A stretch of 39,075 nt of DNA from an uncultured Lachnospiraceae bacterium (GTDB lineage: Bacteria > Bacillota > Clostridia > Lachnospirales > Lachnospiraceae), in assembly GCA_902789555.1 (NCBI GenBank), contig CADAOF010000017.1:1-39075 (forward strand), given 5' to 3'. Below, in pieces: positions 1 through 39,075 of this stretch; the stretch's first letter is position 1; every line of letters begins with the position of its first letter. Under the pieces are notes generated by a model. The model was not told where the DNA came from, made no database searches, and worked only from the letters and a program-made list of their open reading frames with translations. The translations under genes were made by a program, and so were the position numbers.

Positions 1-62
1 GATGACATAAGCACGATTGCAGTCAACAAAATTATTCCAAATATAGATCTCATCTTTCTCAT
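1..62 (-). CDS. Start of a secreted or membrane protein (truncated by window edge)
   Basis: Only the first 20 codons are inside the window. They begin MRKMRSIFGIILL and continue with a hydrophobic run ending ..IVLMS, which has the form of an N-terminal signal peptide or membrane anchor (basic start, then about 14 hydrophobic residues). The ATG at 62 follows an AGAAAGGA ribosome site. An ATG at 82 in the same region hits a stop after seven codons. It points the same way as the parA/parB genes of the mobile element and is probably element cargo. Function unknown. Confidence 0.5.
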   Translation of the reverse strand, partial: MRKMRSIFGIILLTAIVLMS

Positions 63-197
63 TTTCGTTTTTCCTTTCTCATAAACGGAACCGACACTTA
101 CAATACTTTTCGCTGTCTTCGAAACAATTCTCTGTTTTCAACTTAGTACTCGGTTTTCTCAGCCCATTGGAATCACCTCCTTTATACAGCCTTCGCG

Positions 198-374
198 TCA
201 GCAGATGGCCGTCTCTGTTATTTCTGAGAACGCCACCCCTCCAATCGTTCCGTTGATCTTAAAGGGATAGGTCCAACCTGACACATAATCACTGCGGATT
301 TTGTTTTCTATTTGTATAGCGTTTTTAGACCTCTGTTTTTGTCGCTCCTTCCCTAAGAATTTATAGAAAATTTC
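198..374 (-). pseudogene. Start-less open frame, possible gene remnant
   Basis: The complementary strand is open for 58 codons with plausible protein composition (it contains SGWTYPFKINGTIGG and ends ..SEITETAIC before a TGA), but it has no ATG, GTG or TTG in a sensible place. A ribosome site (GGAGG) at 176-180 is followed 8 nt later by ATG GGC TGA. The frame shifted by one base stays open for about 28 further codons down to about position 81. This looks like decayed coding DNA within the mobile element. I do not recognise the family. Confidence 0.25.
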
Positions 375-406
375 TTACAGCCTTGTAACCTTGGGTCAGA
401 AAGCGG

Positions 407-426
407 GGGCCGCAGCAATGCAGCCC
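407..426 (-). terminator. Hairpin just after the small membrane-protein gene
   Basis: On the complementary strand GGGCTGCA and TGCGGCCC form an 8-bp stem (one G-U pair) around TTGC, starting directly after the stop codon of the 427-768 gene. The downstream stretch is only moderately T-rich, so termination is plausible but not certain. Confidence 0.35.
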
Positions 427-768
427 TCAATATTGGAAAATATGAAGTGAGAATTGGCTGCATACTAATTCGATAAATTTGTTCTTTTCCATTGTGTTTT
501 CTCCTCCATATTTGTTTGTTTTGGGTAAACCTTCCTGATTGCCTGGCGTTTCCTCAGCAGCAGTTGCCTTCTCAGAAGTGTCTTCAGCCACAACGACGTG
601 TTCTTCAGACAAAGCCGTTATGCTTTTATTCACGGTCTCGGAAGATGTCGTTTCTGGAGAGGACACACAACACTTGCAGCATAGCGCCAATAAAAGGACG
701 CTGACCACTACACACAGGATCAGCACCCACCATTTCTTTCTCCGTTTTTCAGTTCGTTCTGCCGCCAT
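427..768 (-). CDS. Small membrane-anchored hypothetical protein
   Basis: This 113-residue protein starts MAAERTEKRRKKWW, a strongly basic head, followed by a single transmembrane helix (about residues 15-32, rich in V and L). The helix ends in a Cys cluster (CCKCC). A long polar, Thr/Ser/Glu-rich tail follows. The topology fits a single-pass protein with its tail outside the cell. ATG 768 was chosen over TTG 774 because AGAGG lies 9 nt before the ATG and only 3 nt before the TTG. Near the 3' end a second strong ribosome site (GGAGGAG at about 501-507) precedes an in-frame ATG at 492. That ATG would give a 21-residue peptide beginning MEKNKFIELV. It lies downstream of parB on the same strand in the mobile element. 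No family recognised. Confidence 0.5.
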   Translation of the reverse strand: MAAERTEKRRKKWWVLILCVVVSVLLLALCCKCCVSSPETTSSETVNKSITALSEEHVVVAEDTSEKATAAEETPGNQEGLPKTNKYGGENTMEKNKFIELVCSQFSLHIFQY

Positions 769-919
769 ACGCAATCACCTCTGTCTGCTACTTAGCATTA
801 TATACAAACTATAGCAATTCTGCGATGCGCGTACGCAGAGAAAAATATATTACCTTCCTCTTGAGGCAGCATGGTGGTTAATGGGGAAAGTGTGAAGGGG
901 GAATGACTGATGCCATTTT

Positions 920-1867
920 TTACCGAGCGTCCCTATCTTTTTGCCTTTCGAGGTGCTTCTGGTAAAACTCCAGAGCTTTCAGGATATATTCACCGGTCTT
1001 GTTGTACGGAACGTTGGCCGGAATATACCGTCTGGCATCATTGTACCTAAGGCTGATTCTCTCGACCTGATTCGGTTTTTCCTCGTTCAGGATGTTGTCG
1101 ATCACATGCTGGCCAAGTAGTCCATCTCTGGAAAAAGATCTCATACGAATTGCCTGGGCATGTGACGGTGTGCAGTCAGCGTACTCGATGGCATCCACCA
1201 GATACTGCTGTTCTTTCTTCGTGAGATAAGAAATCTCCACAGCCGGCCGCATGGCAATTTTGCCTTCGTCGACCATCTGGAGGAGTTCCGGGACAAGCTC
1301 AGTAAGGCGGATGTAGCGCCGAACCTGCTCTCGGCTTTCGCCAACCGATTCACCAAACTCTTCATTTGTTCTCTTTCCAGAATCTGACACCACTGGTGTC
1401 AGATTATCTTTCGATGGTCTTCCCGGAAGCCTATTTAATGCTTCCAGCCTCATTTTGTACGAGAATGCTTTCTCGCTCGGCAGGATCACAGAACGCTGCA
1501 GATTGCTCTCAACCATCAGAATGATGGCTTCGTCCCGGGTCATCTCACGGATCTCGGCTTTAATCGTTGGCAACCCTGCCAGTTCACAAGCCGTTTTTCT
1601 TCGATGGCCGGATACGATTTCATATCGTCCGTCCTCTTTCGGACGAACCGTAATAGGCGTGATCAGTCCGCGTTCCTTGATGCTTTGGACCAGCTGATCC
1701 ATATCTTCGTCCATTCTCACCTGAAAAGGATGGTCAGGAAAATCGTCTATCTGATCTAGCGGAAGGTCGTAGATCCTCGGAAGTTTCGTTTCAGCCCTTT
1801 CCTGATCCGTCATAAACATCTCATCGTACGCGGTCAGACCAAGATCGATGCTTTTCTCGTTCTTCAT
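920..1867 (-). CDS. parB: Plasmid-type ParB/Spo0J-family partition protein
   Basis: The protein has 315 residues. The N-terminal ParB/Srx-like fold has the nucleotide-binding motif (..EIVSGHRRKTACELAG.., about residues 86-101), followed by a central helix-turn-helix region and a basic C-terminus. ParB proteins bind centromere sites, use CTP to slide along DNA and are moved by a ParA ATPase. A ribosome site (GGAGGTG) sits 7 nt before ATG 1867. The start lies inside the 3' end of the upstream parA, overlapping it by 47 nt, which indicates translational coupling. The divergence from the chromosomal ParB at 16911-17843 (GHRR instead of GERR, no parS-like sites here) supports a separate system belonging to the integrated element. 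Confidence 0.88.
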   Translation of the reverse strand: MKNEKSIDLGLTAYDEMFMTDQERAETKLPRIYDLPLDQIDDFPDHPFQVRMDEDMDQLVQSIKERGLITPITVRPKEDGRYEIVSGHRRKTACELAGLPTIKAEIREMTRDEAIILMVESNLQRSVILPSEKAFSYKMRLEALNRLPGRPSKDNLTPVVSDSGKRTNEEFGESVGESREQVRRYIRLTELVPELLQMVDEGKIAMRPAVEISYLTKKEQQYLVDAIEYADCTPSHAQAIRMRSFSRDGLLGQHVIDNILNEEKPNQVERISLRYNDARRYIPANVPYNKTGEYILKALEFYQKHLERQKDRDAR

Positions 1868-2648
1868 TCGTCAACACCTCCTTCGTCAAAGCCTCGTAGG
1901 CGAGCGCTGCTTTCCCCTTTCGGTCATAGGCATAAATGCTCTGCCCCACCATGCTTGCCTCCGCAATCCGCACGGAACGTGGAATCTCCGTATCGAATAC
2001 GCGAATGTTTGTCCCTACGTTCTGCCGTAAGGTTGAAATAATCTCCTTGGCGTTATTCGTCCTGCCATCCACCATCGTCATCAGGATCCCTTCGATCTTA
2101 AGGGAAGGATTGATGGTTCGCCGGACCTTCATAACAGATCCAAGCAGCAGATTCAGCCCTTTTGTCGAAAGATAATTGGGCTGGCAGGGAATCACAAGAC
2201 TGTCTGCTGCTACCAGAGCGTTGATGTTCATCATCCCCAGCGAAGGCATGCAGTCAATTAGGATATAGTCATAGTTTTCGCGGATCTGATCGATGTAGGT
2301 CTTGAGGACAAACTCACGGCTCATCGTGTTGACCAAGCGCGTTTCCATTCCGGATAGTTCTATGTTTGCCGGTACGAAGGCAACTCCTTCCGGATGCTGC
2401 CAGATGCCGAAATCGTTCGGGAACTCTTTTTCATCGATGACGTTCTGCATGATCATTGCCAGCGTCACGTCCAGATGGTCCGGATCCCGAATTCCGAGCG
2501 CTACGCTCATACTGGCCTGCTGGTCAGCATCGATCAGAAGCACTCTCTTCCCTTGATTTGCCAGCCCGATACCCAGATTGATGGCTGTCGTTGTCTTTCC
2601 GACACCGCCTTTCTGGTTCGTGATGGCAATTACTTTTGATTTGCTCAT
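1821..2648 (-). CDS. parA: Plasmid-type ParA partition ATPase
   Basis: The protein has 275 residues. It starts MSKSKVIAITNQKGGVGKTT, carrying the deviant Walker A motif of ParA/MinD ATPases (residues 13-20), then the ..LLIDADQQAS.. switch and a ..YDYILIDCMPS.. Walker B. It should bind ATP as a DNA-associated dimer and position the element together with the ParB encoded directly after it. ATG 2648 is preceded by AAGGA with 7 nt spacing. The frame continues upstream, but those codons fall in the folded leader (2667-2738) and are not expected to be translated. It is distinct from the chromosomal Soj-like ParA at 17884-18651. A ParA/ParB pair next to an integrase is common in large integrative or plasmid-like elements of Clostridia. 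Confidence 0.9.
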   Translation of the reverse strand: MSKSKVIAITNQKGGVGKTTTAINLGIGLANQGKRVLLIDADQQASMSVALGIRDPDHLDVTLAMIMQNVIDEKEFPNDFGIWQHPEGVAFVPANIELSGMETRLVNTMSREFVLKTYIDQIRENYDYILIDCMPSLGMMNINALVAADSLVIPCQPNYLSTKGLNLLLGSVMKVRRTINPSLKIEGILMTMVDGRTNNAKEIISTLRQNVGTNIRVFDTEIPRSVRIAEASMVGQSIYAYDRKGKAALAYEALTKEVLTNEEREKHRSWSDRVR

Positions 2649-2660
2649 ATTGTTCCTTTC

Positions 2661-2738
2661 AAAAACGGAAGGATCCGGTCCTAAGCCCTTTTTGTTCGTC
2701 TCGTTATATGTGGATGCTCTAGGCTGCCGGATCCTTCC
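2661..2738 (-). promoter_or_regulatory. parA leader hairpin with T-run (attenuator-like) or operator pair
   Basis: Two 12-bp copies, GGAAGGATCCGG at 2667-2678 and CCGGATCCTTCC at 2727-2738, are perfect inverted repeats 48 nt apart. Each contains a palindromic core. On the parA strand the second arm runs directly into GTTTTTG, giving an intrinsic-terminator shape about 15 nt before the parA start codon. It could act as a transcription attenuator, or the two arms could be paired operators for autorepression by ParA/ParB. The role is inferred. Confidence 0.5.
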
Positions 2739-2788
2739 CGAATATTGGAAAGGGGATGTCAAAAAATAGACTATCCCCTTGGTTTGGT

Positions 2789-2989
2789 TTATTTGTTCGT
2801 CAAGCTGTTTTTCCTCGAACCCCGCTTGCTGGAAATCATCAGACGGCTGATTGCTGTCAGCTCCATGGGCCTCTCACCCCCGGCAGGATCTCTGCCGGCC
2901 GCCCTCATTGCGTGATCCCCGTTCGGGGGCTGTGACTGGGCGGAAGTATCATTGTCTCCTGTGCCTGTTATGGCCGCCGCCGGGAGCAA
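2789..2989 (-). CDS. Possible small ORF upstream of parA
   Basis: This open frame of 66 codons has a TTG start and no ribosome site. An internal ATG follows GAGAGG and would give a 28-residue peptide ending ..SSKRGSRKNSLTNK. The amino-acid composition is polar and plausible for a small basic protein. The stretch also contains several GC hairpins (for example GGCAGGATCTCTGCCG near 2881 and CCCCGTTCGGGG near 2913), so it may equally be an untranslated structured leader. Function unknown. Confidence 0.22.
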   Translation of the reverse strand: MLPAAAITGTGDNDTSAQSQPPNGDHAMRAAGRDPAGGERPMELTAISRLMISSKRGSRKNSLTNK

Positions 2990-3120
2990 CCCGGTTTTTG
3001 CTGATACGGAACAATCGCTCGTCCGCCGAAACGGAGTCTTGGCGCACCGTCAGCCTGGCTTGGGGCTCACCACCCCGACACAGGGAATGTGTCTCATGAA
3101 TGGGTATTCAGTTGTTAAGT

Positions 3121-3180
3121 GCGAAGAGAGGATTAAAGGACATCGACGGGGACTATCAGCCCCGAAAAAAAGATCCTCTC
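3121..3180 (+). ncRNA. Conserved stem-loop, left copy (shared with 38578-38639)
   Basis: An outer 8-bp stem (GAGAGGAT / ATCCTCTC) encloses an inner stem (CGGGG / CCCCG) and an A7 run on its 3' side. A second copy, about 80% identical and in inverted orientation, lies at 38578-38639 upstream of the repA of the right-hand element. The paired positions are kept, while the loop and the 5' internal strand vary (ACTATCAG versus a longer GATCATTAA-type loop). Both copies point away from the maintenance gene next to them (parA here, repA there). Whether it works as an RNA, a replication site or a protein target cannot be told from sequence. Confidence 0.5.
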
Positions 3181-3278
3181 ACTTGGTAGCCAGTGGGAAG
3201 ACGAAAAATACAACCCAAAAAATGAAAAAATTATTTCTTTCAGGGTTGTATTTTTTTTAATTTCACTGGCTACCAAGT
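3181..3278 (+). terminator. Very long inverted repeat with T8, bidirectional terminator-like
   Basis: Arms ACTTGGTAGCCAGTG (3181-3195) and CACTGGCTACCAAGT (3264-3278) are perfect 15-bp inverted repeats. Inside them AAAATACAACCC (3205-3216) pairs with GGGTTGTATTTT (3243-3254), and the inner right arm ends in T8. The inner hairpin resembles a strong intrinsic terminator. The outer arms add a long cruciform-capable stem. It lies between the parA leader region and the integrase gene and separates their transcription. Confidence 0.6.
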
Positions 3279-3401
3279 GGAGGGGTCATTCCTCCGTTAA
3301 TCTGAACTTTGAAAACTGAATACATCAGAAGGGGAAAACTGCCCAGATAAGAGGCCTGAATCTGATTGCATATTCGAAAAGTACATGCTCGAAAGCAAAA
3401 A

Positions 3402-4703
3402 ATGAGAAATCTGGAAGAATTATACAGTTCAGCGGTTTATAAGGAGCTGAACATCGATTTCGCAGCATTGAAATTGATAGATGAAGAGAATAAAACAGAG
3501 ATGCTAAGCCATATACGGACGAATGTGTATATGAATATTGTCGCCCGAGTTAACAAGATCCATCCGTACGCCATCACGCACGGAACAGCAAAAGACCCCC
3601 GCTGGTACACCTACGTAAAAGAAGAAGTCCGCGGAGAAAGGAGAAAAATAAGAGCTAATACCGAAGAAGAACTATATCAGGCTTTGTTTGTCTTCTATTA
3701 TGGAGACTATCTCAAACGAATAGACTACAGCCTGGAACAGCTTTTTCCCGAATGGATCAAATACAAATCCACCACTGCCAACCGACAGAACACAGTGAAA
3801 AAGCTTTATACAGACTACAGGAGATACTATGTGAACGAGGAACTATCAAAGAAAATACTCACAAAGCCGCTTAGAAAGCTGACGCTGATCGATATCCAGG
3901 AATGGGCGTACGCCATGATCAAAGAATATGAGTTCACAAGGCAGCGCTTTACGAATGTCTTTACAATTCTTCGGCAGGCAATGGATTACATGGTCAATAA
4001 CAACTATATGAAGATCAATATCTGCACCAATGTGAATATCAGACCCGGCAGTTTCAAAAAGGCAAGGAAGAAGCCCGCAGACTCGCAGATCTTCTTCCCT
4101 GACGAAACGAAGGAAATGATCGATTATGCTCTTCAACAGGCAGGCCAGACAAATGATGAAGTTTTTCTGGCTGTCCCGATTCTGATCTACAGCGGAATGC
4201 GGATCTCCGAATGTCTAGGATTGTCGTTTAATGATTTCGAGCGGGAAAAGAACCTAATCCACATCCACCGGTCCATGGTTACGGTCGACAAGCTTCTGCC
4301 CGACGGCAGCTGGGCTCCACGAAGATTTGAGATTCAGGAGTACCTGAAACAAAATGCTGATCCTCGAGATGTCCTGGTCTGTGACAAATGCTTTGAGATC
4401 GTTGAAAAGATCCGAACGATTCTCCAGAAGAAGGGAATCAAAAGAGAAATGCTCTTTGAAACGTATACGCCGAATAATCTCCGAACGAAAGTATATCGGA
4501 TGTGCCGAGACCTGGAGATCCAGCAGCGGTCTCCGCACAAATTCCGAAAGACTTTTATCTCACGGCTGATCAACGGCGGAGCAGACGTCGATTTCGTCCG
4601 GGAACAGGCCGGTCATCAGCAGATCGCAACTACGTACAACGCGTATGTTTTCTCGACTACGCGGGACGAAGAAAAGATCAATTTGCTTAATTCCCTAAGC
4701 TGA
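3402..4703 (+). CDS. Tyrosine recombinase / integrase of the left mobile element
   Basis: Counting from ATG 3402 the protein has 433 residues. A SAM-like N-terminal DNA-binding domain (about 110-220) is followed by a complete phage-integrase catalytic domain. Its catalytic residues are Arg267 in GMRISECLGL, His379 and Arg382 in SPHKFRKTF, His405 in AGHQQ and Tyr415 in NAYVFS. The enzyme cuts and rejoins DNA at attachment sites through a 3'-phosphotyrosine. The gene reads toward tRNA-Ser(GCT), whose 3' end lies 265 bp downstream, the classic arrangement for tRNA-targeting integrases. A 6-codon ORF (ATG 3384, MLESKK) ends with a TGA that overlaps ATG 3402, suggesting coupled initiation since no clear ribosome site precedes 3402. 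A TTG at 3366 is an alternative start. Confidence 0.92.
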   Translation: MRNLEELYSSAVYKELNIDFAALKLIDEENKTEMLSHIRTNVYMNIVARVNKIHPYAITHGTAKDPRWYTYVKEEVRGERRKIRANTEEELYQALFVFYYGDYLKRIDYSLEQLFPEWIKYKSTTANRQNTVKKLYTDYRRYYVNEELSKKILTKPLRKLTLIDIQEWAYAMIKEYEFTRQRFTNVFTILRQAMDYMVNNNYMKINICTNVNIRPGSFKKARKKPADSQIFFPDETKEMIDYALQQAGQTNDEVFLAVPILIYSGMRISECLGLSFNDFEREKNLIHIHRSMVTVDKLLPDGSWAPRRFEIQEYLKQNADPRDVLVCDKCFEIVEKIRTILQKKGIKREMLFETYTPNNLRTKVYRMCRDLEIQQRSPHKFRKTFISRLINGGADVDFVREQAGHQQIATTYNAYVFSTTRDEEKINLLNSLS

Positions 4704-4706
4704 AAA

Positions 4707-4902
4707 TGGGCACAAAAAAAGCGTTCAAATTCGACTCTGGCCTCAAAGCTTTTTGAACACTCAAAAAATCAGATTATTTCTGAAAAAAACAAGCCACAAC
4801 AGTGCTTAAGAAACACAAGCAAAACACAGTAAAAACTTAATAAAATTCTGCTTTCGGCGCTTTTTTGCCCATTCAAAAGACCTTGGCCTCAATTTGGCCT
4901 CA
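4707..4902 (+). repeat. Repeat cluster between integrase and tRNA-Ser (candidate recombinase arm sites)
   Basis: TGGGCACAAAAAAAGCG (4707-4723) is mirrored by GCGCTTTTTTGCCCA (4857-4871). The word TTGGCCTCA or TGGCCTCAA occurs three times, at 4738, 4883 and 4894. Hairpin-forming GTTCAAA/TTGAAC arms follow the integrase stop codon. Short direct and inverted repeats of this kind between an integrase and its tRNA target are typical of recombinase arm-type sites and an integrase terminator. The assignment is inferred. Confidence 0.4.
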
Positions 4903-4967
4903 TTTCCGGCCTGTATCAAAAAAGCTCAAAACCGTTGAAAATACAACGATTTCGAGCTACGTGGGAG

Positions 4968-5056
4968 CGGAGAAGGAGGGATTTGAACCCTCGCGCCGGT
5001 TCACCCGACCTACACCCTTAGCAGGGGCGCCTCTTCGGCCTCTTGAGTACTTCTCC
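4968..5056 (-). tRNA. tRNA-Ser (GCT)
   Basis: This 89-nt class II tRNA has a 7-bp acceptor stem GGAGAAG / CTTCTCC with a G discriminator. The anticodon loop CTGCTAA gives anticodon GCT, which reads AGC/AGU. It has a long variable arm and a T-arm GAGGG-TTCAAAT-CCCTC. CCA is not encoded. A consensus promoter lies upstream. The 3' end faces the integrase gene, so it probably contains the crossover site. It is intact after integration, as usual when the element restores the tRNA end. Confidence 0.95.
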
Positions 5057-5107
5057 GAATGCTTATTTCTTATGAGGCACACATCGCATTTTATGTGCGC
5101 ATCCGTG

Positions 5108-5136
5108 ATTATACAATACCGTTCGACGCCTGTCAA
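5108..5136 (-). promoter_or_regulatory. Consensus promoter of tRNA-Ser
   Basis: On the complementary strand TTGACA (5136-5131) and TATAAT (5113-5108) are separated by exactly 17 nt, a perfect sigma-A/sigma-70 promoter. The tRNA begins about 50 nt downstream. Confidence 0.88.
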
Positions 5137-5212
5137 ATGCTTTTTTGCGCAGATACCTCAGCAGGTACAACCGCCGCAGAGACGGTTTCTCAGAAAGCTT
5201 CCGGCGTTCTGC

Positions 5213-6466
5213 TTACAGCACGATCCGGATGCGGGTGCCGAGGTCTTCGCGGGAAACGATCTCGAAATGACCGCCGTGCTTATCCACGATCCACTTCGCG
5301 ATGGAGAGTCCAAGGCCTGTTCCTTCGAAGCTCCTCGCTTCATCGGCGCGGTAAAAACGCTCAAACATGTGCTCAACGTCCGCTTCGGCCATGCCGATCC
5401 CGGTGTCCTGCACCTGCAGATAGACGTGCCCGTCCTGCCTGCCGCTGCTTAAGATGATCTCATCGCCCTTCGCCGTATACTTCGCCGCATTGTCGAGGAG
5501 TATCCGCACCGCCTGCTTGAGGAGTCCCTGATCCGCCTGTACGGGCAGTACTTCGCCGCTTTCCCGCAGCCGGTAGACGTGGTTTTCGTCGATCATGACC
5601 GATTCTTCATAGGCTTCCCTTAAGAGTGCGCCGGCGTCTGTCTCTTCGAGCTGCAGCTGCGTTTTGCCGCTGTCGCCGCGGGCGAGGAACAGGAGCTGCT
5701 CCACCAGATGCTTCATGCGCGCCGTTTCGGTACGGATGGCTGCGATGGATTCATTCAGGACCTTCTCATCATCCTTGCCCCAGCGCTCCAGCATGTCCGC
5801 GTAGCCGCCGATCACCGCAATGGGCGTGCGCAGTTCGTGCGAGGCGTCGTTGACGAAGCGCGCCTGCTGGCGGTTGCTCTCCCGGATGCGGGTGAGCAGG
5901 TTGTTGATCGCAGCTTCGATGCCTACGAGTTCGCTGTCCCGGAGGGAAAGGTTTCCGCCCGCGTCCAGCTGCGTGATCGCGTCCTCCAGCAGCTGATACT
6001 TGTCTTCACTGAATTCCAGGCGGGAGAGCTCATCCGCCTTAACTGCAAGCTCTTTTAACGGCGCAAGGATCTCCGCGGTGCGACGCCTCTCCGCCGGAAA
6101 CGACAGGGTAAAAAGCCAAAGGAGCCGCAGCAAAAGAATAATGCCGCAGATGACGAGCCAGGTCTTCAGCTCCGGCAGGACGTTTAAGGCCAGCTCCTGC
6201 CCGTCCTTCGTCACCGCGCGGTAGGTCAGTTCCTTCGCCTTGCCGCCTTCGTCACGCGTTACGGCAAAGTCCCGCTCCGTTTTCCGGGAGATGCCGCCGA
6301 ACTGCGCGGCTTCCCTCGTGCCCAGCCAAGCCGCCGGGACCAGCAGCAGAAGGAGCAGCACGGAAAGGAACAGCCTCCCCAGACGGTCACCCAGCCAAGT
6401 CCCCATAAGGCGCCGGTTGATGGAGCTCATCCGCCGCTCCTGCGAGTTATTCTGACCGGATGACAT
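5213..6466 (-). CDS. Sensor histidine kinase
   Basis: The protein has 417 residues. Two transmembrane helices (about 31-49 and 102-123) flank a short extracytoplasmic segment of about 50 residues. A HAMP-like linker leads to the dimerisation/phosphorylation helix with His210 in FVNDASHELRTP. The ATPase domain has N box LLDNAAKYT (about 323-331), G1 DTGIGM, F box FERFYR and G2 GTGLGLSIA. It autophosphorylates and passes phosphate to the regulator encoded directly upstream. The two genes overlap by 20 nt, so they are translationally coupled. The small sensor domain gives no hint of the stimulus. The next gene in the same direction is tRNA-Ser. Confidence 0.93.
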   Translation of the reverse strand: MSSGQNNSQERRMSSINRRLMGTWLGDRLGRLFLSVLLLLLLVPAAWLGTREAAQFGGISRKTERDFAVTRDEGGKAKELTYRAVTKDGQELALNVLPELKTWLVICGIILLLRLLWLFTLSFPAERRRTAEILAPLKELAVKADELSRLEFSEDKYQLLEDAITQLDAGGNLSLRDSELVGIEAAINNLLTRIRESNRQQARFVNDASHELRTPIAVIGGYADMLERWGKDDEKVLNESIAAIRTETARMKHLVEQLLFLARGDSGKTQLQLEETDAGALLREAYEESVMIDENHVYRLRESGEVLPVQADQGLLKQAVRILLDNAAKYTAKGDEIILSSGRQDGHVYLQVQDTGIGMAEADVEHMFERFYRADEARSFEGTGLGLSIAKWIVDKHGGHFEIVSREDLGTRIRIVL

Positions 6467-7142
6467 AGCCTGCTCCTCTCACGGTCTCCAGCATTCTTAC
6501 GCCGTAGACCTCGTCGATCTTTGCCCGCAGATGCCGCACGTACACGTCCACGATATTGGTCTCGCCTACGTAATCGTAGCCGCAGACGCGGTCCAGGAGC
6601 GTTTCGCGGGACAGCACGATGTCGCGGTTTTCCAGCAGCGTTTTCAGCATCAGGAACTCGCGGTTCGTGAGGGTAATGCGCTGCCCGCCCCAGTCGACGG
6701 TCTTCCGCACGTCGTCAAGACGCAGCGCCTTCCAGCTGAGCACGCCTTCCTCCGCTGCCGCCGTCTTTTCGGCACCTGCACTCCGGAACTTGAGCGCGAC
6801 TCTTATCCTGGCCAGCAGCTCTTCAATAGCAAAGGGTTTCGTGATGTAATCCACGGCGCCGGCGTCCAGCCCGGCTACCTTGTCCATGACGGAATCGCGG
6901 GCCGTGAGCAGGATCACCGGCGTATTTTTCTCCTGGCGGAGGCGCCGCAGCACCTCCATGCCGTTTAAACCCGGCAGCATGATGTCCAAAAGGATCAGAT
7001 CGTAGTCGTTTTTCAGCGCTTCTTCGAGCGCGGTGCGGCCGTCATAGGCCTTTCCGACCTCATAATTTTCGTGCAGAAGCTCCAGCTCCGTAAAACGGGC
7101 CAGTTTTTCTTCATCTTCCACGATCAGGATCTTCGCTGCCAT
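6447..7142 (-). CDS. OmpR/PhoB-family response regulator
   Basis: The protein has 231 residues. The receiver domain carries the acidic pair Glu9-Asp10, phospho-acceptor Asp53 (LILLDIMLPG), Thr80 and Lys102. A winged-helix DNA-binding domain occupies about residues 135-228 (..LTNREFLMLKTLLEN.. and ..VDVYVRHLRAKI..). Phosphorylation by the downstream kinase should switch its promoter binding. The ribosome site GGAGGGG lies just before ATG 7142. The gene follows the DUF4342 gene by 18 nt and overlaps the kinase gene, so the three probably form one transcript. Confidence 0.95.
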   Translation of the reverse strand: MAAKILIVEDEEKLARFTELELLHENYEVGKAYDGRTALEEALKNDYDLILLDIMLPGLNGMEVLRRLRQEKNTPVILLTARDSVMDKVAGLDAGAVDYITKPFAIEELLARIRVALKFRSAGAEKTAAAEEGVLSWKALRLDDVRKTVDWGGQRITLTNREFLMLKTLLENRDIVLSRETLLDRVCGYDYVGETNIVDVYVRHLRAKIDEVYGVRMLETVRGAGYVIRSE

Positions 7143-7160
7143 AGCCCCTCCGATAAAAAA

Positions 7161-7685
7161 TTATTTCTTAAACTCTTCCTTCGCCTTGTCCGCCGCGTTC
7201 GCGGCCTTGTCCATGATATCGTTCGCGGCCTGCATGTCGGCTTCACCCACAAAACGGTAGCGGCAGCCGAAGAACAGCGAAACAACGATCAGGACCAGGA
7301 CGGTGAACCAGGAGGCAAACAGGATGATCAGCGCGACCCACAGCGGGATCTTGACCAGCGTCTCTCCGTTCCGGCAGATCGCGAGGAAGTTCCGGGAGAG
7401 CACATGCCAGATCTTTCCAAGGACTTCCTTGATCTTCTCTCCGGCGCTTTCGCCTTCCGCCGCGCCGCCCTGTCCGATCTTTTCCGTAACCGAAACATAC
7501 TGCGTCTGATCCTCGTATCTGGTCGAATACGTGCTGTTTTTCGGCGCCGCGGTCTTGCCGGCACGCTCCAGCATGATCATCGCGTCTAAGAGATCCCCGT
7601 TCGAAGCGTCGAGCGCCGCCTTGGCCTCCTCGTAGCTGACGCCTGCCTTCTGTACCAGTTTCTCAACTTTTTCAAAGTATTCCAT
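7161..7685 (-). CDS. UBA-like/DUF4342 membrane protein
   Basis: The protein has 174 residues. Residues about 1-42 (MEYFEKVEKLVQKAGVSYEE.. then ..ALDASNGDLLDAMIMLE) match the UBA/TS-N-type three-helix fold. A polar linker follows. The DUF4342-type segment (about 80-140) contains one strongly hydrophobic stretch (..VKIPLWVALIILFASWF..), and the C-terminal helix is Ala/Lys-rich. The biochemical role of the family is not established. ATG 7685 has AAGGAAATC upstream; longer starts lack one. It sits directly upstream of the response-regulator gene, which suggests a membrane function connected to that two-component system. Confidence 0.75.
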   Translation of the reverse strand: MEYFEKVEKLVQKAGVSYEEAKAALDASNGDLLDAMIMLERAGKTAAPKNSTYSTRYEDQTQYVSVTEKIGQGGAAEGESAGEKIKEVLGKIWHVLSRNFLAICRNGETLVKIPLWVALIILFASWFTVLVLIVVSLFFGCRYRFVGEADMQAANDIMDKAANAADKAKEEFKK

Positions 7686-7796
7686 TCTGATTTCCTTCCC
7701 CGGGCCGGCGGCCCGTTTGTTTTTTGTTGAGGCAAGCATAGCGCCCGAAGCTTAACGGGTCTTTTCGTTTAGATTAAAAACAGATGAATTTTCAAA

Positions 7797-7821
7797 AACC
7801 CCCGGCACGCGGCCGGGGGCT
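7797..7821 (-). terminator. Terminator after tctC
   Basis: On the complementary strand CCCCCGGC-CGCGT-GCCGGGGG is followed by TTTTTG. It lies about 35 nt after the tctC stop codon and isolates the transporter from the two-component genes. Confidence 0.9.
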
Positions 7822-7856
7822 TTCTGCATTTCCTCATAAGAGGATCTCTGCATTAA

Positions 7857-8924
7857 TTATTTGCCGTACTTCGAAGCATCGACATCCCAGCCGATCTGCG
7901 GAGCCAGTTCGATAAGGGTGCTTTCAACGCCATCGATGAACTTGTTGAAGTCATCACCGAACAGCATGTTGATGCCCATGCCCTTTTCAGCAGCATCTTT
8001 CTGGAAGTCAGGATCGGCCTGAGCCTTCTTCAGAGCGTCGACAATGATCTGCAGGACAGCGGGATCCAGCGCCTTGCAGGCAACCAGACCACGGTCAGAG
8101 GAGCTGTAGAGGCCCTTCAGTTCGGCGATGTTCAGGTCGTCGATCAGGGGGGCGTTCGGCATCAGGACCTGCTTGTTGGCATCGAAGATCGCCAGCACGC
8201 GGACAGAGTCGGTCTGACCGGTGGATTCGTAGGTCTTGAAGTAGTTGGAGACGTTGCAGGCCTGCGCATCGGCTTCCTTGTTCAGCAGAGCGTTCTTCGC
8301 TTCACCGTCGTTCTCGTTGCCGCCGGGGATCAGGGTGTCGATTTTCAGTCTGGAGTTGATCTGACGGATCAGCACGTCGTCATCGGAGCCGGGGCCGCCG
8401 CCGGTGGAGATGGTCAGCTTCTTGCCGCCCTTGGCAGCATCAAGCAGATCCTGCAGGGTCTTGTAAGGGCTGTCTTCTCTGACAACGATGATGCCCGGGT
8501 CGTGGACGATGTCCGCGATGTTGGTGAAGTCACGGTAGCTGACGGTGTTCTTCTTGGAAGGATCCAGATAGCCGCCGACCTGGCCGGGATAGTTCGCGAA
8601 GCCAAGGGTGTAGCCATCGCCTTTTGCCGCAAGGATCTGGTTGTAGCCGACCCAGTTTGCGCCGCCTTCAACGTTCTGAACGGTGACTTCAACGTTAAGG
8701 TACTTCTTCAGGTAGTCAGCAGTCAGACGGGCAGAAAGGTCCATGGCACCGCCGGCCTTGAACGGGACGATGATGTCGATGTTGCCCTTAGGCCATGCAG
8801 CCTGGGGAGCTGCAGTGCTTTCACCGGGCTTGGGGGCTTCGGTGCTGGCGGGAGTCTTCGAACCGCAGGCAGCAAGGCTGAGAACCATGGCCAGCGAAAG
8901 AAGAATCGCAACAAGTTTCTTCAT
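7857..8924 (-). CDS. tctC: Tripartite tricarboxylate transporter substrate-binding lipoprotein (TctC/BugT family)
   Basis: The protein has 355 residues. A lipoprotein signal peptide (MKKLVAILLSLAMVLSLAAC) places the lipid-attached Cys at residue 20. A Ser/Pro-rich tether follows, then the Bug-type two-lobe binding domain (..WPKGNIDIIVPFKAGGAMD.., ..ISTGGGPGSDDD..). It should capture a carboxylate outside the membrane and hand it to TctA/TctB. The usual second Bug-fold motif region is present, so the domain appears complete. It is the last gene of the tctB-tctA-tctC order but has its own promoter in the 117-bp gap after tctA, matching the need for excess binding protein. Substrate is not readable from sequence. 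Confidence 0.92.
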   Translation of the reverse strand: MKKLVAILLSLAMVLSLAACGSKTPASTEAPKPGESTAAPQAAWPKGNIDIIVPFKAGGAMDLSARLTADYLKKYLNVEVTVQNVEGGANWVGYNQILAAKGDGYTLGFANYPGQVGGYLDPSKKNTVSYRDFTNIADIVHDPGIIVVREDSPYKTLQDLLDAAKGGKKLTISTGGGPGSDDDVLIRQINSRLKIDTLIPGGNENDGEAKNALLNKEADAQACNVSNYFKTYESTGQTDSVRVLAIFDANKQVLMPNAPLIDDLNIAELKGLYSSSDRGLVACKALDPAVLQIIVDALKKAQADPDFQKDAAEKGMGINMLFGDDFNKFIDGVESTLIELAPQIGWDVDASKYGK

Positions 8925-8982
8925 TTTGTTTCCTCCTAAAAAATTTTTTTATGGGTTGTCACGTTTGGGGACTTTCCCCTAT

Positions 8983-9010
8983 AGTATACGCTTATCACCC
9001 AAAAATGCAA
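8983..9010 (-). promoter_or_regulatory. Internal promoter for tctC
   Basis: On the complementary strand TTGCAT (9010-9005), a 16-nt spacer and TATACT (8988-8983) lie in the tctA-tctC gap, about 60 nt before the tctC start. Confidence 0.6.
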
Positions 9011-9041
9011 GTTTTTTCGATCCGGAGCCTCTGCTGCGGGA

Positions 9042-10577
9042 TCAGTCGTCTTCCGCGGCATCGATCTTGCCGTGTTTCTTCTGGTAGCTGCTGCTGATTG
9101 TCTTCGAAAGCAGCGGGGCAAAAAGCGCCAGGACGATCAGAATGATCAGAACGATGCTGATCGGACGGGTAGGAATGTACTGCCAGAAGGTCATATCGTT
9201 CTTCATGGCGATACGGGTGCCCTGATACATGTATTTATCGGACATCGGTCCCAGGATCAGCGCCAGAACGATCGGTGCGGTCGGGACGCCGTACTTACGG
9301 AATACAAAGCCGATAAAGCCGAAGATGATCGCGATCCATACGTCCGCGAAGTTGCGGGACGACGCATAGGAGCCAAGCAGGGAAAGCACCGCGATGCAGG
9401 GGATCAGGAGCGGGATCGGGACCTTGGAAACCTGCGTCAGATAACGGCCGGCAGCCCAGCCGACGAGGCCCATGAGGATGTTCGCCGCCAGGAAGCCAAG
9501 GATGACGCAGTAGGTGATGTCTGCATATTTGCTGAACAGTTCGAAGCCCGGAGCCAGGCCGTGAATGGTCAGACCGCCCATCAGGACGGCAGCCGTGGAG
9601 CTGCCGGGGATACCGAGGGTCAGCAGCGGGATCAGCGCGCCGCCGGTAACCGCGTTGTTCGCGGATTCGGGCGCCGCAACGCCTTCCACGATACCGGTAC
9701 CGAACAGCTCAGGATGCTTGGACTGGTTCTTCGCGAGGTTCAGGCCTACCCAGGAGGCAATGTCGCCGCCCGCGCCGGGCAGAATGCCGATGAACACGCC
9801 GACGACGGAGCATTCCAGAATCAGCGGGATCAGACGGACGAATTCCCTGCCGGTCGGCAGGAAACGGCCTGCGATCTTCGCAACTTCTTTCTTCTCCGGT
9901 GCCTTGCCGCGTTCATCTGCCTGGATCATGACCTGGGAGATCGAGAACAGACCGATCATGGCAGGGATCAGGTTGATGCCGCCCAGCAGGCCGGGGATAC
10001 CGAAGGTATAGCGGGAGGATCCGTCGGCAGCCAGACCGATCAAACCTACCGTCAGGCCGAAGAAGCCGGCCAGCAGGCCCTTGACCATGTTGTCGGCCGC
10101 AAGGGACGCGATCAGGGTCAGGCCGAACACGGCGATCAGGAAGTATTCGGTGGAACCGAAGTTCAGGGACAGGCGGGCCAGAGGCGGCGCAATGAGCAGC
10201 AGCGCAATGGCACTGATGACGCCGCCGATAACGGACGAAGTCGTCGAAATACCGATAGCGTGCAGCGATTCGCCCTTCTGGGCCATGGGATAACCGTCAA
10301 GGCAGGTCGCTGCTGAAGACGGGGTGCCGGGCGTATGAATCAGAATGGCGGAAATGGAACCGCCGTACACTGCGGAAGTGTAAATGGCAGCCAGCATCAG
10401 GATGGCGGCCGAAGGACGCATGCCGTAGGTGACGGGGATCAGCAGAGCGATACCCATGGTAGCAGACAGACCCGGCAGAGCGCCGATGATCATGCCGCCG
10501 ACAACACCGATTAACAGACCGAGAGCAGAGGACCAGGTGAACAGTTCGTTGATTGCACCTTGCATATTTTCAAACAT
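9042..10577 (-). CDS. tctA: Tripartite tricarboxylate transporter large membrane subunit
   Basis: The protein has 511 residues, about 12 transmembrane helices. The characteristic TctA motif GxLPGLSATMGIALLIP-type sequence is present near residues 32-48, along with ..GGSISAILIHTPGTPSSAAT.. and the symmetrical second-half motif ..GILPGAGGDIASWVGLNLAK... TctA forms the channel part of the secondary, proton- or sodium-driven TTT system. It is preceded by tctB by only 15 nt and followed by tctC. Full length for the family. Substrates of relatives include citrate, tartrate, other dicarboxylates and sulfolactate. Confidence 0.95.
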   Translation of the reverse strand: MFENMQGAINELFTWSSALGLLIGVVGGMIIGALPGLSATMGIALLIPVTYGMRPSAAILMLAAIYTSAVYGGSISAILIHTPGTPSSAATCLDGYPMAQKGESLHAIGISTTSSVIGGVISAIALLLIAPPLARLSLNFGSTEYFLIAVFGLTLIASLAADNMVKGLLAGFFGLTVGLIGLAADGSSRYTFGIPGLLGGINLIPAMIGLFSISQVMIQADERGKAPEKKEVAKIAGRFLPTGREFVRLIPLILECSVVGVFIGILPGAGGDIASWVGLNLAKNQSKHPELFGTGIVEGVAAPESANNAVTGGALIPLLTLGIPGSSTAAVLMGGLTIHGLAPGFELFSKYADITYCVILGFLAANILMGLVGWAAGRYLTQVSKVPIPLLIPCIAVLSLLGSYASSRNFADVWIAIIFGFIGFVFRKYGVPTAPIVLALILGPMSDKYMYQGTRIAMKNDMTFWQYIPTRPISIVLIILIVLALFAPLLSKTISSSYQKKHGKIDAAEDD

Positions 10578-10592
10578 AGCTTTCCTCCCTCC

Positions 10593-11057
10593 TTAATACA
10601 GAAAACGAAGGAACTCCATGAAGTCCCCTCCCTTGGGCAGGCTGACCTTCAGCGAGTACACGAACAGTACCCAGATGAAAAGGTTCATTCCAACGGTAAC
10701 ACAGATCATCGGAAGCGGGCGTTTATATCCCATGAAGATCATCGCCGCAGGCATGAACAGCAGAGTCGCCGGGAAAAAGCCTATTACCGTCATTAAGTAA
10801 GCATAGGCAACAACAAGGACGAACATGATCAGGGGATTCTTGAATTCCTTGATCGTGACCTCTTTGCCGGCCGGTTTTTTTGCATTGATCAGCGAAATGA
10901 CGCACAGAAGAACGCTCATGAGAATGAACAGCGCCAGAACGAAACGAGAGAACTGTTTGGATTCATCCGAAAATTCTGCCGTCTGCACCCACATGAACAC
11001 GCCCAGTGCGGTCATGACCAAGCCGATCACAAGATCTTGAATTCTTGTTTTGTGCAT
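10593..11057 (-). CDS. tctB: Tripartite tricarboxylate transporter small membrane subunit
   Basis: The protein has 154 residues with four predicted transmembrane helices, matching the TctB family in length and topology (..DLVIGLVMTALGVFMWV.. at the N-terminus, ..VSLPKGGDFMEFL.. near the end). TctB partners TctA in the membrane. Its start is preceded by a strong ribosome site (GAAGGAGAAGTA). It is the first gene after the promoter at 11193-11221, so the transporter transcript begins here. Confidence 0.88.
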   Translation of the reverse strand: MHKTRIQDLVIGLVMTALGVFMWVQTAEFSDESKQFSRFVLALFILMSVLLCVISLINAKKPAGKEVTIKEFKNPLIMFVLVVAYAYLMTVIGFFPATLLFMPAAMIFMGYKRPLPMICVTVGMNLFIWVLFVYSLKVSLPKGGDFMEFLRFLY

Positions 11058-11192
11058 TACTTCTCCTTCCTCTCCTTAGCTTGAAAAGCTGCTGCATGAT
11101 CAACTTTCCGCGGCGAAAAAAACTGCAGCCGTAAACGTATTCGGCTAATAATCTTAAGAATTCCGACACGGAAAATTAAAAATGCACAGTTA

Positions 11193-11221
11193 ATGATATA
11201 TCAATTTCCTAATGATGTCAA
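11193..11221 (-). promoter_or_regulatory. Promoter of tctB-tctA-tctC
   Basis: On the complementary strand TTGACA (11221-11216), a 17-nt spacer and TATCAT (11198-11193). The 5' leader is about 130 nt and contains GC-rich potential pairing, which leaves room for regulator binding. Confidence 0.82.
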
Positions 11222-11308
11222 GCGTTTTGGGCAGCCATATTTGCCCTTTCATCCTGCGTTTTCCGGCTTTTTTCCGCTTCTTTTTCCGGCGTCCGGCCGA
11301 ATCCGGAC

Positions 11309-11337
11309 TTGTGCTTTTCGGGGCGCTGCTGTATACT
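11309..11337 (+). promoter_or_regulatory. Promoter of the YcxB-like gene
   Basis: TTGTGC (11309-11314), 17-nt spacer, TATACT (11332-11337), 30 nt before ATG 11368. It is divergent from the tct promoter about 90 bp away. Confidence 0.65.
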
Positions 11338-11367
11338 TTTTCTGATTCCATAAAAGCGAGGCAGACC

Positions 11368-12465
11368 ATGTTCCGATATACCGTGACCAAAGACGATTTT
11401 ACCGAGATGTCCGTCCATCTGATGAAGCAGAAAAGTGCGAAAACTTCCTCGAAGATCAAGCTCGTGCTCTTCACCGTCGTGCAGATGGCCGTCATTGCCT
11501 GGCTGATCGTCACCGGGAAGAATGTTTCGCCGACCATCCGCGTGCTGATGGGTATCGCATCCCTCATCTGGGCCGGCCAGACCGTCTTTTCCTACGGCTG
11601 CTACAAGGCGCGCGCGAAAATGATGCTCACGAACCAGGCTGACAACGATAAGAGCGGCGATTTCTGGAAGGAACACCGTCTTCAGCTGCAGAGAAATAAG
11701 GTCAGTATCTCCTACGGCGGCAAAAACGCCTCCATCGAATGCGCGCAGATCACCGGGACGAAGGAGACCGAGAATCTTACTCTTCTCATGAGCGGAAACG
11801 GCATTTTCGAGATCGTGCCGAAGAGCGTGTCGAAACGGGAAGATTTCAAGGCTTTTCTGGAGGAGATCAAAAGTGCTGCAGCCCGCAGGCTGAAAGAAGC
11901 GCAGGAAAAACAGCGCCGGAGCGCCCTGGACAACGCCGTATTTAAGGAATACCTGCCGCTTTCCGAAGAGGAAGTCGTCCGCGAGCTCGTCCGCATGAAG
12001 CGCCTGAGCCTCCTGACCGCCGCCGGCTGGTCCAAAGTCACGGTTCTCGTCCTGCTGATCCCGCTGCTGATCCTCGGCCTCAGTATTTTTTACGGCAATA
12101 CGCTGTATATCCTCTTCGCTGCCCTGTTTTTCCTGCTGACCAACGCCGGAACGCTGATGATCTTCACGCCGCTCTATAAGAACGTGGTAAAAAAGCAGCT
12201 CCAGCCGGCCGGCGAGGAAGGATATCTCCTGACCGTCGCTGAAGGGACCGTCAACCTGTTCACGCGCGAATACCATCACCGCTTTGAGCTCGATAAGCTC
12301 CGCAAGGTCATGGAAGACAAGGACGGCACCCTGTACCTGTTTTTCCCGGACCAGCAGATGGTCTTCGTTCCCGCTTCGGTCAGCAAGGAATTCAAGACGG
12401 CCGTGAACAGGCGCCGGAGCCTTACGGAGATCACCGGGAATCAGGAAAAGAAAGAAAAACCGTAA
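11368..12465 (+). CDS. YcxB-like membrane protein, duplicated architecture
   Basis: The protein has 365 residues from ATG 11368, which follows GCGAGG; the longer frame to 11212 would cover the promoter. It appears to be built of two similar halves. Each half has a pair of transmembrane helices (about 29-48 and 57-72, then about 210-232 and 238-257) followed by a cytosolic beta-rich segment of the YcxB type (..LQRNKVSISYGGKNASIECAQI.., then ..GTVNLFTREYHHRFELDKL..). The function of the family is unknown. The protein is divergent from the tct transporter genes and ends at its own terminator. I would treat it as a two-repeat YcxB-like protein. Confidence 0.65.
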   Translation: MFRYTVTKDDFTEMSVHLMKQKSAKTSSKIKLVLFTVVQMAVIAWLIVTGKNVSPTIRVLMGIASLIWAGQTVFSYGCYKARAKMMLTNQADNDKSGDFWKEHRLQLQRNKVSISYGGKNASIECAQITGTKETENLTLLMSGNGIFEIVPKSVSKREDFKAFLEEIKSAAARRLKEAQEKQRRSALDNAVFKEYLPLSEEEVVRELVRMKRLSLLTAAGWSKVTVLVLLIPLLILGLSIFYGNTLYILFAALFFLLTNAGTLMIFTPLYKNVVKKQLQPAGEEGYLLTVAEGTVNLFTREYHHRFELDKLRKVMEDKDGTLYLFFPDQQMVFVPASVSKEFKTAVNRRRSLTEITGNQEKKEKP

Positions 12466-12491
12466 GTTTTACCGGGCAAACATAAAAGCGA

Positions 12492-12514
12492 AAGGCGGCC
12501 GCGAAGGCCGCCTT
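12492..12514 (+). terminator. Terminator shared by YcxB-like gene and uxaA large subunit gene
   Basis: AAGGCGGCC-GCGAA-GGCCGCCTT followed by TTCC. The two neighbouring genes converge here, and the stem reads as a terminator from both sides (the opposite strand has the CTTTCGCTTTT tail). Confidence 0.85.
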
Positions 12515-12555
12515 TTCCGTTCCTCATGTTCCTGCTCACCGCAGGACGTTCCTCC

Positions 12556-13770
12556 TCATTCGCCGCAGCTCATCCGGAATTCGTCCGGCAGATGGTAGCC
12601 GTGGCGCCTGCCGATGCAGAAGAGCTCGTCGCCGCCGATCTTTTCCGCCGTCGTCATTTCCTCGCCGTTCGCGATCCGGAGGACCTGTTCAAAAAGGCGC
12701 GCGCCGGTCTCCTCGACCGTGTCGCCCTTCTGAATGATCCCGCTCGCGTCGAAATCGAAGTTTTCCTGCATGTGCGCATAGGTCTTGTAGTTGCCCGTCA
12801 CCTTGACGACCGGGGCCAGCGGATGGCCTGTCGGGTTGCCGCGCCCGGTGGTGAAAGCCACGATCTGCGCGCCGCAGCCGATCATGCCGGTCACGACCTC
12901 GCCGTCATGGCTCTCGTAATCCATGAGGAAAAGGCCGTGCTTGCCCTTTTCAGGTGCCGTCGCGTACTGGAGCACGTCCACGATGGGCGAGGTGCCGGAC
13001 TTGTGCACGCCGCCGAGGGCCTTTTCCACGACACTCGAGACGCCGCCGGCAAAGTTCCCGGGGGAAATGAGCTCGTTCCGGTTCTCGCCGAGACCGGTGT
13101 CGCGGCTCTTTTTCAGCAGATCCTCGATCTCATGAACAGCGGTGTAGACCTTTTTCGCGACTTCGGGGCTGACCGCGCGCCTTGCGAGCATGTCTTCGGT
13201 CCCGAGAAGTTCGTTCAGTTCGCTCAGGATCCCGCTGCCGCCTTCCGCGACCACCCGGTCGACCATGTTGCCGACCGCCGGATTGGCCGCAAGGCCGCTC
13301 GTCGCGTCGGTGCCGCCGCATTTGGTTGCGATGATGAGTTCGGAAACGTCGCAGGGCTCGCGCTTCATCGCGTCCACCTGCGCCTTCAGACTTTTCGCGA
13401 GTTCGATGCCGCGCGCGACCGTATTGGTCGTCCCGCCTTCCTCCTGAATGATGAGGTGAGCTGCAGGCTTGCCGTTTTCGACGGCCGCTTCATAGAGTTC
13501 CTGCGAGGGAAAGCGCTCGCAGCCGAGGCCGATCACGAGGACCGCACCCACGTTCGGATGGCAGGCCATGGCCTTCAGCGTTCTTGCCGTCAGTTCCAGG
13601 TCGAGGCCGACCTGCGCGCAGCCGACCGGATGCCGGAGCGCCACGGCGCCGGGCACGGCCGCTGCAATGCGTTCGACCGTTTTGTTCGCGCAGAAAACGG
13701 AGGGGATGATTGCCAGATAGTTGCGCACGCCGACCCGTCCGTCGGGGCGCCGGTAACCCATGAATTTCAT
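12556..13770 (-). CDS. UxaA-family lyase large subunit (altronate/galactarate dehydratase or sulfolactate sulfo-lyase type)
   Basis: The protein has 404 residues from ATG 13770 (AAGGTGTGAG upstream). The family signature begins MKFMGYRRPDGRVGVRNYLA. Conserved Cys-containing segments (HPVGCAQVG, GLGCE, ATKCGGTDATSGLAANPA, IGCGAQ) match the metal-dependent C-terminal domain of UxaA/GarD. The second subunit is encoded 1 nt upstream as a separate SAF-domain protein. In such split enzymes the complex removes water from an aldonate or aldarate, or sulfite from (R)-sulfolactate (SuyAB). The neighbouring TTT transporter and 2-hydroxyacid dehydrogenase fit either. The specific substrate is undecided. 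Confidence 0.88.
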   Translation of the reverse strand: MKFMGYRRPDGRVGVRNYLAIIPSVFCANKTVERIAAAVPGAVALRHPVGCAQVGLDLELTARTLKAMACHPNVGAVLVIGLGCERFPSQELYEAAVENGKPAAHLIIQEEGGTTNTVARGIELAKSLKAQVDAMKREPCDVSELIIATKCGGTDATSGLAANPAVGNMVDRVVAEGGSGILSELNELLGTEDMLARRAVSPEVAKKVYTAVHEIEDLLKKSRDTGLGENRNELISPGNFAGGVSSVVEKALGGVHKSGTSPIVDVLQYATAPEKGKHGLFLMDYESHDGEVVTGMIGCGAQIVAFTTGRGNPTGHPLAPVVKVTGNYKTYAHMQENFDFDASGIIQKGDTVEETGARLFEQVLRIANGEEMTTAEKIGGDELFCIGRRHGYHLPDEFRMSCGE

Positions 13771-13771
13771 C

Positions 13772-14041
13772 TCACACCTTCCCTCTGTCGCAGCCCATGT
13801 TGTGGTTATGGATCCAGGTGCCGACGGGAGCATCCGTCAGCATATAGCCGATCTCCTCGCGGTACTTGATCACCGGATCGCCTTTTTTCAGCGGTACTAC
13901 ACTGACTTTGTGGGCAAATTCCACGTCTTCCAGGAGCTCCACCCGGCCGCGGGGCGTCTCGATGACGTCGCCTTTCTGCGCGTCCTCCAGGACCATGGCG
14001 ACCGAATCCTCCGGGAAGATCATCATGCTTCTTCTTAACAT
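13772..14041 (-). CDS. UxaA-family SAF-domain small subunit
   Basis: The protein has 89 residues and consists almost entirely of a SAF domain. It contains the diagnostic ..FAHKVSVVPLKKGDPVIKY.. and ..VGTWIHNHNM.. motifs found at the N-terminus of altronate dehydratase and in SuyA. ATG 14041 follows GAGGG with 7-nt spacing; the longer frame runs through the terminator at 14062-14089 and is unlikely. It is separated by 1 nt from the large-subunit gene, so equal synthesis of the two chains is expected. Confidence 0.88.
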   Translation of the reverse strand: MLRRSMMIFPEDSVAMVLEDAQKGDVIETPRGRVELLEDVEFAHKVSVVPLKKGDPVIKYREEIGYMLTDAPVGTWIHNHNMGCDRGKV

Positions 14042-14061
14042 AATAAAACCCTCATCTGCGG

Positions 14062-14089
14062 AAAATGCCGTCCCGAAGGGCGGCATTTT
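14062..14089 (-). terminator. Terminator after the 2-hydroxyacid dehydrogenase gene
   Basis: AAAATGCCG and CGGCATTTT form a perfect 9-bp stem, with CCC-TTCG-GGG-like extension on the complementary strand. It stands 20 nt after the dehydrogenase stop. Together with the lack of an obvious new promoter, it makes expression of the SAF/UxaA pair dependent on read-through or a weak promoter. Confidence 0.85.
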
Positions 14090-14109
14090 CCTATTATTAT
14101 CCGATCATC

Positions 14110-15195
14110 TTACTCGTCAAGGGTCTTGCCGTAGTAAGGCAGCTGCTCGTCAAAGCACTTGCCGCCGTTCTTCACCCATTCGATCACGTGGTTCAGCGCT
14201 TCGTGAGCCTTGGTGGACGCGGCCACGTCGGAGTTGAAGCCCTGGTGCGGCTGGACGTAGATGTTGCCGGTCCGCTCGCGGGCGATCTTCAGCATTTCCA
14301 GGCCGGCCTTGACATCCTCGTTCACCGGCTCCTCGCCGTGCAGCGCCGCGGAAAATTCCGCTTCGTTGCCGAACACGTCCACGCCGATGCCGGCGATGTG
14401 GCCTTCCTTGTAGAGTTTCATGAGGCCGGCTTCCGGAGCGATCTCGCCGCGGGTGACGTTCACGAAGATCAGGCCGGGTTTGGTCTTGCGGAGGGTCTCT
14501 TCATTGAAGTAGCCGACGTTGTAGTACACGCTCTCCGGATCGCGGGTCAGGTTCATCAGGTTAACGATGATGTCGCTGGTCGCAAGAGCTTCTTCCTTGC
14601 TGACGAACTTCACGGAGTCGCCGTAGAGCTTGGAAAGGGTCTTTTCGCGGATATCCACGCCCTGTACGGTCAGGCCGCAGCCCTTAAGCAGTTCATAGGC
14701 GCGCTTGCCGATCTTGCCGACGCCGAACACGGTGGCAATGCGGTTCTCGTTCATTTCCATGAAGGAATCGACTTTCGAACGCTCGAAGGTCTGAGCGGCG
14801 ACGGTATAGTGATTCAGGAGGCCGCAGGCTGCGTAGACGAACTTGACGGCGGTCTGCGCCACCGCGTTCACGCAGTACAGACGGAGCGAGGTGATGTTGG
14901 CCACGTCCGCCAAATGTTCAAAGTGGTCGTAGCCCGCGCTGCGGGTGATGACGCTCTTCTTGACGCCGGTGTGCAGGTATTCTTCCGGCAGTTTGGAGTG
15001 GGTCTTGGTGGAGATCAGGTCCGGCAGTTCCAGGTCGGGATGTTCCGACATGTAGTGCTGCAGGTTGTCCGGGGTGATCAGGGACGTCCAGCCCTTGGGA
15101 AGCAGGCCCTTTTCGATCGCCGCATCGGTTTCTTCTTTCAGGTGGTCCAGCTCCGCGCCGAGCGCCTCAAAATAACAGATATCGTACTTTGCCAT
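14110..15195 (-). CDS. D-2-hydroxyacid dehydrogenase (NAD-dependent)
   Basis: The protein has 361 residues. The catalytic/N-terminal region is followed by a Rossmann domain with GVGKIGKRAYELL (about 166-178) and the NAD-preferring Asp (..VQGVDIR..). The substrate-binding Arg is in ..VNVTRGEIA.. and the catalytic His in ..VQPHQGFNSDVAA... The family interconverts 2-oxo and D-2-hydroxy acids (lactate, glycerate, others). The protein is longer than D-lactate dehydrogenase (about 330), with an extension before the last motif. A strong promoter precedes it. Adjacent UxaA-type lyase and carboxylate transporter genes suggest it acts on the same imported acid or its keto product. Confidence 0.88.
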   Translation of the reverse strand: MAKYDICYFEALGAELDHLKEETDAAIEKGLLPKGWTSLITPDNLQHYMSEHPDLELPDLISTKTHSKLPEEYLHTGVKKSVITRSAGYDHFEHLADVANITSLRLYCVNAVAQTAVKFVYAACGLLNHYTVAAQTFERSKVDSFMEMNENRIATVFGVGKIGKRAYELLKGCGLTVQGVDIREKTLSKLYGDSVKFVSKEEALATSDIIVNLMNLTRDPESVYYNVGYFNEETLRKTKPGLIFVNVTRGEIAPEAGLMKLYKEGHIAGIGVDVFGNEAEFSAALHGEEPVNEDVKAGLEMLKIARERTGNIYVQPHQGFNSDVAASTKAHEALNHVIEWVKNGGKCFDEQLPYYGKTLDE

Positions 15196-15263
15196 GTGTG
15201 CCCTCCTATAGCATATGTCTTATATGTAACATTGCATAAAATAAATAACTGCAGTCCAAACCC

Positions 15264-15292
15264 ATCTTAGCAAGGGAAAAACGCCTTGTCAA
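15264..15292 (-). promoter_or_regulatory. Promoter of the 2-hydroxyacid dehydrogenase gene
   Basis: On the complementary strand TTGACA (15292-15287), 17-nt spacer, TAAGAT (15269-15264), about 70 nt before the start codon. Confidence 0.8.
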
Positions 15293-15305
15293 CAACGGAT
15301 TTTTT

Positions 15306-15401
15306 TCAAACGCTCGCTGCCTCGAGCAAACTTTCTCAGCTCCGGTCCGCTTCGCTTCCAAGTCGCTTCGAAAGTTCACTTCGGGCGCACTCGCTGTTTG
15401 A
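15306..15401 (-). repeat. Large imperfect inverted repeat after the EamA gene
   Basis: Outer arms TCAAACGCTCGCTGC (15306-15320) and GCACTCGCTGTTTGA (15387-15401) pair with few mismatches. Inner arms AAACTTTC (15328-15335) and GAAAGTTC (15370-15377) extend the stem. The right arm starts almost at the EamA stop codon and the left arm leads into a T-rich stretch on the minus strand reversed to A6-T. Composition differs from its surroundings, which suggests either a large terminator or a dispersed palindromic element (MITE/REP-like). Confidence 0.5.
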
Positions 15402-15403
15402 GA

Positions 15404-16339
15404 TCACTCCGCCAGCCCTTCGGCAACGCCCAGAAGCACGATGCCGATCATGACCACCGCCACCGTAACATACTGCTTCTTCGTCAGCCTTTCTTTAAGG
15501 AAGATCCGCGACAGAATCAGGGAAACGATGCTGTAGGCTGCGATCATCGGCGCGGCAACCACGCCCTGCCCGCTCATCGCGTAGACGTAGGCGGCCTGGC
15601 CGGCGGTCTCCAGCACGGCGGCCGTGACGCGGTTCCCCTGCTTTTTCAGCACGAGCCTTTCCTTTTTAATGAAGACCAGGTACAGCAGCAGGATGATTCC
15701 GACGATCAGGAAGGTAAATTCGTAGGAAATGTTCGCGACACTCTCGAAATTCTCTTCGGTCACATTCAGCAGCGGCGTCGCTTCCACGTCGTCCAGGTAA
15801 TAGGCGTCGAAGAAGGTGCCGAGTGCATCCAGGATGCAGTAAAGGATCGGCATGAGAAATGCCACGAAGCCGATCGAGTATTTTTTGTTTTCCGCCGTGA
15901 TGGGCGTTTCCGCCTTATCCTTGCGGTATTCCATGAGTCCCAGGAAGAAGATCCCGGCGCAGATGAGCACCACGCCGCCCGCAGAGATCCAGTCCATGGC
16001 CTGCCCCAGCACAACCAGGCAGAGGATGCAGGTCACGGCGCCGGAGGAGTTCTGGATGGGCGACGAAATGGACAGCTGCAGGTAGCGGAGGCCGAAATAG
16101 CCGACCGTCATGGACAGGATGTACATTGCAGAGACCGGCAGGTACACCAGCATGTTCCGCGGGTCATAGCTGCCTTCGAGCGTCAGCAGCAGGTACAGGG
16201 CGTGCAGACCCATGACAAAGCCGACAGCCACCGAAGTCCACAGGTGGCTGTGCCTTTCTTCGGGATCCGCACCGCGTTTATAGAAGAGATCGGCTGCGCC
16301 CCATGCAAGCATGGTGACGAGCGCATAAATAAACCACAT
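15404..16339 (-). CDS. EamA-like (drug/metabolite superfamily) permease
   Basis: The protein has 311 residues with about ten transmembrane helices arranged as two five-helix repeats (..MLAWGAADLFYKRG.. in the first half; ..QAAYVYAMSGQGVVAAPMIAAYSIVSLILSRIFLKERL.. region, seen in pieces, is the typical EamA second-repeat end). These proteins export or exchange small metabolites. A loop of about 60 residues between the repeats is longer than usual. It is the nearest gene upstream of the dehydrogenase, on the same strand, separated by the inverted repeat. Substrate unknown. Confidence 0.75.
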   Translation of the reverse strand: MWFIYALVTMLAWGAADLFYKRGADPEERHSHLWTSVAVGFVMGLHALYLLLTLEGSYDPRNMLVYLPVSAMYILSMTVGYFGLRYLQLSISSPIQNSSGAVTCILCLVVLGQAMDWISAGGVVLICAGIFFLGLMEYRKDKAETPITAENKKYSIGFVAFLMPILYCILDALGTFFDAYYLDDVEATPLLNVTEENFESVANISYEFTFLIVGIILLLYLVFIKKERLVLKKQGNRVTAAVLETAGQAAYVYAMSGQGVVAAPMIAAYSIVSLILSRIFLKERLTKKQYVTVAVVMIGIVLLGVAEGLAE

Positions 16340-16355
16340 CGTTCGTTAAGGCTCC

Positions 16356-16901
16356 TTACTCGTTATCCAGGATCTCTTCATCGGGATCAAAGAAACGGTC
16401 TTTTTTCTTTATCGCCTGCATCAGTGCCATGCGTTCCTCGTTGCCGAGCACCACTTCCGCCTGCCCTTCCTTGATCTCCTTCAGATAGGTATAGCAGGTG
16501 TTCCGGCTGTGGATGACGTTCAGGAGGAAGCCGTTGTTGTTCAGGTCCAGCATGGCCAGGACAAAGCTCGCCTGCCCGCCCATGCCTTCGAAGGCGTTGT
16601 AGTGGATCACGGCGACTTTCTGATAGGAATTGACGATGCTTCGGTTGAAAAGACGCATCACATCCTTGTCGGCCTTTTCCAGATCCTCGAGCTTTTCGAC
16701 GCGGCCGATGAGGCCGGAAACGGTATCTTCCAGCGAAGCTGCGTCTTTTCCGCGCATAAACAAGTCATATCCGCGGCAAAGTTTGATATACTTCGTCAGC
16801 CAGAAGATCATGAGGGCAAGGAAGATCAGCACCAGGACGAGCAGGACCAGGACGGCAGTGTCGGTCGAAATGCCGAGTTTTGTCAGAATACTCTCTTGCA
16901 T
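16356..16901 (-). CDS. DUF4446 family membrane protein
   Basis: The protein has 181 residues. One N-terminal transmembrane helix (about 17-38, ..AVLVLLVLVLIFLALMIFWL..) is followed by a short coiled-coil stretch (..LIGRVEKLEDLEKADKDVM..) and a conserved globular end (..VAVIHYNAFEGMGGQASFVLAML.., ..RNTCYTYLKEIKEG..). This matches the DUF4446 family, which regularly follows parB in Clostridia. Function is unknown. Gene position, 9 nt after parB, suggests a role in segregation or cell-cycle control. Confidence 0.85.
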   Translation of the reverse strand: MQESILTKLGISTDTAVLVLLVLVLIFLALMIFWLTKYIKLCRGYDLFMRGKDAASLEDTVSGLIGRVEKLEDLEKADKDVMRLFNRSIVNSYQKVAVIHYNAFEGMGGQASFVLAMLDLNNNGFLLNVIHSRNTCYTYLKEIKEGQAEVVLGNEERMALMQAIKKKDRFFDPDEEILDNE

Positions 16902-16910
16902 GGGAACCTC

Positions 16911-17843
16911 CTATTTCAGCCTGTCGGTAATGCGTTCCAGATCTTCGACCGAATAATAATCGATGACGATCTGACCTTTGTCCGGCTCGGTGCGGCGGAT
17001 GGTGACCTTGGTGCCGAGCGTCTTGCGGAGCCTGAGCTCCCACTCGTCGTAAGCCGTCCGGTCCGCTGCCCGCCAGTCGGGCTCTTCGGTCTTTTCCGGC
17101 TGGTTCATGCGCTTGACGAGCCGTTCCGTTTCGCGGACGCTGAGTGCTTTTTCCGCGATCTCCTTCGCGGCTTCAAGCTGTTTTTTCTTATCGGAAAGCC
17201 CTAACAGCGCGCGGGCATGGCCTTCGCTTAAGGATCCATCCATGACCATGGCCTGGACGCGTTCGTCGAGCTTTAAAAGGCGCAGGCTGTTCGCGACCGC
17301 GCTGCGGCTCTTGGAAACTTTTTCTGCGAGTTCTTCCTGCTTCAGGCTGAAGTCCGTCATCAGCTGGCGGTAAGCCTGGGCTTCTTCGATGGGATTGAGG
17401 TCTTCGCGCTGGATGTTCTCGATCAGGGCGACCTCAGTCAGTTCCTGTTCGCTCAGTTCCCGCACAATGACCGGGATCTTCGTAAGACCCGCCATCTTGG
17501 CAGCGCGCCAGCGGCGTTCACCGGCAGCGATCTCGTAGTGTCCGTCTTTCGGGACGACGAGGATCGGCTGCAGCACACCGCGCTGGCCGATCGAATCCGC
17601 GAGTTCCCGAAGGGCGCTTTCGTCAAATAAGACACGCGGCTGGCTCGGACGCGGCTCCACCTGTGAGATCGCGACTTCGCGAATAATTTCCCCCTTATCC
17701 ACCGATTTTTCCACATTTGAAGGGCTATTTGTGGATAACTCTTCGTTGATAAGAGAATTTTCCGGAGTTTTTTCCACTTTTTCCTCGGGATATCCCGGAA
17801 TCAGGGCTCCAAGTCCTCTGCCCAGTGCATTTTTCCTTGTCAT
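16911..17843 (-). CDS. parB: Chromosome-partitioning protein ParB (Spo0J)
   Basis: The protein has 310 residues. The N-terminal tail MTRKNALGRGLGALIPG contains the ParA-stimulating basic segment. The CTP-binding ParB domain has ..IAAGERRWRAAKMAG.. and ..IENIQREDLNPIEEA... A helix-turn-helix follows (..KQEELAEKVSKSRSAVANSLRLL..), then a C-terminal dimerisation region. The linker (residues about 18-50) is Asn/Ser/Glu-rich and its DNA is unusually A/T-rich. It binds parS; four such sites lie at 19454-20121, within 4 kb. It is cotranscribed with parA upstream and the DUF4446 gene downstream. Confidence 0.96.
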   Translation of the reverse strand: MTRKNALGRGLGALIPGYPEEKVEKTPENSLINEELSTNSPSNVEKSVDKGEIIREVAISQVEPRPSQPRVLFDESALRELADSIGQRGVLQPILVVPKDGHYEIAAGERRWRAAKMAGLTKIPVIVRELSEQELTEVALIENIQREDLNPIEEAQAYRQLMTDFSLKQEELAEKVSKSRSAVANSLRLLKLDERVQAMVMDGSLSEGHARALLGLSDKKKQLEAAKEIAEKALSVRETERLVKRMNQPEKTEEPDWRAADRTAYDEWELRLRKTLGTKVTIRRTEPDKGQIVIDYYSVEDLERITDRLK

Positions 17844-17883
17844 AACTTCCTCTTTCTGCGCCGTGCGGAAAACGGCAAAATCT

Positions 17884-18651
17884 TTACTCCGGCCTGTGCT
17901 TTACGACTTCCTTCGCGAGCTGCCGGTAGGCTTCGGCGCCGGCTGAGCGGGAATCGTAAAGATTGATCGGCAGGCCGTGGCTGGGCGCCTCGGCAAGCCG
18001 CACGTTCCGCGGAATGATGGTCTTGTAGATATTCTGGCGGAGGTTTTCCTTAACGTTCTCCACCACCTGCATGGACAGGTTGGTCCGGGCGTCGTACATC
18101 GTGAAGACGACACCTTCGATCTCCAGTTTGGGATTGAGGCTCTTCTGCACCAGGCCGATGGTATACAGCAGCTGGCTCAGGCCTTCGAGTGCATAGTATT
18201 CGCACTGGATCGGAACGAGGACCGCATCAGCTGCGGTCATGGCGTTGATGGTCAGCAGATTGAGCGAGGGTGGGCAGTCGATCAGGACGTAATCGTATTC
18301 GTCTCTCACCCCGGCAATCCCGTTTTTCAGGATGTACTGGCTCTTGGGGATGCCGATGAGTTCGACTTCCGCGCCGGCCAGATGCACTGTCGCAGGCAGG
18401 ACGTCGACGCCGTCCACCACGGAGGCATAGCGGCATTCCGCAAGCTCGCACTCTCCGATCATCAGCTGATAAACGGTCATGTCCAGATTGTCTTTGTCGA
18501 GGCCGAGCCCGCTTGAGGTGTTGCCCTGCGGATCCATGTCGATCGTCAGGACCTTTTTGCCCAGCTCAGCCAGACTTGCCGACAGATTGATGACGGTTGT
18601 GGTCTTGCCCACGCCGCCTTTCTGATTGGCGATGGCGATGATCCGGCTCAT
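17884..18651 (-). CDS. parA: Chromosome-partitioning ATPase ParA (Soj)
   Basis: The protein has 255 residues. It starts MSRIIAIANQKGGVGKTTT with the deviant Walker A motif (residues 10-18), then ..LTIDMDPQGNTSSGLGLD.. and ..YDYVLIDCPPSLNLLT... The length and the absence of an N-terminal helix-turn-helix place it in the chromosomal Soj group. With ParB it separates origins and, in Bacillota, influences DnaA. The gene begins 8 nt after rsmG ends and is followed by parB after 40 nt, the standard order. Confidence 0.96.
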   Translation of the reverse strand: MSRIIAIANQKGGVGKTTTVINLSASLAELGKKVLTIDMDPQGNTSSGLGLDKDNLDMTVYQLMIGECELAECRYASVVDGVDVLPATVHLAGAEVELIGIPKSQYILKNGIAGVRDEYDYVLIDCPPSLNLLTINAMTAADAVLVPIQCEYYALEGLSQLLYTIGLVQKSLNPKLEIEGVVFTMYDARTNLSMQVVENVKENLRQNIYKTIIPRNVRLAEAPSHGLPINLYDSRSAGAEAYRQLAKEVVKHRPE

Positions 18652-18659
18652 ATTCCTCC

Positions 18660-19409
18660 TTATGTCAGCGGCGATCTCGCCGCAGTTCCCGCTTTACGGG
18701 GGTATTTTTTCGGTGTCGCTGCCGTTTTGGCGATGCGGATGAGGCTTCTTCCCAGGCTTTCTCCGTCCGCGCCGGGCAGTTCGAACACCTCTATTTCAGC
18801 GATCTCGCCGCCGAGGCGCTTCACGGCGCCTTTGGCCGCGGCCGTCTCTTCTTCAGCGCCGCTTCCCTTGTAGGCGAGGAAGCTTCCTCCGACTTTTACG
18901 TAAGGCAGACAGTATTCGGAAAGCACGGGAAGTCCTGCAACTGCGCGGGAAACCGCAATGTCAAAGTTTTCCCGGAGGTTTTCCTGCCTTGCACCGTCCT
19001 CAGCTCTGGCATGGACGGCTTCGATGCCGCCGAGGCCGAGTGCTTCAATGACTTCGTTCAGGAAGTTTACCCTCTTCTGAAGCGAGTCGAGGAGCGTTAC
19101 CTTCAGTCCCGGATACAGGATCTTCAGGGGGATCCCGGGGAATCCTGCCCCACTTCCGACGTCGATGAGGCTCGTTCCCTCGCCTTTCGGCGGGAACCAC
19201 GGCAGCCTTGCCGGCGCGCAGCTGTCCAGGAAATGCTTATGAACGACGTCCTTATAGTCCGTGATGGCTGTCAGGTTCATCACGGCGTTTTTCTTTTCAA
19301 GAAGGTCTGCATACAGCAGAAAAGCCGCGTTTTGCTCCGCGCTCAGCGCGATGCCTTCCGCGGCGAAGGCGTTCTGCAGATATTCGGATGGATCAAATGA
19401 TGCGTTCAT
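18660..19409 (-). CDS. rsmG: 16S rRNA (guanine-N7) methyltransferase
   Basis: The protein has 249 residues from ATG 19409 (MNASFDPSEYLQ). The S-adenosylmethionine-binding motif DVGSGAGFPGIPLKI and ..NFDIAVSRAVAGLPVLSEYCLP.. are typical of RsmG, which methylates G527 of 16S rRNA. A TTG at 19445 would extend the frame, but it coincides with the -35 box of the promoter at 19417-19445. With ATG 19409 the predicted transcription start falls at or next to the A of ATG, so the message would be leaderless. Consistent with that, no ribosome site is seen. It heads the rsmG-parA-parB-DUF4446 series. Confidence 0.93.
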   Translation of the reverse strand: MNASFDPSEYLQNAFAAEGIALSAEQNAAFLLYADLLEKKNAVMNLTAITDYKDVVHKHFLDSCAPARLPWFPPKGEGTSLIDVGSGAGFPGIPLKILYPGLKVTLLDSLQKRVNFLNEVIEALGLGGIEAVHARAEDGARQENLRENFDIAVSRAVAGLPVLSEYCLPYVKVGGSFLAYKGSGAEEETAAAKGAVKRLGGEIAEIEVFELPGADGESLGRSLIRIAKTAATPKKYPRKAGTAARSPLT

Positions 19410-19416
19410 GCTTCGT

Positions 19417-19445
19417 ATTTTATCAAAGCGTCCGTCTGTTTGCAA
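19417..19445 (-). promoter_or_regulatory. rsmG promoter, predicts leaderless mRNA
   Basis: On the complementary strand TTGCAA (19445-19440), 17-nt spacer, TAAAAT (19422-19417). Only 7 nt separate the -10 box from ATG 19409. A parS site lies about 9 bp upstream of the -35 box. Confidence 0.7.
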
Positions 19446-19453
19446 TACTCCGA

Positions 19454-19469
19454 TGTTTCACGTGAAACA
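19454..19469. promoter_or_regulatory. parS site 1
   Basis: TGTTTCACGTGAAACA, the 16-bp palindrome recognised by Bacillota ParB/Spo0J. Perfect copy. Confidence 0.95.
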
Positions 19470-19494
19470 AAAAACACCGTTTTCACGCCGCAGA

Positions 19495-19510
19495 TGTTTC
19501 ACGTGAAACA
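19495..19510. promoter_or_regulatory. parS site 2
   Basis: TGTTTCACGTGAAACA, identical to site 1 and 41 bp away (about four helical turns). Confidence 0.95.
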
Positions 19511-20064
19511 CAGCAGTTTCGGTCTTCCGGCCGTCCGTTCTGCGTTCGCTCCTTCACGATAGTGCGCCGTTCGGGGAAGTACAGGGCGCCGCATCTCCGC
19601 CGTCTTTTCGGCAGCTTCGCGAACCGCCTGAGAATGCCGAAGCATTTCAGGCTTGACGCTCAGTGCGGCCTCACCGCGGATGGTGCGGCCGCATCCGAAG
19701 ACGGCATCATGCGGCGCCGGTGCTTCCTGCCGAACGGCTTAATATCGTTCAGGAGCGAAGCGCAGCCCCGTCCGGCCCGCCAGGCAGTCCTGCCGTTGAC
19801 CCGGCATCAGAACATCCGGAAGGCAGCACATGTTCCGGGCAACGCCGTCTCCGGATAAAAACCGCGCATTCCTCTGCGCGGTTTTTACCGAGGTTCAGCG
19901 AAAATGCATCCGGCATTTTCGCGGTTTACGAGGTTTCCGGAGGAACGGCGGAAGAACGGAACATCCGTGATGCCCCGGATGTTCTGCCGCCGGGGAAACG
20001 GCTGCGTCTGCTGCGGGCCGCAAAAGGGGCGGACTGCCGAACGGTCTGCCCGTGAGGCGAAAAA
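19511..20064. other. Highly folded 550-bp intergenic stretch between parS pairs
   Basis: No convincing gene was found: the open frames here lack ribosome sites. Three strong hairpins occur. The first, 19857-19886, is a perfect 12-bp stem AAAAACCGCGCA with T5, a bidirectional terminator. The second, 19898-19922, has GCGAAAATGC paired with GCATTTTCGC. The third, 19947-19991, has GGCGG + GAACATCCG paired with CGGATGTTC + CCGCC. A further copy of the GAACATCCGG word lies at 19809-19818. G+C is higher than in neighbouring intergenic DNA. An unrecognised structured RNA read in either direction into the terminator is possible. Confidence 0.45.
19857..19886. terminator. Perfect 12-bp bidirectional terminator hairpin
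   Basis: AAAAACCGCGCA (19857-19868), loop of 6, TGCGCGGTTTTT (19875-19886). T5 runs exist on both strands. Confidence 0.8.
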
Positions 20065-20080
20065 TGTTTCACGTGAAACA
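20065..20080. promoter_or_regulatory. parS site 3
   Basis: TGTTTCACGTGAAACA, perfect copy on the mnmG side of the intergenic region. Confidence 0.95.
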
Positions 20081-20105
20081 ATAACCGGCTGTTCAGTCCT
20101 GAAAA

Positions 20106-20121
20106 TGTTTCACGTGAAATA
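20106..20121. promoter_or_regulatory. parS site 4, one mismatch
   Basis: TGTTTCACGTGAAATA, one base from the perfect site, 41 bp after site 3 (the same spacing as sites 1 and 2) and ending exactly at the mnmG stop codon. Confidence 0.85.
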
Positions 20122-22026
20122 TTATGACCGGGTTTCGCGCTTTTTCTGCTCCAGCCAGACGTTCAGCATGGCGATGTCCGCCGGAGATACGCCGGCGATG
20201 CGGCTGGCCTGGCCGAGGGAATGCGGGCGGAAGCGTTCGAGCTTCTGTGCCGCCTCGATGCGAAGGCTTCCCACGTCGGAATAATCGATATCATCGGGGA
20301 TCAGGCGCGATTCCAGCTTCTTGAAATGCTCCACCTGCTGCCTCTGGCGGCGGATGTAGCCCTCGTATTTGATCTCGATATTCACCTGCTCGCGCACGTC
20401 AGCCGGAAGCTCAGGGCGCTCCGGATCGACGGGCTGAAGCTTTTCGTAGTCCAGTTCAGGCCTGCGGATCAGTTCCTCCATCGTAATGCCGCTCTTAAGC
20501 GGTGTGGAGCCGTATTCCGCAAGCAGCGCCTGCACCGGCGCCGAAGTCCCGAGTGTCACGCTCTTCACGCGCTCGATCTCTCGCTCGATCGCGTCCCGTT
20601 TGGCCGTAAAGGCCGCCCAGCGCGCATCATCGATGAGGCCGACCCGCCGTCCGACCGGAGTAAGGCGCAGATCCGCGTTGTCCTGCCTGAGCAGCAGGCG
20701 GTACTCCGCGCGGCTCGTCATCATCCGATAGGGCTCGGTATTTTCCTTCGTCGTCAGGTCGTCGATCAGCACGCCGATATAGGCCTCGCTCCGGTCCAGG
20801 ATCATCGGTTCCTCGCCCCTTATCGCCAGCGCCGCGTTGATCCCGGCCACGATGCCCTGTGCCGCTGCCTCCTCGTAGCCCGAGCTGCCGTTGCTCTGGC
20901 CTGCGCTGTAAAGCCCTTTGATCGCCTTCAGCTCAAGGGTCGGCCGGAGCTGTCTCGGATCCAGGCAGTCGTACATGATCGCGTAGGCGTTCCGCACGAT
21001 CTCCGCGTGCTCAAGGCCCGGCACCGTATGTATCATCGCGTGCTGCACGTCCTCGGGCAGCGAACTGGACATTCCTGAGATGTAAAGTTCGTTCGTGTAG
21101 AGCCCCTCCGGCTCGATGAAGAGCTGGTGGCGCGCCTTGTCCGGGAACTTGACCACCTTATCCTCAATGGACGGGCAGTAACGCGGTCCGGTCCCCTTGA
21201 TCGCGCCCGAAAACAGCGGCGATCGGTCGATGTTCCGGCGGATGATCTCATGCGTTTCTTCCGTAGTATAGGTAAGCCAGCAGGAAACCTGCGGTTTTTC
21301 GATGTCTTCGGCGCGGTTCGTGAAGGAAAACGGCACGAGTTCGTCGTCGCCCTTCTGCTCCGTCATCTTCGAGAAATCGACCGTACGGCCGTCAATGCGC
21401 GCCGGCGTTCCGGTCTTGAAGCGCAGGAGTTCGATCCCGCATTCCCGCAGGGAATCCGACAGGTGCGTCGCCGCCTTCAGGCCGTTCGGACCGGTCGGGT
21501 CGCTGACCTCGCCGTAGACGCAGCGGGCCTTTAAGTAGGTCCCGGTGCAGAGGATCACGGCTTTTGCAAGGTATTTCCAGCCGGATACCGTCTCGATCCC
21601 GCGGCAGACACCGTCCTCCACGAGGATCTTCGCGGCTTCCGCCTGCTTGATCACGAGATGCGGGGTATTTTCCAGCACCTCGCGCATGCGCTGCGTATAT
21701 TCCCTCTTGTCAGCCTGGGCGCGCAGCGAATGCACGGCGCTGCCCTTGGATTCGTTCAGCATGCGGGACTGGATGAAGGCCTTGTCGATGTTCTTTCCCA
21801 TCTCGCCGCCGAGCGCATCCAGTTCGCGGACCAGATGGCCCTTGCTCGTCCCGCCGATGTTCGGATTGCAGGGCATCATCGCGATGCTGTCGACGCTGAC
21901 GGTAAACATGACCGTCTCCATGCCGAGGCGTGCGGCTGCCAGGGCAGCTTCGCAGCCGGCATGGCCGGCACCCACCACCGCGACGTCGCATTCCGTCACT
22001 TTATTCAACGCGTCTTCTCTCATCAT
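20122..22026 (-). CDS. mnmG: tRNA uridine-5-carboxymethylaminomethyl modification enzyme MnmG (GidA)
   Basis: The protein has 634 residues from ATG 22026. The FAD-binding motif ..[18 protein letters not shown].. is followed by ..[18 protein letters not shown].., and a helical C-terminal domain holds the tRNA- and MnmE-contacting region (..[18 protein letters not shown].. and ..[18 protein letters not shown]..). With MnmE it modifies U34 of tRNAs reading two-codon boxes. Full family length. Two ATGs stand in tandem at 22026 and 22023 with a weak GGGGAC site upstream. It lies 67 nt after mnmE on the same strand and is the last gene of the rpmH-to-mnmG series. Its stop codon abuts parS site 4. 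Confidence 0.96.
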
Positions 22027-22093
22027 GACCGTCCCCAAAAGGCCGTTTCAGGCCGTTTTTCTCCCAAACAAGACCTATATTGTGTATTAAATT

Positions 22094-23461
22094 CTACTTT
22101 CCAAGGCAGAATTTTCCGAATATTTCGTTGATCAGATCCTCTTCTGCTTCCTCGCCGAGGATCAGGCCAAGGCTGCGGTAGGCTTCCATGAAGTCCACGC
22201 TGAAGAAGTCCTCCGGCATGCCAAGGTCCAGGCTCTCCTGCACCCTTCGCAGCGCGTCCAGCGTCTCCCGGAGCAGCGCCTGGTGCCGCAGATTGGTGAC
22301 GACAAGCGGCTGCTGGCGGATCTCGCCGAAGAGGAAGCGGCGTTCCACGGCTTCCTGCAGTTCCGCGAGTCCCTCTCCCGTTTTCGCGGAGATCCGCAGC
22401 GTCTCCACGCCGGTCTCCCGCTCCACCTCCTGCGGATCCAGGACCTGCGGCAGGTCGGATTTGTTGATCAGGATCAGGCACTGCCGGTCCTTCAGGCCTG
22501 CCAACGCCTCGCGGTCCGTCCCGTCCAGCGCTTCCGAGCCGTCCAGCACGTAGAGGACGAGCTCGCTCTCCCGCGCCTTCTGCTCCGCGCGCTCGACGCC
22601 GATCTTTTCGATCTCGTCGCCGGTCTCCCGAAGGCCTGCGGTGTCCGCAAGGTGCAGCACCGCGTCACCCAGGCGCAGCGTTTCTTCAATGGTATCGCGC
22701 GTCGTCCCGGCGATCGGCGTAACGATCGCCCTCTCTTCGCCCAGCAGGGCATTCAGCAGCGACGACTTGCCGACGTTCGGCCGGCCGAGGATCGCGGTCC
22801 GGATGCCGTCTGCCAGTCTCCTGCCGTTTTCGCTGCCTGAAAGCAGGGTTTCGACAGCCCCGATCATCTCCTGCAGCTTCGGCTGCAGTCTTTCCGGATA
22901 ACCGTCCAGGGAAATATGCTCCGGATCGTCCAGCGCCGCCTCGATGAAAGCCGTTTCCTCCAGGATCTGCCCCCTGAGGCCGCGGATCACCGCCGAAAGG
23001 CTACCGCCGAGCTGCGAAAGAGCTGTTTCCCGGGCAAAATCGTTCTCCGCGCGGATAAGATCCATCACGGCTTCCGCTTCGGAGAGGTCCAGGCGGCCGT
23101 TCAGGAATGCCCTTTTCGAAAACTCGCCGGGCTCCGCGAGCCGCGCGCCGGCCTTTATCGCCGCCGCCAGCACCCGTTTCAGGACCAACGGACCGCCGTG
23201 GCACTGCAGCTCCACGGTATCCTCTGCCGTATAGCTGTGCGGCGCGCGCATCACGGCGATCAGGGCTTCGTCCAGTCGCTTTTCACCGTCCCGGACAAAA
23301 CCGTAATAAAGGTGCCGGGGCGCGGCTTCCGACAGCTTCAGGCCTTTGATCTCCGTGATTCTCTCCGCGGTCTCCACGGCGCCCGGGCCGCTGATCCGCA
23401 CGATGCCGATCCCGCCCGGGATCAGCCCCGTCGCAATCGCCGCAATCACATCGCTGTGCAT
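22094..23461 (-). CDS. mnmE: tRNA modification GTPase MnmE (TrmE)
   Basis: The protein has 455 residues. The N-terminal folate-binding domain opens with ..SDVIAAIATGLIPGGIGIVRISG. The G domain has G1 GRPNVGKSSLLN, G2 GTTRDTIEE, G3 DTAGLRE and G4 NKSD. The C-terminal motif FCLGK matches the CxGK that supplies the catalytic Cys. It dimerises and works with MnmG on U34 of tRNA. The gene order jag-mnmE-mnmG is standard. The window DNA here is the most G+C-rich of the block. Confidence 0.96.
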   Translation of the reverse strand: MHSDVIAAIATGLIPGGIGIVRISGPGAVETAERITEIKGLKLSEAAPRHLYYGFVRDGEKRLDEALIAVMRAPHSYTAEDTVELQCHGGPLVLKRVLAAAIKAGARLAEPGEFSKRAFLNGRLDLSEAEAVMDLIRAENDFARETALSQLGGSLSAVIRGLRGQILEETAFIEAALDDPEHISLDGYPERLQPKLQEMIGAVETLLSGSENGRRLADGIRTAILGRPNVGKSSLLNALLGEERAIVTPIAGTTRDTIEETLRLGDAVLHLADTAGLRETGDEIEKIGVERAEQKARESELVLYVLDGSEALDGTDREALAGLKDRQCLILINKSDLPQVLDPQEVERETGVETLRISAKTGEGLAELQEAVERRFLFGEIRQQPLVVTNLRHQALLRETLDALRRVQESLDLGMPEDFFSVDFMEAYRSLGLILGEEAEEDLINEIFGKFCLGK

Positions 23462-23480
23462 CTTATTCCTCCAAAAGTAA

Positions 23481-23504
23481 GGGCCCTGCCTCCCGGCAGG
23501 GCCC
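23481..23504 (-). terminator. Hairpin between jag and mnmE
   Basis: GGGCCCTGCC and GGCAGGGCCC form a perfect 10-bp stem around a 4-nt loop. The T run after it (TTACTTTTGG) is poor, so partial termination or RNA processing inside the operon is likely. Confidence 0.55.
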
Positions 23505-23517
23505 CAGACGCCCGAGC

Positions 23518-24222
23518 TTACTGCTCTTCGGTGAACTCAGCCGCATCCGCAGAACCGGCATACGCGCCCTGCGCGCCGCCCTTATATTCCTTTTTGCCGC
23601 TGCGTTTCGGGCTCACGACCACGTGACGGTAAGGCTCCTCTCCTTCACTGGAGGTCACGACATAGCGGTCGTTCTGCAGGCAGGAGTGGATGATCCGTCT
23701 TTCATAGGGGTTCATGGGCTCAAGCACGATGGGCTTGTGCGATTTTCTGACCTTTGCCGCAATGCTGCGCGCCAAGTTTTCCAGGGTTTCTTCGCGGCGT
23801 TCGCGGTAATTTTCGATGTCCAGCTTCACGCGGACGTATTCTTCGGTCTTCTTGTTGACCACGAGGCTGGTCAGATACTGCAGCGAATCCAGGGTCTGGC
23901 CGCGCTTGCCAATCAGGATCCCCATGTCGTCGCCCTGCAGATCGATGTTCAGGGTGTGCTCGTCTTCGTTGTATTCGCTGACGACCGTAACGTCCATGTT
24001 CATGGAACGGAACACGTCCTGCAGGAAGGCCTCGGCATTGCCGTCGACGCTGTCCTTCACGCGTGCTCTGATCACGGCCGGACGCGCGCCGATCCCCAGG
24101 ATGCCGGCGGCGCCTTTGTCTTCTACTTCAAAATCAAGCAGGTCGCTGCTGATGCGCAGCTCGACGATCGCCTTATTGATGGCATCGTCAACGGTCTTTC
24201 CGGTAAATGTCGTATATTCCAT
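23518..24222 (-). CDS. jag: RNA-binding protein Jag/KhpB
   Basis: The protein has 234 residues from ATG 24222 (MEYTTFTGKTVDDAI; AAGAAGGAAATT upstream). The Jag N-terminal domain is followed by a KH domain with ..GDDMGILIGKRGQTLDSLQYL.. and an R3H domain with ..KPIVLEPMNPYERRIIHSCLQ... KhpB binds many RNAs, pairs with KhpA and affects cell elongation and division in Bacillota. The gene lies 10 nt after yidC. The C-terminal tail (..GGAQGAYAGSADAAEF..) is low-complexity. Confidence 0.94.
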   Translation of the reverse strand: MEYTTFTGKTVDDAINKAIVELRISSDLLDFEVEDKGAAGILGIGARPAVIRARVKDSVDGNAEAFLQDVFRSMNMDVTVVSEYNEDEHTLNIDLQGDDMGILIGKRGQTLDSLQYLTSLVVNKKTEEYVRVKLDIENYRERREETLENLARSIAAKVRKSHKPIVLEPMNPYERRIIHSCLQNDRYVVTSSEGEEPYRHVVVSPKRSGKKEYKGGAQGAYAGSADAAEFTEEQ

Positions 24223-24232
24223 AATTTCCTTC

Positions 24233-25306
24233 TTAATTCTTCTTGTTGCGGTCGTTGTAATCCTGGACCATGCGGGCCTTCGCTGCCAGCGAATTCGGGT
24301 TCGCCGAACGGGAACTGTAGTAATCTTTTGCCTTCTGCACCGCTTCTTCCTTCTGCTGCGCACTCATGCCGGGCTTATTGGCCGCCGGCGCGGTGGTGCG
24401 GATGTTGCGCGTGCTCATGGAAGCCTTTTCGGAAAGCTCGGGCAGGCCTTTCTTCTTGCGCTTGGCATTGGCCTTTTCCATGTTTTCCTTGATGACTTCT
24501 TCAATGGGCTTCTTGTAGATGATCTTGTTGATGATCAGCTGCTGGATGGCCATGACTGCCGACTGGGTGACCCAGTACAGGCCGAGGAAGGCCGGGAAAT
24601 TGACCGCCATGACGCCGAGCATGAGCGGCATCACGGTGTTCATGATCTTCATGGAGTTGCCGCCGGGCATGTTGTCGCGGTTCGGCTGGCCCATGGTCAT
24701 CAGCTTGGTGCTCAGATACTGCGTCACGACGACGAGGATCGGGATCAGGAGGGCCAGGGAGATCTTCCAGCCGGGAGCAGCTTCCAGGTCGATGGTGAAC
24801 AGGGTGAACATCTTCGTCATCTGATCGTCGGAAAGCTTCTGCTTCAGCACGGCCAGGTAGTCAACGTACTTGTCCATGTTGTAGATGACCGGATACAGAG
24901 AGAAGAGGATCGGCATCTGGATGAGCATCGGGAGGCATCCCGCGAACATCGACACGCCGTATTTTTCCTGCAGCGCCTGCTGCTCGGCGAGCATCGCCTG
25001 CTGGGAAGCCTGGTCAGTCCGGCCGCGGTACTTCTTCTGGATCTCCTGAAGTTCGGGCTGGATGTAGTTGGTCATCCGGGTCGATTTCTGCTGCTTGACG
25101 GTAAGCGGAGTCAGAAGAAGCTTCGTCACGATCGTGAAGATCACGATGCAGAGAGCGATGCTGTAGACGTTCATCTGGTCCAGAACGTACATGATCCCGC
25201 TCATGAACTTGCCGAACAGCCAGATAAGCTGCTTGATGATCGGCCAGTTTTCGTAGAAAAACGACGTTTTCGTTGTCGTTTCAGCGGCTAAGAGTAAAAA
25301 ATGCAT
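24233..25306 (-). CDS. yidC: Membrane protein insertase YidC/Oxa1 family
   Basis: The protein has 357 residues, longer than the usual Gram-positive YidC (about 260-290) because of a basic C-terminal tail of about 90 residues (..ANAKRKKKGLPELS..) that may contact ribosomes. Five transmembrane helices are predicted, with the conserved ..LLLTPLTVKQQKST.. region (the usual catalytic-groove Arg may be provided by a Lys here) and ..FPAFLGLYWVTQS... No lipobox Cys is present, unlike SpoIIIJ. GGAGG stands 5 nt before ATG 25306. It inserts small membrane proteins. Confidence 0.93.
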   Translation of the reverse strand: MHFLLLAAETTTKTSFFYENWPIIKQLIWLFGKFMSGIMYVLDQMNVYSIALCIVIFTIVTKLLLTPLTVKQQKSTRMTNYIQPELQEIQKKYRGRTDQASQQAMLAEQQALQEKYGVSMFAGCLPMLIQMPILFSLYPVIYNMDKYVDYLAVLKQKLSDDQMTKMFTLFTIDLEAAPGWKISLALLIPILVVVTQYLSTKLMTMGQPNRDNMPGGNSMKIMNTVMPLMLGVMAVNFPAFLGLYWVTQSAVMAIQQLIINKIIYKKPIEEVIKENMEKANAKRKKKGLPELSEKASMSTRNIRTTAPAANKPGMSAQQKEEAVQKAKDYYSSRSANPNSLAAKARMVQDYNDRNKKN

Positions 25307-25324
25307 TTTTTCCTCCGTTGGAGA

Positions 25325-25558
25325 TTAGTTTTTTCTCGGCCAGACTTCGGGCACCGGGTCAATGCCCCCCTGCGAGAAAGGATTGCAGCGCAAAAGACGC
25401 CAGACGGCCAGTACCGTTCCCTTGAGAGCGCCGTGCTTCTCAATGGCCTGCCTTGCGTATTCCGAGCAAGTCGGGATGTACTTGCATGTGCCGCCGCGCT
25501 TCATGGGCGAGATGTACTTCTGATAAAAACGGATCAAAGCCAGTAACACGCGTTTCAT
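25325..25558 (-). CDS. yidD: Membrane protein insertion efficiency factor YidD
   Basis: The protein has 77 residues with the hallmark ..[19 protein letters not shown].. and ..[16 protein letters not shown]... The amphipathic N-terminus ([19 protein letters not shown]) associates with the membrane. YidD assists YidC-dependent insertion. The start overlaps the rnpA stop by 4 nt (ATGA type), showing translational coupling. The yidC gene follows after 18 nt. Confidence 0.95.
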
Positions 25559-25908
25559 TCGTTCTCACCCTGCTGCGCATAAACCGAAATTTTCTTACCC
25601 AGGTGAAGAAGTGCCGCCTCGGTCTCACCGAAGCTCTTCCCCACGGCTTCCTTTCGGGCTACGACGATATAATCCCTGTCGGCCCATTCCGAAATGTGTA
25701 GGCGGAAGCATTCCTTGATCAGTCTGCGGATACGGTGGCGCCCCACGCTGCCCGCGACCTTCCTGCTGACGGAGATCCCGAGCCTTCCTTCGCGGCCCGG
25801 TGCCGGCTCTGCCGCGTACAGGACAAAAAGCCGGTTTCCGCCGGATCTGCCTTCCCGGTAGATCCTTTCAAAATCGTCTGTTTTCTTGAGAGTTGTCAGG
25901 TTATCCAT
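25555..25908 (-). CDS. rnpA: Ribonuclease P protein component
   Basis: The protein has 117 residues from ATG 25908 (AAGGGAAAG upstream). It contains the RNR-like signature (..[16 protein letters not shown]..; the consensus RNR is here RIR) and ..[14 protein letters not shown]... It binds the RNase P RNA and aids 5'-end maturation of tRNA. The longer frame to 26031 runs over the rpmH gene in another frame and is not used. It follows rpmH, separated by an intrinsic-terminator hairpin. Confidence 0.94.
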
Positions 25909-25921
25909 CTTTCCCTTGCTG

Positions 25922-25946
25922 AAAAAAGACCGCGGCGCAGCGGTCT
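25922..25946 (-). terminator. Terminator/attenuator between rpmH and rnpA
   Basis: On the complementary strand AGACCGC-TGCGCC-GCGGTCT followed by T6. The stem starts within the rpmH stop codon, so ribosomes finishing rpmH could modulate it. This would set a high rpmH-to-rnpA ratio. Confidence 0.75.
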
Positions 25947-26074
25947 CAGGCAATGGATCTGCGGCCCTTGGCACGACGGGCTTTGAGAACTTTCCTTCCG
26001 CCGGCGGAAGCCATTCTGGCCCGGAAACCATGGACCTTGCGATCTCTCTTCTTGGGCTGGAATGTCATTTTCAT
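25946..26074 (-). CDS. rpmH: Ribosomal protein bL34
   Basis: The protein has 42 residues beginning [17 protein letters not shown] and ending ..[10 protein letters not shown]. Slightly shorter than the usual 44, but it contains the full bL34 core including [13 protein letters not shown]. The ribosome site GGAGG is followed at 5 nt by ATG CCA TGA, a two-codon ORF. The true ATG (26074) overlaps that TGA, with 10 nt between GGAGG and the start. Downstream come rnpA, yidD and yidC. A consensus promoter lies at 26112-26140. Confidence 0.96.
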
Positions 26075-26111
26075 GGCATGGTTACCTCCTTATGTTAGTA
26101 AAAGCCTAATT

Positions 26112-26140
26112 ATTATAGAAAACGGCGTCATGTTCGTCAA
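26112..26140 (-). promoter_or_regulatory. rpmH operon promoter
   Basis: On the complementary strand TTGACG (26140-26135), 17-nt spacer, TATAAT (26117-26112). Confidence 0.88.
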
Positions 26141-26170
26141 GTCCTTTTTCCGGGGCTTAAAAAATTAAAA

Positions 26171-26338
26171 TTATCCACTTTTTGTGGATTTTTCCTCTTT
26201 TTCACGTGGAAAAAGTACTTTACAAAGTTATTCACATAAGATAAAATGTTAACAACTCCGCTTTTGTGGATATTTATGCCGAAACCGCGGAAATAAGCCT
26301 TTTTTCGCGGTTTTTCCATGTGGGTATCATGTGGAAAA
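26171..26338. other. oriC, upstream DnaA-box cluster (rpmH-dnaA gap)
   Basis: This is AT-rich DNA with a perfect DnaA box TTATTCACA at 26228-26236 and one-mismatch boxes TTATCCACT (26171-26179), ATATCCACA (26265-26273, reverse) and TTTTCCACA (26330-26338, reverse). A weaker box is at 26319-26327. A palindromic TTTTTCACGTGGAAAAA sits at 26198-26214. The location between rpmH and dnaA matches the incA/incB half of the Bacillus-type origin and also places autoregulatory DnaA sites next to the dnaA promoter. Confidence 0.82.
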
Positions 26339-26365
26339 CATATTTCCCTCCACAAATGATTTTTC

Positions 26366-26394
26366 TTGCGAAAAATACAGATCTGCGGTAAAAT
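26366..26394 (+). promoter_or_regulatory. dnaA promoter
   Basis: TTGCGA (26366-26371), 17-nt spacer, TAAAAT (26389-26394). The DnaA box at 26330-26338 lies just upstream, consistent with autorepression. A second TATAAT at about 26415 lacks a partner -35 box. Confidence 0.65.
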
Positions 26395-26466
26395 ATACAG
26401 GGTGTTTCTTCCTATTATAATAGTTTGGAAGTTCAGACACCTCCCGGCCCGGAAAAAGAGGTATCT

Positions 26467-27795
26467 ATGCTGGACAACATCAAAGCAAAATGGAACGAAA
26501 TTCTGGAGAAAGTCAGGGATGACCTCCAGCTGACGACCGTTTCCTACAATACCTGGCTGCTGCCGCTCAGCCCCCTTTCCATAAGCAACGGGGTCCTGAA
26601 GCTGTTTTATGCCAGGGAAGGCGCCGATCAGGCTCTGAAATTCATCAAGGCGAGGTATTCCTTCTATCTGCAGTACGCGATCGAGGAACTGACAGGCCAG
26701 CACTGTGAACTGGTCTTCGTTTCCACGCGGGAAGATGCGGAACCCGCCGCACGCCGCGACGACCGCTCCGCCGTTTCAAGCCTGAATCCGAAATACACCT
26801 TCGACAATTTCGTCGTCGGCAACAGCAACATGTTCGCGCATTCCGCATCGCTTGCCGTTGCCGAAGCGCCCGGTGAGATGTACAATCCCCTGTTCATCTA
26901 CGGCGACGTCGGTCTCGGCAAGACGCATCTGATGCAGTCGATCGGCCATTTTGTCCTGAAGCAGAATCCGCAGGCAAAGGTCCTTTATGTCACCTGCGAA
27001 AAATTCATGACCGAAATGATCGATTCGATCCGCAAGAAGACAAATATCGAATTCCGCGAAAAATACCGCTACATCGACCTGCTGCTGATCGACGACATTC
27101 AGTTCATTCAGAAAAAGGAAGGGACCCAGGAAGAATTCTTCCACACCTTCTCGGCGCTCTATGAAGCAAAAAAGCAGATCGTCATCGCCAGCGACCGTCC
27201 CCCGAAGGACATCGACAATCTGGATGACCGTCTGCGCTCGCGCTTTTCCAGCGGCCTCGTGGTCGACATCGGATTGCCGGACTACGAGACCCGCATCGCG
27301 ATTCTCCGCAAGAAAGAGGAAACAGAAGGCTACAACGTCGACAACGAAGTCATCAGTTACATCGCGACCAACATCCGGTCCAACATCCGCGAACTGGAAG
27401 GCGCACTGAATAAGGTCGTCGCGACCTCGCGCCTCATGCGTGTTCCGATCGACCTTGCCATGGCCCAGAATGCCCTGCAGGACGTCATTACTCCGGAAAA
27501 GGCCCCTGTCGCGTCGCTTCCTTATATCCTTCAGATGGTCTCGGAGCAGTTCGGCGTGCCGACCTCAGACATTCTCTCCAAGAAAAGGGACAAGAACTAC
27601 GTCCTGCCGCGCCACGTCTTCATCTACCTGGCCAAGAAGCACACCGATTCAACCCAGAAGGTGATCGGCCAGTTCCTCGGCGGACTAGACCATTCGTCGG
27701 TCATTCACGGCATCCGCAGCATCGAAGACAAGATCAAAACCGACGAGACGCTGAGAAACACAATCGATATCCTGAATAAGAAACTATCGGTCTGA
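26467..27795 (+). CDS. dnaA: Chromosomal replication initiator DnaA
   Basis: The protein has 442 residues from ATG 26467 (AGAGG upstream). Domain I covers about 1-85. The AAA+ core starts ..NPKYTFDNFVVGNSN.., with Walker A GDVGLGKTHL and Walker B LLLIDDIQFI, and the DNA-binding domain IV lies at the C-terminus. The domain IV signature reads GGLDHSSVIHG, where most bacteria have GGRDHTTVxHA; Leu407 replaces the Arg that precedes the Asp-His pair. The linker (domain II) is short. It binds DnaA boxes, melts the origin at 27993-28020 and loads the helicase. Confidence 0.97.
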   Translation: MLDNIKAKWNEILEKVRDDLQLTTVSYNTWLLPLSPLSISNGVLKLFYAREGADQALKFIKARYSFYLQYAIEELTGQHCELVFVSTREDAEPAARRDDRSAVSSLNPKYTFDNFVVGNSNMFAHSASLAVAEAPGEMYNPLFIYGDVGLGKTHLMQSIGHFVLKQNPQAKVLYVTCEKFMTEMIDSIRKKTNIEFREKYRYIDLLLIDDIQFIQKKEGTQEEFFHTFSALYEAKKQIVIASDRPPKDIDNLDDRLRSRFSSGLVVDIGLPDYETRIAILRKKEETEGYNVDNEVISYIATNIRSNIRELEGALNKVVATSRLMRVPIDLAMAQNALQDVITPEKAPVASLPYILQMVSEQFGVPTSDILSKKRDKNYVLPRHVFIYLAKKHTDSTQKVIGQFLGGLDHSSVIHGIRSIEDKIKTDETLRNTIDILNKKLSV

Positions 27796-27870
27796 CTTTC
27801 CACTTTTTCACCTGCATAAAAGGTGAAAAAAGGGAAAAGCGGCCGCCGGAAAAAGCCTCTTCGAAGCCCC

Positions 27871-28020
27871 TGTGAAAAAGCCTCTTTTATCCGCAGGTTT
27901 TCTGCCTTTCTTCCCGGGCCTTATGCACGGTGAAACACAAGGCACCGCAAGGCTTCAGAACGGTTTTTCACGAATCCACGGCACCTATAACCACTACTAC
28001 TAAATATATATAATTATTTA
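27871..28020. other. oriC, unwinding half: DnaA boxes, DnaA-trio, AT-rich DUE (dnaA-dnaN gap)
   Basis: One-mismatch DnaA boxes are TTTTTCACA (27871-27879, reverse), TTATCCGCA (27887-27895) and TTATGCACG (27921-27929). They are followed by CCACTACTACTA (27991-28002), whose complementary strand reads TAG TAG TAG, the DnaA-trio motif. Then comes AAATATATATAATTATTTAAA (28002-28022, seen in pieces), an AT-only unwinding element. This order (boxes, trio, AT stretch, dnaN) mirrors the Bacillus subtilis oriC. Confidence 0.82.
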
Positions 28021-28035
28021 AAGGAGCTCGAAATC

Positions 28036-29145
28036 ATGCTTAACCTCACATTTTTGAAGAATAACCTTGTGGCTGCCATCAACACAGCCATGAAAGCCGT
28101 TCCAACAAGGACGTCGCTGCCGATCCTTGAGTGCTTCCTTCTTGAAGCGAAGTACGATACGGTCACGCTGACGGCCAACGACATGGAAATGGCGGTCAAG
28201 ACCACCGTGGATGCCGAGGTTGCGGAAAACGGACGGGTAGCGGTGGATGCCAAGGTCTTTTCGGAGATCGTCCGGAAACTGCCTGAGGATGAAGTGAACA
28301 TTTCCGTGACCGAGAACCTGCAGGTCAGGATCACCTCTGGCAAGGCACATTTCGAGATCGCCGGCAAGGACGGAGAAGACTTTGTCGACATGCCCATCAT
28401 GGAAAAGGGTACGCCGGTTGTGGTTTCCCAGATGACGCTGAAGGACATCATCGAAGAGACGATATTCTCGATCGCGCCGAATGAAAACAACAAGATGATG
28501 ACCGGCGAACTTTTCGAGATCAACAACAACGTGCTCCGAGTCGCCGCTCTTGACGGACACCGCATCGCGATCCGCTACAGCGTGCTGCCGGATTTCTATG
28601 AAAAGAAGGCGGTCATCGTTCCGGGAAAGACCCTGAATGATATCAGCCGCATCCTTTCCGGCGATGCGGCGAAGACCGTGAACATCTACATGGGCCGCAA
28701 CAACATCCTCTTCGAATTTGACAAGACCCAGCTGATGAGCCGTCTGATCGAAGGCGAGTACTTCCGCATCAACCAGATGATCTCCGATAATTATGAGACG
28801 AAGCTGGTGTTCAACCGCCGCGAGCTCCTGGACTGCATCGAGCGGAGCGTCCTGCTCGTGCGGGAGAGCGACAAGAAGCCGCTGATCCTGGACATCAGAG
28901 ACGGCGGCACGGTCCTGAGCCTGAATTCAGTGATCGGTTCCATGAAAGAAGAACTGGAACCGGAGAAAGAAGGCAAGGACCTGCTGATCGGCTTCAATCC
29001 GCGCTTCCTGAGCGATGCCCTGCGGGCCGTCTCAGACGAAAAGGTGAATCTGTACCTGTCCAATTCGCGCGCGCCGGGCTATATCCGCGACGACGAAGGC
29101 ACGTACATCTACCTGATCCTGCCGGTCAACTTCGTAGCGAGGTAA
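28036..29145 (+). CDS. dnaN: DNA polymerase III sliding clamp (beta)
   Basis: The protein has 369 residues and three clamp domains. Typical elements are ..TRTSLPILECFLLEA.. at the N-terminus, ..LRVAALDGHRIAIRYS.. in the middle and a C-terminus ..YLILPVNFVAR; the usual family end is LMLPMR. The ring holds polymerase on DNA. AAGGAG stands 9 nt before the ATG, and the ribosome site falls inside the AT-rich unwinding element. The next gene follows after 7 nt. Confidence 0.97.
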   Translation: MLNLTFLKNNLVAAINTAMKAVPTRTSLPILECFLLEAKYDTVTLTANDMEMAVKTTVDAEVAENGRVAVDAKVFSEIVRKLPEDEVNISVTENLQVRITSGKAHFEIAGKDGEDFVDMPIMEKGTPVVVSQMTLKDIIEETIFSIAPNENNKMMTGELFEINNNVLRVAALDGHRIAIRYSVLPDFYEKKAVIVPGKTLNDISRILSGDAAKTVNIYMGRNNILFEFDKTQLMSRLIEGEYFRINQMISDNYETKLVFNRRELLDCIERSVLLVRESDKKPLILDIRDGGTVLSLNSVIGSMKEELEPEKEGKDLLIGFNPRFLSDALRAVSDEKVNLYLSNSRAPGYIRDDEGTYIYLILPVNFVAR

Positions 29146-29152
29146 TTAATTG

Positions 29153-29356
29153 ATGGAATTTAAGATCCGGGATGAATTCATTAAGCTCGGGCAGGCGCTG
29201 AAAGCGGCCGGCCTGGTCGAAAACGGCGCAGAAGCCAAGGAAGCGGTACAGGCCGGCGAAGTGAAGGTCAACGGCGAAGTGGATTTCCGCCGCGGCCGGA
29301 AGTGTGTCCCGGGCGATGAAATTGAATACAGGGGAGAAAAAATCAGCATCACATGA
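29153..29356 (+). CDS. yaaA: S4-domain RNA-binding protein YaaA
   Basis: The protein has 67 residues from ATG 29153. The S4 fold is shown by ..FIKLGQALKAAGLVENGAEAKE.. and ..VNGEVDFRRGRKCVPGDEI... The small S4 protein between dnaN and recF is a conserved Bacillota feature; related proteins bind ribosomal RNA. Its ribosome site (GAGG) lies in the end of dnaN. Its stop codon overlaps the recF start (ATGA). Confidence 0.9.
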   Translation: MEFKIRDEFIKLGQALKAAGLVENGAEAKEAVQAGEVKVNGEVDFRRGRKCVPGDEIEYRGEKISIT

Positions 29357-30436
29357 TCGTCCGCTCGCTGGAATTGTCCGATTACCGGAATTATGAGAGC
29401 GTCAAGGTCGAATTCGATCCCGGAACGAATGTGATCTTCGGCGACAATGCGCAGGGGAAGACGAATCTTCTTGAAGCGATCTACGAATGCGCGGTCGCCC
29501 GCTCGCACCGGGGCAGCAAGGACAGGGAAGTCATCCGTTTCGGCCGGGAAGAAGGCCACGTCCGTCTTTTAGCGGAAAAAGGAGAGCGTCCTGTCCGGAT
29601 CGATCTGCATCTGAAGAAGAACAAACCGAAGGGCGCCGCGATCGACGGGGTCCCGATCCGCAGGGTCTCGGAGCTCTTCGGCGTGCTAAATGTGGTCTTT
29701 TTCTCTCCGGAAGACTTAAAGATCGTCAAGAGCAGCCCGCAGGAACGGCGGCGCTTCATCGACGAGGAACTCTGCCAGCTGGACAGGATCTATACGGCAG
29801 ACCTGATCAATTACAACAAGGCTCTCCTGCAGAGGAACGACCTGCTGAAATTCCCGAAGGAAGGAAAGGAGTTTTCCGGACTTCTGGATGTGTGGGACGA
29901 ACAGCTCGTCCGTTACGGAAAGGCCGTGATGACCGCGCGGAAGACGTTCATCGAGGAGCTTGACGCTATCGCGTCGGGCATCCACCGGGACCTGACCGGA
30001 GGCAGGGAAACGCTTTCCCTCGCCTATGCCCCCTCGGTCAGCCCCGAAAACATGGAAGAGAAACTGTTTCTCGGCCGGGACATCGACATCCGCCTCGGCA
30101 GCACCCAGACCGGACCGCACCGCGACGACATGGAATGCCTGGTAAACGGCATCGACGTGCGGAAGTTCGGTTCGCAGGGGCAGCAGAGGACCGCAGCGCT
30201 TTCCCTGAAGCTTGCGGAGATCGAACTGGTCAGACAGAAAATAAACGACACCCCCGTCCTGCTGCTGGACGACGTCCTGTCCGAGCTTGACAGCGACCGC
30301 CAGGAAAGACTGCTTGGATCGCTTGCAGGAGTCCAGACCTTCCTCAGCTGCACCGGGCTCGATGATTTCATCGGGCGGGCGGTGGACGTCAGGCGGAAAT
30401 ACAGAGTAGAAGAGAACAAGGTGGAGGAGATAACGA

Positions 30437-30444
<8 letters not shown>
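29353..30444 (+). CDS. recF: DNA replication and repair protein RecF
   Basis: The protein has 363 residues. Walker A is [17 protein letters not shown] (about 30-46), the ABC-like signature region is ..[19 protein letters not shown].. and Walker B is ..[13 protein letters not shown]... RecF helps load RecA at gaps. The start overlaps the yaaA stop by 4 nt, and its end overlaps the gyrB start by 8 nt, so dnaN-yaaA-recF-gyrB are coupled. Confidence 0.96.
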
Positions 30445-32386
<1,942 letters not shown>

Positions 32387-32391
32387 ATGCC

Positions 32392-34935
32392 ATGGCAAAA
32401 AAGACGAATCATACCGATATTGACAATACGATCTTCGATTTTGACCGGATCCACGAGGTGGACCTGAAAAAGACCATGGAGGAGTTCTACATCGATTACG
32501 CGATGAGCGTCATCGTGAGCCGGGCTCTCCCGGATGTGCGCGACGGCCTGAAACCCGTGCAGCGCCGCATCCTCTACTCCATGAGTGAACTGAACAACGG
32601 ACCCGACAAGCCGCACAGAAAGAGCGCGCGTATCGTCGGCGATACGATGGGTAAATATCACCCTCACGGCGACTCTTCCATCTACGGCGCTTTGGTCAAC
32701 ATGGCCCAGGACTGGTCCATGCGCTACCCGCTCGTGGACGGCCACGGCAACTTCGGTTCCATTGACGGCGACGGCCCCGCGGCTGCCCGTTACACCGAAG
32801 CCCGCATGTCCAAGATCTCCATGGAGATGGTGGCCGACCTGAACAAGGATACGGTCGACTTTGAGGACAACTTTGACGGCACCGAACGCGAACCCTCCGT
32901 CATGCCTGCCCGTTTCCCGAACCTTCTGGTGAACGGCGGCACCGGCATCGCGGTCGGCATGGCCACGAACATCCCGCCGCACAACCTGCGCGAGGTGATC
33001 GGCGGCGTCGCCCTGATGATCGACAACCGCGTTCGCGAAGGCCGCGACACCACGATCGACGAACTGATGGAGATCATCAAGGGACCGGACTTCCCGACCG
33101 GTGCCGTGATCCTCGGCCGCCAGGGCATTGAGGAAGCCTACCGGACCGGGCGCGGCAAGATCCGCATCCAGGCCGTTTCCGAGATCGAACCGATGGCCAA
33201 CGGCAAGCACCGCATCGTCTTTACCGAACCGCCTTACGAGGTCAACCCCGAGAAGGCCCTGAAGGACATTGCGGACCTTGTCAAGGAAAAGAAGATCGAC
33301 GGCATCACCGACCTGCGCAACGAATCCAACAAGGACGGCATCAGGCTTTGCGTGGAGCTGCGCCGCGACGCGAACCCGAACCTCGTGCTGAACCAGATCT
33401 ACAAACATACCGAGCTCCTGACCACCTACGGCGTGATCATGCTGGCCCTGCACAAGGGCGAGCCGAAGGTCATGAACCTCGAAGAGGTCCTGCACGCCTA
33501 CCTGGACCATCAGGAAGAAGTGGTGACCCGCCGCACGAAATACGACCTGAACAAGGCCGAAGAGCGGGCGCATATCATCGAAGGCCTGCTGATCGCTCTC
33601 GACAACATTGACGAAGTCATCCGCATCGTGCGCGGCGCAAGGACCGTGCAGTTAGCAAAGGAAGGCCTCATGCAGCGCTTCGGCCTTTCGGACGCCCAGG
33701 CGCAGGCCATCGTGGACATGCGTATCCGCGTGCTGACCGGTCTGGAACGCGAAAAGCTGGAAAACGAATATGCCGACCTGCAGGAAAAGATCGCGGAATG
33801 GAGAGCCATCCTGGCCGATGAAAAGCTCCTGCTGGGCGTGATCAAGGAAGAGCTCCTGATCACTGCGGAGAAGTACGGCGACGACCGCCGCACCAAGATC
33901 GGCGCGGCCGTGGACGAGCTGACCGACGAAGATACCATCCCGGACGAACCCGTGGTCATCGCCATGACGAACCTCGGCTACATCAAGCGCATGAGCGTGG
34001 GCACCTTCAAGAGTCAGAACCGCGGCGGCAGAGGCGTCAAGGGCATGCAGACCCTCGAGGAGGACTACATCCGCGAGCTCTTCATCACCACGACGCACAA
34101 CTACATCATGTTCTTCACGAACAAGGGCAAGACTTACCGCATGAAGGGCTATGAGATCCCCGAAGCCAGCCGCACGAGCCGGGGCGTTGCCATTGTCAAC
34201 CTGCTGCAGCTTACGGCAGACGAAAAGATCACCGCGGTCATCCCCATCAAGACCTATGAGGAAGGCAAGTACTTCGTCATGGCGACCCGGGGCGGCATCG
34301 TCAAGAAGACGCCGGTCACCGAGTACCAGAACGTGCGCCGGAACGGCCTCGCTGCCATCAACCTGAAGGAAGACGACGAGCTGATCGAGGTCAAGGTCTC
34401 CGACAACAAGGATGACGTGCTGCTGATCACCAAGCTCGGCCAGTGCATCCGCTTCCATGAGACCGACGTCCGCGTGACAGGCCGCGTCTCCATGGGCGTG
34501 ATCGGCATGAAGCTGGAAGCGGGCGACGAAGTCGTGACCATGCAGATGAGCCACCAGGGCGACGACATGCTGATCGTGTCCGAACTCGGCATGGGCAAGC
34601 GTACGCGGATGGATGAATTCAGCCCGCAGAACCGCGGCGGCAAGGGCGTGAAGTGCTACAAGATCAACCCGAAGACCGGAAACGTGGTTGGCGCCAAGGC
34701 CGTGAAGAAGGATCAGGAACTGATGATGATCACCACCGAAGGCATCGTCATCCGGATCTCCATGAGCTCCATCTCGCGCCTCGGCCGCATCACGAGCGGC
34801 GTGAAACTGATCAACCTCGCGAAAGGCGTGAAGGTCGCGAGCATCGCCAAGGTGCGCCCGGGCGATACCTCTGCCGATCTCGAGACGGACGTCCTGAGCG
34901 ACGATACGCTTGAAAAGATGAAAGAAGAGCAGTAA
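32392..34935 (+). CDS. gyrA: DNA gyrase subunit A
   Basis: The protein has 847 residues. The breakage-reunion domain carries the catalytic Tyr134 in [10 protein letters not shown]. The beta-pinwheel C-terminal domain contains a GyrA box ..[11 protein letters not shown].. (about 541-551) and a second similar ..[11 protein letters not shown].. near residue 745. This marks it as gyrase rather than topoisomerase IV. In the quinolone-binding segment [12 protein letters not shown], the Ser matching E. coli position 83 is kept (Ser95) but the acidic residue of position 87 is Gly99. The gene ends at a strong terminator. Confidence 0.98.
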
Positions 34936-34945
34936 TGCACGAAAA

Positions 34946-34978
34946 GCCGCCGCGTCTGTCGGAAACAGGCCCGGCGGC
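34946..34978 (+). terminator. Terminator after gyrA
   Basis: GCCGCCG (34946-34952) pairs with CGGCGGC (34972-34978), with an inner TCTGT/ACAGG helix, followed by CTTTCTTTTT. Confidence 0.85.
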
Positions 34979-35019
34979 CTTTCTTTTTGGCAGCAGACCA
35001 TTTCGGGAGGCAGTGAGAG

Positions 35020-36339
35020 ATGATGAGGGAATATGCAGCTAAATTTGTCACGCCGGAGCAGGCCGCGGAGCTTGCCGTAAAGGACGGCGACTGGGTGGAT
35101 TACGGCTTCGGCGGCGGTTTTCCGGAGCTTCTGGATAAGGCGCTTGCCGGCCGGAAGGGCAAAGTGAAGGACGTGAAGATCCGCGGCGGTCTGGTGATCC
35201 GGCCGCGCATCGAAGCGGTGGAAGCGGACCCGGAGCAGGAATCCTTTCACTATTACAGCTGGCACATCGGCGACTATGAACGGAAGCTCCAGAGCCGCGG
35301 GCTCGTGCAGTTCATCCCCGTGATGCTGCGCTCGCTCCCCGTGCTCTACCGCCGCCACATCCGGGTGGACGTCGCTTTCGTCCCGGTCTCCCGTCCGGAT
35401 GAGAACGGTTACTGCGGGCTCGGCATTTCCAACTATGCCTGGCGGACCATTTTCGAAAACGCCCGCACCGTCGTGTTCGAGATCAATGAAAAGTACCCGC
35501 GCCTGCAGGGCGTGGACGGCTCACACCGGGTGCATCTTGGCGAAGCAGACTACATCGTGGAAGGGGAGCATGAAGCGCTCCCGCAGCGCAAATACAAGGA
35601 AGCAAGCGAGACGGACCGGAAGATCGCAGAGCTTGTTGCGGCCGAGATCCCGGACGGGGCCGTGCTTTCCCTCGGCGTGGGCGGCGTGCCCTTCACCGTG
35701 GCCTCCCTGCTCGCGCAGTCGGATCTGAAGGACCTCGGCTGCCATACGGGGACGATCAGCGACGCCTTCCTGATGCTGCACAAGGCCGGAAAGCTGACCA
35801 ATGCCCGCAAGGAATTCGACACCGGGCGGAATACCTGGAACCTCTGCATGGGCTCGCAGGAACTGTACGACTGGCTGGACGCGGAGCCGGAGCTTTTCCA
35901 TCCGGATGACCTCGACTACGTGCACGACCCGTACCGGATCGCAAAGATGAGCAACGTCATCAGCATCAACGGCGGGGTGCAGCTGGACCTGATGGGGCAG
36001 GAAAACGGCGAGACCGCCGGGACCCGCCAGCTTTCCGGGATCGGCGGCCAGATGGATTTCCTGGAGGGCGCGTACCGCTCCCCCGGCGGCAAGGGCTTCA
36101 TCTGCATGAATTCCTCCCGCGTGACGAAGGAAGGAGAGCGGAAGTCCAACATCGTTCCCTTCATCCCGGCCGGCAGCACCGTATCCGCTCCGCGGACCAT
36201 GATCCAGTACGTGGCCACGGAATACGGGGTGGTGAAGCTCTCCGGGCTGACGGTAAGAGAGAGGGCTGAGGCCATGATCTCGGTCGCGCATCCGGATTTC
36301 AGGGCGGAGCTGGCCCGCTACGCCGAAGAACATTTCTGA
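35020..36339 (+). CDS. Acetyl-CoA hydrolase/butyryl-CoA:acetate CoA-transferase family protein
   Basis: The protein has 439 residues in two CoA-transferase domains. The N-terminus has ..AVKDGDWVDYGFGGGFPELLDKAL.., as in butyrate-type CoA-transferases of Clostridia, and the C-terminal half has ..SINGGVQLDLMGQENGETAGTRQLSG.. and ..GGQMDFLEGAYRSPGGKGFICM... These enzymes move CoA between acyl-CoA and acetate. The position that normally holds the catalytic Glu (HTE) reads HTG here (Gly244, codon GGG at 35749-35751). A related subgroup with a different active site is possible. GGGAGG stands 9 nt before ATG 35020. It starts 41 nt after the gyrA terminator and no strong promoter is evident. Confidence 0.8.
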   Translation: MMREYAAKFVTPEQAAELAVKDGDWVDYGFGGGFPELLDKALAGRKGKVKDVKIRGGLVIRPRIEAVEADPEQESFHYYSWHIGDYERKLQSRGLVQFIPVMLRSLPVLYRRHIRVDVAFVPVSRPDENGYCGLGISNYAWRTIFENARTVVFEINEKYPRLQGVDGSHRVHLGEADYIVEGEHEALPQRKYKEASETDRKIAELVAAEIPDGAVLSLGVGGVPFTVASLLAQSDLKDLGCHTGTISDAFLMLHKAGKLTNARKEFDTGRNTWNLCMGSQELYDWLDAEPELFHPDDLDYVHDPYRIAKMSNVISINGGVQLDLMGQENGETAGTRQLSGIGGQMDFLEGAYRSPGGKGFICMNSSRVTKEGERKSNIVPFIPAGSTVSAPRTMIQYVATEYGVVKLSGLTVRERAEAMISVAHPDFRAELARYAEEHF

Positions 36340-36360
36340 GAGGGCGGCGCTCCGCACGAA

Positions 36361-36398
36361 AAAAGAACGGCAGATCCCGCAGGATCCGCCGTTCTTTT
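36361..36398. terminator. Bidirectional terminator between convergent genes
   Basis: AAAAGAACGGC (36361-36371) pairs with GCCGTTCTTTT (36388-36398), with an inner GATCC/GGATC helix. T and A runs on both sides serve the CoA-transferase gene (plus) and the peptidase gene (minus). Confidence 0.9.
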
Positions 36399-36447
36399 AT
36401 TGCTTTTCTGCCTGCAGCCGTCCGGCGGGAGGTTTTCTCCGTCCGGC

Positions 36448-37674
36448 TCAGATGGCCCAGACGCCGTTCCGGAAGACCGGGACCGAGCTCCCGTCGCGAA
36501 GCTCCGCGTCGATCGAGAGGTCTTCGGAGCCGATCATGAAATCGGTATGAACGAAGGAATCGTTGACGCCGAGTGCGTGGATCTCATCCTGAGACATGGT
36601 CTCAAAGTCTTTGATACAGTCGGGGAAGCCGCGGCCGAGTGCCAGATGGCAGACCGCGTTCTCGTCGAAGAGCGTATTGTAGAAGAGGATACCGGAGGTG
36701 TTGATGGGCGAGGTGAAAGGCACCAGAGCGCATTCGCCGAGGTAGGCGCTGCCCTCATCCATCTCGATGATTTTCGCCAGAAGGTTCTCGTTCTTTGCGG
36801 CATGCCACTCTACGGCCTTGCCTTCATGGAAACGGATGCAGAAATCTTCGATCAGCTGGCCCTGATAACTGAGCGGCTTCGTCGCGTACACGATGCCCTC
36901 GGCTTCGCCCTTCATCGGGGAGGTAAAGCATTCCTCGGTCGGGATGTTCGGGTTGAACGTGACACCGCCGAGCGTATCCTCGGTGCCGCCGCAGAAGCGT
37001 CCCTGCGGGATCAGGCCGACGGTAAAATCGGTGCCGTTCGCGGAAGAGTAGCGGAGGGAACGGATGTCAAGCGCGTTCAGCTTCGCACAGTGCTCCTTGA
37101 TGCTTCGGCTGTGCTCCTTCCAGGTCTGCACCGGGTCTTTTCCGTCCGCGCGGCTCGCAGAAAGGATCGCCTTCCACAGTTTTTCGACTGCGGCAGCCTT
37201 TGAAAGGCCGGGGAAGAGCTTCTTTGCCCAGGCTTCGCCGGGCACGGCCGCGATGCACCACTGATACTTGTTCTCCATGGCGTCGCGGTAGGGCTTGATG
37301 ATGGGGAAGAGTTTCCGCTGGGACTTCGCGACCTTATCGGGGTCGATCCCGGCGAGGCCGTTCGGATCCTCGCTGTCCACGTAGATGCGGGCGGGCAGGA
37401 CCTTTGCGTAGTGTTTCCAGCGTGCAAGGTCGTACTTATCCATATGGCTTAAGGTCTTAAGGCTCCGGTACTGATAATGCAGCTTCGAAACGGGCTGATG
37501 GTTCCAGTCGACCACGACCTTTTTGGCGCCGGCCTTGTAGCATTCCTCGACGAGGAGGGTGACGAATTCCGGCTGATCGAGGCCGGCGTTGATAAAAACT
37601 TCCTGACCCGGCTGCACGTTGGCGCCGGATACGGCAATGAGGCGGGCATAGCCGCGCAGAAGACGCTGTTTCAT
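36448..37674 (-). CDS. M29-family aminopeptidase (AmpS-like)
   Basis: The protein has 408 residues from ATG 37674 (AAGGAG, 7-nt spacer); the longer frame to 37815 crosses a probable promoter. Hallmarks of the M29 family are ..GANVQPGQEVFINAGLDQPEF.. at the N-terminus, ..GTDFTVGLIPQGRFCGG.., and the metal ligands in ..NIPTEECFTSPMKGEAEG.., ..MDEGSAYLGECAL.. and ..NDSFVHTDFMIGS... It should be a cytosolic two-metal exopeptidase releasing N-terminal residues. It is single-gene and faces the CoA-transferase gene. A TATAGT at about 37740-37745 (minus strand) may be the -10 box. Confidence 0.9.
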   Translation of the reverse strand: MKQRLLRGYARLIAVSGANVQPGQEVFINAGLDQPEFVTLLVEECYKAGAKKVVVDWNHQPVSKLHYQYRSLKTLSHMDKYDLARWKHYAKVLPARIYVDSEDPNGLAGIDPDKVAKSQRKLFPIIKPYRDAMENKYQWCIAAVPGEAWAKKLFPGLSKAAAVEKLWKAILSASRADGKDPVQTWKEHSRSIKEHCAKLNALDIRSLRYSSANGTDFTVGLIPQGRFCGGTEDTLGGVTFNPNIPTEECFTSPMKGEAEGIVYATKPLSYQGQLIEDFCIRFHEGKAVEWHAAKNENLLAKIIEMDEGSAYLGECALVPFTSPINTSGILFYNTLFDENAVCHLALGRGFPDCIKDFETMSQDEIHALGVNDSFVHTDFMIGSEDLSIDAELRDGSSVPVFRNGVWAI

Positions 37675-37840
37675 GTCGGTACTCCTTTTTCGGCGCCGCC
37701 GCAGGGCAGGTGCCGGACTGTTTCTGAAATTCAGCCTAACTATAGCACATCCGGGCGGGAAAGAACAGAAAAAGAAGCCTGCGGGCGTAAAAGCTCTGCG
37801 GGAACCGCCCGGCAAAATCGTGCATTAAGGAAAAAGCGGC

Positions 37841-37869
37841 TTGCCAAACCCGGGTTTCTGCGCTATGAT
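37841..37869 (+). promoter_or_regulatory. Strong promoter ahead of the tRNA-Arg-like units
   Basis: TTGCCA (37841-37846), 17-nt spacer, TATGAT (37864-37869). Predicted start is near 37876, about 16 nt before the tRNA-like 5' end, a typical stable-RNA arrangement. Confidence 0.75.
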
Positions 37870-37891
37870 AGCAACGGTCTTCAGAAGACTT

Positions 37892-38005
37892 GTCTGCGTA
37901 GCTCAGCAGGATAGAGCGACCGCCTCCTAAGGTGACAATCGACTTGTTGCTTTTGGGGCAAAAAGCGACAAGTCAGGAGTTCGAATGAGCTCGTCTGAGA
38001 CACCA
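37892..38005 (+). tRNA. tRNA-Arg(CCT)-like, atypical or degenerate (unit 1)
   Basis: The 5' half is a normal tRNA-Arg: acceptor GTCTGCG, D-arm GCTC-AGCAGGATA-GAGC and anticodon loop CTCCTAA (CCT). After the loop the 3' anticodon strand is GGTGA, which does not pair with ACCGC. A 34-nt hairpin (37941-37974) takes the place of the variable loop. TTCGAAT is present but lacks a canonical T-stem, and the end ..CTGAGACACCA pairs with only 5 of 7 acceptor bases. CCA is encoded at 38003-38005. It is either a tRNA pseudogene made by element integration or an RNA using the tRNA start as a module. A canonical tRNA-Arg is unlikely. Confidence 0.4.
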
Positions 38006-38053
38006 AATTTAATACCGATTTTTAAGGCGTAAAAGCCCTTGAAAATACCCCTT

Positions 38054-38167
38054 GTCCGTATAGCTCAGCAGGATAGAGCGACCGCCTCCTAAGGCAGTAG
38101 TCGACCTATCGCTTTTTGGGAAAAAGCGATAGAGGAAGAGTTCAAATGAACTCAGTTGAAAACATTA
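38054..38167 (+). tRNA. tRNA-Arg(CCT)-like, atypical or degenerate (unit 2)
   Basis: Same plan as unit 1: GTCCGTA start, identical D-arm and CTCCTAA loop, perfect 12-bp hairpin CTATCGCTTTTT-GGG-AAAAAGCGATAG (38106-38132), then GAGTTC-AAAT-GAACTC. The 3' end GTTGAAAACATTA neither pairs with the acceptor 5' strand nor ends in CCA. It could not be aminoacylated as it stands. Confidence 0.35.
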
Positions 38168-38362
38168 AATATGACACAGATTTTTAAGGCATAATTGCCC
38201 TTGAAAATACCCTTGTTCCTGGCTATTACGGGCTCTTTTTTTGTGCTTTTTCAAACTGGCTTCTAGTTTCTTCTAACGAGACAGAAATGACCGCCGGTTT
38301 TTTTAATTCTTGTCCTTCTCTTGACCCCATAAAACACTTTTTGCATCGAAGATAATTCGACA

Positions 38363-38471
38363 TTTTCTGCTAACAACGATTAGCAGAATAATCTATTTTC
38401 TGCTAACAAAATCACCTGTTCTGCTAACACTAGAATTTCCCTCCATTTTGAAGTTATTTCAGCTAACAAAA
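38363..38471 (+). repeat. Iteron array of an integrated plasmid-type origin
   Basis: The word TTCTGCTAACA occurs at 38365, 38398 and 38419, a variant TTCAGCTAACA at 38458, and an inverted TTAGCAGAA at 38380-38388. Spacings of 33, 21 and 39 bp are near whole helical turns. The array is AT-rich and lies about 480 bp upstream of repA. A reverse DnaA-like box TTTTCCACA is nearby at 38514-38522. This is the form of an iteron-controlled replication origin. Confidence 0.75.
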
Positions 38472-38577
38472 GCGATATATTCGTTCATCTGTTGAGATCA
38501 GTTGAGTTCCGTTGTGGAAAATTTTCGAAAAGGGTCAAAAACGCTAATAATTTGGCCATTTTCAAAGGCTCCTTTAT

Positions 38578-38639
38578 GAGAGGATCTTTTTTTCGGGGCT
38601 TAATGATCCCCCATCGATATCCGCTAATCCTCTCTTCGC
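38578..38639 (-). ncRNA. Conserved stem-loop, right copy (inverted relative to 3121-3180)
   Basis: On the complementary strand it starts GCGAAGAGAGGATTA and ends AAAAAAAGATCCTCTC. Outer stem GAGAGGAT/ATCCTCTC and inner GGGG/CCCC are conserved with the left copy. Just beyond it on the minus strand AGGAG precedes an ATG at about 38561 that opens a 24-codon ORF (MAKLLAFLTLFENF..), which has no match I recognise. Confidence 0.5.
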
Positions 38640-38676
38640 ATTTTACTGGGCTTTAAGGGTGAGGAGGTGCCTGCCT

Positions 38677-38952
38677 GTGTACGCTGACCATGCAAAGCTT
38701 AACCGATGTAAGAAGCTACTGGAGACTCCGGTGAAGGTGGACCGGAACAAGGAGCCGCCCAGATGCAGGCTCTGTCCCTATTATCAGCCGGACTTCCGGT
38801 ACCGCAGGTGCCTCTTCTCTGCCTGCTTCCGGTACCGCAGATGCCTCTTCTCTGCCTGCCCCTATGGGAAAGACAGAAACACCGCCTTCCGAAGAAAGCC
38901 GCTTCGGAAGGAGAAGATCATCGGCAAGGAGGTGGGTGGTATGAATGCATGA
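38677..38952 (+). CDS. Small Cys-rich protein upstream of repA
   Basis: The protein has 91 residues from GTG 38677, which has AGGAGG 9 nt upstream; the earlier GTG at 38659 precedes the ribosome site. The sequence has CRLC, then FRYRRCLFSAC twice in a row, then CPYGKD and a basic tail. The Cys spacing (C-x2-C ... C-x4-C) suggests metal binding. It ends inside the start of repA (8-nt overlap), so the two are probably translated together. Small Cys-rich proteins ahead of RepA_N-type initiators are familiar in Clostridial mobile elements, but their role is not known. The internal repeat is described separately. Confidence 0.65.
   Translation: MYADHAKLNRCKKLLETPVKVDRNKEPPRCRLCPYYQPDFRYRRCLFSACFRYRRCLFSACPYGKDRNTAFRRKPLRKEKIIGKEVGGMNA
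38794..38859 (+). repeat. 33-bp in-frame tandem duplication within the Cys-rich gene
   Basis: Copies 38794-38826 and 38827-38859 differ at one base and add one FRYRRCLFSAC unit (11 residues) to the protein. It is recent by the near-identity. Confidence 0.9.
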
Positions 38953-39075
38953 CTATTTCTATGGAGTACAGTCCGGACAGTTCTCATTCATCCGGATTCC
39001 GACGCTTCTCTTCACCGACGATCAGTACAAGTACGTTTCTGCGGATGCCAAGATTCTGTATGGCATTCTTCTGGC
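38945..39075 (+). CDS. repA: Replication initiator protein A, RepA_N type (truncated by window edge)
   Basis: The first 43 codons are present: MHDYFYGVQSGQFSFIRIP, then ..LFTDDQYKYVSADAKILYGILL. The FxRIPxxLF and S..AKiLYgiLL pattern is the start of the RepA_N domain, found in initiators of low-G+C Gram-positive plasmids and integrative elements. The domain binds origin iterons; candidates lie at 38363-38471. AAGGAGGTGG precedes the ATG. The start overlaps the Cys-rich gene. Confidence 0.85.
   Translation, partial: MHDYFYGVQSGQFSFIRIPTLLFTDDQYKYVSADAKILYGILL

Follow-up and report, generated by a model that had tools for sequence, protein, structure and literature searches.

The two repeat units at the right end of this contig are very probably attachment-site ends that clostridial integrative elements left behind, one stacked on the next, at a tRNA-Arg(CCT) gene. 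The window analysed, which was the whole of contig C17 of genome G000 (39,075 bases), contained two direct-repeat units starting at 37892 and 38054 (spacing 162) and spanning 37892-38214. Each consisted of a 39-nt tRNA-Arg(CCT) 5' half, comprising the acceptor strand, the D arm and the anticodon stem and ending with the anticodon loop CTCCTAA, followed by a non-tRNA segment, here called X. The two segments were 123 nt (X1) and 122 nt (X2) long, and neither was a tRNA 3' half. A third unit was reduced to the 7-nt GTTCCTG at 38215-38221 (spacing 161), and the three stacked 5' ends read GTCTGCG, GTCCGTA and GTTCCTG. Ahead of the array, TTGCCA-17-TATGAT (37841-37869) was the sole promoter found in 37650-38350, with 10 of 12 consensus matches against 0.4 +/- 0.7 promoters in shuffles. 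Repeat coordinates and promoter search thus bore out an earlier note, which had described tandem tRNA-Arg(CCT) 5' halves running into non-tRNA sequence behind a promoter. The covariance-model and tRNA searches it had suggested were negative for tRNA: ARAGORN called no tRNA at either unit, and Rfam gave nothing over gathering score there and, at relaxed thresholds, no tRNA and two weak matches far under the family cut-offs. From left to right, the features of the region were:

36448-37815, minus strand: Peptidase M29 (aminopeptidase) gene, the chromosomal left flank of the array (Pfam PF02073, 1.3e-156).
37841-37869, plus strand: promoter of the host tRNA-Arg(CCT), TTGCCA-17-TATGAT (10 of 12 matches, 0.4 expected).
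37892-37930, plus strand: unit 1, the displaced 5' half of the host tRNA-Arg(CCT), acceptor GTCTGCG, with the 7-bp core CTCCTAA at 37924-37930 (the core is seen as the junction in relatives).
37931-38053, plus strand: X1, the left-end segment contributed by the first element, which runs into the following 5' half (hairpin 37941-37954/37961-37974).
37979-37984, plus strand: GTTCGA at +48 of X1 (0-based), a candidate integrase arm site judged by its offset and the motif statistics in X.
38036-38050, plus strand: CCCTTGAAAATACCC in X1, resembling the P-arm motif known from the right ends of elements (scoring 8.1 at position -55 relative to the next core).
38054-38092, plus strand: unit 2, a tRNA-Arg(CCT) 5' half with acceptor GTCCGTA, brought with X1 (core CTCCTAA at 38086-38092).
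38093-38214, plus strand: X2, the left-end segment contributed by the second element (hairpin 38105-38117/38121-38132; GTTCAA at 38140-38145, +47).
38198-38212, plus strand: CCCTTGAAAATACCC in X2, with the same letters as in X1 (P-arm score below 8 here; best 7.5 at another offset).
38215-38221, plus strand: GTTCCTG, remnant of the acceptor 5' strand of a third tRNA-Arg(CCT) (relative to G405, the remaining tRNA and part of its trailer are gone at 38220-38222).
38221-38235, plus strand: GGCTATTACGGGCTC, second arm of the hairpin that lay in the trailer of the lost tRNA (whole in G405).
38362-38469, plus strand: iteron-like repeats of the TTCTGCTAACAA type in the element body (4 of 5 copies of repeat family D2).
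38659-38952, plus strand: small cysteine-rich ORF of 97 aa in the element body (no Pfam hit).
38945-39075, plus strand: start of a putative replication initiator (RepA_N-like) ORF, cut by the contig end (by-eye resemblance of the translation to the L224 RepA).

To account for this arrangement, we propose that a tyrosine integrase would act on two identical 7-bp sequences, the anticodon-loop CTCCTAA in the tRNA gene and its counterpart in an element, and recombine them. As can be seen in relatives, the target tRNA would be split, with its 5' half joined to the left segment X of the element and its 3' half orphaned at the other end, and it would not be rebuilt; the element would bring a whole tRNA-Arg(CCT) gene just inside its X end, for which X would probably hold the promoter. 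Since the tRNA brought in offers an identical target, it can receive a second element, as observed in Clostridiales bacterium CCNA10, giving the series 5' half-X-5' half-X. Later loss of the element bodies would leave compact scars of X and 5' half. The window would then read as peptidase gene, host promoter, host 5' half, X1 and 5' half of a first element, and, from a second element, X2 with the beginning of its 5' half; to the right of that beginning, the remaining tRNA appears to have been deleted, and the element body would follow (repeats, small ORF and RepA-like start). The hairpin of X together with its GTTCRA motif would represent integrase binding-site architecture, not a tRNA-mimic RNA. 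In relatives an intact tRNA-Arg(CCT) stood behind X, of which the window kept seven bases. This terminal replacement tRNA was lost either through a small deletion, whose joint shows a two-base overlap relative to G405, or through an assembly fault. The comparison protein for the truncated ORF, the L224 RepA, matched PF06970 at 3.9e-29. Inside the cysteine-rich ORF, a 33-bp tandem duplication (38793-38858, 97% identical) was present as a single copy in G405.

Searches for related sequence matched 11 of 16 genomes in the genus and 291 of 397 in the family, counts that include intact tRNA genes and so do not measure the prevalence of arrays. When displaced 5' halves were sought with the pattern CTCCTAAG plus a following A or G, at least 120 stretches matched in GTDB contigs, nearly all with clostridial names among the 80 listed, and none in viral contigs. 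Within the class the pattern was found in 7 of 391 genomes including G000, a lower bound given the strictness of the pattern, which also leaves out X starting with GC, so that our collection of X is biased in that respect. The loci of relatives were arrays of alternating 5' halves and X, and in 61 of 120 an intact tRNA-Arg(CCT) closed the array within the locus; the other 59 may partly run off the locus. From the closed arrays we collected 126 distinct X of 43 to 304 nt, of which 88 were left at about 72% identity. No phage or plasmid record covered 80% of the query, the best reaching 25% among the 20 of 54 phage and 14 of 14 plasmid records listed. Three plasmid-record neighbourhoods were inspected, and those of Subdoligranulum and Monoglobus showed X behind other 5' halves, that of Pusillibacter a whole tRNA only. 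Beside the arrays of G400 and G403, no element genes were noticed by eye, an observation that weighs against element scars. Some long X (L161, L142, L193 and L069) contained tRNA-Arg(CCT) 5' halves of another type (e.g., ..GTAGTTAAATGGATATAACAAG..CTCCTAA); as one such half also served as a target in L096, the core and not the tRNA body may define the target.

X behaved as a module. Eleven X, identical letter for letter, occurred behind more than one upstream acceptor strand, and in 11 of 11 the following 5' half was the same, indicating that X travels with the 5' half that follows it. An 84-nt X with its GTTCCG tRNA half (GTTTCCG) was found in the Monoglobus record behind a quite different tRNA-Arg(CCT) gene. 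Within the genus, G000 and G405 shared both flanks, the left at 92.6% over 1534 columns and the right at 94.1% over 800 columns (38206-39005); identity of the left flank stopped at 37932, two bases beyond the core of unit 1. Between these common flanks the first unit differed, being X1 with GTCCGTA in G000 and another X with GTCGCAT in G405. X1 with GTCCGTA recurred in G398 (95.9% over 196 nt) behind another 5' half, and there the GTCCGTA half was completed to an intact tRNA (..TTACGGAC). X2 was 84% identical to an X in G405 and G400, a 100-nt X of G405 recurred in a second array of G400, and in G404 this X family occurred in another tRNA-Arg(CCT) gene.

Whole elements were recovered in named genomes. 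An element of 74 kb was common to Clostridiales bacterium CCNA10 (G411, a complete genome) and C. citroniae (G415), running from CTCCTAA|X to CTCCTAA|host 3' half, with the target tRNA split and a whole tRNA carried. The two copies were alignable with gaps from the left 5' half and X to ..CTGGGTCCAT|CTCCTAA and 24 nt of the 3' half; outside the element ends the tRNA halves differed. CTCCTAA was present at both element ends in the two genomes, and at other right ends. At the inner CCNA10 insertion and in C. citroniae both tRNA halves were orphaned, and at neither junction was the host tRNA rebuilt. Beside the intact tRNA, both copies encoded a tyrosine integrase pointing at the tRNA, an HTH_17 protein and a PemK toxin, and the C. 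citroniae element also encoded two relaxases, a TraG-like ATPase, TrbL, ParA and ParB (profile identification of element proteins was run on the C. citroniae copies). A further ORF of the C. citroniae tRNA-Arg(CCU) element (L232:2064-3983) has a start that we take to resemble a ribosomal-protection tetracycline-resistance protein. A third insertion of the left part of the element lay behind GTCTCCG in the Subdoligranulum record (98.5% over 2737), a record in which the right end of this copy was not found. From the left end alone we predicted that the 3' half of a GCCCCCG tRNA would be orphaned downstream in CCNA10, and it was located at 237132. This GCCCCCG tRNA, split in CCNA10 and accompanied by its trailer, was whole in L105 behind a 54-nt X differing by two bases, indicating that the tRNA entered in CCNA10 had itself been brought by an element, and this event represents the stacking step.

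Other elements were arranged differently. In G417 (Pseudoflavonifractor) the tRNA-side end had RepA_N, together with ParA- and ParB-like ORFs by eye, and the integrase was at the far end, adjoining the orphan 3' half; the window element may be arranged in the same way, with RepA_N at the tRNA side. PF00589 proteins adjoined either the tRNA (L219, L220, L221 and L225) or the orphan 3' half (L284). In Blautia parvula (G412; L138 and L240), the host tRNA-Arg(CCT) was split by about 60 kb and two patterns gave no matching intact tRNA, perhaps an element that does without a replacement tRNA.

Two motifs recurred in X. Of 69 divergent X, 28 had GTTCRA 40-55 nt past the core, against a mean of 1.0 and at most 5 in 300 shuffles; the usual offset was +47 or +48, as in the window units (+48 and +47), and short and long X alike carried the motif (12 of 31 and 16 of 38). 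A right-end (P) motif, learnt from right ends with 18 of 26 distinct sequences kept, scored above the threshold of 8 in 21 of 27 right ends (training sequences included), 25 of 38 long X, 2 of 50 short X and 1 of 38 shuffled sequences, and it also passed in 11 of 117 outermost flanks. In long X it lay at -64 to -68 in 18 cases and at -55 or -56 in five. We infer that both motifs are candidate integrase arm sites. If so, many long X would be nearly complete attachment sites of a deleted element; the window units would be likewise, with less certainty.

That many long X hold both GTTCRA and the right-end motif also suits a different explanation, in which the units are compact cassettes of an attachment site and a tRNA 5' half, moved in trans by the integrases of resident elements in the manner of gene-less integron cassettes. 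Integron cassette arrays, too, are series of short units delimited by recombination sites, the difference being that the site here is a tRNA half. In its fullest form, to which we give the same low probability, clostridial tRNA-Arg(CCU) genes would be an integron-like platform: resident integrases, acting in trans, would add, remove and exchange gene-less cassettes of 80-300 bp made up of an attachment site, a promoter and a tRNA 5' half, and every incoming cassette would give the functional tRNA a new promoter and 5' half in place of the old ones. The occurrence of identical X in different contexts, including the 100-nt X shared between G405 and a second array of G400, would be expected of such units. 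However, no excised circle was seen, many X were only 43-86 nt long, and the resulting units of about 82-125 bp are too short for easy double-stranded circles. Scars of larger elements account for the same facts, and we consider mobile cassettes of this kind improbable, while ranking them first among the alternatives.

The fate of the tRNA 3' halves distinguishes replacement of the target from its restoration. A displaced 5' half with an acceptor unlike that of the intact tRNA was present in 47 of 61 closed arrays, and 38 of these 47 were searched for 3' halves. Matches were obtained in 37 genomes; 19 of 38 had at least one site beyond the intact tRNA (24 sites), and the other 19 had no orphan site at one mismatch or fewer. 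Four sites from G411, G415 and G417 raised the number to 28, and three with a 5' half of their own (L250, L251 and L261) were dropped, leaving 25 orphan 3' halves in 20 genomes. These paired with displaced 5' halves from their own genome at a mean of 11.36 of 12 positions (17 at 12 of 12), against 9.6 of 12 with the 5' half of the resident tRNA itself (1 at 12 of 12). With genomes permuted the mean was 10.31 (maximum 10.92), and none of 5000 permutations reached 11.36. Counting Watson-Crick pairs only, the values were 10.12 for displaced halves, 7.96 for resident halves and 8.51 on permutation (maximum 9.32). As an exception, the outer CCNA10 orphan (281464, acceptor TATGGAC) was mismatched to the outermost 5' half of its array, which may have lost or exchanged a unit. 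G417 had three displaced 5' halves and one orphan 3' half; this imbalance, the mismatched CCNA10 orphan and the 19 cases with no orphan site weigh against the proposed model. Orphans of G412, G413 and G416 fitted by eye and stood outside the set of 25, there being no array closed by a tRNA of another acceptor.

This pairing argues that the elements orphan both halves and carry a whole tRNA, against conventional islands, in which the element would give a 3' half only, the resident 5' half would be that of the host and the upstream 5' halves would be unrelated debris. Islands that restore their target and displace one fragment are the usual kind, going by parts of PMC4383910. Yet under that model the orphan should match the 5' half of the intact tRNA, and the displaced half was the better partner for 21 of the 25 orphans, equal for three and worse for one. 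The model is thereby largely refuted, and we regard it as very unlikely. The data also bear on two ideas in the earlier note: that the units arose by integration in the anticodon loop is well supported, by the element junctions in relatives, the modularity of X and the orphan 3' halves, and a tRNA with an unusual insert requiring processing is not supported, since the 3' halves matching displaced 5' halves were at far element ends and not inside X.

The hairpins in X had first suggested selection on structure. Paired changes between the hairpins of units 1 and 2 were present as the earlier note had described, and the three stretches we folded were more stable than shuffles (z of -3.10, -3.18 and -3.35). 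Eight sequences were aligned: the two units, G398, G400, G405, G403 and G404 from the same genus, and L163 (a goat-omasum MAG). In hairpin 1, 3 of 14 pairs had changed on both sides (6 cells), which 20 of 500 shuffles reached, as 21 of 500 did for the covariation score. With the six homologues added, the compensatory pattern was thus weakly supported, and many pairs were broken: 10 of 14 were unpaired in at least one of the eight sequences, 7 of 14 varied by such breaks alone, and in the nearest homologue, G398 (95.9% over 196 nt), three stem pairs were broken as read from the alignment. The second hairpin (GAGTTC/GAGCTC), also put forward as compensatory, showed no two-sided change among the eight sequences; three of its six pairs were invariant, two had changed on one side and one varied by a break only. 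Over the whole given structure the share of paired cells was not above shuffles (99 of 500), and helix 3 of the covariation count was poorly placed and was not taken as evidence. The 47 nt at the start of X folded no better than shuffles in a set of 69 divergent X, each 60 nt or longer (mean z -0.34, 6 of 69 below -2), and a control stretch near the X end was more stable than the hairpin stretch (mean z of -1.31 in 38 X). The signal of structure is therefore weak in the genus and, across divergent X, not general, making a tRNA-mimic RNA unlikely.

A structured or tRNA-mimicking RNA transcribed from the tRNA promoter, with hairpins kept by selection, would draw on that promoter, the good folding, the weak covariation of hairpin 1 and the conserved GTTCRA. 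Against it, the 28 X with GTTCRA gave no significant T-stem pairing around the motif (permutation p of 0.058) or acceptor pairing (p of 0.87 and 0.68), X has no general hairpin, and the broken pairs extend to the nearest homologue; we give this explanation very little weight. Least credible of all is plain tandem duplication of the tRNA gene with decay of the 3' halves, with which the resemblance of some X of about 54 nt to decayed tRNA 3' halves would agree and which is refuted for many arrays by identical X behind different 5' halves across genomes and by intact 3' halves at element ends.

Replacement of a disrupted tRNA gene by an element has a precedent. In the tRNA-dependent lysogeny described for actinobacteriophages in 2024, a tRNA gene is disrupted via a short core and replaced by an element-borne tRNA, according to the portions of PMC10865867 drawn on here, whose authors raise the speculative possibility of a second plasmid integrating into the tRNA carried by a first. 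Both systems, ours as seen in relatives of G000, have an integrase, a short core in a tRNA gene, a target that is not rebuilt and an element-borne tRNA. Compared with the same portions, our case concerns conjugative elements of Clostridia, a tRNA-Arg(CCU) and a 7-bp core coinciding exactly with the anticodon loop; the tRNA brought as a replacement lies just within one end of the element, stacked insertions are seen in nature, and the tRNA seems dispensable, as none was seen in G000. In the parts of PMC4383910 cited above, Islander islands leave mostly 3' fragments, with 5' fragments in 159 of 3919 islands and four tandems of three or more. They share with the present elements a tyrosine integrase, an anticodon-centred attachment site, displaced tRNA fragments and tandems, but restore the target and leave one fragment, whereas here both halves were orphaned in clear cases. 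An archaeal tRNA-Thr 5' fragment upstream of a recombinase-bearing 1.8-kb insertion (abstract of PMC3293823) likewise owes its displacement to a mobile element and has a complete tRNA gene as its neighbour; it differs in its archaeal host and intron-bearing tRNA, and that abstract does not mention an array of several halves. Fragments of tRNA in archaea are also treated in PMC9897764, as far as its excerpts go.

We found no paper on clostridial tRNA-Arg(CCU) arrays in our searches of open-access literature. The principle is known from phage tRNA-dependent lysogeny, and its use by conjugative elements and the natural stacking seem to be new. The tRNA-replacement strategy of actinobacteriophages would extend to conjugative elements of Clostridia, and sequenced genomes show the tRNA of an element re-used as the next landing site, a step on which the authors of PMC10865867 only speculated in the portions consulted. 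The history of successive insertions can be read from the 5' halves at one side and the 3' halves at the opposite side, which helps to set the limits of elements for which tRNA-fragment tools presuppose a restored target.

In the genome of the window itself, a check for an intact tRNA-Arg(CCT) elsewhere, as proposed in the earlier note, revealed none: ARAGORN typed 30 of 41 RF00005 match loci and none was CCT, the untyped matches including two of 83-84 nt above the cut-off and three under it. Allowing as many as three mismatches, a search with a 3'-half pattern matched other tRNAs only, with no orphan 3' half in G000. A tRNA-Arg(TCT) was present, and by wobble such a tRNA may decode AGG; G000 seems to manage without tRNA-Arg(CCT), which would make this tRNA dispensable. 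No whole relative of the C. citroniae integrase was found in G000, the best match being a 34%-identical fragment with a stop. These two negatives, for the orphan 3' half and for the integrase, count against the proposed origin in G000, as does the missing terminal tRNA. The tyrosine integrase of the window (3366-4703, plus strand) was not at the array; it points toward a tRNA-Ser(GCT) (4967-5056, minus strand) at the left edge. To its left were ParB (920-1867), ParA (1821-2762) and a pemK RNA (2863-2955; RF02913, 62.7 bits) adjoining the integrase, all on the minus strand. The stretch 920-5056 looks like another integrated element, and with the element at the array the contig would be bracketed by two elements at tRNA genes. 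A PemK gene was close to the integrase in L220 and, by eye, in L284, and PemK and integrases of this kind may travel together.
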